From: a virus | Length of the DNA: 36,410 nucleotides | Strand: one strand, 5' to 3' | Virus record (IMG/VR): IMGVR_UViG_3300009009_000026 | Coordinates: 1 to 36,410 of that record | Part shown: in pieces, positions 1 through 36,410 of the stretch | Position numbering within the stretch: the stretch's first letter is position 1 | How the letters are laid out: each line of letters begins with the position of its first letter | Notes under the pieces: generated by a model | What the model saw: the letters and a program-made list of their open reading frames with translations, nothing else | What the model was told of the DNA's origin: nothing | The model's database searches: none | Program-made: the position numbers and the translations under genes

Positions 1-75
1 AGAGACGTTGAAGGGTTGATCACAAAATCAGCCAATGACCAGCTGGTTGTAACAACGGAAATCACCATCTCCTAA
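1..75 (+). CDS. 3' end of a virion (tail/fibre-type) gene, truncated by window start
   Basis: Frame 1 is open from base 1 to a TAA at 73-75 and encodes only the last 24 residues, including LITKSANDQLVVTTEIT. Phage structural proteins that begin with an 'initial sequence plus MRYVAIGS' type domain commonly end in a similar alternating beta-strand tail (from memory). The truncated gene at the right edge of the window is exactly such a protein and lacks its C-terminus. This fragment is therefore probably the end of that same gene in a circular genome. Too little is present to assign a function on its own. Confidence 0.55.
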   Translation, partial: RDVEGLITKSANDQLVVTTEITIS

Positions 76-88
76 TTGGGGATGTGGC

Positions 89-523
89 GTGGCAGATTTA
101 ACGATCACAATTTCAAATAGGCTCGGTGTCTATGCCGGAGAACCCACCAACAAGTGGGGAACGATGGTATGGGGAACCGACAATTGGGGTTGGGAATCTA
201 CCCAGTGGGAGTTCTCCAAAGGTATCGCTGAATCATTTGTCCTGGCATCATCAATCACCGGCAAAAACGCATGGCACCTTATCAGTGAGGCAATATCTCT
301 TGATACTACCATTTCAAGGGAAGTGTATTACGCAATAGCCAGCGCCCTATCTCTTGCAAGCGCAATCACAGTCGTGAACGTTATCAACAATGGCTGGATC
401 CTGTCACTGGGTGAGCAGACTAATGCGCTCAATTGGCCGAAAGATCATTTTTCAATTGTAGCCGATCCGACAACAAACTGGTCTTTAGTTGCAAACTCTA
501 CAACAAGTTGGACAGAACTATGA
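89..523 (+). CDS. Trp-rich virion-associated protein, function unknown
   Basis: The gene encodes 144 residues from a GTG start, with a G-rich Shine-Dalgarno (GGGGAT) at 78-83. I do not recognise the family. The N-terminal third holds a tryptophan-rich stretch (WGTMVWGTDNWGW, about residues 23-35), and the C-terminus has two spaced NW/SW repeats (NWSLVANSTTSW). Nearly the same WG-MVWG-D-W motif occurs near the C-terminus of the nozzle-like protein at 1187-3109. It lies just upstream of the head-tail adaptor and overlaps it by ATGA (520-523), so the two are probably translated together. The context suggests a tail or baseplate component. Confidence 0.7.
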   Translation: MADLTITISNRLGVYAGEPTNKWGTMVWGTDNWGWESTQWEFSKGIAESFVLASSITGKNAWHLISEAISLDTTISREVYYAIASALSLASAITVVNVINNGWILSLGEQTNALNWPKDHFSIVADPTTNWSLVANSTTSWTEL

Positions 524-1179
524 GCATGACACTATCAAGTTTGACTGATTTCATTCGGGCTTCTTATAACAGTGCCGAGGGTGATACTTTTTTCAGTTCC
601 TCCTGGATGATTACTCAAATATGGGCAGCTGAAAATCAACTGGCAAACGAGGGATGGGTTATCGAAAACACCTACTCGACTACCTCGACAGCTGGCACCA
701 GAACCCTGGCATGGCCTACCAACTGCCTTGCTGTTAAAGAAGTGCGGTATCGCGGTGAAAAACTGCTGAAGGTAGATCTTGAGAATGATCCAAAGAATGA
801 TGATAACAACCCAACGGCAAGGCCAACATCTTATGCAGTGTGGGACAAGGAAATCATCCTGTTTCCTACACCCGATACCACTGCCGATACCATCCAGATC
901 AGGACCTATCAGGCACCGAGCCAGCTGTCAGCAGCAACTGATCCACTCAATGTCCCGGATGAATACCAGATCGGGATTGCTGACAAAGTGATCGCTGAAA
1001 TGGCAATCAAGGATCAAAATATAAGCCTCGGCAGGGAATACATGTCAAAATGGGTGCTGTATGTAGACAAAGCAAGGCAGAATCAAAGACGGCAAAAGCG
1101 ATCTGACAAACAGGCAAGAACCAAAGACTATTATTTTGGATCCGATTCTGTGTCGAACAGGTTCCCATACAACTATTGA
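520..1179 (+). CDS. Head-tail adaptor / tail-tube-A-like protein
   Basis: The open frame extends upstream to 433, but I choose the ATG at 520 because it overlaps the previous stop as ATGA. That gives 219 residues beginning MSMTLSSLTDF. The protein is mostly helical at its ends and has a central beta section with FPTPDTTADTIQIRTY, followed by DEYQIGIADKVIAEMA. This pattern is typical of podovirus adaptor or gatekeeper proteins that join portal to tail (family recalled, not searched). The C-terminus is basic and Arg/Lys-rich. It sits directly before the nozzle-like gene, as adaptor genes usually do. Confidence 0.6.
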   Translation: MSMTLSSLTDFIRASYNSAEGDTFFSSSWMITQIWAAENQLANEGWVIENTYSTTSTAGTRTLAWPTNCLAVKEVRYRGEKLLKVDLENDPKNDDNNPTARPTSYAVWDKEIILFPTPDTTADTIQIRTYQAPSQLSAATDPLNVPDEYQIGIADKVIAEMAIKDQNISLGREYMSKWVLYVDKARQNQRRQKRSDKQARTKDYYFGSDSVSNRFPYNY

Positions 1180-1186
1180 GGGATTC

Positions 1187-3109
1187 ATGGCTGGTTATTT
1201 TAACGTAGCATACCCACCAAACGAGGATTATATCCGGTTCAATGGTGGAAAAAATAGCAAGATCCAGAAGAATTTGATCTTGGACAACCAGTCACCCGAC
1301 TGTTTGAATGTTATTTTCGATGATGATTCGGCACAAACCAGGCCGGGATCAATCAAGATCAACACAGCAGCGGCAGGATCATTTGCATGCGACGGATTCT
1401 ACACAAGACACGTTGTAAATTCCACCGCAGAGAGTATGGTGGCTTGGTTCGGTGGGACCATGTTCGTTTTGAGCGGCACGAGCTTCAATCCAATAGCAAG
1501 CGCAACGTCACTCTATACGGCTGGCACGAAAGTATTTGCTGTCGAGTATCAAAACCATATGTTTTTTGGTGGAGGATCAGCAAATATCCCATACAAATAC
1601 AATGGGACTGATTTCACTAGACATGGAGTATATCCAGCCACAACTACCATGTCGGTCAACTCAGGAGCAGGTAGCAATCTTTCAGGTGATTACATATGGG
1701 GAATGACCTACATCAACAGCGCCTTGGTTGAAAGCGACATCAGTCCCTTTACAACCACGTTTACCCTTGCTGCTACCGGAGCCTCGCTGACCAGTGTGCC
1801 GATTGCACCTCAGTCATGGGGAGTAGCCACAAGGGCAATCTACAGGTCAGAGGCCAATAGTGCTGCGGTTTTGTACCGGGTAGGAACTATAGCCAACAAC
1901 ACAGCGACAACCTTCGTCGATAACGTGGCCGATGCTGCTTTGGGTGAAGAGCCTCCGGTGGACGCCAACGTTCCACCACTGTATGGACCGTGCCTCTACC
2001 ACCAGTCGCGGCTATTTGTGATCGGTAGGTATCCATCCGATACAGTTGACCGGGTTTATTACTCGGATCTTGGCAATCCTTATGTTTTTGGTACCACCAA
2101 TTTCATCAATGCAGGTGACCAGACCAGTGATGTGCCGGAAGCCTTGGGACTGTGGGACAACTATCTGGTGATAACCGGAGCGCGTGGTACCAGCTGGCTC
2201 ATCTACATGCCAGACACAGATGATACCAACTGGGTTCAATTGAGACTACGAAGCCAGTTTGGATCAAAATCACCGCTCGGCATGTTTGAAGCGATGAACT
2301 TTTTGATCTTTCCTGCTGTTGAAAAAGACAAGTTTGTGGGCTTTGGGGCACTGTCAGCATCCGGGCTTGAGCCAACGGCAGCATTGACAGATGTTGGTGC
2401 TGTGGCTGGTGACATGCTCTCGACTGTCATTGAAGATGAGATGTTTGCAGCAAACAGCGCATATTTGAAAAACATTGCCTCGATTGTGTACAAAAACAGA
2501 GCCTACATCACAATGACATCGGGATCCGGCACGACAAACAACCGGATCTTTATATTTGATTTCTCTCGCAACGGATTGGAAAAGAGCCAAAAGTTCACCT
2601 GGACGCCATGGACCGGGATGAATGCCGCCCAGTTCACTGTTTATGAGGGTGACCTCTATTTTGCAACATCCGATGCGACTGGCTTTGTTTATAAAATGAA
2701 CCAAACGGCATATAATGATTCCGGCGCAGCCATCAACTCATATTTTTGGACCAAAGAATTTGCAGGTCAACCGGCACACACCACCTGGTTCAAGGATTGG
2801 CGGTTTGGAAACCTTCTCTATGGTCTTCTGGGTGATTGGCTCATGGGATTTACCGTCAGGACCGATTCGGATAAAGGTGATGGTATCACTACAGATATCG
2901 ATTGCAATCCCGGTCAATCAACGTGGGGATCCATGGTCTGGGGTTCTGATATCTGGGATGCTGGCCGGGATGTGAAGGATATCAAATCACCACTTGGTCA
3001 ATTTCGCGGCAAGCGCATCCAGTTCAAGTTTTCAAACAAAAACGTGGTCAATGCAGGATTCAAAATTGTCGGGTTGAACCTCACTTATAACCTGAAAGGA
3101 AAGAGATAA
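1187..3109 (+). CDS. Tail nozzle / hub-like protein (P22 gp10 or T7 gp12 type)
   Basis: The gene encodes 640 residues. The frame is open from 1136, but the ATG at 1187 follows a GAGGG ribosome site at 1178-1182 and is preferred. The sequence is almost entirely short beta strands with repeating aromatic and Gly turns (for example MVAWFGGTMFVLSG, NHMFFGGGSANIPYKYNG, YDGxLYF-like repeats), consistent with a beta-propeller tail nozzle or packaged-DNA stabilisation protein. The region around residues 585-600 contains WGSMVWGSDIW, shared with the small protein at 89-523. The stop overlaps the next start as TAATG. The nozzle assignment rests on size, fold impression and gene order next to the adaptor. 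Confidence 0.55.
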   Translation: MAGYFNVAYPPNEDYIRFNGGKNSKIQKNLILDNQSPDCLNVIFDDDSAQTRPGSIKINTAAAGSFACDGFYTRHVVNSTAESMVAWFGGTMFVLSGTSFNPIASATSLYTAGTKVFAVEYQNHMFFGGGSANIPYKYNGTDFTRHGVYPATTTMSVNSGAGSNLSGDYIWGMTYINSALVESDISPFTTTFTLAATGASLTSVPIAPQSWGVATRAIYRSEANSAAVLYRVGTIANNTATTFVDNVADAALGEEPPVDANVPPLYGPCLYHQSRLFVIGRYPSDTVDRVYYSDLGNPYVFGTTNFINAGDQTSDVPEALGLWDNYLVITGARGTSWLIYMPDTDDTNWVQLRLRSQFGSKSPLGMFEAMNFLIFPAVEKDKFVGFGALSASGLEPTAALTDVGAVAGDMLSTVIEDEMFAANSAYLKNIASIVYKNRAYITMTSGSGTTNNRIFIFDFSRNGLEKSQKFTWTPWTGMNAAQFTVYEGDLYFATSDATGFVYKMNQTAYNDSGAAINSYFWTKEFAGQPAHTTWFKDWRFGNLLYGLLGDWLMGFTVRTDSDKGDGITTDIDCNPGQSTWGSMVWGSDIWDAGRDVKDIKSPLGQFRGKRIQFKFSNKNVVNAGFKIVGLNLTYNLKGKR

Positions 3110-4008
3110 TGGCATGGTATAATAGTGCAAAAGATTTTAAAAAGCAGGTTGCAAAACCGGTAGCAAAAGCAGCTGGTGATGTCTATTCAGTCGCAATCAA
3201 ACAACCGACTGCTGCAACGGCACAATCCATTAAACAGGGTTCACTAAAACCCATGGCACAGAACGTTGGCGATACTTGGGGAATGGCCAAAGCAGGTGTT
3301 AAAAGCGTAGGTCAAGCGGCCGGAGTTATCCCTCAAAATGCACAGAATAAGGCCGGACCTATGGGAGGAGCAACCGAGGTACCAAACTATTCAGCAAACA
3401 AAATGATGCTTTCTGGTATCGGAGGCGATCAAATCACGCAAGATTTTGGTGGTATGATCGGTGGTGCTGAAAAACCTGATGAGGCAAGAGCAGCGATTGC
3501 ATCTCAATTTGCACAGATGGGATCTTTGGCAAAAATGCGAGAAGGCGCACAGCGTCAATCTGAACAGTCGGCTATTCAAAGACGACTGGCAGCAAGTGGA
3601 ATGGGTGGTTCTGGTGCCGGGATGAGACTGGCAGGACTTGCAGAGCAACAAGCCGGACGCAGAGCAGCAGAGACACAACTTGGCCTTGGTGCCGAGCAAG
3701 CAGCAAGAGAACAGTCGGCAATGGACGCAATATCGGGCAGAAATCTTCAGCGTGAAGGAATGCGTGTTGGCGCAGCAGAGAGTGCAGCACAGCGTCAATT
3801 CAATGTTCAGCAAGCGACACGACAAGGTGAAATGCAGCAAGCGCAGTTCGACCTCGATAAAGAGGTTACTTTGGAGAACCAAAAGATCGCACGAGCCATG
3901 CAGCGATATAATGATTCAGGCCTCATTGGTCAGCTTGGGCAAGATCTTTTTGGTAGTGCTGGCAAAAAAACCAGCATGAGAACACCTCTTGGAGCATTGG
4001 GGATTTAA
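3109..4008 (+). CDS. Ala/Gln-rich probable internal virion (ejection) protein
   Basis: The gene encodes 299 residues from an ATG overlapping the previous stop (TAATG). The composition is rich in Ala, Gln, Gly and Arg. After a basic N-terminal region (AKDFKKQVAKPVAKAAGD) it is largely predicted long helix from about residue 130 to 265, with repeated AAQRQ and REGxR segments. There is no enzymatic motif. Position after the nozzle gene and before three more low-complexity genes matches the ejection-protein block of P22-like phages (gp7/gp20/gp16), whose products leave the capsid with the DNA and form a conduit through the envelope. The functional call is inference from composition and context. 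Confidence 0.5.
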   Translation: MAWYNSAKDFKKQVAKPVAKAAGDVYSVAIKQPTAATAQSIKQGSLKPMAQNVGDTWGMAKAGVKSVGQAAGVIPQNAQNKAGPMGGATEVPNYSANKMMLSGIGGDQITQDFGGMIGGAEKPDEARAAIASQFAQMGSLAKMREGAQRQSEQSAIQRRLAASGMGGSGAGMRLAGLAEQQAGRRAAETQLGLGAEQAAREQSAMDAISGRNLQREGMRVGAAESAAQRQFNVQQATRQGEMQQAQFDLDKEVTLENQKIARAMQRYNDSGLIGQLGQDLFGSAGKKTSMRTPLGALGI

Positions 4009-4671
4009 ATGGCTGAGCAAGTACTCATACCAGAAAAACGTGGCGGCATAGCTGGACTGATGAACATGTTCTCTCAAGGCGCCGGTATGCTCCAGATGGG
4101 AGCAAAGGGCAAAGAGGGATTTGCCAGCCTCATGGGTGGATCCGGTGGAGGAGGAGGAGCCGGTGGGCTTGGAGCCGGTGCTGGTGCCTACAGTCTTGGT
4201 GTCGGCAACGTGGCACCAGTGACAACCGGGATGTCTCCTACTCTTGGAGGTGGAACGGCAGCAAGCGGTGGTACTACGGCAGCAGCTGGCGAGGGAATTG
4301 CCGGATATGCACCGTATGCCGCTCCTGTCGTGGCTGGCTACTATGAAGGCAAAGCCATGCAGGATCCTCAGAAATATCCATCGGGCAGGACCAGGGCAAA
4401 AGGCAGTTTGACCAACGTTGGCCGTCAGCTTGCCGACAAGGTGGGTATATCCAAGATGCCTACCATGAGCAGCATCGGCAAAGGTTTGTCCCTGACAGCT
4501 GACAGTGGTGGAAACAAAATGTCTGCTTTAGAGCGCAGGTATGAGAACACGAAAAATGCAGCAGCTGCCATTGACGAGGCTCATGCGGCATTGAAAGAAG
4601 TTCAACTCCCAGATGCCGAGCGCAGGAGCATCTATCAGAAACTGGAACTTGCAAAGCGCGGAGGAAAATAA
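4009..4671 (+). CDS. Gly-rich probable internal virion protein
   Basis: The gene encodes 220 residues, starting one base after the previous stop. The N-terminus AEQVLIPEKRGGI is nearly repeated at the start of the next protein (AQVYIPEKKGAI). Residues about 44-65 are a glycine-rich linker, and about 88-112 are hydrophobic and Ala/Gly-rich, possibly membrane-inserting. The C-terminus (ALERRYENTKNAAAAIDEAH) is a charged helix. The context suggests an ejection protein; the shared N-terminal motif may be an assembly or docking tag. No family is recognised. Confidence 0.5.
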   Translation: MAEQVLIPEKRGGIAGLMNMFSQGAGMLQMGAKGKEGFASLMGGSGGGGGAGGLGAGAGAYSLGVGNVAPVTTGMSPTLGGGTAASGGTTAAAGEGIAGYAPYAAPVVAGYYEGKAMQDPQKYPSGRTRAKGSLTNVGRQLADKVGISKMPTMSSIGKGLSLTADSGGNKMSALERRYENTKNAAAAIDEAHAALKEVQLPDAERRSIYQKLELAKRGGK

Positions 4672-4672
4672 C

Positions 4673-5845
4673 GTGGCTCAAGTATATATCCCGGAAAAAA
4701 AAGGGGCGATTGACAAGATTTTGCAGGGCTTGCAGGTTGCTCAGTCGGTGTATGGTGTTAAATCGGCATACGATCAGAACAAACTGAATCAAATGAAAAT
4801 GCAGGAAGTAGAAAATGCAAAACGTACTTCCGAAGGCAAATTTACCACCGGTGAACGCAATCAGTTATTTCAAATTGGCGCTGATAGTCAATATTATAAA
4901 GATGCTGTTGAGGCCGAAGATATTTCAACTGGTGAAAAATTTAGATATTTACCAGAAGAAAAATTGAAAAAAATAAAAGTTATGCAAGATATTACTGAAT
5001 CTGATCAGAAAAATATCTTAGAAAATGAGTATCGAGCAGGACGATTACGGCCAAGGGAAAGAGATACTGCGGTTGATACACAAATAGGTGGTCAAAAACC
5101 ACAGGGAACGGGGTGGATACAAAAATGGGATATCACACCACAAGGCAAAAGAGTTGACATATGGTTACTACCATCTGCTTCAGCCAACTATCAACTTTCA
5201 CTTGAACGACAATCAGAAGCACAAACAAAAACTGAAACAGAAAATAAAAAAGATTTGCAAAAATCATATACTGAAATTGGCCCTGTTATAACATCATTGA
5301 AAATACTTGATTCACATATTAAATCCGATGATGAACAGGCACCTATACCCGGATCCGATGAAGTTATTGCAGCGATGAAAAATAAAACAATAGCACAATT
5401 ATTTTCAAACAATGAGATATGGGAAAAACCAGATGCCGTTACTTCTCAACTAAGATCACCTGAAGCAAAAAAATTCTGGCTTGATTTTTCAAATTTCGTG
5501 CAGAGAGTTAGAAGAGCCGAGGCTGGTCAGGCAGTAAGTGCAGGAGAAGCGGCTGGTGTTTTAAATAAAGTCGGTTTACATGCATTTACTAATACAACTA
5601 CATTAAAAAATGCGGTAAATAACGCTAAAGCAGAATTTTATAGCATAATTCAATCAAGAGAGTCTCCGTTTTACGATGGACAAAAACCAAAGAAAATATT
5701 GCAGGATATTTGGCGAGCACCAGGATCAATAAGCTCTCAAGATCCATTTTTCAAAAAATTTAAAAATAAAACAAATATTTTTGAACCGGAAGATAAAAAC
5801 GATAGTGCAATGGATAACTATATTAAGAAAAAAGGCGGTGGTTAA
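4673..5845 (+). CDS. Probable internal virion protein with shared IPEK N-terminal motif
   Basis: I place the start at GTG 4673, two bases after the previous stop, because the product then begins (M)AQVYIPEKKGAI, matching the start of the preceding protein. That gives 390 residues. The protein is charged and helical, with no recognisable enzymatic motif; its C-terminus ends in KKKGGG. From here to about 8.1 kb the DNA is visibly more AT-rich, with more AAA/AAT codons, than the flanking structural genes, which hints at a different history for this pair of genes. Ejection function is inferred from position between the nozzle and fibre genes. Confidence 0.5.
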   Translation: MAQVYIPEKKGAIDKILQGLQVAQSVYGVKSAYDQNKLNQMKMQEVENAKRTSEGKFTTGERNQLFQIGADSQYYKDAVEAEDISTGEKFRYLPEEKLKKIKVMQDITESDQKNILENEYRAGRLRPRERDTAVDTQIGGQKPQGTGWIQKWDITPQGKRVDIWLLPSASANYQLSLERQSEAQTKTETENKKDLQKSYTEIGPVITSLKILDSHIKSDDEQAPIPGSDEVIAAMKNKTIAQLFSNNEIWEKPDAVTSQLRSPEAKKFWLDFSNFVQRVRRAEAGQAVSAGEAAGVLNKVGLHAFTNTTTLKNAVNNAKAEFYSIIQSRESPFYDGQKPKKILQDIWRAPGSISSQDPFFKKFKNKTNIFEPEDKNDSAMDNYIKKKGGG

Positions 5846-8106
5846 TGGCACAAGAACAGCCTCTTAAAATAAGCGAAATTGTAAGTGCAATAAATGGAGC
5901 AGCTGATTCAATAGATTCAGAAGATCCTATCAAAGCAAAGAAAGCCGCTTTTATTCTCAATGACAATAAAATTCCAGAGAGTGAGTGGCAAGATTTAACA
6001 TGGGCTGTCAGAAATGCACGAAATATCGAAAATGATGATGAAACATTGAAAACAGCCGTTAGAATAAAAAACAAAGTATTCAATGAAGTTCAAAAAAATA
6101 CCTACACTATGGGTGCTTTCAAACCTTATGAAGTTAAGGGAACAGGGCCAACAAAAGCAGAAAGAATGCTTGGAACTTATATTCCTTCAAAGGATCTAAA
6201 AAATTATTTAATGAACCGAGGATATGAAACGCAGGAGGATCCATCAGGTAGAATTCTCATAAGAAAACCAAACGAACTGAAATGGTCAGAATTTAATCCA
6301 AAAGGTGAAGGTGCTCTTGATTTTGATGCAATGGATTTCATTGACAAGGCTCCTGATGTAGCTGAGGCAATATTGACAGCCGGAACTGTGGTCAATCCTT
6401 TGATTGGAATTCCGCTCCAAGCGGCTTATGGTGCCGGTTCGGAGGCTACGCGTCAATATGTATCACAGCAAGTTGGTGGACGGTTTAAAGGTGAATGGGA
6501 TGTTGCCGATATAGCTGTGGCTGGTGGACTATCCGGTTTATTAGGTGCTGGTGCAGACCTGGTGGGAGCGGTAGCAAAAAGAGCCGGTCCAGCAATGAAA
6601 GAAATAGCGAAGACAAAAGATGCAACGAGAAAGGCCGCTCCCTTAATGGAACAGGCCGGTGATATCCTTGGTATCAAATTTACCAAGGAAGAACTCGCAA
6701 AATCACCTGAGCAACGGAAATTATTCGATGCCGTTAATAGATCAAGTGAAAGTATCGTAGGATATTTCACTGGTGAATCGGCACAGCGCAAGATGATGGG
6801 TGATAGGCAAGAGGTACTTGATGCTGTCAAAGAAGCTATTCTTGAGGATATGTCTCAAAGGGTTTCGGGAATGTCTGCTGAAAAGCTCAAAAAGGCATCT
6901 GCTCAACGTTTGAAGTGGGAGGCTGGGAAAGATGTCCAAAAGCAAATAACAGATAATATTTCAGCAAAAAAGGAAGCATCACAATTCTTTTATGATCGAA
7001 TTTCAAAAATAATGGGAAAGAAAGATTTCGATGCTGATCCTGGTATTTTCTATACCAAAATGACTAAATTAAAAGAACTTGGAAAAGGATCAAATGAGGT
7101 TGATAAGGCTATCGATCCAGTCATTAAAAAATTCGATTCTTTGTTGCTAGAAGACGGAACCATTACAGCCGCCACGATCAAAAATATGCGATCTGATGCG
7201 TTATCTGCTTCAAGGGAAGCCATGCAGGCCGGTAACGGACAGAAATCAAGAATCAACGGTGAAATAGCAGATATTCTCAAAGAAATAGAAGATGATTCAA
7301 TTTCAAGAGCCATTACCAGATTTGAAAAAGGTGCTGAAAAAGAATTCAGAATCAATGCACAGGAGGCAGCAAAGTACGCTAATAAGAACATTGAGCCTGT
7401 GGCATCTGCTCTATTCCCACCTAATCGGAATATCCAGAAAATAGAACTCACAAACCAGATGAAAAAGGATCTTGAATCTGCTCGCAGGCTTTGGCGTGAG
7501 GCAAATCAAGACGCCACAATGGTATGGGAAAAGACTGGAGGTAAATGGAGCGCTGATCTTGGACCTAAATTACAAGAAATGAAAGGTGCACCAGCAGAGG
7601 AATTTTTAAAACGAGTTTCTCCAGATAAAGGAGACTACGAAAAATTAGTCAACATGAGAAAAAATTATCCAAAAATGTTTGCTCGCGCACAAAAAGCAAA
7701 CAAAATAGAGGAGGTTCAAGATATCCTCGGAAAGATCGCAGCTACCCAGGAGCGCGGCAAAGCGGAATGGTCAAAAACAGTTCAAGAATTGTTGAAATTG
7801 AGAAACGAGGAACTATCTGTAGTTCTCGGAAAAGACAGTCGTGAAAAGCTCAAGGCATTACAAACAGCATACAAGTATGCTCCAGAACTCATCAATGCAT
7901 CCGGTACCAAGATCAATGAAAATTTGATGACCGGTGCCTTAACGGCAGATAGTGTTGAGGCATATAAACGATGGCTTTTAAAAACAGCATATTCAGTGGG
8001 AAATGCTGAAAAACTTGCAAAAGCATTTTCGATGTACACAACACCAGTCAAGCAAACAATTAAAGGTGCTGGACAAGCATACATATCAAGAGAGGGAGAT
8101 CAATAA
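5845..8106 (+). CDS. Large internal virion / ejection protein
   Basis: The gene encodes 753 residues from an ATG overlapping the previous stop (TAATG). Residues about 170-205 (AEAILTAGTVVNPLIGIP onward) and about 225-247 (IAVAGGLSGLLGAGADLVGA) are hydrophobic, Gly/Ala-rich segments that could insert in a membrane. The remainder is long charged helix with many Lys, Glu and Gln. I looked for lytic transglycosylase or peptidase motifs and saw none. It is the largest of four consecutive low-complexity genes, like the biggest ejection protein of T7- and P22-like phages. AT-rich codon use matches the preceding gene. The role is inferred. Confidence 0.5.
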   Translation: MAQEQPLKISEIVSAINGAADSIDSEDPIKAKKAAFILNDNKIPESEWQDLTWAVRNARNIENDDETLKTAVRIKNKVFNEVQKNTYTMGAFKPYEVKGTGPTKAERMLGTYIPSKDLKNYLMNRGYETQEDPSGRILIRKPNELKWSEFNPKGEGALDFDAMDFIDKAPDVAEAILTAGTVVNPLIGIPLQAAYGAGSEATRQYVSQQVGGRFKGEWDVADIAVAGGLSGLLGAGADLVGAVAKRAGPAMKEIAKTKDATRKAAPLMEQAGDILGIKFTKEELAKSPEQRKLFDAVNRSSESIVGYFTGESAQRKMMGDRQEVLDAVKEAILEDMSQRVSGMSAEKLKKASAQRLKWEAGKDVQKQITDNISAKKEASQFFYDRISKIMGKKDFDADPGIFYTKMTKLKELGKGSNEVDKAIDPVIKKFDSLLLEDGTITAATIKNMRSDALSASREAMQAGNGQKSRINGEIADILKEIEDDSISRAITRFEKGAEKEFRINAQEAAKYANKNIEPVASALFPPNRNIQKIELTNQMKKDLESARRLWREANQDATMVWEKTGGKWSADLGPKLQEMKGAPAEEFLKRVSPDKGDYEKLVNMRKNYPKMFARAQKANKIEEVQDILGKIAATQERGKAEWSKTVQELLKLRNEELSVVLGKDSREKLKALQTAYKYAPELINASGTKINENLMTGALTADSVEAYKRWLLKTAYSVGNAEKLAKAFSMYTTPVKQTIKGAGQAYISREGDQ

Positions 8107-8855
8107 TGGCAAATCCAAGCGTAACATACACCTTTACCAACGGAACCACGGCAGACGGCACCCAGGTATCACAAAACTTCACCGACCTTATCAACGGACT
8201 GACCGATGGCACCAAATCACTGAATATCGATGCTATCACAGCAGCTGGTGCCGCAACTTTCAATGGCAACACCATCATTGGAAATTCCTCTGGTGATACC
8301 TCGACAGTCAATGCCACGATGTCGTTTGCTACAACTCCAAAAGTAGATATTATTTCGGAGAAGACATCTGGTGCCGGTGTAACTATCGATGGTGTTCTTT
8401 TGAAAGATAACACTATTACAGCAAGCGGTGGTCTTATCATAGGAAACGAAACTTTAAGTGTTTATGATGAAGGAACATGGTCACCAACAGTTGATTCGGT
8501 TTCAAATATTGCTTTTGGTTCTGCCATTACTTATGGTACAGCCACATTCACTAGGATTGGCAATACTGTATTTGCCCGATTAGAATCTTTTGAAGCAAGC
8601 AACATCACTATAACAGATGCAACAGCAAGAACGACAATCAGTTTGACAACTACAGATCTACCCGGATTTTCTTCACAAGAGCTTTATGGTAGTGCTTCAA
8701 TTATTGTAGCAACAGCGAGTCCATTCGAAAATCTTCCCGTTAGTATCGTAAATTCTAGTAATTTGATTCAGTTGAGAATCACTGTTGCAGGAACTGGTGC
8801 AGCTAATGGAGATGCAGTAAATATCAGAAGCATATTTATTCAATATAAAGTTTAA
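8106..8855 (+). CDS. Tail-fibre / receptor-binding-type virion protein
   Basis: The gene encodes 249 residues starting at an ATG that overlaps the previous stop. The N-terminal part (VTYTFTNGTTADGTQVSQNF) is a short anchor type seen in phage fibre proteins. The middle contains the beta-solenoid-like phrase GVTIDGVLLKDNTI and then SVYDEGTWSPTV, phrases I associate with fibre and appendage proteins. The C-terminal 120 residues are Ser/Thr-rich beta sandwich-like sequence. It is small for a full fibre, so it may be a head or tail appendage. It ends the structural run; the sugar cassette starts 71 bp later with its own candidate promoter. Confidence 0.6.
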   Translation: MANPSVTYTFTNGTTADGTQVSQNFTDLINGLTDGTKSLNIDAITAAGAATFNGNTIIGNSSGDTSTVNATMSFATTPKVDIISEKTSGAGVTIDGVLLKDNTITASGGLIIGNETLSVYDEGTWSPTVDSVSNIAFGSAITYGTATFTRIGNTVFARLESFEASNITITDATARTTISLTTTDLPGFSSQELYGSASIIVATASPFENLPVSIVNSSNLIQLRITVAGTGAANGDAVNIRSIFIQYKV

Positions 8856-8862
8856 TTTTTAG

Positions 8863-8890
8863 TTGTTTAAAAAAAATATTTTGATATATT
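8863..8890 (+). promoter_or_regulatory. Candidate sigma70-type promoter for the sugar cassette
   Basis: TTGTTT (8863-8868) and TATATT (8885-8890) are separated by 16 bp of A/T-rich sequence in the only gap between the fibre-like gene and the PseB-like gene. An AGGA ribosome site precedes the ATG at 8927. No transcription data; the match is by eye in AT-rich DNA. Confidence 0.35.
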
Positions 8891-8926
8891 GATCGCTTAT
8901 TCCACGAATTATTAGGACAATTAAAT

Positions 8927-9805
8927 ATGAATAAACTTGTTATCGTGACCGGTGCTACCGGCACTCTTGGTTCCCGAATCATGCAATACCACCTTGATAA
9001 CAATGATACGGTCATTGGGTTGTCGAGGTGTGACCACAAGATTGCACAGTTCAGCAAGAAATTCCCTGATGTCCATTGGTGCCTGGGTGATATCCGAAAC
9101 GATCTGCACAGCGTACTACCCAACAAGGCGCATATCGTGTATCACTGTGCGGCATTAAAGCATGTTGATATGGGAGAAAACTATCCACAGCAATATCATG
9201 ATGTGAACTACTCAGGAGCAATGAACGTATTCCATCATATCGATTGCGGTAAATTCGTGTTTTTCAGCACTGACAAGGCGGTTCTACCGATCAACTTCTA
9301 TGGCATGGCCAAGGCTCTTGCAGAAAAGCACCTGATAGCGATCAGAAAGGCTACAGGACGCAACATAAAGGTGTTCAGATGGGGTAACATTGTAGGGAGC
9401 CAGGGATCGGTTATCCACACGTTTATCCGGCAGCTGCTGTCACCGGATAGGACCGTTAAGATCACACATCCCGACATGACAAGGTTCTGGCTCAAGATAG
9501 AGGATGCTGTGCAGTTTGCAACAATGGACAGCCATGGTGTTGATGAGGTGCTCATTCACCCACTTATTAAGGCCGCCAAGATCACCGATTTTGTGGAGGC
9601 TATTGCTACTTGTCTGGCACTTCCCAACATGGAGGATTCCTACAAGATCGAATATACCGGGATCAGGCCGGGTGAAAAGATCCATGAGCATCTGCGATCG
9701 GAGCATGATTTTTGTATTCGCAGCGACACAGCAGCACAGTACACCAAATCAGAACTGATTGGCCTTGTCGGACCTACCGTTTCAAAATATCTTGCTGGAG
9801 AATGA
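8927..9805 (+). CDS. PseB/CapD-type UDP-N-acetylhexosamine 4,6-dehydratase (extended SDR)
   Basis: The gene encodes 292 residues of the extended short-chain dehydrogenase family. The Rossmann motif GATGTLG is at residues 9-15, STDKAV at 114-119 and the YxxxK pair at Tyr125/Lys129. Then come FRWGNIVGSQGSVI, THPDMTRFW and GIRPGEKIHE, the signature blocks of PseB, FlaA1 and CapD enzymes. These oxidise, dehydrate and (in PseB) C5-epimerise UDP-GlcNAc, the first step to pseudaminic acid. It is about 40 residues shorter than typical PseB. It leads a + strand cassette with a cytidylyltransferase, an aminotransferase and an acetyltransferase. Whether it is inverting or retaining cannot be told by eye. 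Confidence 0.8.
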   Translation: MNKLVIVTGATGTLGSRIMQYHLDNNDTVIGLSRCDHKIAQFSKKFPDVHWCLGDIRNDLHSVLPNKAHIVYHCAALKHVDMGENYPQQYHDVNYSGAMNVFHHIDCGKFVFFSTDKAVLPINFYGMAKALAEKHLIAIRKATGRNIKVFRWGNIVGSQGSVIHTFIRQLLSPDRTVKITHPDMTRFWLKIEDAVQFATMDSHGVDEVLIHPLIKAAKITDFVEAIATCLALPNMEDSYKIEYTGIRPGEKIHEHLRSEHDFCIRSDTAAQYTKSELIGLVGPTVSKYLAGE

Positions 9806-9806
9806 T

Positions 9807-10130
9807 ATGACAAATATGGAAATCATTTTGCTGATTGTCAGCCTTGGTATGTCTTTAACTACGTTCGTTTTAACTCTGTGGTACCGAAATCTTTCTAGGA
9901 AAGCAGAACTCAAGGATGATCTGATTGCCAGACAAGATGAGATGCTGGATCTCGCCAAAGAAAAGAATGTTCTTTTGACCAAGCAGCTGTATGAATCCGA
10001 CAAGAAAGCAAAGTTGTCTGGTGATGTTCTTGCTGTGCTCAACGACATGAAACAAGGTGGTGCAGTGTTTGAAGTAACTCGGATAGATCGTGGTGACATA
10101 TTTTTCCACAATGGGAGCCAGTATCGATGA
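9807..10130 (+). CDS. Small membrane-anchored coiled-coil protein
   Basis: I choose the ATG at 9807, which follows a GGAG site at 9797-9800 and lies one base after the previous stop, giving 107 residues. Residues about 4-23 (MEIILLIVSLGMSLTTFVLT) form one transmembrane segment, followed by a charged, helical 55-residue stretch and a short C-terminal beta-like tail. The stop overlaps the next start as ATGA. I do not recognise it. It lies inside the sugar cassette and may anchor the enzymes at the membrane, or be an unrelated lysis-type protein. Confidence 0.65.
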   Translation: MTNMEIILLIVSLGMSLTTFVLTLWYRNLSRKAELKDDLIARQDEMLDLAKEKNVLLTKQLYESDKKAKLSGDVLAVLNDMKQGGAVFEVTRIDRGDIFFHNGSQYR

Positions 10131-10861
10131 AGAAACTAAACAAACGTGTTGCCATTGCCATACAGTGTAGGCTGGCTTCATCGCGGTTCCCCAAGAAATC
10201 GATTGCTCCTCTGTCGAGCACAGGGATCAGCTGCATAACGTCACTTATAAAGAACTGCACCGTATGTGCAGATCATGTGGAAAACAAACATGATCCAAAC
10301 ATAGATGTCCAGTGTGACGTTTGGGTTCTAGTTCCCGACAATGAACTGGAGTTCTGGAATGAGTTTCTTGCTCACAAGCATGTCAAGGTGCTTGGAGGAT
10401 CCCCGACTAATGTGTTGTCGAGATACATTGATTTATGCCAGTACAAATATGACTACATCATGAGGCTGACAGCCGACTGTCCAAACGTGCCGAATCTGGC
10501 TATGAATAAAGCGATCTGGACCGCTATTTATCACGATCTGGACTACTGCTCAAATGTTTGGGAAAAATACCGCACATCAATCGATGGTCATGACATCGAG
10601 GTGATGTCGTTTGCTGCTCTGCAATGGTTATCAGCCAATGCCGAGACGATAGCGCACAAGGAGCATGTGACTATTGCAATCCGTGAAATGATGCCAAAGG
10701 CACTCAAAAAAGGGTGTCTCGTGACAAAGGAGGATTTGTCGCATATTAAACTGTGTGTTGACACACAGGAAGAACATTCAGCGGCATTCCAGCGTTTTGA
10801 AGCGGCATATCAAAAGCGCAAGGGAGCTATGGAGGCAGGTTTGTATGTACACGAATACTAA
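10127..10861 (+). CDS. SpsF-like cytidylyltransferase (CMP-sugar synthetase family)
   Basis: The gene encodes 244 residues. The N-terminal nucleotide-binding block RLASSRFPKK (15-24) corresponds to the RxxSxRxPxK loop of CMP-nonulosonate/CMP-Kdo synthetases and SpsF. RLTADCP (113-119) carries the metal-binding Asp117, and HDIEVMSF, KEHVTIAI and LCVDTQEE follow in the SpsF order. In this family the enzyme activates a sugar acid with CTP. Here the likely substrate is a nonulosonic acid, given the neighbouring PseB-like and distant NeuB-like genes. The start overlaps the previous stop (ATGA). SpsF proteins are less well characterised than PseF/NeuA, so substrate is inference. Confidence 0.75.
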   Translation: MKKLNKRVAIAIQCRLASSRFPKKSIAPLSSTGISCITSLIKNCTVCADHVENKHDPNIDVQCDVWVLVPDNELEFWNEFLAHKHVKVLGGSPTNVLSRYIDLCQYKYDYIMRLTADCPNVPNLAMNKAIWTAIYHDLDYCSNVWEKYRTSIDGHDIEVMSFAALQWLSANAETIAHKEHVTIAIREMMPKALKKGCLVTKEDLSHIKLCVDTQEEHSAAFQRFEAAYQKRKGAMEAGLYVHEY

Positions 10862-12059
10862 GATGTGGGATGATCGCGCCAAACTGTGCATTGCGCAGGG
10901 AGCACTAACCAACAGCAAACGTCCAGACACAGATGTTATGGGTGTCTTTCCTACTCATTTTGAGAGCGGCTATGGACCATATCTTTATACTGATAAGCGT
11001 GATCGTTATCTTGATTTTGTTTCTGGCCTTGGTGCCATAAACCTTGGCTATGGCAACGAGCAGTTGGAAAACGAGGTTGCCAAAGCGGCAAAGGGTGGAT
11101 GCCTGTCGGGTAGCACTATTCAAGAGATCATTACAGCAGAGAAAATCAAATCCACTTTTCACTGGGTAGATCGCGTCAAGTTTGTCAATGACGGTACGGA
11201 AGCCTGTATGGCAGCTATTCGCATGGCTCGCGCCTTTAACGGAAAAAATATTGTGCTGTGGGAGGGATATCACGGCTGGTATGATGAAGCGACAGCATTG
11301 AATGACAATGCCAAAGGCACACCATGTGGTCATAAGATAATAAATTTGAATGCTGTGAACTTGGATAGTGATTTAAAAAATGTATCTGCTATTATCCTTG
11401 AGCCAGTCATGCTCGATGATAGTCGAGAACGTATCGAATATTTAAAAAAGATTCGTTCAATATCTGATGGGACAGATATCGTTCTGATTTTCGACGAGGT
11501 TGTGACTGGCATGCGCTATCCCTCTCTTTCTGTCTCCAAACACTGGGGAATCTATCCTGACTTGTTATGCCTCGGTAAAGCCTGTGCCAATGGGTACAAA
11601 ATAGGCGCGGTAGCAGGTCGTTCGGATATTATGGACGGTGACTACTTTGTGTCAGGAACATACTTCGGACATATCCCTACGCTGAAGGCGACAGAGGCCT
11701 GTCTGCATCTGACCAAGCATGACAACAAATATGATGCCAAGGATTTGAACGAGAAGGCTTTGGATTTTAAGGAACGGTTCAACGGACTATCACCCTACAC
11801 TGTAAAGCTTGAAGGATGGGGAGCCAGGATGAACTGGGTTGGCTCGGATCTCAACCTTGCTCTTTTCAGGCAAACACTCATCGAGAACCGGATTTTCACG
11901 AAGAATACATTTTTCCTCAACCATGCGACAAAGCATCATATTGATGAATTGTTTTCAGTTTGCCAGTATGCGATAAAACATATCAATTCTGGATCAGCAG
12001 TTATGAAGGGACCAATGCCACGCAAGCCTGTGGCACAAATAGCAAGGGAGCGGCAATGA
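10845..12059 (+). CDS. Class III PLP-dependent aminotransferase (glutamate-1-semialdehyde aminomutase-like)
   Basis: The gene encodes 404 residues. The frame is open from 10755, but the ATG at 10845 follows GGAGG at 10831-10835, so I place the start there, overlapping the previous gene by 17 bp. Family blocks in order are NDGTEACMAAIRMAR, the aromatic PLP-stacking WEGYHGWYDE, IFDEVVTGMR with Asp217, the Schiff-base Lys245 in CLGKACANG, and GTYFGHIPTLKA. Such enzymes transfer an amino group to a carbonyl. In the PseB context it could aminate the 4-keto sugar, a role normally taken by a DegT-type PseC. Alternatively it aminates another position or substrate. Confidence 0.8.
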   Translation: MYTNTKMWDDRAKLCIAQGALTNSKRPDTDVMGVFPTHFESGYGPYLYTDKRDRYLDFVSGLGAINLGYGNEQLENEVAKAAKGGCLSGSTIQEIITAEKIKSTFHWVDRVKFVNDGTEACMAAIRMARAFNGKNIVLWEGYHGWYDEATALNDNAKGTPCGHKIINLNAVNLDSDLKNVSAIILEPVMLDDSRERIEYLKKIRSISDGTDIVLIFDEVVTGMRYPSLSVSKHWGIYPDLLCLGKACANGYKIGAVAGRSDIMDGDYFVSGTYFGHIPTLKATEACLHLTKHDNKYDAKDLNEKALDFKERFNGLSPYTVKLEGWGARMNWVGSDLNLALFRQTLIENRIFTKNTFFLNHATKHHIDELFSVCQYAIKHINSGSAVMKGPMPRKPVAQIARERQ

Positions 12060-12598
12060 TTAGTTTTGGATTTGGCGTAACTCTCAGCAGATTGCAGGAT
12101 AATTTAAAATTCCATTATAAAAAACAACGTAACATATATGGTATTTGGAAATGGTGCCGTCAATATGATCTGATAGATGATACCAGTCATTCAATTTGGT
12201 TTGAAAAACAGAGCAAAGATGCGAGTGTCTCCATGTACCAGATAAATTCTCCAGATGGTCATGTTGTTGGTGTTTGCGGATTGACAGATATCGATAAGCA
12301 CAACCAAAGGGCTGAATTTTCGCTATATACGTTCAATGACCAACAAAGCAGAGGATATGGTAAAGCAGCATTAAAAACATTGCTGTCGCATGGTTTCATG
12401 AACCATAACCTAAATGTCATATGGGGAGAAACCTTTGAAGGAAATCCAGCCTATGACATGTTTTTAAAACTTGGCATGAAGCACGAGGGAACCAGGCGTC
12501 AATTCTATTTCAAAGAAGGCAAGCATATCGATGCTCATTTGGTATCAATGACCAGGCATGAATTTATGGAGGCTCCATGGAAAACATCCCAACAGTAG
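12056..12598 (+). CDS. GNAT N-acetyltransferase (RimJ/PseH-like)
   Basis: Start ATG 12056 overlaps the previous stop (ATGA) after an AGGGAG site; the product has 180 residues. The acetyl-CoA pyrophosphate loop is QQSRGYGKA (96-104). GETFEGNPAYDMFLKLGMKHEGTRR and the C-terminal SMTRHEF are typical of RimJ/RimL and PseH proteins. PseH acetylates the 4-amino group of the UDP-sugar in pseudaminic acid synthesis, and the position directly after the aminotransferase fits such a role. It could instead acetylate a protein. The extra N-terminal 40 residues are basic and aromatic. Confidence 0.75.
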   Translation: MISFGFGVTLSRLQDNLKFHYKKQRNIYGIWKWCRQYDLIDDTSHSIWFEKQSKDASVSMYQINSPDGHVVGVCGLTDIDKHNQRAEFSLYTFNDQQSRGYGKAALKTLLSHGFMNHNLNVIWGETFEGNPAYDMFLKLGMKHEGTRRQFYFKEGKHIDAHLVSMTRHEFMEAPWKTSQQ

Positions 12599-12837
12599 TC
12601 TGGATGTCAGCAGGAGGGATCTACCTGCTACTTCTATTTATGTTTTTTTTCTTTTGGTATCATTTCCATGAAATGAAAAAAAGCTATTGGAAGAACAGGC
12701 ATAGAGTGGAAGTGAAGGAAAAAATCAAACCGATTGATCTTACACCGAGGCCGACCAAGCATGGACTACGAGTTAAACCCAAGTATCGTACAGATGAAAA
12801 ATTATTTGAAATTGAGCAAAATCCTGCAAAGCAGTAG
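12577..12837 (+). CDS. Small single-pass membrane protein
   Basis: The gene encodes 86 residues and overlaps the acetyltransferase gene by 22 bp. Residues about 8-27 (VWMSAGGIYLLLLFMFFFFW) form a strong transmembrane segment. The rest is a basic, Lys/Arg/Pro-rich tail ending in NPAKQ. I do not recognise it. It could be a holin- or spanin-like lysis protein, or a membrane partner of the sugar cassette. Nothing in the sequence decides between these. Confidence 0.6.
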   Translation: MENIPTVVWMSAGGIYLLLLFMFFFFWYHFHEMKKSYWKNRHRVEVKEKIKPIDLTPRPTKHGLRVKPKYRTDEKLFEIEQNPAKQ

Positions 12838-12847
12838 AATAGTTTTT

Positions 12848-13768
12848 ATGAGCAATCCAAAACTGCAAAAAATCAAAGACTACTGCGCTTTCCTCGAGCC
12901 TTTGCTGTCGGCTGGCATTTCACCTACCGGCAATAGGTACGTCAAGATGAGAGACAGTGATGGGGATTCAATCCTGTTTACCGGGTTGATGTCCACTGTG
13001 CTATTCCCTGCTGACAACAAGTGGGCACTAAAATCCGTGATGGAGTGCCAGGGTATTGACGGTCAGTTCTACCGTTCACCCAGGCGGTGCCAATCCGGTC
13101 AAAAGGGATTCAGCAGGGACATGAGCCTTGGGGTTCTGTGTGCCATGGTAGATGCTGAATTTAACGCTGAGCCAGCACAAAGATGGTTATCATATATAGA
13201 CCACTCCAGGCCATGCCTTGTCAAAAAGCCAAAGTGGGCTGGTGGTGGTTGTGCTCTCAGGTCACCTGTTTATAAATATTGCACTGAAGACGACGACAGA
13301 GCCAACATTACGCCAACACAATGGGCAGTGATGGGCAGGGTGTGGCAGTACCGAGGATGGAGAAAACACTCCGAAATGAGATCTTGGGACAAAGCCGATG
13401 GTGATGTGTCGGTCAAGGAGGCAGAAGAATCAGAACTTGGCTATCGTCTGCACCTCAAGGCTGTCCAGGCATATATCAAATACCTCATCGGTCAGAGCCG
13501 TGAGTATTCAATGAAAGTTGGCGAGATTTGCTGGAAACGCCAACCGGACAATCTATTTTATGAATTTTTGGCAAAAAGATATTTCACGGTTGAGATGATC
13601 GATCGTTACCTTGCCATGGCCGCTATCGTAGACGGTTCATCACTATCCAATGAGTGGATGTGGGAAAAATCGAATATCAATCCCTACGAATCCTCTGGCT
13701 GGTGCATGTTGTTCATGGGCAAACTGATCCTTTGGCACAGCCTTGAATCTGCCGATCCTTCCTGTTAA
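12848..13768 (+). CDS. Conserved-looking phage protein of unknown function
   Basis: I place the start at ATG 12848, just after the previous stop, giving 306 residues; upstream in-frame starts exist but would overlap the membrane protein. There is no strong ribosome site. The text DSDGDSILFTGL, then GFSRDMSLGVLC and repeated Trp-rich helices suggest a folded helical protein, perhaps an alpha-alpha barrel. I vaguely recall similar 'FSRDM-LGVL' phrases in other phage hypotheticals, with no function. It ends the + strand sugar region and could act on a glycan, but that is only proximity. Confidence 0.65.
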   Translation: MSNPKLQKIKDYCAFLEPLLSAGISPTGNRYVKMRDSDGDSILFTGLMSTVLFPADNKWALKSVMECQGIDGQFYRSPRRCQSGQKGFSRDMSLGVLCAMVDAEFNAEPAQRWLSYIDHSRPCLVKKPKWAGGGCALRSPVYKYCTEDDDRANITPTQWAVMGRVWQYRGWRKHSEMRSWDKADGDVSVKEAEESELGYRLHLKAVQAYIKYLIGQSREYSMKVGEICWKRQPDNLFYEFLAKRYFTVEMIDRYLAMAAIVDGSSLSNEWMWEKSNINPYESSGWCMLFMGKLILWHSLESADPSC

Positions 13769-13815
13769 CATTGAATAGAGACATCATCGTTACACTCCAA
13801 GTTTAGGCGGCTGCT

Positions 13816-14058
13816 ATGGATGTTCCGTTATCCGAGTTACTTTCGGCTGGTGGTGCCATAGCGGCTACCTCAGTTGGTTTCACGGGATTCTTTTTGAACA
13901 GGCTATCGAGTATCGAAACAAAGTTCTCTGGATCGATTGAAAAGTTGAATGACAGTTTGACCGAAATAGATAAGCGGTTGGCGGTCAATTCCTGCATCAT
14001 CGACAACTATTTAAAAGGAGAGTGCAATGGGCATCGACGAAACAAAAAAGCTGATTGA
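13816..14058 (+). CDS. Small protein, hydrophobic N-terminus plus coiled coil
   Basis: The gene encodes 80 residues. Residues about 8-27 (LLSAGGAIAATSVGFTGFFL) are moderately hydrophobic, followed by the helical stretch SSIETKFSGSIEKLNDSLTEIDKRLAV. The layout resembles small phage membrane proteins of the XhlA/holin-associated type but in the opposite order, so I do not assign it. It overlaps the next gene by 32 bp. Confidence 0.5.
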   Translation: MDVPLSELLSAGGAIAATSVGFTGFFLNRLSSIETKFSGSIEKLNDSLTEIDKRLAVNSCIIDNYLKGECNGHRRNKKAD

Positions 14059-14272
14059 TGTACTGGAAAATGGTGGGCTGGCACTTCTCACGGTAGATTT
14101 CGGGAAAGTTGCCGAGGAGATCAAGGATCTTGATTGGAATGAAAACAAAGAACTTGGGATCAGGATGCTGGAACTGGTCATGGAAGTGATCGCATCGCTG
14201 AACTATGCAAAGAATCCGGTTGTCAGCATGGTGCTGCCTATGGCTGGAAAGATCTTGAAGGCTCTTGCCTAA
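14027..14272 (+). CDS. Small helical hypothetical protein
   Basis: The gene encodes 81 residues from an ATG with an AAGGAG site (14014-14020 region). The sequence is acidic in the first half (EEIKDLDWNENKE) and ends in a hydrophobic helix (NPVVSMVLPMAGKILKALA). No family is recognised. Its stop overlaps the stop of the opposing Fis-like gene by 4 bp, so the + and - transcription units converge exactly here without a terminator that I can see. Confidence 0.55.
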   Translation: MGIDETKKLIDVLENGGLALLTVDFGKVAEEIKDLDWNENKELGIRMLELVMEVIASLNYAKNPVVSMVLPMAGKILKALA

Positions 14273-14529
14273 TAGTCTCTCTTTCCAGGGTTACCGCGTC
14301 CACGTGATTCAGCTGTGGTTGGAAAATCACCATGGATCCAGTCGCAGATAGTCCGGTAGCTGATTGCTAGTTCTTCAGCTGCCCTGGTCAGGTTACCTTC
14401 ATGGTAGTTCACCACTTTATCCACAAACGCGAATTTAATTTCCTTTAGCGTCAATCCTCGCGGCATCTTTTCCAAAAGAAACCTCATTTTTGCTTTGGGT
14501 GTCAGCCGTATCTTCTTTTTCTTTTTCAT
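14269..14529 (-). CDS. Fis-type helix-turn-helix DNA-binding protein
   Basis: The gene encodes 86 residues. The segment EGNLTRAAEELAISYRTICDWI (about 44-65) matches the HTH_8 domain found at the C-terminus of Fis and NtrC regulators, where the second helix reads bases. The N-terminus is a Lys-rich tail. ATG 14529 has an AGGA site; ATG 14466 would also keep the whole HTH and would reduce the 95-bp overlap with the upstream gene. As the last gene of the leftward replication operon it may be a regulator of phage genes. Confidence 0.6.
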   Translation of the reverse strand: MKKKKKIRLTPKAKMRFLLEKMPRGLTLKEIKFAFVDKVVNYHEGNLTRAAEELAISYRTICDWIHGDFPTTAESRGRGNPGKRDY

Positions 14530-14644
14530 ACTGTTCGATCCTGTTCAAAATATTTACCTCAGCATACTTGTCAGACCTACCGCAATAGAAGCACGGTCCA
14601 CGGTCTGCGCAGATATCACACTGGTTGTTGTTTGCGTAGTTCAT
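14435..14644 (-). CDS. Small Cys-rich probable zinc-binding protein
   Basis: I place the start at ATG 14644 (69 residues), because the upstream part of the frame is the antisense phase of recT and a GGTGG site precedes 14644. The N-terminal 25 residues contain CDICADRGPCFYCG, four or five cysteines arranged as two CxxC-like pairs, suggesting one structural zinc. The C-terminus is charged and low in complexity. It starts inside the end of the RecT gene and overlaps the Fis-like gene. The function is unknown. Confidence 0.5.
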   Translation of the reverse strand: MNYANNNQCDICADRGPCFYCGRSDKYAEVNILNRIEQYEKEKEDTADTQSKNEVSFGKDAARIDAKGN

Positions 14645-15527
14645 CGCGTCCCACCATCTCTTGATATTTGCGTTCGTACTCCTCGGTTTTGCCCTGCAAG
14701 AACAGCATACCGTCCAAGGTTTTCTCGTTCTCAATCACCTGTACCAAATTGGCCTTTAGTTTGCCCAGTTTGACAAACCATTCATCTTGCCGGGTGTTGA
14801 GAAAATCAAGAACATCTGACCTAACCTGCTCCAGGGAGGCTGACTGTTCAACTGATGTGTGCTGTGGAGCCGAAATTTCAACTCTGGGAGCCTGAACCGG
14901 CTTGGGTGGTAGCTGACTACCCTTTTCGATCTCATCGCTGGTGTAGATGCCTGTGAGAGATTCGGGGAATGCCCACCTCATGACGTTGGCAATTGCGCAC
15001 TTTTCGAGCATGAGATAGGGACTGACCTTCCAGTTGCCCATCAGGTCACCCGATTTCATGGTTTTGGCAAACTCCCAAAACCTCGCCTTATAGGTCATTT
15101 TGCCTTGTCCCTTACGTTGAACCCAAGCAATGGCCGTGAGGGATTTGCGCTCCTTGCCTGTAACAAGATCCAGATAGGTATCGGGGACAGTATCAACACC
15201 GAAATCCTCCAGTTCACCGGTTCTCTGTGCCATCTGGATGAAAAACTGATAGGCAAACACCGTTGTCCCTTTGGGTTCTTCCTTCTGCTTATCCTTATTC
15301 CAGGCATTGTGGACCAGGAGGTAAACCTGATTGAGCCTCGGATCTGCACCTGTCAGCTGGCACTTGTTGATAAATTCGACGATCTGAGATTTATCCAGGG
15401 TAGGATGCTGTCTGACCAGATTGCTGAGGTAGTTTTGATCCATGGCTCGTTTGATCTGATCCTTCGGCATATCAGCCATAGCCATCAGTTCGTTGACTGT
15501 ATTATCGATGTTTGCAACTTCATTCAT
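14616..15527 (-). CDS. RecT/Redbeta (Bet)-family single-strand annealing protein
   Basis: The gene encodes 303 residues. Diagnostic phrases are TGADPRLNQVYLLVHN, AYQFFIQMAQRTGEL and LMLEKCAIANVMRWAFP followed by LTGIYTSDEI, the conserved core of phage recombination protein Bet/RecT. The protein anneals complementary single strands, normally fed by a partner 5'-3' exonuclease; no exonuclease gene is visible in the window. The C-terminal 100 residues are a charged helix likely to bind partners. An AAAGGA ribosome site and a candidate promoter (15557-15585) lie just upstream. It may promote circularisation or recombination of the genome. Confidence 0.88.
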   Translation of the reverse strand: MNEVANIDNTVNELMAMADMPKDQIKRAMDQNYLSNLVRQHPTLDKSQIVEFINKCQLTGADPRLNQVYLLVHNAWNKDKQKEEPKGTTVFAYQFFIQMAQRTGELEDFGVDTVPDTYLDLVTGKERKSLTAIAWVQRKGQGKMTYKARFWEFAKTMKSGDLMGNWKVSPYLMLEKCAIANVMRWAFPESLTGIYTSDEIEKGSQLPPKPVQAPRVEISAPQHTSVEQSASLEQVRSDVLDFLNTRQDEWFVKLGKLKANLVQVIENEKTLDGMLFLQGKTEEYERKYQEMVGRDELRKQQPV

Positions 15528-15556
15528 ACGTTTTCCTTTCTACGTTATATGCACAA

Positions 15557-15585
15557 TCTATATATTACAGATGGGAAGAAATCAA
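15557..15585 (-). promoter_or_regulatory. Candidate promoter upstream of the annealing-protein gene
   Basis: Reading the minus strand, TTGATT (15585-15580) and TATAGA (15562-15557) are spaced by 17 bp, 30 bp before the RecT start. It would allow recT to be expressed separately from the replication genes upstream. Match by eye only. Confidence 0.35.
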
Positions 15586-15588
15586 CTA

Positions 15589-16131
15589 TTAAAATGGGAT
15601 TTCATCTATCTGCCTCTGTATTTTACTATCGAGAAGTGATTTGACAAGATCGTTTGCCTTTCCTGTTAAAGCAAGATGGTTTTCATATTTCTTGTTATGC
15701 ATATATGCTTTTGCGAATTCTCTAAATTGTGAGTTGAATGTTTGCAATTCATCTTCCTCAATATTACATATCTGAGGCCATGGACGATATTTTGTTACAA
15801 TTTCCCAATCATCAGGTCCAAACCACTTTTCTGCACCAACCGGATTTGGCCAACCGAATTTTCCGATTGCCTCAACTACCCTCACTGTAAGTAGTCTAGC
15901 TTTTTCTTCGTCGTCCGGTTCTTTGGCAGTAAATCCAAGCCGTGATCTGATTTCAACCACTGATGGGAATTTGAACTCCTCTACAAACTGCAAAAGAACT
16001 TTGTTAACATTGTCAATACCCAATGGCACTAAAGCATTGAAATAGATGTCATGCAGTTGTGTTGACATGTTCTTTCCTGTAAGATCGGCTAGCATTACCA
16101 GTGTACTTGTGAATTGATCTTTGCTATTCAT
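15589..16131 (-). CDS. Probable helicase-loader-like replication protein
   Basis: The gene encodes 180 residues with an AAAGGAACGCG ribosome site. The N-terminal half is helical and includes the phrase FKFPSVVEIRSRLGF, which resembles phage proteins that load or regulate the replicative helicase (lambda P/DnaC-loader-like small proteins). The gene overlaps the upstream initiator by 8 bp, the same O-P type order as in lambdoid phages. No ATPase motif is present. The call rests mainly on gene order, so it could also be another replication accessory protein. Confidence 0.45.
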   Translation of the reverse strand: MNSKDQFTSTLVMLADLTGKNMSTQLHDIYFNALVPLGIDNVNKVLLQFVEEFKFPSVVEIRSRLGFTAKEPDDEEKARLLTVRVVEAIGKFGWPNPVGAEKWFGPDDWEIVTKYRPWPQICNIEEDELQTFNSQFREFAKAYMHNKKYENHLALTGKANDLVKSLLDSKIQRQIDEIPF

Positions 16132-17164
16132 CGCGTTCCTTTCTGTTTCTTTCGAGAAGGGTTTCTAAGAGGATGCTATTCGCAGTAGCGTCCTCAACTT
16201 TTTTGGCATCCTTAGAAAATATGAATTTATTCTTTGTACATTCAGTATGTAGTTTTTCACAATCCATCAACAAATATCTAAAAGCGTGGGCATTATTTAA
16301 ATAAAACATTTTGTTATGCGTTAAGTAGAACCTAACAAGTTTTATTGCCTCATCAGTGGTCTTTAAATTTATAATTAGATTTTTAGCTTCTTTACACACT
16401 CTGGGAGTAATTAGTGGTTCGACCGAATATCTTTCAAAATATGCTTGGGTGTATGCTTCAATGACTGGGTTGTGATTTATCACTGGCTTTTCATTCCCAG
16501 AGACATTTTTCATGGCTGATTTTTTCTTGGGTTTCTTTGGTTCATCATTAATGAGCATCAGAGAATTTGAAACCTTGGGGGTTTCGTCGCCAGACGAAAT
16601 TTGCCTCCCTTTAAATTCTTCTTTCACTTCTTTTTCTTCTTTATTTCTTTCTTCTATATAATAAGAACACACGGTACCCTCCCAGTGCTGTCCAAGCACT
16701 GTCCAAGCACTGTCTAACCCGGTCAAATTATCATGATTATTCTGCAATGATTCTGTATCGTTATCTGTTTGGGACTGTCTAACCACTGTCGAAGCACTGT
16801 CTAAGGACTGTCTAACCTGTTTTTGGGGTAGTTCGCCTGAAAATGTATCATACTGGCACACTTCATAGATCAAACCTTCCTTATTGTCGGTGTCAGCTGC
16901 CGAGGTTTTGATATGTCCAAGGCTACGCAAAACACCGATCAAGTGGCGTATGCGCTTTAAATACATATTCGGGAATATCTCATTTTGGATGTCCACAGCC
17001 TTGATCTTGATCTGACCTCGCTTGAGATCCCCAAAATCATCCCATGCTGCTTGCTCTGCCAGAAAGACATAAAGCATCCAGAGTTCAATATTTAATTTTC
17101 TATCATTGGAAAAAGAATTGCGCAGGTTTCGGTGTAATTTCACCCATCCGATTTGATTTGTCAT
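16124..17164 (-). CDS. Replication initiator (lambda O / replisome-organiser-like)
   Basis: The gene encodes 346 residues with an AAAGGGACAG ribosome site. The N-terminus (GWVKLHRNLRNS, then a winged-helix-like region to about residue 105) resembles phage replisome-organiser proteins. A central low-complexity linker (about 115-215) is encoded by DNA that carries seven 11-bp repeats, so the protein shows two related 11-residue phrases, LDSASTVVRQS and LDSAWTVLGQH. The C-terminal domain (about 230-330) is helical. In lambda the origin likewise lies within gene O and is bound by O at iterons. The helicase-loader-like gene follows, overlapping by 8 bp. Confidence 0.65.
   Translation of the reverse strand: MTNQIGWVKLHRNLRNSFSNDRKLNIELWMLYVFLAEQAAWDDFGDLKRGQIKIKAVDIQNEIFPNMYLKRIRHLIGVLRSLGHIKTSAADTDNKEGLIYEVCQYDTFSGELPQKQVRQSLDSASTVVRQSQTDNDTESLQNNHDNLTGLDSAWTVLGQHWEGTVCSYYIEERNKEEKEVKEEFKGRQISSGDETPKVSNSLMLINDEPKKPKKKSAMKNVSGNEKPVINHNPVIEAYTQAYFERYSVEPLITPRVCKEAKNLIINLKTTDEAIKLVRFYLTHNKMFYLNNAHAFRYLLMDCEKLHTECTKNKFIFSKDAKKVEDATANSILLETLLERNRKERDE
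16685..16815 (-). repeat. Seven 11-bp iterons, probable replication origin inside the initiator gene
   Basis: On the + strand the unit is GCACTGTCYAA. Three copies are in direct tandem at 16685-16717 (first one GTGCTGTCCAA) and four at 16772-16815 (GGACTGTCTAA, CCACTGTCGAA, GCACTGTCTAA, GGACTGTCTAA). A 54-bp mostly AT-rich spacer separates them. The core ACTGTCYAA is nearly invariant, while 11 bp is about one helical turn. Eleven is not a multiple of three, so codon-level pressure does not explain the conservation. The position inside an initiator gene matches lambda-type origins. Confidence 0.7.
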
Positions 17165-17189
17165 CTGTCCCTTTCTAAAGGACTTGAAT

Positions 17190-17219
17190 TCTATAAGCGT
17201 ATGGCCTATATAAACTCAA
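17190..17219 (-). promoter_or_regulatory. Candidate promoter of the leftward replication operon
   Basis: On the minus strand TTGAGT (17219-17214) and TATAGA (17195-17190) are 18 bp apart, about 25 bp before the initiator start. The gap 17165-17441 separates two divergent operons, so promoters for both are expected there. Confidence 0.35.
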
Positions 17220-17232
17220 GTAGCGTTTTTTT

Positions 17233-17267
17233 AAGCCAGCATGTGCCTGAACAGTTCATGTTGGCTT
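17233..17267. repeat. Inverted repeat in the divergent intergenic region
   Basis: AAGCCAGCATG (17233-17243) pairs with CATGTTGGCTT (17257-17267) around a 13-nt loop, with a single G-T pair. T-rich tracts lie on both sides (17225-17232 and 17265-17268). It could be a protein-binding operator between the two promoters or an RNA hairpin. The rest of the 277-bp gap is AT-rich with a weaker near-palindrome at 17308-17326. Confidence 0.5.
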
Positions 17268-17344
17268 TTGATTTTCTATGCATATTTAATCTCTTACAAT
17301 AGTTAAAGAAGTTTCGCGGAACTTTCAAGAGAATTAAATCCATA

Positions 17345-17374
17345 TTTACATAAAATAAACCATTTACATCTAAT
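17345..17374 (+). promoter_or_regulatory. Weak candidate promoter for the rightward resolvase operon
   Basis: TTTACA (17345-17350) and TCTAAT (17369-17374) are 18 bp apart in AT-rich DNA about 70 bp before the RuvC-like gene. Several similar pairs can be drawn nearby, so this is only a suggestion. Confidence 0.25.
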
Positions 17375-17441
17375 CCCTATTGATAATTCCACCAAATCAA
17401 GTAAATTCTGCATATCACCAAAAACCTTTAGGAGCCTCGTA

Positions 17442-17945
17442 ATGAGAATAGTTGGGATCGATAGTGGCGCGTCTGGTTATATATGCGAACTGGATGTGTA
17501 CGAAAAAACAGCAAGGTATTTAAAAATACCCTACCGCGATGATGGGATCATCAACGGTTTCAAGATCGACAACACGTTCGAGGGATTTGCCAACGTCCAC
17601 AAGATTGTCATTGAAAAAGTGCAAGGCAGAGGAGGATGGGGAGCTACCCAGTGCTTCAATATGGGCAAGAACTTCGGTATGCTCTTGGGACTGCTGCACC
17701 ATGTACCACTGACCTTCGTACAGCCTCCCACATGGCAAAAAAAGATCCACAAGGGTGTCAAGGGTGCCACTGCCAAGGACAGATCATTTTCTGTATTTGC
17801 CAGCCTGAACCCATCGTTTGGCGACATCAGCAAAAAGATGAATGGGCTGATAGATGCCTTTTTTATCGCACGTTGGGCACTGGATGAGGCTAGAATCATA
17901 TACCAGGATGATTGGACGTTTATTGATTTGGAGGATGAGCAATGA
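17442..17945 (+). CDS. RuvC-like Holliday-junction resolvase (RNase H fold)
   Basis: The gene encodes 167 residues with a TTAGGAG ribosome site. The acidic catalytic residues expected for RuvC are present: Asp7 in VGIDSGASG, Glu58 in VIEKVQGRGGWG, and Asp138 in NGLIDAFFIARWAL. The segment QPPTWQKKIHKG also matches phage RuvC-like enzymes. The protein cleaves branched DNA and probably resolves recombination or replication intermediates before packaging. Its end overlaps the next gene by ATGA, within a 20-bp sequence repeated at the next junction. Confidence 0.8.
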   Translation: MRIVGIDSGASGYICELDVYEKTARYLKIPYRDDGIINGFKIDNTFEGFANVHKIVIEKVQGRGGWGATQCFNMGKNFGMLLGLLHHVPLTFVQPPTWQKKIHKGVKGATAKDRSFSVFASLNPSFGDISKKMNGLIDAFFIARWALDEARIIYQDDWTFIDLEDEQ

Positions 17946-17946
17946 A
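17927..17946 (+). repeat. Copy 1 of a 20-bp direct repeat at a gene junction
   Basis: TTTGGAGGATGAGCAATGAA spans the end of the RuvC-like gene and the start of the Zn-finger gene, including a GGAGG ribosome site and the ATGA overlap. The identical sequence occurs at 18151-18170, so both proteins end in LEDEQ. Confidence 0.9.
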
Positions 17947-18169
17947 TAACCCATTTATAACAGAATCAAAATGTTGTTTTTGTGGGAAAAATATGAATGA
18001 TAATGATATTGCCGTTCATCATAAGCATACAAAAAATATTTTTTGCAGAGAATGCATAAAAATAGGATACGAAGCAGAAAAAATATTGAGAGGGGAAAAG
18101 GAAGAAAAGGTGATGAACTGCAAGGATTGTCCTTTGGGACGCAATACAGGTTTGGAGGATGAGCAATGA
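17942..18169 (+). CDS. Small Cys-rich zinc-finger-like protein
   Basis: The gene encodes 75 residues. CCFCGKN, CRECI and CKDCPLG provide three CxxC pairs (about residues 12-15, 35-38, 60-63), and HH at 26-27 could add ligands, so at least one zinc site is likely. The C-terminal LEDEQ copies the end of the preceding RuvC-like protein because of the 20-bp repeat. It lies in a tight ATGA-coupled chain. The function is unknown. Confidence 0.6.
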   Translation: MNNPFITESKCCFCGKNMNDNDIAVHHKHTKNIFCRECIKIGYEAEKILRGEKEEKVMNCKDCPLGRNTGLEDEQ

Positions 18170-18170
18170 A
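18151..18170 (+). repeat. Copy 2 of the 20-bp junction repeat
   Basis: Identical to 17927-17946. It supplies the ribosome site and ATGA overlap for the coiled-coil gene that starts at 18166. Confidence 0.9.
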
Positions 18171-18408
18171 CAAAAACCAAGTTGACTATTTGTCAAAGCA
18201 GATTGTGAAAATAACAAACCACATTGAGAAGCAGCTGGACGACAGGTCTGCACTACTCAAAAGCTACAATAACGAGATCAAAGACAGCAAAAAGCGGCTG
18301 AAAGTGTACGCTAAAGCCGTAGGTGCCGAATCACTGGAGCCGCTCCAGGAAATCATGGGAGAATTTGAACTGGCAGAACTCGAAAAGATTGGATTTCAAA
18401 ATGGTTGA
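18166..18408 (+). CDS. Small coiled-coil protein
   Basis: The gene encodes 80 residues, mostly one long charged helix (KQIVKITNHIEKQLDDRSAL, then NNEIKDSKKRLKVYAKAV) with an acidic C-terminus. There is no enzyme motif. It starts at an ATGA overlap and overlaps the amidase start by 8 bp, so it belongs to the resolvase-amidase operon. The function is unknown. Confidence 0.55.
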   Translation: MNKNQVDYLSKQIVKITNHIEKQLDDRSALLKSYNNEIKDSKKRLKVYAKAVGAESLEPLQEIMGEFELAELEKIGFQNG

Positions 18409-18835
18409 TATGCTCAGGGATCCAAAAACAATAAACAAGATCATAATTCATTGCAGCGACAGCGATGAACCGGAGCATGATAACATCGAGACAATCCGGG
18501 AATGGCATATTGGACGCAAAAAGTGGTCGGATGTGGGGTATCATTATTTTATAGACAAGAAAGGGAGGATCTTTACAGGTCGGCCACACGAGAAGGTAGG
18601 AGCGCACTGTATTGGACAAAACGCCAAAAGCATCGGTATTTGTGTGTCTGGACGAAAGGATTTCTGGGAACCTCAGTTTAGATCACTGGCGTTTATCGTC
18701 AAAGATCTTATGAGAACTTACAACATCAGTCGAAACGAGATCTATCCCCACAATTTTTTCAATATCGCAAAAACGTGCCCTAATTTCAACATCGACAAGA
18801 TATGGGTATTTGATAGCGAAAAAAATAAATGCTAA
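18401..18835 (+). CDS. N-acetylmuramoyl-L-alanine amidase, T7-lysozyme-like endolysin
   Basis: The frame extends up to 18323, but ATG 18401 starts the conserved domain cleanly and gives 144 residues. Zinc ligands of the Amidase_2 family are visible: His17 in IIHCSDS, His117 in YPHNFF and Cys126 in KTCPNF. Tyr47 in VGYHYF and Lys124 two residues before the Cys match the catalytic pair of T7 lysozyme. The enzyme cuts the amide bond between muramic acid and the stem peptide. No signal peptide is present, so a holin is needed; none is assigned with confidence, although small membrane proteins occur at 9.8, 12.6 and 13.8 kb. Confidence 0.88.
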   Translation: MVDMLRDPKTINKIIIHCSDSDEPEHDNIETIREWHIGRKKWSDVGYHYFIDKKGRIFTGRPHEKVGAHCIGQNAKSIGICVSGRKDFWEPQFRSLAFIVKDLMRTYNISRNEIYPHNFFNIAKTCPNFNIDKIWVFDSEKNKC

Positions 18836-18877
18836 GATGAAAGTAGATGGTTCTTTGTTACAAAGGGAGGTGAACAC

Positions 18878-20059
18878 ATGAAACATTTACTGCATTTATT
18901 GGCCTTATTTTCAATGCTTTCGTTAACCTCTTGCTCCACGGTGGACGTTCCTCAAGATAAACCCATTATCACTGTCATTCCGAAGGATGCCGTTATTTCT
19001 TCAAGTGGAAAAATGTACAGGACAGGTTTGAAAATCCCGTTGGGGTTTAAACCAAAAAACATCATCAAGGCTGATCTTGGCGAGGATCTACCGGCAACAT
19101 TCGACTGGAGAACCAAAGTTCAGCTGTCGCCAATTGAGAACCAAGGCGGGTGCGGAAGCTGCTGGGCATTCTCCACAGCAGCAACATTTCAGGATGTAAA
19201 GCGCATTTTCGGTGAAACTGAGGATCTCTCAGAACAGTATTTGCTGTCATGTGCCAATCCATCGGAATGGTCCTGCAACGGAGGATTCTTCGCGCACGAT
19301 GCTCACAAATCACCCAGAGGTGGAGTGCTTGCAAGTGAGTATCCCTACACTGGGACAGACTCAGCATGTAAATCAGGACTCAACTACCGTTGGAAACTCA
19401 CTTCATGGGCATACCTTCCCGGTGGTGAGCAGCCAAGCGTCAACGAAATTAAGGCTGCCATTTACAAATACGGTCCTGTTTCGGTTGGCGTGGCTGCCGA
19501 CAGTGAATTCAGCAACTATACAGGTGGAATTTTTCGCGGATCGGGTTCAACTCAGCTTAACCATGCGGTGAATATAGTTGGATGGGGATCTGACCACTGG
19601 ATCATGCGCAATTCGTGGGGACAATGGGGTGAAGGCGGCTACATGCGCATCAAATTCGGTGCCAATGGTATCGGTGCATGGGCAAACTTTATCGTCTACA
19701 ACAAAGAGCCAGATCCTCCAGGACCGGGACCGGATCCAGATCCCAATCCTAACCCAGATCCAGAGCCATGTTCTCCACAGCCTTATGCTGACACCGGCTA
19801 CGGTGATTCGATCAAAGTGAGGGTTGGTGCGCAGGTGTTTCTTGGAACTAAAGCGCGTCCTGGCACATACTACTATTGGACAGCCGAACCCGATTTTGAC
19901 AACGGAGGCAAACCTGTCGAAGCCAAGATCAAGTATCGTCCTAGAGTAACCAAACGGTTGACGGTGCATGCTGTCACCCAGTGCGGTGAAGCTACAGATT
20001 CAGTGACAGTTCACGCAATGCAGGGATACAGATCCCAAGCAGTGCCAGAACTGGATTGA
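18878..20059 (+). CDS. Papain-family (C1A) cysteine protease lipoprotein with C-terminal Ig-like domain
   Basis: The gene encodes 393 residues behind an excellent AGGGAGGTG ribosome site. A lipoprotein signal ends at lipobox LTSC (Cys19). The peptidase has Gln89, Cys95 in GCGSCWAFS, His229 in LNHAVNIVGWG and Asn245 in RNSWGQWG, plus the SCNGG disulfide motif, so all papain catalytic residues are intact. A Pro/Asp/Asn-rich linker (about 278-298) leads to a beta-sandwich-like domain with two Cys. The pro-segment is short (about 20-70). It would act on the membrane surface or in the periplasm. It follows the endolysin and ends in a strong terminator. Confidence 0.88.
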   Translation: MKHLLHLLALFSMLSLTSCSTVDVPQDKPIITVIPKDAVISSSGKMYRTGLKIPLGFKPKNIIKADLGEDLPATFDWRTKVQLSPIENQGGCGSCWAFSTAATFQDVKRIFGETEDLSEQYLLSCANPSEWSCNGGFFAHDAHKSPRGGVLASEYPYTGTDSACKSGLNYRWKLTSWAYLPGGEQPSVNEIKAAIYKYGPVSVGVAADSEFSNYTGGIFRGSGSTQLNHAVNIVGWGSDHWIMRNSWGQWGEGGYMRIKFGANGIGAWANFIVYNKEPDPPGPGPDPDPNPNPDPEPCSPQPYADTGYGDSIKVRVGAQVFLGTKARPGTYYYWTAEPDFDNGGKPVEAKIKYRPRVTKRLTVHAVTQCGEATDSVTVHAMQGYRSQAVPELD

Positions 20060-20081
20060 TAATCAGCTTGGTTCAACGTAT

Positions 20082-20113
20082 GCTCCTATTAAAACCTAAT
20101 AGGAGCTTTTTTT
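20082..20113 (+). terminator. Rho-independent terminator overlapping the next gene's ribosome site
   Basis: GCTCCTATTA (20082-20091), a 5-nt loop and TAATAGGAGC (20097-20106) form a perfect 10-bp stem followed by seven T (20107-20113). The 3' arm contains AGGAG at 20101-20105, eight bases before the ATG at 20114, so the same bases act as the Shine-Dalgarno of the metallopeptidase gene. Confidence 0.88.
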
Positions 20114-20920
20114 ATGCGTGAAACACTACTCGCAATTATCGTAATGCTATGGCAACCAGTGCTCTATGCAAACATCCCGATAAATCCATGGGACAGTGCC
20201 GACGATGGCACCACGTGGCACATATCAGAAAAAGAATTCCATGAAAGAATAGATCAGGTTTATAGCGTTTATAGTCCGATATTCAAGGAACTGGGTATAA
20301 ATTTCTGGTTTGAGAGAAGATGGGAATCAAAGACGGTAAACTTGTTTGCCGACATATGGGAAAATCAGTGGAACAAGCAATACAAAATCATCGTGCATGG
20401 TGGGCTTGCAAGGAGAGTGCAGCTAACAAAAGATGGCTTTTCAGTAGCTCTTTGTCATGAACTTGGGCACTTATTGGCCGGGTTTCCCTTAAAAGACTAC
20501 ACAAAATATGCATCCGAGGGTGCTGCGGATTATTACGCTACTCATGTTTGTGCCAAGAAAGTTTTCGGAGCAATGTTGAAAAAGGCACCATTAAAGATTG
20601 TAAGCGTAACAGTGCCGATATGTGATAAGGCATATGAAACGAAAATGGATATAGATATTTGCTACCTGACATTTTTTGCAGCGAAAAGCCTCGCTGATGT
20701 TATCAGCCAAGTGACGCAGGAATATCGATCACCTGATGTAGATATCAAAGACAGTTACAAAGCACCTTATACGGTAAAACAGCATACTTCTAGCCAGTGC
20801 AGATTAGATACCCTAATCGCAGGCATGCTATGCGACAAGCCATGGAATGATAAAATAATACCAACAAATAAAAATGCAGTTTGCATAAATACCCGTCCTG
20901 AATGCTGGTATAAGCCATAA
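20114..20920 (+). CDS. Secreted HExxH zinc metallopeptidase
   Basis: The gene encodes 268 residues. A signal peptide (about 1-19, LLAIIVMLWQPVLYA) is followed by a gluzincin-like active site: HELGH at 115-119 and a downstream EGAADYYA block with Glu135 as the probable third zinc ligand. The C-terminal half has several Cys, ending QCRLDTLIAGMLC and RPECWYKP. I associate that ending with Bdellovibrionota-type secreted proteins, from memory. Expression should depend on read-through of, and hairpin opening at, the terminator directly upstream. It forms a pair of exported proteases with the preceding gene. The substrate is unknown. Confidence 0.78.
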   Translation: MRETLLAIIVMLWQPVLYANIPINPWDSADDGTTWHISEKEFHERIDQVYSVYSPIFKELGINFWFERRWESKTVNLFADIWENQWNKQYKIIVHGGLARRVQLTKDGFSVALCHELGHLLAGFPLKDYTKYASEGAADYYATHVCAKKVFGAMLKKAPLKIVSVTVPICDKAYETKMDIDICYLTFFAAKSLADVISQVTQEYRSPDVDIKDSYKAPYTVKQHTSSQCRLDTLIAGMLCDKPWNDKIIPTNKNAVCINTRPECWYKP

Positions 20921-20947
20921 TTTTCTGATATAGGTTGTTTGCTGTTC

Positions 20948-20994
20948 TTTCTCTTGATCAAGAATGAATGGCTTTGAACCATTCATAAGAGAAA
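20948..20994 (+). promoter_or_regulatory. Structured leader before the HNH-AP2 gene
   Basis: Two perfect nested 8-bp stems can form: TTTCTCTT (20948-20955) with AAGAGAAA (20987-20994), and ATGAATGG (20964-20971) with CCATTCAT (20979-20986), around a 7-nt loop. They stack with one 8-nt left-hand bulge. The ribosome site AAAGGA begins at the edge of the outer stem. No T-tract follows, so it is not a simple terminator. Confidence 0.6.
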
Positions 20995-21003
20995 GGATAG
21001 CTC

Positions 21004-21666
21004 ATGGCAAAACAAAGAGACATCACCGGACAAAAATTCAATAGATTAACCGCAATAGAATTTAGCCACATAAAAAATAAAAGATATTATTATTGGTTGT
21101 TCAAGTGCGATTGTGGAAAAACATTATTAATGCAAAAAGCTCACGTTTTGAGTGGAAATTCAAAATCATGTGGTTGTTTGAACTTAGAATTGATCGCGCA
21201 AAGACCTATAACTCATGGACACACCAAAAACAAAAAATTTAGTGGATCTTATCGTGCTTGGCGAGCAATGAAAGATAGGTGCGCTAGACAGAAAGAATAT
21301 GAAAATATTGAAATCTGTAATGAATGGTTAAAATTTGAAGTTTTTTTTAATGATATGGGTGATAGGCCAAAAGGAAAAACTTTGGATAGGATAGATAACT
21401 CAAAGGGATATGAAAAAGATAATTGCAGGTGGGCAAATAGACAAGAACAAATAAGAAACACCGGATATAGGGTTAGAAAAACAGGGATTAAATTTAAAGG
21501 TGTTACAAAAACAAACTGTAATCGGTTTAGGGCAAGAATTGGCATTGACTACAAACGTATTGAACTAGGTTGTTTTGAAACCGAACTAGAGGCCGCAAAA
21601 GCCTACAATGAAGCCGCTAAAAAATACTTTGGCGCATTCGCACAATTAAATAAATTAAATCCATAG
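21004..21666 (+). CDS. HNH homing endonuclease with AP2-type DNA-binding domain
   Basis: The gene encodes 220 residues. The N-terminal 60 residues contain CDCGK and CGCLN, a zinc-finger-like region. A central HNH nuclease domain follows (LDRIDNSKGYEKDNCRWA, about 128-145, with an NRQEQIRNT helix). The C-terminal AP2 domain is KFKGVTKT...FRARIG...LGCFETELEAAKAYNEAA. This is the usual layout of free-standing phage homing endonucleases. The gene is AT-rich compared with its neighbours and sits alone between the metallopeptidase and SNase-like genes. No intron halves are obvious on either side. Confidence 0.85.
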   Translation: MAKQRDITGQKFNRLTAIEFSHIKNKRYYYWLFKCDCGKTLLMQKAHVLSGNSKSCGCLNLELIAQRPITHGHTKNKKFSGSYRAWRAMKDRCARQKEYENIEICNEWLKFEVFFNDMGDRPKGKTLDRIDNSKGYEKDNCRWANRQEQIRNTGYRVRKTGIKFKGVTKTNCNRFRARIGIDYKRIELGCFETELEAAKAYNEAAKKYFGAFAQLNKLNP

Positions 21667-21716
21667 CGTTTATGATAAGATCATACCAATCTATATAAAA
21701 TAGCATAGGGGTTGGT

Positions 21717-22028
21717 ATGCTCCATAACTGTAAAGTAACTCGTGTTGTCGATGCCGATACATTCAAAGGCACAGTCTGCCTTGATTTTGGCGTCACCATT
21801 GCCGTGACTGTCAGGCTGTTCGACTGTGACGCATGGGAAGTTACCGGCAAAGATAAAAAGCGCGGTGAGGAGGCCAAGGAATACGTTGAAGGGCTGATCG
21901 GAGGAGCCAACGTTATCATCGATCCCCACAAGCAGGATTCGTTCGGTAGATGGCTTTGCGAGGTGCTGATAAAAGGCAGGTCACTGAACAGCATCCTGGG
22001 TGAAAAGGGTTATCTCAAATCAAAGTAG
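21717..22028 (+). CDS. Staphylococcal-nuclease-like (SNase fold) protein
   Basis: The gene encodes 103 residues with a GGGG ribosome site. VTRVVDADTFKG (about 7-18) matches the Ca-binding strand of thermonuclease. VRLFDCDAWE supplies the Arg/Glu pair, and DSFGRWLCEV the second Arg. It is shorter than typical SNase domains (about 130-150 residues) but keeps each active-site block, so it may be an active, compact nuclease. There is no signal peptide. A 6-bp inverted repeat (21671-21685) and AT-rich DNA upstream suggest its own promoter. Confidence 0.7.
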   Translation: MLHNCKVTRVVDADTFKGTVCLDFGVTIAVTVRLFDCDAWEVTGKDKKRGEEAKEYVEGLIGGANVIIDPHKQDSFGRWLCEVLIKGRSLNSILGEKGYLKSK

Positions 22029-22111
22029 ATCGTGATAAACATGACAACAAGCCAGAACAGGACATTCCACAGCACAATCGAGAAAAAACCGTGAACGCTA
22101 TTCTTTGACAT
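22010..22111 (-). CDS. 33-residue membrane peptide
   Basis: This short frame runs from ATG 22111 to a TAA at 22010-22012. The product is one hydrophobic segment (FFSIVLWNVLFWLVVMFITI) with a short polar head. It overlaps the gene upstream by 14 bp and the opposing SNase-like gene by 19 bp. The ribosome site is weak. Support comes from its place at the end of a chain of overlapping small genes. Confidence 0.4.
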   Translation of the reverse strand: MSKNSVHGFFSIVLWNVLFWLVVMFITIYFDLR

Positions 22112-22325
22112 TGCACACCCACGTTTCCATCTTTGCTCGTCTGAAAGATCCACAAGTGCAATCCGGGTATCCACAGAAATGCTTTTCGAGACGTTTCATC
22201 TGCCGCTCAGAAAGAAAATTGTCTTGCCTGGTTTGCAGGAACCGAGGATCAACAAACAGTTTGATGGGGTTCCTGTCGTGGAAACCGCCAGATAGGATGA
22301 TCCTGGTCATGTTTTTAACAGTCAT
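22098..22325 (-). CDS. Small Cys-containing phage protein
   Basis: Start ATG 22325 overlaps the upstream stop (ATGA) and has a GGAG site six bases before it; the product has 75 residues. It is basic and contains HFCGYPDCTCGSF with three Cys near His, possibly a zinc knuckle. Family unknown. Confidence 0.5.
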   Translation of the reverse strand: MTVKNMTRIILSGGFHDRNPIKLFVDPRFLQTRQDNFLSERQMKRLEKHFCGYPDCTCGSFRRAKMETWVCNVKE

Positions 22326-22438
22326 ATAATACTCCGATAAATTAATACACAGATGCCAAATATCCCTACTATAAAGCACAAAATAAAGGCAACAACGTCC
22401 CATATGATATCTGAGATTCTCAGATCCTTGATTCTCAT
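22322..22438 (-). CDS. 38-residue membrane peptide
   Basis: This short frame starts at ATG 22438, overlapping the upstream stop as ATGA, and its own TGA overlaps the next ATG the same way. The product MRIKDLRISDIIWD plus a hydrophobic stretch (VVAFILCFIVGIFGICVLIY) is a single transmembrane segment. The double ATGA coupling makes a chance frame unlikely. Confidence 0.6.
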   Translation of the reverse strand: MRIKDLRISDIIWDVVAFILCFIVGIFGICVLIYRSII

Positions 22439-22644
22439 GCCGGTAATTTGGTTAACTGGATGTCAAAGCCGAGGTTCTGCAAAGCTTCCAGATCCCGGTA
22501 GTCCAGCGTGGTTTTGTTTGTCAGCACAGCAAGCATTCGGGCAGTGCGCTCATCCTCAACATAAATGAGCATCCGGCCATAAACATTCTTTTCAGCGCAT
22601 CGAATAACGAGAGGGTTTGGTTTCAAGTGTGTCACGTTGCTCAT
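22435..22644 (-). CDS. Small hypothetical protein
   Basis: The gene encodes 69 residues (MSNVTHLKPNPLVIRCAEKN start) preceded by a CGGAGAAC ribosome site. It reads as a small alpha/beta protein with no recognisable motif. It overlaps the upstream gene by 53 bp and the downstream membrane peptide by ATGA. Confidence 0.55.
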   Translation of the reverse strand: MSNVTHLKPNPLVIRCAEKNVYGRMLIYVEDERTARMLAVLTNKTTLDYRDLEALQNLGFDIQLTKLPA

Positions 22645-22804
22645 ACTGTTCTCCGTTCAATAGCTCGTAGCCGATCAATCGGCCTGTTTGTTGATGTATC
22701 GTCCTGAGACGTTCTAGAGCATGCCAGATGCCGGTTCCCTGGACCTCCCAGGTGTCGTATCCGGGACAGCCTGAAGTGTCCAAGTAAAGACGGTATGTGT
22801 TCAT
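22592..22804 (-). CDS. Small hypothetical protein
   Basis: Start ATG 22804 is preceded by AAAGGAGCAATA, an excellent ribosome site; the product has 70 residues (MNTYRLYLDTSGCPGYDTWE start). It contains WEVQGTGIWHALERLRTI, a mixed strand-helix pattern. The family is unknown. It is the second gene of the leftward small-gene operon. Confidence 0.55.
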   Translation of the reverse strand: MNTYRLYLDTSGCPGYDTWEVQGTGIWHALERLRTIHQQTGRLIGYELLNGEQYEQRDTLETKPSRYSMR

Positions 22805-22815
22805 TATTGCTCCTT

Positions 22816-22995
22816 TCAATAGCCAAGCCAGTTAAAGAACTCTTTGGTTTTGACTGTTAAACCTTTGAAGTAACTGAGCACATCAGATCTCGCTACTCCA
22901 TGTTGCTTTGCAATCATGATCGCTACTTCAATTGGCAGTTTTTTGCCATGCCGTTCAATGTAGGCATCAATTGTTGGGCTTGTTGTTGATTTCAT
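22816..22995 (-). CDS. 59-residue probable helix-turn-helix protein, first gene of small operon
   Basis: The frame from ATG 22995 to TGA 22816-22818 has a near-perfect AAAGGAGGAAACGCA ribosome site. The helices IEVAIMIAKQHGVARSDVLSYF resemble a helix-turn-helix, so it may bind DNA. It is basic and starts 20 bp after a TATAAT box, which makes it the lead gene of the unit running to 22010. Confidence 0.6.
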   Translation of the reverse strand: MKSTTSPTIDAYIERHGKKLPIEVAIMIAKQHGVARSDVLSYFKGLTVKTKEFFNWLGY

Positions 22996-23015
22996 TGCGT
23001 TTCCTCCTTTGGATC

Positions 23016-23021
23016 ATTATA
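23016..23021 (-). promoter_or_regulatory. Minus-strand TATAAT -10 box for the small-gene operon
   Basis: The minus strand reads AAGGTATAATGATCC, a perfect -10 box 20 bp before the 22995 start. The -35 region is poor (near GGCTAA, 17 bp upstream), so an activator or extended contact may be needed. Confidence 0.45.
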
Positions 23022-23090
23022 CCTTACCCCTAATACTGTTAGCCGTAGGGATACTATACATATCGGCATATTGCAACAAAACTTTAATAA

Positions 23091-23120
23091 ATCAAAAAGC
23101 CCCTGTCGAAACAGAGGCTT
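23091..23120 (-). terminator. Rho-independent terminator of the lipoprotein gene
   Basis: On the minus strand AAGCCTCTGT, loop TTCG and ACAGGGGCTT form a 10-bp stem with one mismatch and a stable UUCG-type loop, followed by a TTTTTGATTTATT tract. It lies 45 bp after the end of the leftward lipoprotein gene. Confidence 0.8.
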
Positions 23121-23164
23121 AGTGATGGGGATAGCACTGATGAGCTATCTATGTAGGACTCGCA

Positions 23165-23824
23165 TCATGGTATGCAAGGCATTTCTGTCAGTCGGGAATT
23201 ATATGTACCAGTCGTGGCATCGGGATCCTTGGCAGGAGTAAACTTTGGGAACCACCAGAGGTTCAAACTGGATCCTTGACTGTCGTGATGGATCGGTTCG
23301 ATCTCGGTCATTTGAGCAGAGCAGCTTCTCTGGATCCTGACGTTTGAGAAGTTGGAGGTGTTCTTGACGATGCAGTAGTAACCCAGTCGGTTATAAAACT
23401 GAAACATGACATTCGAGCACTCTTGTCTCAAGTGGACAATGTTCAAAATGGGTATGGTCGATGTCTCCAAATCACTGATAGCGATACCCTCAGATTTCCA
23501 GCTGGTAGCGTCCAGCGTCCTGGCTACCGTATTCTCAGGGAGCAGGATACCCTTGCGAATAAAAGCGTCAACACACAAGTTGGCATCTGGAGTATCGAGG
23601 AAGGTATAGCTACCAGGGATATCGGCATTGGCTCCCAATCGTGGGTAGGCGACAGGTGCAGAGTAGATCGGGCAATCCTTGCCTTCACAGTTTTGGGATG
23701 GATCCTGTTTGACCGGATCGGTCAGGCTCGCGGCAGCAGGTACCGAGCGCTTTGCAGGGCGATCATCACCGCATCCGTTGATAAAAATTAAACTCGCTAA
23801 ACTAAACATAACTAAATTTTTCAT
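23165..23824 (-). CDS. Phage-encoded lipoprotein of unknown function
   Basis: The frame begins at 23872, but ATG 23824 starts a clear lipoprotein signal (MKNLVMFSLASLIFINGC) with an AAAGGACTGGA ribosome site, giving 219 residues. After lipidation at Cys18 there is a polar linker and then a Cys-containing domain (six or more Cys, suggesting disulfides in the periplasm). It has its own terminator and faces a divergent gene across about 170 bp, so it looks like an independently expressed accessory gene. Candidate roles include superinfection exclusion or altering the host envelope; these are guesses. Confidence 0.7.
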   Translation of the reverse strand: MKNLVMFSLASLIFINGCGDDRPAKRSVPAAASLTDPVKQDPSQNCEGKDCPIYSAPVAYPRLGANADIPGSYTFLDTPDANLCVDAFIRKGILLPENTVARTLDATSWKSEGIAISDLETSTIPILNIVHLRQECSNVMFQFYNRLGYYCIVKNTSNFSNVRIQRSCSAQMTEIEPIHHDSQGSSLNLWWFPKFTPAKDPDATTGTYNSRLTEMPCIP

Positions 23825-23992
23825 GATTCCAGTCCTTTCAACATATTCAATCAGCTTCAACAACCCGACCATCGGGCAATCCCTCTATTGCAAAAGTTGG
23901 TACACTGCTAACTACCCATAATCACAAGAAACTAGGTGTAAATGAAATCGATTAGTGTATAATAAATTGACAGTAACAGCATGAGGTGCAGC

Positions 23993-24292
23993 ATGAAAAA
24001 ACTGGCATTACTATTTGCTATGATCCCATCTATGGCTTGGTCTGAGATCCCGATATCAAAGGTGCAACCAGTATTTATCACTGTGCATATAAGCGAGACT
24101 AGGGTATTAAAGATCAATACAAATCAGATCAGATGGTTTGAAGATTATTATCCGTCAAACGATCTATATTATGGCTCGCACATATATTTAATCGGTAGTA
24201 ACGGAGCTATCTCGGTTATCGAAAAGCCGGATGAGATCGAACTTATGATGTCTGAGGTGTTTGAGAAACCAAAGCCAAAAGGGAAGAAATGA
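23993..24292 (+). CDS. Small exported protein
   Basis: ATG 23993 follows GAGGTGCAGC and begins a signal peptide (MKKLALLFAMIPSMAWSE, cleavage near Ala15-Ser17); the total is 99 residues. The mature part is a short beta-rich domain (VFITVHISETRVLKINTNQI) with a Lys-rich tail. The family is unknown. A TATAAT box at about 23958-23963 lies upstream. It immediately precedes the small terminase gene (adjacent stop/start). Confidence 0.6.
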   Translation: MKKLALLFAMIPSMAWSEIPISKVQPVFITVHISETRVLKINTNQIRWFEDYYPSNDLYYGSHIYLIGSNGAISVIEKPDEIELMMSEVFEKPKPKGKK

Positions 24293-24715
24293 ATGGCCAA
24301 AAAACCGGGACCACCAAAAGGATCAGGAGGCAGACCACCGCTTGATATTGATTGGGATCAAGTAGCCGAAATGGCAAAAATTCATTGCACAGGTGCTGAA
24401 ATGGCATCAGTTTTGGGTGTTCACGAAGATACATTAAGGATGCGATGCAAGGCAGATCAAGGCATAACTTTCTCAGAATTCTATAAAAAGTATGAGGGTG
24501 AGGGGAAAAAATCACTACGCAGATATATGTGGGATTCAGCTAAGGCTGGTAACGTCACAATGCAGATCTGGCTGTCAAAACAGATGCTCGGTATGCGTGA
24601 TAGAATAGACGAGGTAACCGATCAAAAACCTGTTATTATAAAAAATAAAGATGGTTCCAGTATCACGTTGGGAACCACCAAAATAGATTTCAAGAAGGAT
24701 GCTCAAAATGACTAA
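24293..24715 (+). CDS. Small terminase subunit-like DNA-packaging protein
   Basis: The gene encodes 140 residues. After a basic Pro/Gly N-terminus (AKKPGPPKGSGGRPP) it has a helix-turn-helix-like block (CTGAEMASVLGVHEDTLRMRC) and then AGNVTMQIWLSKQMLGMRDR, a combination typical of phage small terminases that recognise packaging sites. The large terminase follows about 2 kb downstream with two other genes between. The last eight bases overlap the next gene. The assignment is from motif pattern and context. Confidence 0.7.
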   Translation: MAKKPGPPKGSGGRPPLDIDWDQVAEMAKIHCTGAEMASVLGVHEDTLRMRCKADQGITFSEFYKKYEGEGKKSLRRYMWDSAKAGNVTMQIWLSKQMLGMRDRIDEVTDQKPVIIKNKDGSSITLGTTKIDFKKDAQND

Positions 24716-25967
24716 TAGCAGCATTAATGACAGGATATATAATTCATACCTCGAAACCACACGAGATGAGGAGCTACAGTTTGCGCAGCGTGTGGCTTTT
24801 CCCGACAACATGCAGATTGATGCATTCGGCAGGATCAGAACCTCGCTCCCATCTGTCGTGTTTGACAACTATGAGATCCAAGGCAAGAAAACGCTGGTGT
24901 GGAATGAGAAGTTGACAGGTGCAGCTACGATTGCTCATGTTGCAAACCAGGCAGCATGTCAGTTCTCGACATCAGCAGCAAGCGGTGACAAGGCTACCAG
25001 ATCCAGCAAGAAACTGTCCCTTTATACTCCAGGTACATCGATCCTTTCGTTTTTAACTGGAGTAATGGGAGTAGGTGCAGCCGGATCATCGCAGCGCATT
25101 GGCCTTTTCAGTTCACTCAATGGGGTATTTTTCGAGCAGAAAGACCGGGCAATGGGTGTTGTCATTCGGTCAAATACCACCGGTTCAGTTGTTGATAACA
25201 GGATCGAGCAGGCTGATTGGAACATCGACAAATTCGATGGCACAGGACCATCGGGGATCGATCTTGATTTCACAAAGACACAGATTTTTATGATGGACCT
25301 TGAATGGCTTGGTGTAGGTCGGGTTCGGTGCGGTTTTGTGCATGAAGGAAAGGCATTGATCGCGCATGAGTTCTATCATAATAACAGGCTGACAACGGTC
25401 TACATGAAGACGCCAATATTGCCTGTCACATACGAGGTTGAGAACACAGCAGCATCGACAGCACTCACCGATTTCAGGCAGATCTGCTCCTCGGTCATTG
25501 TCGAGGGACAAGAGACAGTCTCAAAGATCCCTAGATCTGTCAGCAATGGTGTGACAGCCAGGGCAACGACAACAACCACCGGCATTCCATTGATATCGAT
25601 CAAGCTCCAGACTGCCGTAGTAGGGCAAGCTATGCTCAAACCAACAGCTGAAACGTTGATGTCGATTGGTAACCGTGACCATGTGTTTGAGTTCCATTAC
25701 GGTGGAACCCTTGAATCCGCATCATGGGCAAACGTCCCTGGTATCGGCATGGTTGATATCGCTGCAACTCATATAACCGGCAGCACCAAGATATCGACAG
25801 TCTACACAGCATCAACACAAAGAGGTTCATTAGAGGATCTGATTAAGAACCTATTATGGGTCGGTGGGGATCTCGATGGAAACGGTGAATCTGTGTCTAT
25901 TGTTGCAAGATCTATCGGTGGTGGTGGATCTGCTTTGGCTGGACTAGACTACGAAGAATTTGCATAG
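24708..25967 (+). CDS. Conserved virion protein of unknown role
   Basis: I choose ATG 24708 (419 residues), since ATG 24699 would fall in the ribosome site AAGGAT. The protein contains ADWNIDKFDGTGPSGIDLDF, QIFMMDLEWLGVGRVRCGFV and HEFYHNNRL, phrases of a family I remember from several tailed phages and cyanophages as a predicted structural or appendage protein. It is mostly beta strand. Placed between small and large terminase, which is unusual for a fibre. A 16-residue reading frame follows. Confidence 0.6.
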   Translation: MTNSSINDRIYNSYLETTRDEELQFAQRVAFPDNMQIDAFGRIRTSLPSVVFDNYEIQGKKTLVWNEKLTGAATIAHVANQAACQFSTSAASGDKATRSSKKLSLYTPGTSILSFLTGVMGVGAAGSSQRIGLFSSLNGVFFEQKDRAMGVVIRSNTTGSVVDNRIEQADWNIDKFDGTGPSGIDLDFTKTQIFMMDLEWLGVGRVRCGFVHEGKALIAHEFYHNNRLTTVYMKTPILPVTYEVENTAASTALTDFRQICSSVIVEGQETVSKIPRSVSNGVTARATTTTTGIPLISIKLQTAVVGQAMLKPTAETLMSIGNRDHVFEFHYGGTLESASWANVPGIGMVDIAATHITGSTKISTVYTASTQRGSLEDLIKNLLWVGGDLDGNGESVSIVARSIGGGGSALAGLDYEEFA

Positions 25968-25980
25968 AAAGGAGGATGCC

Positions 25981-26031
25981 ATGGGATGTAAAGGCGGTAA
26001 ACCAAAAATGCCCCCCAAGCCTAAGAAGTAG
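25981..26031 (+). CDS. 16-residue Lys/Pro/Gly mini-protein
   Basis: ATG 25981 follows GAAAGGAGG with ideal spacing and encodes MGCKGGKPKMPPKPKK before a TAG. It is below usual gene-finding limits. The strong ribosome site and unusual composition suggest a translated peptide. A Cys in position 3 after Gly2 could allow acylation if the host had such a system; this is speculative. Confidence 0.45.
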   Translation: MGCKGGKPKMPPKPKK

Positions 26032-26033
26032 GC

Positions 26034-26065
26034 AAAAAAATAGCCGGATTAATAACCCGGCTATT
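26034..26065 (-). terminator. Intrinsic terminator reading leftward
   Basis: AATAGCCGG (26039-26047) and CCGGCTATT (26057-26065) form a perfect 9-bp stem. The T tract (seven T on the minus strand, 26040-26034) lies on the left, so it would stop minus-strand transcripts. There is no minus-strand gene to the right, so it may block antisense RNA or serve as a hairpin in the + transcript. Confidence 0.6.
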
Positions 26066-26129
26066 CACGGAAACAATCCCTTTAGGAGTAAAGGTTCAAT
26101 AACGCGTATGAAAGGAAAATAGAAGTTCG

Positions 26130-26876
26130 ATGAGGATAATAGCAGACCTTTCTGTCAATTTTCAAGGGCTAGATGATATTCTTGACACGATCAAGGCGGT
26201 TCAAGCCGACTATATCAAACTGCAATGGTATTCGGAAAAGGATCTGTACGGCACTGGATCCGAGGCAACAAAACTGGATCCCGAATGGCTCCCACAGATC
26301 CAGCATGCTTGCAATGCGTCCAACAAAAGATTGCTTTGCACGGTGTTTGATCCTGATAAGGTCCGAATCATCGACAAATATGTGTTTATCCACAAGGTAG
26401 CATCCAGTGAGATCACCGACAGGGAGCTATTGAAACAGATTGCACTGTGTCGCAAGCAGGTGATCGTGTCAACCGGAGGAGCCACTAGGGAGCAGATGAT
26501 GACAGCCAAAGCCATACTTCATGGCCTCCAGGTTGTCTGGCTCGCATGTGATGTGGAATACCCGGCCAAGCGGCACAATATCCGCAAGATGCTGCAACTC
26601 AAAAACTGGTTTCCAACAGATGGGATCGGCTATTCAGATCACAGCCTCGACATCGAATCCTTTCCGATCATCTGTGCGCATTACAACGTTGGGTTCTATG
26701 AGAAACATGTCAAACCTACGCTGGATCATCCCAGTTATGAAAAGCATGCTCTGACCGTGACTGAGTTCAACGAGATGTTCGATGCCATGGCTGGCAAGGC
26801 TCCCAAGTTTGTCCGAAACCCACACCAGAGGGTTCTCGACAAGGTTCTGAACAAGTGGGTGCGACCGCGTGTCTGA
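26130..26876 (+). CDS. NeuB/PseI-like nonulosonic acid synthase, minimal form
   Basis: The gene encodes 248 residues. Family motifs in order are KLQ (30-32), KVASSEITDRELL (89-101), STGGAT (114-119), ECD-like LACDVEYP, GYSDH (167-171) and EKH (191-193). His171 and His193 match the metal-binding residues of NeuB, which condenses PEP with an aminosugar to form a nine-carbon acid. It is about 100 residues shorter than NeuB/PseI and lacks the C-terminal antifreeze-like SAF domain that contributes to the active site. It is 14 kb from the other sugar genes and overlaps the terminase start by 8 bp. Confidence 0.82.
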   Translation: MRIIADLSVNFQGLDDILDTIKAVQADYIKLQWYSEKDLYGTGSEATKLDPEWLPQIQHACNASNKRLLCTVFDPDKVRIIDKYVFIHKVASSEITDRELLKQIALCRKQVIVSTGGATREQMMTAKAILHGLQVVWLACDVEYPAKRHNIRKMLQLKNWFPTDGIGYSDHSLDIESFPIICAHYNVGFYEKHVKPTLDHPSYEKHALTVTEFNEMFDAMAGKAPKFVRNPHQRVLDKVLNKWVRPRV

Positions 26877-29154
26877 ATTCACCTTTGAACCACATAGCGA
26901 TAAACAGAATAATGCAATTTTTAGTACGAAAAAAATAACAATTGCAGCTACTGGCGTGCAATATGGCAAAACGACGCTGGGTGTAATTCGTTTAAAAATA
27001 GCTATGCACGAATTCATTCATCCAACAGACAATTTTATTGTTACCAGTCCAACTTACAAGATCTTATATCAATCTACTATTCCACCCTTTCTATATTGGA
27101 ATAAAGGAATAGGCACCTATGACAAAAAAAATGAGTGTTTCCATATCAAAGGTGGTGGAAAGGTTTGGTTTAGAACCGGAACAGATGCCGATAGTGTGGT
27201 TGGTCTCACAAATGTCAGACATATTTTGTGTGATGAGGCTGGTTTATACTCTCTCTATTTTTGGGAGAATATACAAGCCAGATCATCTTTTCGAGAAGCA
27301 CCAATAACTATTGTTACCTCACCATATTCTCTAAATTGGTTATATAGAGATTACATCAGAAAATATCGAGCAGGAGATCCATATACACTAGAAAATGTCC
27401 ACTTGTGCCAAGCAAAAAGCAGCGAGAACCCTTACTTTCCTTTAGCCGAATATGAAAATAAGCGCAGGACGATGGAACCTCGTCGGTTCAACATGATGTA
27501 TGGAGGGAACTTTGATAAAGCTCAAGGGCTTGTGTACAGTTGCTTTGACAGCAGCAAACATTGGATCGATCCTATACGCTTACCAGAGGGAACCCGATAT
27601 CTGGCTGGCGTGGACTGGGGATATACTCACCCTTTTGTTATTGTTGTCCGTGCTATTACTCCTCTTGGTATGCATTATCAAGTTGCTGAATTTTATGCTA
27701 CGCAGCTGATGATTGGCGACAAGATCGATGCTGCTCATAGGCTCAAGGCTCAATGGCCGATTGAGAAGTTTATCGCTGATAGCGCCAATCCCGACGACAT
27801 AGCCGAGTTCAACCGGGCAGGACTGAGGTGCGTACCTGCGAATAAAGACATCAAAAAGGGTATTGAGGCACACTGGGATCTTATAAATTCTGGACTACAT
27901 CAAGTGTTCAAGGGTGACAACTTTCACACCATCGATGAATATGAAACATACCATTATCCTGAAGCAAAAGACCTAAGACCAGATCAAGATGAATCTGAAA
28001 AATCAGACCTCCCAGTTGATAAATCCAATCATTGCATAGCAGAAAGCACACCAATATTTACTGATAAAGGGTTGGTTCCTATTGAAAGAATAAAAATAGG
28101 TGACTATGTAAAGACAAGAAATGGATTTAACAGAGTATTAAATGCATGGTGTGCCTCTGAAAGTGGTCAAATACTTATTTTAAAAACAAAAACGGGTAAA
28201 CAATTGCAATGCACACCAGATCACAAAATCTGGACAAAAAGAGGATTTGTCAAAGCCATTCAACTTCGATATGATGATATACTCATTAGCATCGGAGAAA
28301 AGAAATGGAAGCAATTGAATGGAATGGGATGCGTTTCAGACGATACCCAAATAGCAAAAGACTATCGGAACAGCGATATTTCAAAAGAATATCGAAAGGA
28401 AGATCCCAATATTTGCACAGAGAAATATGGGAATTCCATTTTGGGGATATTCCAAAAGGATTTCATATCCACCATATTGACGGTGATACTGCAAATAATG
28501 ATATTGAAAATCTTGAGTGTATTAGTCCTTCAGACCATGCCAAAAAGCATCCAGGCGACATTGAAAAGAAGAAAGCAAATTTATCTAAGATCAATCATCT
28601 TGCAAAAGCGTGGCATAGCAGCAAAGAAGGAGTTGAATTACATATCAAGCTCGGCAGGCTCACATCAAGCAGGAAAGTATCAATCAAAAAGAAGTGTATT
28701 GAATGCAATAACGAGTTCGATACAAATAGAATCGATCAAACAGATAAGTTTTGCTCAAATGCTTGTAAATCGATGTATCGAAGGAAAAGCGGCATCGACG
28801 ATATTGAAGCCGTTTGTGAGTTTTGCAAGGCAGATTTTATCAAAAACAAATATAGCAAGATCAGATGTTGTTCAGGATTTTGTACAAGAAATCTATTTAA
28901 CGCAAAAAAGAACGCGTGTTTATGATTTGACTGTAGAAAATGAGCATGAGTTCTTTGCCGATGGTATCCTAGTTTCAAATTGCCTCGATGCTGCGCGCTA
29001 TGTAACAATTTCAACATATACAACTAGCAAAAAACCGAATAAAATAATAACATCAGACAATCAAAATATTATCCCTTCGCGGGTATCGTCAGATTATGAT
29101 CTTAAGCGTGACAAATTACTGAAGAAAAAACGCTTTGATGGTCATGTTTTGTAG
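26869..29154 (+). CDS. Large terminase subunit (TerL) interrupted by an intein
   Basis: The precursor has 761 residues from a GTG start. The ATPase has a Walker A-type GVQYGKTT (29-36), Walker B ILCDEA with Asp122-Glu123 and coupling motif VTSPYS. The RNase H-like nuclease has Asp249 in AGVDWGYTH, Asp304 in IADSANPDD and the third Asp in CLDAARY. The reading frame between NH and CLDAARY holds a 316-residue intein (residues 389-704). After splicing, TerL would be 445 residues, a normal size. TerL translocates DNA into the capsid and cuts it. Without splicing the nuclease centre would be broken. Confidence 0.9.
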   Translation: MSEFTFEPHSDKQNNAIFSTKKITIAATGVQYGKTTLGVIRLKIAMHEFIHPTDNFIVTSPTYKILYQSTIPPFLYWNKGIGTYDKKNECFHIKGGGKVWFRTGTDADSVVGLTNVRHILCDEAGLYSLYFWENIQARSSFREAPITIVTSPYSLNWLYRDYIRKYRAGDPYTLENVHLCQAKSSENPYFPLAEYENKRRTMEPRRFNMMYGGNFDKAQGLVYSCFDSSKHWIDPIRLPEGTRYLAGVDWGYTHPFVIVVRAITPLGMHYQVAEFYATQLMIGDKIDAAHRLKAQWPIEKFIADSANPDDIAEFNRAGLRCVPANKDIKKGIEAHWDLINSGLHQVFKGDNFHTIDEYETYHYPEAKDLRPDQDESEKSDLPVDKSNHCIAESTPIFTDKGLVPIERIKIGDYVKTRNGFNRVLNAWCASESGQILILKTKTGKQLQCTPDHKIWTKRGFVKAIQLRYDDILISIGEKKWKQLNGMGCVSDDTQIAKDYRNSDISKEYRKEDPNICTEKYGNSILGIFQKDFISTILTVILQIMILKILSVLVLQTMPKSIQATLKRRKQIYLRSIILQKRGIAAKKELNYISSSAGSHQAGKYQSKRSVLNAITSSIQIESIKQISFAQMLVNRCIEGKAASTILKPFVSFARQILSKTNIARSDVVQDFVQEIYLTQKRTRVYDLTVENEHEFFADGILVSNCLDAARYVTISTYTTSKKPNKIITSDNQNIIPSRVSSDYDLKRDKLLKKKRFDGHVL
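28033..28980 (+). mobile_element. Intein in TerL nuclease motif III
   Basis: The intein runs from Cys (codon 28033-28035) to Asn (28978-28980), 316 residues, followed by Cys as the +1 residue. Block A is CIAESTPIFTDKGLVPIE with GDYVKTRNG; block B is CTPDHKIW (TxxH); block F is RVYDLTVENEHEFFADG; block G ends ILVSN. The usual penultimate His is Ser here. Between blocks B and F, about 210 codons carry no in-frame endonuclease; that DNA encodes an HNH protein in another frame (28305-28925). The insertion point is a highly conserved TerL site. Confidence 0.9.
28305..28925 (+). CDS. HNH homing endonuclease nested out of frame inside the intein
   Basis: The gene encodes 206 residues in the -1 frame relative to TerL. 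ATG 28305 has GGAG seven bases upstream (28294-28297), and a TAG at 28287-28289 closes the frame just before, so it is translated as a separate protein. REIWEFHFGDIPKGFHIHHI (39-58) followed by DGDTANNDIENLECISPSDH is a complete HNH nuclease domain. The C-terminal half has CIECN...CSNACK and CEFCK...CSGFC, two zinc-ribbon-like Cys clusters, probably for DNA binding. Its stop at 28923-28925 coincides with the start of intein block F. Confidence 0.88.
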   Translation: MEAIEWNGMRFRRYPNSKRLSEQRYFKRISKGRSQYLHREIWEFHFGDIPKGFHIHHIDGDTANNDIENLECISPSDHAKKHPGDIEKKKANLSKINHLAKAWHSSKEGVELHIKLGRLTSSRKVSIKKKCIECNNEFDTNRIDQTDKFCSNACKSMYRRKSGIDDIEAVCEFCKADFIKNKYSKIRCCSGFCTRNLFNAKKNACL

Positions 29155-29165
29155 GATTGATATCC

Positions 29166-29540
29166 GTGCCAACATACGACTACAGATGCGCAGCATGCAA
29201 ATGTGATTTCGATATCATCAAATCGATGTCGAGCATCGATGTTGTTGAATCCTGCCCATCCTGCCAGTCAGCATGTGACAAATCCTGCCGAGTTATTACA
29301 AAGGGCAAAGAGTTCTACGGTGAAAAGCCAGATGAACCATTTTTCTCGATCCCTCTCGGCAAGTGGGTAAAGGGCAATTGTGATATGCGTAGGCAAGCAA
29401 AGCAGCGTGGTCTGATCGAGGTTGGCAACGAAGATGTCAACAAGCTGGTTGATAGAGCAGAACGTGATCGGGAAAAGAAACGAAACGATGGCTGGAGAGA
29501 ATTTACAAACCCTTCGGCTTATCAGATTAGAGGTGCATAG
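29166..29540 (+). CDS. FmdB-type zinc-ribbon protein
   Basis: I choose GTG 29166 because the product then begins MPTYDYRCAACKCDF, the standard opening of FmdB/CxxC zinc-ribbon proteins, with AGGA at 29153-29156. It has 124 residues. CAAC (8-11) and CPSC (about 30-33) form the zinc site; the remainder is charged helix. In phages it often lies between terminase and portal; its role is unknown, possibly regulatory or assembly. Confidence 0.65.
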   Translation: MPTYDYRCAACKCDFDIIKSMSSIDVVESCPSCQSACDKSCRVITKGKEFYGEKPDEPFFSIPLGKWVKGNCDMRRQAKQRGLIEVGNEDVNKLVDRAERDREKKRNDGWREFTNPSAYQIRGA

Positions 29541-31370
29541 GTGTTAGAAACTCTTTACCCATCGGATGCAACAGGCGGTCAAATTGCCGGCACAACTGGT
29601 GCCAATCCAGATATTCCAGCCGAGGAGCAAGCGCAGGTCAAGGCGATCATGCGCAAGTTTTATGAATATAAAAAGGTCAGGGATCAAGCAGCAAAGAACT
29701 GGATCTCTTTTTATAAGTTGTTCAGAGGCCAGCAGTGGAATACCAAGCGTCCTAGCTGGAAAACCTCAGAGATCATCAACCTGATCTGGCAAACTATCCA
29801 GTCCCAGGTACCACTCCAAACAGATGCGCGTCCCAAGTTTACCTTCCTGGCTACAGAACCCCAAGATGTACCTTTTGCTGAGATCTTAGATAAGATATGT
29901 GACGCAGAATGGGATAAGTACAACTGGATGAACACCGTCCAGGAGGTTATCCTGGACGGTTATATAACTGGATCCGGTATTAGTTCCATGAACTATGATC
30001 CCAGTCTGCTCTACGGCATGGGAGCACCAGTTTATGTCAGCGAGGAGCCTCTATTCTGCTACCCGGATCCTGAATGCAACGATATCAACGATGAGAAATC
30101 CGAGGGTTTCTTCAAGGCATATCCGATGCCGACTGAAAGGCTCAAGCAAAAGTATCCCAAACGTGCTGGTCAGATCAAATCAGACATATCATCCGACAAG
30201 ATGAAAAAAGATAAATACGAGCTTCACAGAGCATATCTGACAGAAAACATGTCGACATCGTTACAGATGCCGGAACTATCGTATGATACGGAAACACCCG
30301 GTGACTACACTACTCCAAAGACAATGGTGTTTGAGTGCTACCTGAAACCCAAGGATGTCGAGGAATTTGCAGAGCAGCAGGGTGAGGAGAAGATCTACAC
30401 CGTCAAAAAGAAATACCCCAATGGTAGGTACATCTGCATAGCCAATGGAATGATCCTGCACGATGGGGATCTACCGTACGAGGATGGGTTGATCCCATTC
30501 TCTAAATACTGCAATTATGTTGATCCAAGGCAGTTTTGGGGTATCAGCGAAGTTGAGCAGCTGGCATCCCCACAGATCATCATAAACAAGATCATGTCCT
30601 ATACAATTGACACGCTGCTCTATACCTCAAATCCGATCTGGCTCGTCTCAAACGATGCCGACATTGATACTGATAACCTGTCCAACATTCCCGGTGCTGT
30701 AGTTGAACACTCACCCGGTGCAACAGTTCGCAGAGAGAACGGTCCACAGTTAAATCCCGGTTTCATGCAAGTGATCGACAGGCTATTCGGCTGGTTCAGT
30801 GATCTTGCAGGGCAAGGTGATTTCTCCCAGGGCAATGCCGAGGGTGGTGTTACAGCTGCCAGTGCCATCGAGCAGCTGATTGCTGCCAGTCGCACCAGGA
30901 TCAGACAGAGGATGAGAAACCTCGATTGTTATCTCAAAACAGCTGGTAGGCAATGGCTCAACCGGGTTTTGGAGCATTATACAGCACCTCGCGTCTTTCG
31001 CATGACCAACAGCGATGGATCAGCCTATTTCATGAAGTTCCACATTGATGATGTCGATGTCGAGCAGGATGGAATGGTTGTCAAAAAGAAACGAGCAACG
31101 GTTCATACCTATGATGAGAGCGGTGAGACACAGGTGCAGCAACTCATGCTATCGGGTGAACTCGATATCAAAGTGCAGGCCGGATCTGATCTACCGTTTG
31201 AGGCAGCAGACAAGGAGCGCAAGGCATTGGCTCTATTTGATCGTCAAATTATTGATGAAGAAGAAGTGTTATCTCAGTTACAATATCCCAATAAAGAAAA
31301 AATATTGATGAGACTAAACGAACGCAAACAACTCATGGCACAGCAAGCAGCTGCGCAGCAAGGAGCATAA
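29541..31370 (+). CDS. Portal protein
   Basis: The gene encodes 609 residues from a GTG start right after the previous stop, with AGAGG upstream. FYKLFRGQQWNTKRPSW, EIINLIWQTIQSQVP, a mid-protein EVEQLASPQIIINKIMSYTI and SAIEQLIAASRTRIRQRMRN correspond to the clip, wing and long stem helices of podovirus/P22-like portals. Twelve copies form the DNA entry ring at one capsid vertex and contact TerL. Its C-terminus is Gln/Ala-rich. Position after TerL supports the call. Confidence 0.85.
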   Translation: MLETLYPSDATGGQIAGTTGANPDIPAEEQAQVKAIMRKFYEYKKVRDQAAKNWISFYKLFRGQQWNTKRPSWKTSEIINLIWQTIQSQVPLQTDARPKFTFLATEPQDVPFAEILDKICDAEWDKYNWMNTVQEVILDGYITGSGISSMNYDPSLLYGMGAPVYVSEEPLFCYPDPECNDINDEKSEGFFKAYPMPTERLKQKYPKRAGQIKSDISSDKMKKDKYELHRAYLTENMSTSLQMPELSYDTETPGDYTTPKTMVFECYLKPKDVEEFAEQQGEEKIYTVKKKYPNGRYICIANGMILHDGDLPYEDGLIPFSKYCNYVDPRQFWGISEVEQLASPQIIINKIMSYTIDTLLYTSNPIWLVSNDADIDTDNLSNIPGAVVEHSPGATVRRENGPQLNPGFMQVIDRLFGWFSDLAGQGDFSQGNAEGGVTAASAIEQLIAASRTRIRQRMRNLDCYLKTAGRQWLNRVLEHYTAPRVFRMTNSDGSAYFMKFHIDDVDVEQDGMVVKKKRATVHTYDESGETQVQQLMLSGELDIKVQAGSDLPFEAADKERKALALFDRQIIDEEEVLSQLQYPNKEKILMRLNERKQLMAQQAAAQQGA

Positions 31371-31371
31371 A

Positions 31372-31635
31372 ATGGCACAGGATATGGCAGGAGAAGGCGG
31401 TGGAGTATCACCCGAAGAGATCGTCCAGAACGTATCGGACACAATCAACTCCCTTGCACAAGCAGCAGGTCAGCAGCGTCCAGATGTTGCACAGAAGTTG
31501 CAGCAGATTGGCAAGATGTTCATGGATGTGATGGGTGAGTTCGTTGGTGGTGGTGCTGGCGGAGGTGGTGGTGGACCACAGCCTGTGCCGGAACGTGGAC
31601 AAGGTACCCCACAGGGACCACAGGGAGCAATGTAA
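31372..31635 (+). CDS. Small Gly-rich protein of the head module
   Basis: The gene encodes 87 residues starting two bases after the portal stop. The helical first half (SPEEIVQNVSDTINSLAQAA) is followed by a Gly run and a Pro/Gln-rich tail. It is probably a head assembly accessory protein; no family recognised. It lies between portal and scaffold, where such small genes are common. Confidence 0.55.
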   Translation: MAQDMAGEGGGVSPEEIVQNVSDTINSLAQAAGQQRPDVAQKLQQIGKMFMDVMGEFVGGGAGGGGGGPQPVPERGQGTPQGPQGAM

Positions 31636-31638
31636 AAT

Positions 31639-32529
31639 ATGGTAGATTTTAATATTGATCAAGTAGCGAGTGAGATTGACAGCGGTTCTTTCGGTGGTGG
31701 GGATCCAGCACCGATGGGACAGGCACCAATTCAACAATCGTCGTTTGATCCCAATCTTGTTATTCCGTACAAGGCAAACGGCAAAGAATTGCAGGAGCCT
31801 CTCAGTACGGTGATTCAACGTGCCTCAATGGGTTATAACTATGCTCAACTCGTGCAGCAGCATAAAGCCGAACAGGCAGCACTAGAGGCACAAAAGCAGC
31901 AAATCCAAGCTCAAGCGCAAAAATGGCAGCAGTATGATGAGTTCGCAAATTCTAACCCGGAATGGGCTGAATATGTGAGATCTCAGTGGGAGAGCCGTTT
32001 CAATTTTGGTCAGCAAAACCAGAATCAAGGAATGAACTCTTTCGGCAGTCCACAAGCGCAGCAGCAAGCAGGGATACCACCGGAGTTGACCAGCAAACTG
32101 CAAGAGATGGAATCATTTATCGGTCAATATCGACAGGAGCAGCAAGCCAGGATGCAAGCCGAACAGGATGCAGAACTGGCATCGGAAATATCAGCGATAC
32201 AAAATCAGTATCCAGATATCGATCTGAAGGCAACTGATCCTATGACTGGTGAGAATGTAGAGCAGCAGGTTTTGAGACATGCACAGGCTCATGGAATAAG
32301 CAACTTTCGGGCGGCCTTTCGCGACTTCATGTTCGATAAGCTTCAGGCTCGTGGACAGACACAAGCAAAAGAGGTTGTTGCCAGGCAGATGCAGCAGCAA
32401 CATAAAAATGGGATCCTCGGGCAAAGTAGCAGTCCGATGCTCCAGACAGATCAAGGCAACGTCAACGTGAGAGGCCAGTCCTATCACTCGTTAATGGACA
32501 TTGCCGCAAAGGAACTTGGTTTAACATAA
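31639..32529 (+). CDS. Scaffolding protein
   Basis: The gene encodes 296 residues. After an acidic N-terminus, a long Gln/Glu/Ala-rich coiled-coil stretch runs from about residue 75 to 200 (AALEAQKQQIQAQAQKWQQY, QEMESFIGQYRQEQQARMQA), and the C-terminus is basic and helical. It directly precedes the major capsid gene. Composition, size and place are those of podovirus scaffolds, which guide capsid assembly and then leave. Confidence 0.75.
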   Translation: MVDFNIDQVASEIDSGSFGGGDPAPMGQAPIQQSSFDPNLVIPYKANGKELQEPLSTVIQRASMGYNYAQLVQQHKAEQAALEAQKQQIQAQAQKWQQYDEFANSNPEWAEYVRSQWESRFNFGQQNQNQGMNSFGSPQAQQQAGIPPELTSKLQEMESFIGQYRQEQQARMQAEQDAELASEISAIQNQYPDIDLKATDPMTGENVEQQVLRHAQAHGISNFRAAFRDFMFDKLQARGQTQAKEVVARQMQQQHKNGILGQSSSPMLQTDQGNVNVRGQSYHSLMDIAAKELGLT

Positions 32530-32553
32530 TAAATACTCAAAAGGAGAGATAAA

Positions 32554-33477
32554 ATGGCAGTTTCAGTAGATCAGCTAACAGCGATCACCCAACGGTATAT
32601 TGCACCCAAAATTTATGACAACATCTTCGATTCGAATCCACTTCTAAAGAGAATGCTGGCCTCCGGTCAGTACAAATCTGTCAGTGGTGGAACATCGATC
32701 GATTTACCTTTGAACTACGCCCAAACGACAGCAAATGGCTGGTATTCAGGCGCAGATTCCCTTGATACATCTGAGAATGAGCAGCTGACGGTTGCTCGCT
32801 ATGATTGGAAATCTCTGTTTGCAGGGATCACAATCACAGAGGAAGATGAACTCAAGAACGGTGGATCAGCTGGCGTTCTCAAACTTTTGGCCTCCAAGGC
32901 ACAGATTGCTGAGAAAACCATCAAGGATGCACTTGGTACTGGTCTTTACTCTGACGGAACCACAGCAAAATCGATCATCGGTTTGCGTGATATTGTTGCA
33001 ACCGATCAGACGGTCGGAGGCATAGCGCAGGCAACCAACTCGTGGTGGAGTGGGATTTGTGATACAACAACTAGTACGCTGACAATTGCAGCGATGAACA
33101 CAGTGTTTGAGAATGCCTCGATTGACAGCGAGAAACCTACCGTTGCCGTTGGTACCAGAACCAACTACACCCGGTACTATAACTTGCTTCAGCCACAGCA
33201 AAGATTCACAGACAGCGAGACAGCAAAAGGCGGGTTCGTGAACCTCATGTTCAATAGCGTACCTTTCATTTCTGATTCTCATTGTCCAAGCCAGCACCTG
33301 TTTTTCCTCAACGAAAAACACCTGTGGCTGTGCTACCACCCTGAGAGAAACTTCTCGACTGAGCCATTCCAAAAGCCTTTGAATGCTCAAGTTAAAGTGA
33401 GCAGGATCTTGTGGATGGGAGCCTTTGGATCGAGCAACAACCGTCTCCACGGCAAGATGTCTGGGCTGACCGCTTAA
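32554..33477 (+). CDS. Major capsid protein (HK97 fold)
   Basis: The gene encodes 307 residues with a strong AAGGAGAG ribosome site. PKIYDNIFDSNPLLKRM, the SGGTSIDLPLNYAQ beta region, ADSLDTSENEQLTVARYDW and TITEEDELKN correspond to the N-arm and E-loop of HK97-type capsid proteins. IAEKTIKDALGTGLYSDGT begins the spine helix and P-domain. The C-terminal half has the typical NTVFENASIDSEKPTVAVG phrase. It forms the icosahedral shell. It ends in a terminator, which would boost its relative transcript level. Confidence 0.88.
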   Translation: MAVSVDQLTAITQRYIAPKIYDNIFDSNPLLKRMLASGQYKSVSGGTSIDLPLNYAQTTANGWYSGADSLDTSENEQLTVARYDWKSLFAGITITEEDELKNGGSAGVLKLLASKAQIAEKTIKDALGTGLYSDGTTAKSIIGLRDIVATDQTVGGIAQATNSWWSGICDTTTSTLTIAAMNTVFENASIDSEKPTVAVGTRTNYTRYYNLLQPQQRFTDSETAKGGFVNLMFNSVPFISDSHCPSQHLFFLNEKHLWLCYHPERNFSTEPFQKPLNAQVKVSRILWMGAFGSSNNRLHGKMSGLTA

Positions 33478-33493
33478 TTGCGGTCGGTTTTTT
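33468..33493 (+). terminator. Terminator overlapping the capsid gene stop
   Basis: GACCGC (33468-33473), loop TTAATT and GCGGTC (33480-33485) are followed by GG and six T (33488-33493). The left arm lies within the last codons of the capsid gene. It should partly separate capsid from downstream head-decoration transcripts. Confidence 0.8.
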
Positions 33494-33537
33494 AACTGTT
33501 TTTGTGTTTTGACAATTAATTTTAAAGGAGAGCTAAA

Positions 33538-34002
33538 ATGGCTTTTTATAGTGATACCCCGATTCTGTTTGGTGGTCTTTCCGGTGTTACTGCAACTCCT
33601 GGATCGAAAGATCCTGAGCTTGGCACACGAGTAAATTATGCTGGAAACGAGTACCTTTATGTTTATAATGCAGCAACAACTGCTGTACCGATTGGCTATG
33701 CTGTAACTCCACTTGCTGGAACCACTGGCTTTAGCTGCACGATCTCGACAACCGCTCAGATCGATGTTCCTATGGGTGTTGTGAAGAATGCAACCTTGAG
33801 CGCAGCATGCTACGGTTGGGTTCAAACCAGAGGTTATTGCAACCTGCATGTGAGTGCAGCTGTAACAGCTGGCGCACCGATGCAGCTTGGAGCCAATGGT
33901 CTGTGGGTTTCCGGTGTAACAGGTCCATTTTTTGCGAAATTGCTTTCGACTGTTTCGGCAGCAACTAACGTAAGCGGTTTGGCTTACATTTCTTGTCAAT
34001 AG
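33538..34002 (+). CDS. Capsid decoration / head-fibre-like protein
   Basis: The gene encodes 154 residues with an AAGGAGAG ribosome site. It is small, Ser/Thr/Ala-rich and all-beta, with NEYLYVYNAATTAVPIGYAV and YGWVQTRGYCNLHVSAAVTA phrases that I associate with phage capsid decoration proteins. It follows the major capsid gene and precedes the Maf-like glycosyltransferase gene by only 13 bp. With many Ser/Thr residues it is a plausible glycosylation target; this is inference. Confidence 0.65.
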   Translation: MAFYSDTPILFGGLSGVTATPGSKDPELGTRVNYAGNEYLYVYNAATTAVPIGYAVTPLAGTTGFSCTISTTAQIDVPMGVVKNATLSAACYGWVQTRGYCNLHVSAAVTAGAPMQLGANGLWVSGVTGPFFAKLLSTVSAATNVSGLAYISCQ

Positions 34003-34015
34003 AAAGGGTTTCTGA

Positions 34016-35047
34016 GTGATTAAGACAGCAAATATTCAACTTGAACTGCAACCATATATCCAGCATCCTCCGCAATCGCTTCAGCAGATGTACGGTTCTG
34101 CATGCTCGTCGGACGGTGCAACGATACAGGCTTGGAGGCCAAAGTGGATATCCAATATCACTCAGAACTCAAAGGACTATGGACCGTTTGCATCCAAGGG
34201 TGTAGGCCTCCTGCACCAGTCGTGGGCTGGTGGAACCTGCATCATTGCCGGTTCTGGACCATCCCTTGCCCTCAATATAGGGAAACTGAAAGATCGACCC
34301 AAGCACATCAAACTCATTTCGTGTCTACACAATTTTCACGCGATGGAGGATAACGGTGCCGAGGTTGATTACTATGTGACATTAGATGCCGGTCCTATCA
34401 CGGTTCATGAAGTTTCCGAGGGTGGATCCAAAACACCTGATGAATACTGGAATCTGACAGCATCAAAAACACTCATTGCTTTCATAGGGACTGAACCGGA
34501 GTTGTTGAAAAAATGGCAAGGCACAGTGCTATTCTACAATGCTCCGGTACCTGATGAGTCTTATATGAAGGAAGTTGCGGCAATCGATCCATTCCACCAA
34601 TACGTTAGTAATGGCGGCAATGTTTTGGGAGCCTCGATGTATATAGCAAAAGCGTGGCTTGGTGCTGTCAGTCTGGTGTTTATCGGAGCTGATTTTGCGT
34701 TTTCCAATCGGGACAAGGTCAAGTTTCACTACTGGGATTCTCAATATGACGCGAACATAGGTCAAACTATTCGTGTGGTCGATATATGGGGTAATACAGT
34801 AAAAACTTGGGGTTCTTATTATAATTTTAAGCTCTGGTTTGATTATGTTTCACAGGTTTGCCCTGGTATTTACATCAATGCAACCGAAGGTGGAACTTTT
34901 GGAGCATATAGAGAAGGCAATATCATGTCGGTATTGCAGATGGATCTCGAAAGTGTTTTCAACATGCATTCGATGAGTGATAAACTGAAATATCGTGTCG
35001 ATGAACCCCAAGCGGATCTCATGGGCAAAGATGTTATTCTTTTTTAA
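34016..35047 (+). CDS. Maf/MptE-like (DUF115) glycosyltransferase
   Basis: The gene encodes 343 residues from GTG 34016 with an AAAGGG site. CIIAGSGPSL (75-84), then a LISCLHNFHAMEDNGAEVDYYV region ending at LDAGP (Asp124), and GASMYIAKAWLGAVSLVFIG leading to ADFAFS match the DUF115/MAF_flag10 fold. Members include motility accessory factors that transfer pseudaminic or legionaminic acid to flagellin Ser/Thr. Here it sits in the capsid module. With the phage's own NeuB-like, SpsF-like and PseB-like genes, it may glycosylate a virion protein. DUF115 also includes pterin-pyrophosphokinase-like members. Confidence 0.75.
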   Translation: MIKTANIQLELQPYIQHPPQSLQQMYGSACSSDGATIQAWRPKWISNITQNSKDYGPFASKGVGLLHQSWAGGTCIIAGSGPSLALNIGKLKDRPKHIKLISCLHNFHAMEDNGAEVDYYVTLDAGPITVHEVSEGGSKTPDEYWNLTASKTLIAFIGTEPELLKKWQGTVLFYNAPVPDESYMKEVAAIDPFHQYVSNGGNVLGASMYIAKAWLGAVSLVFIGADFAFSNRDKVKFHYWDSQYDANIGQTIRVVDIWGNTVKTWGSYYNFKLWFDYVSQVCPGIYINATEGGTFGAYREGNIMSVLQMDLESVFNMHSMSDKLKYRVDEPQADLMGKDVILF

Positions 35048-35058
35048 GGAGAGAAAAC

Positions 35059-35328
35059 GTGGCTTACACTGTAACAGTTCTAAATAGTACAGTTCACGGC
35101 AATGAAAGAGTGATCCGTTACAACATCCTTGCCGATGCGACAACCCAAACCGTAGCAACCGGATTGGGCAACATCACAGATTTGCGCGTCACAAATAAGA
35201 GTGCAACATCTGGACTAGGCAAGTTCAAGGCAAACGTCACAGCATCTGGTGTGGCAGCACCAGGATCCTTTGGCATGAGCGCAATTGTCAGTGGTGACGA
35301 GTATTATGTCACAGTTTACGGTGTGTAA
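35059..35328 (+). CDS. Small virion protein, decoration-like
   Basis: The gene encodes 89 residues from a GTG with AAGGAGAG upstream. It is a Thr/Ala/Val-rich all-beta protein (TVTVLNSTVHGNERVIRYNI) with no Cys. It resembles small head proteins placed after capsid genes, but the family is not recognised. It is three bases from the next gene, which looks similar in composition. Confidence 0.6.
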   Translation: MAYTVTVLNSTVHGNERVIRYNILADATTQTVATGLGNITDLRVTNKSATSGLGKFKANVTASGVAAPGSFGMSAIVSGDEYYVTVYGV

Positions 35329-35330
35329 AC

Positions 35331-35678
35331 ATGTCGACCATCTCACCTGTAAAGGTGTTCACAAAATCACTGGCATCTGCCACAACTGCCGTTACGTTTA
35401 ATATTGGTGGTGGATATAAAGCCTACCAAATTAAGCTTCCAAGCATGGCAAGTGGTGGTGATGTGCGCTTTGCTGTATCGGATGATGAAGGGACGACATA
35501 CCGCACCTTGTATCATGCTCCTACTGCGGCAACGGCAGCGCCAACAGTGGTCAATATTCCTTCAAGTGTTTCTAACGCGATTGTTGGGGTTCCACCGCTC
35601 GGTCAGCACTTCCAAGTGTATTTGACATCAGCGACAACCGCAGCATCGTATATTTTCAGCGTCATAGGCATAGCATAA
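35331..35678 (+). CDS. Small virion protein, all-beta
   Basis: The gene encodes 115 residues, starting two bases after the previous stop. It is Ala/Thr/Ser-rich, with SDDEGTTYRTLYH and PPLGQHFQVYLTSATTAASY, suggesting a beta-sandwich head or tail protein. Possibly a head-fibre or decoration subunit; not recognised further. Confidence 0.6.
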   Translation: MSTISPVKVFTKSLASATTAVTFNIGGGYKAYQIKLPSMASGGDVRFAVSDDEGTTYRTLYHAPTAATAAPTVVNIPSSVSNAIVGVPPLGQHFQVYLTSATTAASYIFSVIGIA

Positions 35679-35687
35679 GGGTACAGC

Positions 35688-36065
35688 ATGGATTCGATGG
35701 TCAAGGTTCATAACCGCAACGAGTACGATTTTACCGAGCTTTTTCGTGGTCAGCCGATCTTTATCAAGGCCAAGGGCTTTATAAAAATGGACTACGAGGA
35801 CGCCAACAGGTTCATGGGACAGATGCCGGAATTCAAACGGCTTAAGGATGGTACGCAGGATCCACGGTCATTTAAATGGCTGGAGATGGACAAGGATGAT
35901 CGTCGCAGGGTTGAACTTGCACTGAGAAACGAATCCGAAGAAAAGGCAAAGCGTGTGTTTGTGTGTCATGCTTGCGGCAAGGAATTTGACGACAAAAAGA
36001 CACTGGCAAAACATGCAAAAGAGCATGAGAATATGCTCGTCAAGGATGAATCCGACAAGGAGTAG
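35688..36065 (+). CDS. Phage protein with C-terminal C2H2 zinc finger
   Basis: The gene encodes 125 residues. The N-terminal part (EYDFTELFRGQPIFIKAKGF) is compact alpha/beta, and the C-terminus holds CHACGKEFDDKKTLAKHAKEH, a classic C-x2-C-x12-H-x3-H finger. C2H2 fingers are rare in bacteria and their phages. The position between head and tail genes suggests an assembly role; DNA or protein binding is possible. Confidence 0.65.
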   Translation: MDSMVKVHNRNEYDFTELFRGQPIFIKAKGFIKMDYEDANRFMGQMPEFKRLKDGTQDPRSFKWLEMDKDDRRRVELALRNESEEKAKRVFVCHACGKEFDDKKTLAKHAKEHENMLVKDESDKE

Positions 36066-36067
36066 TC

Positions 36068-36410
36068 ATGAAGGTATCAGGACAGTGGTGGATGACTCTC
36101 TATGGAGCACCAGGAGAGATAAAAGAGCAGCGTCACGGTCACAATGTGGTTGTGACTACAGGACATCAGTTTCTTGCTGATTTTCTGGCAAGTGCAGCAG
36201 CAGCAGCATCGACATTCACGATGCGATATGTTGCAATCGGCAGTGATTCGACAGCTGAGGCAGCATCGAATACAGCGCTTGGAACCGAACTGGCAAGGGT
36301 TTCAGCTACAGTTTCAGCAGCAACGGCAATCTACCGGCTAACCGCAACTTATGCGTCCGGAATTGGCACAGGTAATATATACGAGTATGGTGTTTTTTCG
36401 ACTATTACAT
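36068..36410 (+). CDS. Virion (tail/appendage) protein, truncated by window end
   Basis: The first 114 residues are present from ATG 36068 (SD AGGAG in the preceding gene's end). After a polar N-terminus, GHQFLADFLASAAAAAS and MRYVAIGSDSTAEAASNTALGTEL match a common phage structural domain that precedes beta-rich C-termini. The frame is open at the last base. The fragment at 1-75 has the expected C-terminal sequence of such a protein. Confidence 0.65.
   Translation, partial: MKVSGQWWMTLYGAPGEIKEQRHGHNVVVTTGHQFLADFLASAAAAASTFTMRYVAIGSDSTAEAASNTALGTELARVSATVSAATAIYRLTATYASGIGTGNIYEYGVFSTIT

Follow-up and report, generated by a model that had tools for sequence, protein, structure and literature searches.

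The window analysed here, an entire 36,410-base IMG/VR phage contig, carries a nonulosonate-type gene set together with a Maf-type transferase. The first-pass annotation listed six sugar genes (PseB-like, SpsF-like, class III aminotransferase, GNAT, NeuB and Maf). We find all six at the positions claimed, and homology searches (Pfam, NCBIfam and profiles) agree with their identities. These genes and their relevant neighbors are:

8106..8855, plus strand: Ser/Thr-rich tail-fibre-like gene directly upstream of the cassette, second candidate acceptor
8927..9805, plus strand: PseB-like UDP-HexNAc 4,6-dehydratase, 292 aa (Polysacc_synt_2, 1.8e-56)
9807..10130, plus strand: small protein of ~107 aa between PseB and SpsF, no Pfam match
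10127..10861, plus strand: SpsF-like CMP-sugar cytidylyltransferase, 244 aa (profile against PDB 6oew)
10863..12059, plus strand: class III (GSAM-like) PLP aminotransferase, 398 aa (Aminotran_3, 3e-29)
12056..12598, plus strand: PseH-like GNAT acetyltransferase, 180 aa from the ATGA overlap (NCBIfam PseH)
26130..26876, plus strand: NeuB-family synthase, 248 aa (NeuB, 1e-29, above the Pfam cut-off), overlapping the terminase gene
26869..29154, plus strand: terminase large subunit with intein (context, by homology)
32554..33477, plus strand: major capsid protein, MCP (context; phrog_9953, 4.3e-57)
33538..34002, plus strand: predicted capsid cement/decoration protein, candidate acceptor (AlphaFold2 model and Foldseek)
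34016..35047, plus strand: Maf-type (DUF115/MptE-like) putative nonulosonate transferase, 343 aa, GTG start (MptE-like, PF01973, 1.2e-18, above cut-off)

Within the cassette (8927-12598), the PseB-like profile has as its best PDB match the UDP-GlcNAc C6 dehydratase 2gn4 (4.1e-54), and its catalytic residues are conserved across the family (TDK in 19/19 records; Tyr and Lys of YxxxK in 18/19 and 19/19). The SpsF-like protein alone matches CTP_transf_3 at only 0.004, and a four-phage profile finds the PDB cytidylyltransferase 6oew at 2.2e-22. Its N-terminal nucleotide-binding signature is kept in 18-19 of 19 records, with Q13, R15, R20, P22 and K24 present in all 19. The aminotransferase retains the PLP residues Asp211 and Lys239 in 19 of 20 records (the exception is genome G024), and the GNAT gene, present in 16/17 genomes, has PseH as its best NCBIfam match (1.6e-15). 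The order of the cassette had been described as ATGA-coupled; this is true of the overlaps at 10127-10130 and 12056-12059, but 1-base gaps separate PseB from the next gene and SpsF from the aminotransferase. That the product is pseudaminic or legionaminic acid, the sugars named earlier, is not supported, as no gene reaches its NCBIfam equivalog cut-off (155.3 bits against 407.75 for the PseB-like protein and TIGR03589; 57.5 bits against 93.1 for GNAT). Small ORFs between the aminotransferase and GNAT, considered as acyl carrier proteins, look by eye like unrelated short coiled sequences.

The remaining two sugar genes lie among the packaging and head genes. A NeuB family profile that includes two bacterial sequences best matches the pseudaminic acid synthase 8h2c in the PDB, and K30, K89, S114, H171 and H193 are kept in 24/24 sequences; we take these to include two metal-binding histidines and the PEP-site lysines. 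The short window NeuB lacks the C-terminal SAF (antifreeze-like) domain, and a SAF-like tail, missing from the window's clade, is visible in many relatives (for example, G010). In a survey of 70 Maf loci, NeuB is located 1.5 kb or less from TerL in 26/30. The model of the Maf-type protein superimposes on the flagellin Maf 5mu5 with Z 20.0 (250 residues, rmsd 3.9), compared to Z 8-9 for the sialyltransferases CstII and ST8SiaIII. At the sequence level the phage Maf matches 5mu5 weakly (2.7e-4), and the phage protein is about half its length. Homology, conserved active sites and the Maf fold are shown by these data, as are the synteny and co-inheritance described below; they support the view that the genes form a nonulosonate-type set accompanied by a transferase of the Maf type.

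The product of the gene directly upstream of Maf scores below the cut-off against Phage_cement (0.019). Its AlphaFold2 model (pLDDT 76.8) has as top Foldseek matches the Pam3 capsid chain, the phi29 head-fibre base and the T1, TW1 and Sf11 capsid chains, with E values of 1.1e-5 to 9.1e-4 for the Pam3, T1, TW1 and Sf11 chains. The protein models as a capsid cement fold, which bears out the earlier claim that a decoration gene adjoins Maf. Across the same 70 loci, MCP is upstream of Maf in 59/59 testable cases and the cement gene is directly upstream in 64/65; in the sole exception, L125, cement is present in a separate genome comparison. In Ser+Thr content cement (19.5%) does not stand out from MCP (19.2%), and this measure does not discriminate between the two as acceptors.

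How widespread and how old is this arrangement? Scanning for Maf identified 148 viral contigs, of which 80 were kept. Of 17 related genomes that are near-complete, counting the window, 14 carry all six sugar genes, and a recurrence of this extent is more than chance. Sugar-gene distances correlate with those of TerL, portal and MCP (r = 0.31-0.80, all p < 0.03), from which the association of the sugar genes with the phage core appears to be a long one. Recent cargo or a misassembly is ruled out by this co-inheritance and by a gene order common to the other near-complete genomes. Cement and MCP distances correlate only weakly (r = 0.17, p = 0.10), suggesting that the cement protein evolves independently. 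Maf co-occurs with NeuB in 18/20 records. Exceptions include G007, which has no NeuB, and G024, where PseB, SpsF, GNAT and NeuB are absent and the lysine and aspartate of the PLP site are gone from the aminotransferase, a coherent loss. G024 nevertheless retains Maf, indicating that Maf can outlast the pathway with a donor supplied by the host, or that it serves some other purpose. Among 50,697 phage records, Maf and SpsF have no cultured relatives; for NeuB, the window query returned one weak record among cultured phages and a bacterial NeuB query returned three. The closest bacterial relatives of SpsF point to no host. This is a family of uncultured bacterial viruses with most of a sialic-acid-like sugar pathway and a transferase gene adjoining a cement gene.

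The pathway had been thought complete but for PseG. This is ruled out, as PseC (DegT, PF01041) is absent from all 16 phage records, and our own DegT profile likewise has no match among the phage ORFs. A profile built from 16 bacterial PseG-like ORFs recovers no PseG/LegG-like UDP-sugar hydrolase from those ORFs, although a distant hydrolase could escape it. Nor is the amination step covered as supposed: the class III aminotransferase falls outside the PseC family, and in bacteria it adjoins DegT in 13/13 loci, accompanied also by an oxidoreductase, so that we reject it as the enzyme that commonly replaces PseC in bacteria. In the phages, the class III enzyme may nonetheless perform the PseC-type amination.

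Based on these data, we propose, with a probability of roughly 60%, that the phage directs late, host-assisted synthesis of a CMP-nonulosonate and O-glycosylation of its own virion, most likely of the cement protein. PseB would form a UDP-4-keto-6-deoxy sugar, which would then be aminated and acetylated by GNAT; NeuB would condense the freed hexose with PEP, SpsF would activate the product as a CMP-sugar, and the Maf-type enzyme would attach it to Ser/Thr on a component of the virion, most likely the product of the cement gene that immediately precedes its own. The PseC-type 4-amination and PseG-type UDP release, for which there is no phage gene, would be taken from the host, or the class III enzyme would aminate. 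We infer these activities, their order and timing, the host's help and the acceptor; the benefit would be shielding or adsorption. Coating of the head or tail was also the earlier suggestion. A virion target is indeed the most economical reading given the MCP-cement-Maf synteny, NeuB beside terminase, the sugar genes on the MCP strand in 16/17 genomes and the core-gene association, but the sequence fits head, tail and host surface alike. From the position of the Maf gene, the head is favored. Against virion glycosylation by this route stand the absence of PseC and PseG genes, G007 without NeuB, Maf alone in G024, the weak 5mu5 sequence match, the cassette's place by the fibre gene, the unreached equivalog cut-offs and the unremarkable Ser+Thr of cement.

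Alternatively, and in our estimate quite improbably, the enzymes alter host polysaccharide or flagella, blocking superinfection or masking released progeny. There is precedent in the prophage genes epaA/epaB, which, as those of the window would, act on a nonulosonic acid: they are reported to epimerize the capsule pseudaminic acid of the Acinetobacter baumannii host, in an abstract that describes no synthesis pathway or Maf (PMC12053666). The cassette adjoins the tail-fibre gene rather than Maf (on the opposite strand in G017), and the lack of PseC and PseG implies a host already producing such sugars. However, the transferase gene always follows the MCP and cement genes on the head-gene strand, its nearest fold is a protein-modifying Maf, and blocks to superinfection generally act early or during lysogeny. 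We also think it improbable, and rank it next, that the virion is glycosylated on its tail fibre. The 8106-8855 product has the highest Ser+Thr content of 14 proteins measured (26.9%), and in most genomes its gene stands before the cassette; the transferase gene keeps to cement and MCP rather than to the fibre, and the fibre is conserved in relatives at its N-terminus alone whereas Maf is conserved along its entire length. That some other CMP-activated acid is the product, or that the set is unrelated metabolic cargo, seems very unlikely. We know of no characterized pathway that combines a SAF-less NeuB with a class III aminotransferase, and the oxidoreductase of many relatives adds to this, but the gene set and active sites are conserved and co-inherited, and the bacterial homologs lie in clusters with PseB, DegT, PseG-like and NeuB genes. 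Least credible is a Maf-type protein that has no connection with the sugar genes and modifies DNA or works as an HPPK-like kinase. MptE/HPPK 8sd5 is its second fold match (Z 14.3), and near TerL the genome G024, from which the sugar genes are missing, encodes a Tet/JBP oxygenase and an FkbM methyltransferase; but the Maf match is clearly higher, Maf keeps company with NeuB, and the presence of Tet_JBP in only 1/17 genomes argues against DNA hypermodification.

Among the known systems closest to the proposed virion glycosylation is that of flagellin, in which Maf enzymes attach nonulosonates to surface Ser/Thr (PMC11339370) in the cytoplasm (PMC4065374). As in the Campylobacter, Aeromonas, Clostridium and Magnetospirillum systems for pseudaminic or legionaminic acid, the phage has PseB-, PseH- and PseI-like and cytidylyltransferase genes, a Maf fold, and a transferase gene beside a self-assembling structural protein, with cytoplasmic action before assembly presumed. 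It differs in being a phage, in its putative acceptor (cement or another virion protein), in having no PseC or PseG gene, in a Maf of 343 aa compared to the 632-666 residues of 5mu5, and in the SAF-less NeuB of the window clade. The Bacillus subtilis sps legionaminic pathway (PMC7439481) shares a UDP-GlcNAc dehydratase, an acetyltransferase, the NeuB-family SpsE and SpsF, but also needs SpsC and SpsG, which have no phage counterpart; the phages carry the class III aminotransferase. In mycobacteriophages Che8, Corndog and Myrna, a phage-encoded transferase modifies capsid or tail proteins (PMC12363180, PMC12619734). This is the arrangement proposed here. To our knowledge, those phages use other transferases and encode no nonulosonate pathway. 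Listings of the open-licence PubMed Central literature show no account of virions glycosylated with nonulosonates by phage-encoded enzymes.

If our proposal is true, glycosylation of the particles with sialic-acid-like sugars is a core, inherited trait of a large lineage of environmental phages (one scan gave 148 contigs), and Maf glycosylation extends past flagellin. The transferase-acceptor pair would be testable in laboratory E. coli, where a Clostridium Maf has been expressed in a strain producing CMP-Neu5Ac (PMC11339370); enzymology would gain a NeuB without the SAF domain as well as a compact Maf, and one would have to ask why phages coat their shells with sugar. A function is also suggested for the "MptE-like" proteins annotated in uncultured phages.

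A final feature concerns the slot of the small 9807-10130 protein, whose relatives are found in G005 and G007. Most relatives have there a short GFO/IDH/MocA oxidoreductase, present in 13/17 phage genomes and not in the window, hinting at an extra amino group. It is conceivable, though on balance doubtful, that an aminated nonulosonic acid, such as an 8-amino sugar, coats the cement protein throughout the family. A phage oxidoreductase-aminotransferase pair and a dedicated CMP-synthetase would make it with the help of the host nonulosonate pathway, and a Maf-flagellin system would thus have moved onto the virus shell. The nonulosonate clusters of Omnitrophota and Dormibacterota, which carry an AKR or GFO oxidoreductase, share PseB, SpsF, the class III aminotransferase, GNAT and NeuB with the phages (L047 also GFO) but, unlike them, have DegT and often a PseG-like gene. 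If our proposal is true, it also suggests a role for the aminotransferase-oxidoreductase module in bacterial nonulosonate clusters.

The window, 36,410 bases long, is one entire IMG/VR virus record and encodes a terminase, a portal, a major capsid protein (MCP), an SU10-type adaptor and an amidase. Because the protein truncated at the right end adjoins, in relatives, the gene near the left end, its sequence is best read as a nearly complete, circularly permuted genome. All six sugar genes named in the first-pass annotation were located; they are listed here with one intervening gene.

8927-9805: PseB-like gene
9807-10130: small gene between the PseB-like and SpsF-like genes
10127-10861: SpsF-like gene, weak alone in Pfam, firm as a profile (PDB 6oew, 2.2e-22)
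10863-12059: class III aminotransferase gene (AT3)
12056-12598: PseH-like GNAT gene
26130-26876: NeuB-family gene, short and without an SAF domain
34016-35047: Maf/DUF115 transferase gene

The cassette had been described as ATGA-coupled; two junctions are indeed ATGA overlaps, but the others are not, and the small gene at 9807-10130 intervenes.

Using NeuB, SpsF and Maf scans of viral contigs, we gathered relatives with identities down to 25% (NeuB), 27% (SpsF) and 48% (Maf, among those kept); the scan with the Maf profile gave 148 viral contigs, and 80 of them were retained. Neither the Maf nor the SpsF protein matched anything in cultured phage records. Judged from length and gene order, 17 genomes of 34.7-39.7 kb, the window included, are near-complete, and 14 of these carry all six sugar genes. 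Among the exceptions, G007 lacks NeuB; G027, with its cassette at the end of the contig, has no PseB match; and G024 retains Maf but lacks PseB, SpsF, GNAT and NeuB. NeuB is found in 18/20 Maf-bearing records of at least 26 kb, for which 17/19 is the fairer figure since one genome, G017, was recovered with the NeuB scan. In 13/17 near-complete genomes, SpsF is directly preceded by a short GFO/IDH/MocA oxidoreductase gene; none was found in the window, G007, G024 or G027. L053, a 60.7 kb viral record without Maf, has its own class III aminotransferase as well as SpsF and a NeuB with a weak SAF match; therefore, nonulosonate genes in phages extend beyond the Maf-bearing family.

Gene order is highly conserved. 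Synteny was counted in 70 of the 80 kept Maf loci, the other 10 being already in the collection. MCP is located upstream of Maf in 59/59 of these loci with enough sequence, and a gene of the type at 33538-34002 lies immediately upstream of Maf in 64/65, the sole exception (L125) having this gene in an overlapping open frame. NeuB is within 1.5 kb of the large terminase gene TerL in 26/30 loci, and the detected sugar genes are all on the MCP strand in 16/17 genomes, the cassette of G017 being reversed. Protein distances of each sugar gene correlate with those of TerL, portal or MCP (Mantel 0.31-0.80, all p <0.03), which argues from sequence that the sugar genes share a long history with the phage core genes and are not recent cargo.

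Almost every record retains the PseB catalytic residues, Asp211 and Lys239 of AT3, the Lys/Ser/His residues of NeuB and the SpsF signature. We take their roles to be those of their families, and on these grounds the phage enzymes look active. G024 is the telling exception: its AT3 lacks both the Asp and the PLP lysine, and the rest of the pathway genes are missing. Upstream of the G024 terminase (L157, L158) are a Tet/JBP oxygenase and an FkbM methyltransferase.

The UDP-sugar hydrolase PseG had been considered the sole missing enzyme. No PseG-like gene was found in phage records, but the DegT aminotransferase PseC is absent too (0/16 phage records). We counted AT3 in 23 bacterial loci: L045-L047 and 20 Omnitrophota neighbourhoods (L225-L244) picked from 54 genomes with an SpsF match among 193, leaving out L048, L049, L050 and viral L053. 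AT3 occurs in 13/23, all 13 with an AKR or GFO oxidoreductase, and the 10 loci without AT3 have neither oxidoreductase (Fisher 8.7e-7, which overstates the significance, the genomes being related). In L048, whose AT3 is on the opposite strand, and in L053, no oxidoreductase was detected alongside AT3, giving 13/15 if both are counted. Since DegT and an oxidoreductase are present in 13/13 AT3-bearing loci, AT3 normally accompanies PseC and pairs with an oxidoreductase in bacterial nonulosonate clusters. Such pairing fits conversion of a hydroxyl into an amine, which we offer as a hypothesis and not a result because the window itself lacks an oxidoreductase. These clusters, mostly in Omnitrophota, hint at an extra amination module, of which we found no description in the literature searched. 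An 8-amino nonulosonate is described in the LPS of Flexibacter maritimus, and Kdo8N in Shewanella (PMC3210612).

Modelled with AlphaFold2 (pLDDT 75.3), the phage Maf best matches Magnetospirillum Maf 5mu5 (Z 20.0, 250 residues, rmsd 3.9), followed by archaeal HPPK 8sd5 (Z 14.3), two SteA structures, and then sialyltransferases, CstII and ST8SiaIII among them (Z 8-9); its viral structural look-alikes, where named, are mostly annotated "MptE-like". The 33538-34002 product models as a capsid cement/decoration protein (AlphaFold2 pLDDT 76.8, first 23 residues low), with Pam3, phi29 gp8.5 base, T1, TW1 and Sf11 as top Foldseek matches. Cement protein distances do not track MCP distances (Mantel r 0.17, p 0.10).

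From homology, conserved active sites, synteny, co-inheritance and fold, all directly observed, we infer enzyme activity, step order, timing, acceptor and benefit. We propose that the host most likely already produces a nonulosonate, that the phage would boost and redirect it late in infection, and that the phage Maf would O-glycosylate the particle, with the cement protein our best guess for the acceptor. In flagellin, Maf places nonulosonates on surface Ser/Thr (PMC11339370) and modification is cytoplasmic (PMC4065374); SpsF is placed last in the B. subtilis CMP-legionaminic pathway (PMC7439481). Prophage genes for remodelling the pseudaminic acid of the host capsule (PMC12053666), a NeuB-domain ORF of unclear role within the lysis module of Stenotrophomonas phage DLP4 (PMC6469090), and mycobacteriophage capsid and tail glycosylation (via PMC12363180, PMC12619734) have been described; a search of open-licence PubMed Central literature turned up no account of a phage-encoded nonulosonate system that serves virions. 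The initial idea of a phage nonulosonic-acid cassette coating head or tail is largely right: the gene system is real, conserved and inherited in this phage family, but the pathway, without PseC and PseG, looks host-dependent.

The window also encodes a papain-family (C1) cysteine protease (18878-20059; Pfam 9.3e-48), unusual for a phage and kept in relatives. By eye, zinc-finger/HNH-like ORFs, apparently homing endonucleases, lie between SpsF and the aminotransferase in G031 (25688-26269) and G027 (1438-1911). The window terminase gene (26869-29154) carries an intein, and inside the intein-coding region is a 206 aa HNH_3 homing endonuclease ORF (28305-28925; Pfam 1.7e-18) in a different reading frame, the intein frame staying open. 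The distant genome G010 has the same nested arrangement (L036 14073-16349 and 15494-16120), with identities to the window of 49% (HNH frame), 32% (intein frame) and 24% (third frame, interrupted by 22 and 30 stops). When the HNH ORF was shuffled among synonymous codons, the intein frame stayed open in 0/2000 cases for the window and 87/2000 for G010. The terminases of G005 and G007 are of intein-free length, and in another relative, L068 (672-3062), the terminase intein is of a different kind, encoded in the terminase frame and, by eye, inserted near the ATP-binding P-loop.

Follow-up and report, generated by a model that had tools for sequence, protein, structure and literature searches.

Exported papain-type proteases encoded beside endolysin genes of uncultured phages, and their possible role in host-cell release

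Why a phage should encode two proteins that resemble exported proteases directly behind its endolysin, and whether these genes belong to the phage at all, are the questions raised by the locus described here. The DNA analyzed (hereafter, the window), a linear virus record from IMG/VR, is 36,410 bp long and includes terminase, portal and major head genes. A first-pass annotation had described a lipid-anchored papain-type (C1A) protease with an Ig-like domain, followed by a Sec-exported zinc peptidase, and had proposed that the two might assist lysis, block superinfection or change the host's surface. Both ORFs were found at the coordinates given there, 18878-20059 (393 aa) and 20114-20920 (268 aa). 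The features of the locus are as follows.

18404..18835, plus strand: Amidase_2 endolysin (PF01510, E = 3.5e-18; PHROG 822 amidase, E = 7.9e-36)
18830..18838, plus strand: candidate extended -10 element, TGcTAAGAT, located at the stop codon of the amidase gene (a weak match, 4/6, in this record)
18865..18872, plus strand: Shine-Dalgarno sequence of the C1A gene, GGGAGGTG (from sequence)
18878..20059, plus strand: lipoprotein C1A papain-type protease (PF00112, alignments, model and fold match, lipobox table)
20082..20113, plus strand: intrinsic-terminator-like hairpin with a 10 bp stem, a 5-nt loop and seven T, ending at the metallopeptidase start codon (from folding)
20114..20920, plus strand: Sec-exported HExxH...E...D metallopeptidase-like protein (nine-homologue alignment, model, weak M48 signal)
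21004..21666, plus strand: HNH homing-type endonuclease (PHROG 374, E = 6.6e-69; synteny; GC 0.336)
21717..22028, plus strand: small SNase-like nuclease (PF00565, E = 2.6e-6; PHROG 452, E = 2.3e-16; kept in relatives)

The first of the two proteins is indeed a papain-type lipoprotein with the complete Cys/His/Asn triad. Residues 71-263 match Peptidase_C1 (PF00112) with an E value of 9.3e-48 and a score of 163.6 bits, against a cut-off of 20.7, and the sequence can be aligned to ficin, papain and cathepsin K. A predicted model (pLDDT 83) matches ervatamin and procathepsin K in Foldseek (E = 1e-18 to 1e-19). Gln89 (oxyanion), Cys95, His229 and Asn245 are invariant across 22 phage homologues. The N-terminus, MKHLLHLLALFSMLSLTSC-S, comprises a signal at residues 1-18 with the lipobox LTSC, the lipid-bearing Cys19 and Ser at position +2, and the lipobox and the +2 Ser recur in the C1A protein of every relative with the same gene order. 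About 50 residues separate the lipid Cys from the catalytic domain. The layout thus runs from a short pro-like segment (about 37-70) through the catalytic domain and a Pro/Asp/Gly linker to the Ig-like domain that had been annotated (about 298-381), for which the model predicts beta strands at 311-381. The Inhibitor_I29 helical prodomain of I29-type cathepsin zymogens is absent, Peptidase_C1 being the sole Pfam match. The best fold matches of the model are proenzymes (procathepsin K, E = 1.2e-19), and the sequence alignment to procathepsin K begins at residue 47, where only the C-terminal stretch of the propeptide is aligned. The short stretch before the catalytic domain may therefore act as the end of a propeptide that covers the cleft. 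According to the Lol rule of E. coli, Ser at +2 sends a lipoprotein to the outer membrane. By this rule, the C1A protein is predicted to be located at the outer membrane.

The second protein carries a cleavable-type signal peptide, HELGH at residues 115-119, Glu135 and Asp139, that is, the HExxH motif and the downstream Glu ligand (E...D) expected of an M48-like gluzincin. Several conserved Cys residues past the signal peptide and a CRLDT motif are also present. The window protein has no match in Pfam, PHROG or NCBIfam; three of the nine family members give a Pfam M48 signal (best E = 0.0022), which is below the cut-off, and the window protein is not among them. Its model has a pLDDT of 61 (75-89 in the core) and a zincin-like core. 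With this model, VIA-align places M48 members and minigluzincins (BepA, 3c37, jannalysin, selecase) among the best neighbors at Z of 8 or less, and Foldseek finds no significant match (E above 0.05). A sequence search of the PDB finds nothing relevant. Like the periplasmic M48 gluzincin BepA of E. coli (Z 7-8), the protein has the HExxH helix, the downstream E...D helix and a secretion signal; unlike M48 proteins and BepA, it has no Pfam M48 match and no TPR, and its C-terminal half is Cys-rich and contains CRLDT. The annotation of an exported HExxH protein thus stands as to signal peptide and motif, whereas zinc catalysis is not universal in the family: in one of nine homologues (L009, 4714-5520), HQIGH replaces HEIGH, so that the catalytic Glu appears to be lost from an otherwise conserved protein.

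Both protease genes are under strong purifying selection. For the C1A gene, dN is 0.11 and dS is 1.66 (window versus L002); for the metallopeptidase gene, dN is 0.18 and dS is saturated. Because dN is far below dS and synteny is kept in independent contigs, these are not chance ORFs.

The order amidase-C1A-HExxH was found in seven further non-identical phage records, whose proteins are 48 to 84% (C1A) and 37 to 78% (metallopeptidase) identical to those of the window. In L002, L003, L007, L009 and L011, the SNase-like gene follows, and L008 has the same order plus one extra exported ORF ahead of SNase; the conserved block ends with the SNase-like gene. The upstream endolysin is kept in all window-family relatives. 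In the window it lacks a signal peptide, and its ORF was listed from 18323, although a start near 18404 is more likely. In L005, two paralogous metallopeptidases (1122-1877 and 2280-3092) flank SNase behind a single C1A gene. The HNH gene was rejected as a member of the block: since its GC content is 0.336 and it is missing from L002 and L003, it is a recent homing-type insert between the metallopeptidase and SNase genes.

These records also settle whether the block is a bacterial contaminant or a product of misassembly, a scenario that the first-pass annotation had named as its own refutation. C1A proteases are common in bacteria, which lends the idea some initial plausibility. However, it would require the same accident in seven further non-identical contigs, one of which, the L005 record (G003), is circular by a 127-bp exact terminal overlap whose junction falls within the C1A gene; it would also have to accommodate the clade of their own that viral sequences form (see below). 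We consider this explanation to be almost certainly wrong, and conserved synteny rules it out.

C1A relatives extend well beyond this family. A scan of IMG/VR viral contigs identified them in 49 loci, near-duplicates included, whereas 50,697 named phage records yielded one weak match and plasmids one short marginal match. The view that such proteases are very unusual in phages is thus borne out for named phages but not for uncultured ones. An N-terminal export signal is present in every distinct viral C1A protein examined, and 13 of 41 score as lipoproteins (the lipobox of L005 becomes visible once the contig ends are joined); many of the relatives are soluble Sec proteins. Apart from the C1A gene itself, the loci fall into 20 groups, two of them large, and no two groups have more than two genes in common.

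From about 85,000 species, the 69 bacterial or archaeal C1A domains that matched best were placed in a tree with the viral sequences; 36 of the latter, the window's among them, group as a single clade (SH-aLRT 96). When 26 bacterial rows were added, to give 95, and four long viral branches were omitted, the 34 viral rows again formed one clade (SH-aLRT 97). As judged from these trees, the clade is phage-specific within this bacterial sample, which is incomplete. The most divergent matches (L037, L047, L048 and L051-L054) either fall outside the viral clade or have long branches, and are perhaps not from phages of the same kind. We also considered whether bacterial contigs with C1A genes are prophages with window genes, and rejected this idea, as no window-family phage genes lie beside them.

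The metallopeptidase is distributed differently. Homologues are absent from named phages, and none lies near the C1A gene in the other C1A phages. The first-pass annotation's pairing of the two proteases consequently applies to the window's phage family, where a terminator-like hairpin separates their genes, and constant co-travel of the two was rejected. Searches of bacterial genomes returned 0/17, 0/395 and then, in another phylum, 3/398 matches, one of which is a clear relative. In this protein (L135, 574-2013, on a bacterial chromosome), the metallopeptidase module follows an N-terminal region that resembles an intein/Hint domain (TIGR01445, weak match). It is 26% identical to the window protein and shares HExGH (as HEVGH), EGxADYY (as EGEADYY) and CRLDT. 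The two proteins belong to one family of secreted proteins, and no Pfam model matches the window's member.

We scanned the records with four Pfam endolysin families, and 16 C1A lineages had an endolysin. It lies within 2 kb of the C1A gene in 11 of these, compared with 2.4 expected under random placement (P about 5e-7), and at a distance of about 4 kb or more in the other five. With one representative per gene-sharing group, a near endolysin is found in 8/10 (P = 6e-7); this falls to 7/10 if the split contig L030 does not count as near, and to 5/10 (P = 0.004) if, in addition, each of the two multi-member groups is represented by its far member. The neighboring enzyme is Amidase_2 in the window family, L013, L030 and L033, M15 in L029, L032, L036, L040, L041 and L044, and GH24 in L031; PHROG-confirmed endolysins of further types lie beside the C1A gene in L016, L047 and L049. 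Because both the endolysin families and the relative orientations differ, the neighborhood probably arose more than once, rather than being one inherited cassette.

Sequences around the C1A gene suggest how it might be expressed. The -10-like element at the end of the amidase gene, 32-48 nt ahead of the C1A gene, is weak in the window, but a perfect TGnTATAAT occupies the same place in four of nine homologues (L003, L007, L008 and L009). Of stretches of this size, 0.15% contain such a match. One mismatch is present in L011, L013 and L005, and L002 and L015 have 4/6 bases, as does the window. A hairpin and T-run precede the metallopeptidase start in all eight loci (the window, L002, L003, L005, L007, L008, L009 and L011). 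Folded singly, locus by locus, these intergenic hairpins differ in sequence and keep the stem, with z scores of -4.2 to -6.8 and, for each, 0/200 shuffles as stable. Given the -10-like element and the terminator-like hairpin, the C1A gene resembles a separate transcription unit, and the metallopeptidase gene looks as if it is expressed by read-through. The 3' arm of the window hairpin holds GGAG, the only Shine-Dalgarno-like element for the metallopeptidase gene, so the hairpin may control metallopeptidase synthesis via termination or by hiding the Shine-Dalgarno sequence.

The best reading of these data, to which we give roughly even chances, is that the secreted proteases act on the envelope at lysis or release; the data suggest that secreted proteases help some phages to break open the host cell or to get out of it. 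What we observed directly are the genes with their signals and active-site residues, their synteny and selection, the viral clade and the proximity to endolysins; that the C1A protein is active, lies at the outer membrane, has substrates in the envelope and works at the time of lysis is our inference, along the following lines. It would be a phage-specific exported cysteine protease that is functionally part of host-cell release, and its transcription would probably start from a separate promoter where the endolysin gene ends. After Sec export and lipidation, it would be delivered to the outer membrane, on its inner side, and would cut envelope proteins while the endolysin breaches the wall, causing the outer membrane or a surrounding protein mesh to yield. 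In the window family, a periplasmic gluzincin-like peptidase, presumably made only when transcription continues past the terminator, would add a second activity or help in activation or processing.

A comparison with spanins (Rz/Rz1 and u-spanins) and disruptins is instructive, as these share with the C1A protein a gene beside the endolysin, an outer-membrane lipoprotein and a presumed job in the last step of lysis (PMC6139136; PMC12819732). The C1A protein is likewise a lipoprotein beside an endolysin, its outer-membrane location predicted from the lipobox and Ser at +2. However, it is not a spanin: it is an enzyme with a catalytic triad and has no C-terminal membrane segment. No i-spanin partner or C-terminal transmembrane domain was found, and the coding strand of the block has no conserved transmembrane gene besides signal peptides. 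In a survey of 677 phages, 91 (13%) had no recognizable spanin (PMC6139136), and how such phages accomplish the outer-membrane step is an acknowledged gap (PMC6139136; PMC12819732). A C1A-type activity could serve them. More broadly, and tentatively, exported or lipid-anchored cathepsin-like proteases might constitute a third, proteolytic route of outer-membrane or envelope disruption in many uncultured phages, besides spanins and disruptins. A secreted, intact-looking protease beside varied endolysins in unrelated phages is thus a concrete candidate for opening the outer membrane where spanins are lacking.

The reading as lysis or release proteases draws on the endolysin-C1A order in all window-family contigs and, in part, on integrases. 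No tyrosine integrase is encoded in the nine window-family records (one circular, most incomplete), which speaks for a lytic role and mildly against lysogenic conversion there. Several observations point the other way: the distant endolysins in five lineages, the many soluble Sec relatives, the loss of the catalytic Glu from the L009 metallopeptidase, and other lipoprotein or membrane ORFs of the window, among which a spanin may exist. Moreover, given the possible promoter and the terminator-like hairpin, the C1A gene could be expressed independently of the endolysin gene. Of the roles proposed in the first-pass annotation, help with lysis gains from the recurrent endolysin adjacency, and superinfection block and surface change are possible but gained nothing specific.

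The main rival is superinfection exclusion or surface remodeling, in which an outer-membrane protease lipoprotein made during infection would trim receptors or further surface proteins, so that sister phages are not adsorbed and virions are not trapped on debris. Receptor-blocking lipoproteins are familiar from T5 (Llp) and phi80 (Cor), the C1A gene has a promoter-like element of its own and a terminator-like hairpin, and the window also carries surface-glycan genes. But this explanation does not predict recurrent adjacency to endolysins of different families, nor does it sit well with the absence of a tyrosine integrase from the window-family records, and we regard it as unlikely. Fainter still is the prospect that the proteases aid release after lysis by attacking extracellular or debris protein, such as an S-layer, matrix or the prey remains of a predatory host, rather than the outer membrane itself, much as baculoviruses use a cathepsin together with a chitinase. 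The strong cathepsin-like domain, an Ig-like domain that might serve in binding, and a predicted structure whose nearest viral counterparts include cathepsins would suit this role, whereas the lipid anchor holds the window's enzyme on the cell. We find it less probable again that the genes are a moron or host-takeover cassette that aids the infected cell or lysogen, for instance through protein digestion or periplasmic control, and that entered at a permissive place near lysis genes. Such an origin would agree with the promoter-like and terminator-like elements that flank the C1A gene, with integrases in 5/16 other C1A phages and with a C1A GC content of 0.49 against 0.41 in both neighbors, but gene GC over the window already spans 0.34 to 0.49. 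The fixed position, strong conservation and lack of a tyrosine integrase in the window family also argue against it, as does the persistence of endolysin proximity where gene order otherwise differs.

Several parts of this picture have precedents. C1A enzymes, viral cathepsins and isolated phage papain-domain annotations are already known. The window protein shares with C1A papain/cathepsin peptidases (PF00112) the catalytic domain, the Gln-Cys-His-Asn residues and the fold, and differs from them in being phage-encoded and in having a bacterial lipoprotein signal and an extra Ig-like domain but no I29 prodomain. Baculovirus V-CATH works with a chitinase at the end of infection. Viral cathepsins (V-CATH and those of giant viruses) are likewise virus-encoded, secreted C1A enzymes that are near in predicted structure; the likeness is by fold only, and the window phage differs as a bacterial virus whose enzyme has a lipid anchor and a peptidoglycan amidase as partner. 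If our reading is correct, this virus-cathepsin theme of insect viruses extends to bacteriophages, which would offer new lysis enzymes. Other C1A-type phage proteins include PHROG 16701 ('peptidase') and annotated papain-domain proteins of uncultured Caudovirales and of Streptomyces phage Shady; the match is weak (E = 1.9e-6), and no role or gene context for these proteins was found in the literature. The 'papain-like amidases' of phage tails are unrelated to this theme. In TA-group transposable prophages of Leptospira, a predicted 'cysteine protease' is encoded in the lysis module beside a holin/antiholin pair (PMC8705779). It was read there as a putative endolysin of unstated family, and its likeness to the window protein is by description only (PMC8705779). 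This remark is the nearest that we found: exported C1A enzymes are not described as a lysis-associated phage family in the open-licence papers searched.

Some further observations concern neighboring genes. Surface-sugar genes occupy positions 8927-12059 of the window (a Polysacc_synt_2 epimerase with E = 1.8e-56, a weak CTP transferase and a class-III aminotransferase), and may alter glycans of the host or virion. Other lipoprotein or membrane ORFs are also present in the window, including a second lipoprotein at 23165-23872 on the minus strand, whose probable start is the Met of MKNL at about 23824; it is approximately 80% identical in L002 and L003 and has no family match. Exported thioredoxin-like proteins are encoded near the C1A gene in L040 (11433-11906; PHROG thioredoxin, E = 6e-5) and, as judged by eye, in L049 (2452-2958). 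Such a neighbor possibly keeps the active-site Cys reduced, which would be useful to a thiol enzyme if its compartment is oxidizing. Finally, inspection by eye showed a short ORF product (about 90-120 aa) with the pattern ...EDGK.S..D... beside C1A or lysis genes in L016, L031-L034, L036, L039 and L041. It is often accompanied by a coiled-coil ORF with one membrane span, and the two are possible unnamed parts of lysis cassettes.

Follow-up and report, generated by a model that had tools for sequence, protein, structure and literature searches.

Intein homing endonucleases are taken to be domains fused in frame with the splicing protein. Fractured genes, reportedly described by Dassa et al. in 2009, contain split inteins with a free endonuclease between the two halves. 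The nearest precedent found in the literature for the locus described below is the ShiLan domain, a non-splicing case in which an HNH endonuclease is encoded at −1 in an uninterrupted methylase ORF and for which no splicing is proposed (PMC11855218). For overlapping frames, the same paper cites a 2025 preprint by Gosselin et al. on actinobacteriophage inteins with non-canonical architecture (PMC11855218). As far as can be judged from this citation, the preprint, whose scope is actinobacteriophages, may cover out-of-frame endonucleases in inteins. No description of an out-of-frame endonuclease within an intein was found in the literature searched; that preprint may overlap with the present case.

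The window, which is the whole stretch of DNA analysed, is the 36,410-base metagenomic virus record IMGVR_UViG_3300009009_000026, and all features of terL and of the HNH gene within it given below lie on its plus strand. The gene for the large terminase subunit, terL (26,869–29,154; 761 aa, GTG start), is a single open frame that matches the terminase family phrog_2 (9.3e-39) and encodes an intein-containing precursor. The N-extein (26,869–28,032) ends with PVDKSNH, the intein (316 aa, Cys1 to Asn316) occupies 28,033–28,980, and the C-extein (28,981–29,151) starts with CLDAARY of the nuclease motif. The intein is detected by Pfam Intein_splicing (2.9e-15), TIGR01445 (6.5e-8), TIGR01443 (1.2e-4) and our own HMMs. 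Its N-terminal splicing part (~90 residues; 28,033–28,302) contains blocks A and B, with TPDH at 28,213–28,224, and its C-terminal splicing blocks F and G, VYDLTVENEHEFFADGILVSN, are located at 28,918–28,980, where TIGR01443 matches. The first residue is Cys (28,033), the last is Asn (28,978–28,980) and the C-extein begins with Cys (28,981), so that the window contains the sequence features of a class 1 intein (Cys1, TxxH in block B, terminal Asn and Cys/Ser/Thr at +1). NCBIfam NF038162 also matched across the linker; this RtcB-intein lead was dropped, the fetched RtcB-intein loci containing no HNH of the window's family.

At the endonuclease insertion site of this intein, a complete HNH gene (206 aa, ATG to TGA; 28,305–28,925 including the stop) is present at −1 relative to the intein, not fused in frame with it. 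Its product matches HNH_3 (PF13392; 1.7e-18) and phrog_15471 (3e-34), has an HNH_3 core with catalytic His/Asn/His and invariant residues, conserves the catalytic and zinc residues, and is modelled by AlphaFold2 with a mean pLDDT of 96. A putative ribosome-binding site, GGAG (28,294–28,297, within CGGAGAAAAGAAATG), precedes the gene, with an SD energy of −6.6 upstream of the start. The ORF list and the profile matches bear out the original prediction that the TerL intein contains a full HNH protein at −1 with its own GGAG and ATG; the stop codon, which had been placed exactly where block F starts, is in fact positioned just inside block F. The intein linker (28,303–28,917) corresponds to the HNH gene translated with a shift of one base. 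It had been described as hydrophobic, but this is overstated: its mean hydropathy is −0.11 in the window and −0.24 on average over the related nested loci, as compared with −0.23 expected for an HNH gene translated with this shift. The window contains a second HNH endonuclease gene at 21,004–21,663, which belongs to a different family (phrog_374, 6.6e-69). Genes for a NeuB-family synthase (26,130–26,873), a Polysacc_synt_2 sugar dehydratase/epimerase (8,927–9,802) and an aminotransferase (10,755–12,056) are also present, suggesting a nonulosonic-acid pathway in the window's phage.

The window element resembles canonical full-length inteins in its Hint domain, its use of the canonical endonuclease insertion site and the existence of empty alleles, but differs from them in that the endonuclease is a separate out-of-frame gene and the middle of the intein is a passive linker. 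It resembles fractured split inteins in that IntN and IntC flank the endonuclease in the same way and in that gp41-1 is its best solved relative, but the intein is one continuous ORF that overlaps the endonuclease, for which splicing in cis is expected. It shares with the ShiLan domain an HNH at −1 of an uninterrupted host ORF (a phase re-measured here), zinc fingers and a sporadic distribution. However, no intein blocks are found in the ShiLan case, its host gene is another one, and its HNH is distantly related with another domain order; the window has splicing blocks.

The same arrangement is found in four phage records: Acinetobacter phage Highwayman, Tetrasphaera phage TJE1, a human faecal scaffold and a Rhodobacteraceae phage. 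A search with the window HNH alone gave few close relatives. Relatives were then taken from two scans, one of virus contigs with an HNH alignment (the best 80 of at least 570 relatives were used) and one of a single genome for each species, which gave 30. With our own N-intein, C-intein and HNH profiles, at least 83 loci were classed as nested, 8 as fractured, 27 as free and 2 as partial, the virus-contig part being those best 80 of at least 570. The 83 nested loci consist of 69 virus contigs, the four phage records, nine genome contigs and the window; at identity thresholds of 95% and 50% they fall into 77 and 35 clusters, respectively. In all 87 nested hits the HNH is at −1 and the intein frame is open. 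Cys1, TxxH and the terminal Asn ([HS]N, then C or S) are intact in nearly all nested inteins, and the insertion point is always in the region of the TerL nuclease motif D(N)Hx(x)DAxRY, within a few adjacent positions. The dual-frame insertion thus recurs in other phages, as the original prediction proposed to check, in bacterial and archaeal phages and prophages. A further, archaeal example beyond the 83 is present on a Halobacterium sp. GSL-19 plasmid (L141, 1460–3772), where it lies with phage terminase and portal genes, has a quite different linker composition and is annotated only as a Hint-domain protein. Annotated records list just the TerL (or Hint-domain) ORF, and the endonuclease is hidden. 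Two nested elements contain a tandem pair of HNH-like stretches (L065, 1402–2316; L070, 4703–5617). The TerL of the window's nearest relative (L010, 1–3100) is interrupted a second time, at the Walker A motif, by an insertion (GIQWGK|GVHID...VVTHN|TTVG) that resembles a conventional in-frame intein, so that a single TerL may carry both intein designs.

The best explanation, to which a probability of about 0.86 is given, is that one DNA stretch encodes two products, a TerL precursor that splices in cis and has a passive linker, and, separately, an HNH homing endonuclease. The architecture, its conservation, the pattern of selection and the empty sites are observed; splicing, separate translation, cleavage and homing are the parts that we infer. 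Translation of terL would give the precursor, in which a Hint domain (~90 N-terminal and ~36 C-terminal residues) would fold around a passive linker of ~190 residues, and excision of the intein in cis would restore intact TerL. A second initiation on the same mRNA, at the ATG at 28,305 preceded by GGAG, would produce the free 206-aa HNH endonuclease. When a phage with an uninterrupted terL infects the same cell, this enzyme would cut that gene near its nuclease motif, and repair would copy the whole element. Selection would preserve the protein sequence of the HNH, and in the intein frame the absence of stops alone. The separation of splicing from homing suggested in the original prediction is supported by these loci.

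TerL homologues without the insertion, by which the insertion was to be checked, are found. Relatives with 89% (L121) and 78–80% (L122–L126) identity are uninterrupted at the intein site, and L121 reads NHCADANRY across it, in agreement with the extein junction of the window. Highwayman and Acba_21, the latter without an intein, share 99.5% identity in the TerL extein, and among the 40 best matches listed the only interrupted TerL is Highwayman's own. The flanks of the two phages are 99.6% and 99.4% identical, with 8 mismatches within 14 nt at the junction, the trace expected from a short co-conversion. The element is either mobile or recently lost, because near relatives show empty sites; the pattern of presence and absence fits gain by homing and loss alike, loss being possible in principle. 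Terminase-assisting HNH proteins exist, and in 12 of 14 loci a free-standing relative of the HNH directly follows a TerL gene that has no intein. The intein may therefore splice while the HNH is not the homing enzyme for the terL site and has a packaging or other role near the terminase. This possibility is unlikely, because the HNH_3 core is similar to that of the homing enzyme I-HmuI, the only notable solved relative of the HNH model (a weak match, 3.5e-3), and because sporadic presence among near-identical phages suits a selfish element.

The HNH is expected to be made as a free protein. Its start codon is in place in 81 of the 83 nested loci (ATG in 67), and the SD energy upstream of the nested starts has a median of −5.3, as compared with −3.0 in controls (p = 8e-6), although this enrichment is an average and the SD signal is absent in part of the loci. 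That a clear SD is missing there, and that every case is at −1, would also be consistent with programmed −1 ribosomal frameshifting, by which the HNH would be produced as an intein fusion rather than by separate initiation. Slippery heptamers are present, however, in no more than 6 of the 83 overlap windows (0.0044 per site versus 0.0026 in the control, not clearly enriched), and no slippery site is found in the window. Since start codons are almost always present and the SD is enriched, frameshifting is quite improbable, and separate initiation is preferred.

The AlphaFold model of the intein has a pLDDT of 91–98 over residues 1–90 and of 96–98 over the last 36 residues, and mostly below 50 in the linker outside predicted helices, with one helical stretch reaching ~70. 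The predicted fold is a Hint fold, the best Foldseek match being the gp41-1 intein (4.5e-7), which also ranks first in the sequence-profile search. It could be argued that the precursor remains unspliced and that TerL works with the insertion in place, as has been suggested for the ShiLan-bearing methylase, because the penultimate intein residue in the window is Ser instead of His. This is very unlikely, because all catalytic blocks are conserved over widely diverged loci, the Hint fold is predicted with a pLDDT above 90, and the insertion is inside the nuclease motif of TerL. The splicing blocks of the predicted intein are intact in the window, and the splicing residues are conserved across the nested loci, which favours cis splicing of the precursor.

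The two frames are under different selection. When the synonymous codons of the window HNH are shuffled, the intein frame acquires 5.0 stops on average, and 1 shuffle in 400 leaves it without any (P ~0.0025). The single case is therefore moderately unlikely by chance; the earlier estimate of about 2e-5 was based on the wrong null and is too extreme. The intein frame contains no stop from NTA or NTG codons because all 7 NTA codons of the HNH precede C or T, and none of its NTG codons precedes A. Over the nested HNH genes, the intein frame contains 0 stops as compared with 171.2 expected from synonymous shuffling; an open frame is part of the scoring as nested, yet 83 of the 91 loci with both intein halves are open. 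The third frame contains 1497 stops versus 1568.5 expected, and the fractured and free-standing relatives contain 61 versus 59.0 and 61 versus 63.3, respectively. The evidence from the 83-locus comparison that the intein frame is open beyond chance is overwhelming. Substitutions at HNH codon positions 1/2/3 are 722/618/1329 over 16 pairs and 50/39/101 between the window and L010. HNH position 3, where substitutions are most frequent, corresponds to position 2 in the intein frame, which means that the constraint acts on the HNH frame. These counts, which address the proposal to compare substitution rates by frame, give an HNH-frame pattern. The window and L010 are 68% identical in the extein, 64% in IntN, 37% in the linker and 83% in IntC. 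The linker identities of diverged pairs are 0.192, 0.228 and 0.243, and those simulated from the HNH alone are 0.187, 0.222 and 0.236, so that no constraint on the linker sequence beyond stop avoidance is found in this comparison, and the linker is passive, as had been proposed. Its sole invariant residue, Gly194, is probably read out of the HNH Trp-His (W103-H104) codons.

The uniform −1 phase may reflect common descent or an easier opening of that frame; the latter is possible because the +1 frame of the free HNH genes contains about half as many stops as the +2 frame (61 versus 130). The window is a metagenomic record, and in-frame HNH inteins may exist: in an Armatimonadetes contig (L112, 2–3940) the HNH is apparently in frame within an intein-like region, a possible conventional counterpart. 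A sequencing or assembly error, by which two indels (near 28,300 and near 28,925) would have displaced an in-frame HNH, is nevertheless highly improbable, because the 83 loci share the phase and the open frame, because they include independent isolates (Highwayman, TJE1 and LS06-2018-MD07 among them), and because the linker frame is without protein-level constraint. The two-frame design is a stable, widespread form of probably mobile insert, and not a sequencing error. A group I or II intron carrying the HNH gene can practically be dismissed: HNH_3 enzymes are often intron-borne, but the frame is open, intein blocks are present, and no intron RNA is matched in Rfam up to E = 1.

The fractured organization is found in 8 related loci, in which the first ORF stops after IntN and is followed by the HNH and then by an IntC ORF that closes with N|C and the TerL tail. 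In Vibrio phage 1.245.O (L007, 2352–3464) the two halves of the intein that splits TerL lie on either side of an HNH, and the annotation gives a terminase and a 'hedgehog/hint' protein. In the HNH tree, whose bootstrap is not fully settled, free-standing genes are located in 11 separate places, and no fewer than 3 changes on well-supported branches are needed to account for the fractured loci. HNH distances show the same weak correlation with intein distances (rho 0.289) as with TerL extein distances (0.290). Strict co-inheritance of HNH and intein was rejected on this ground, the correlation being no better than that with the extein, and the result suggests some re-pairing of HNH and intein. 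A tentative proposal, which falls slightly short of even odds, is that the nested elements represent an unrecognised, widespread class of mobile inteins whose dual-frame code is conserved. Such elements would have changed repeatedly into free-standing HNH genes next to TerL or into fractured genes, and back, and would thereby offer a plausible route to the origin of gp41-1-type naturally split inteins.

Homing can be tested directly with isolates whose near-identical relatives lack the intein. Because two proteins are encoded by one DNA with the absence of stops as their only shared constraint, the locus is a clean natural experiment in overlapping genes, in which nested copies avoid stops, whereas freed or fractured relatives do not. 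The element also shows in concrete form a state that lies between contiguous and split inteins.
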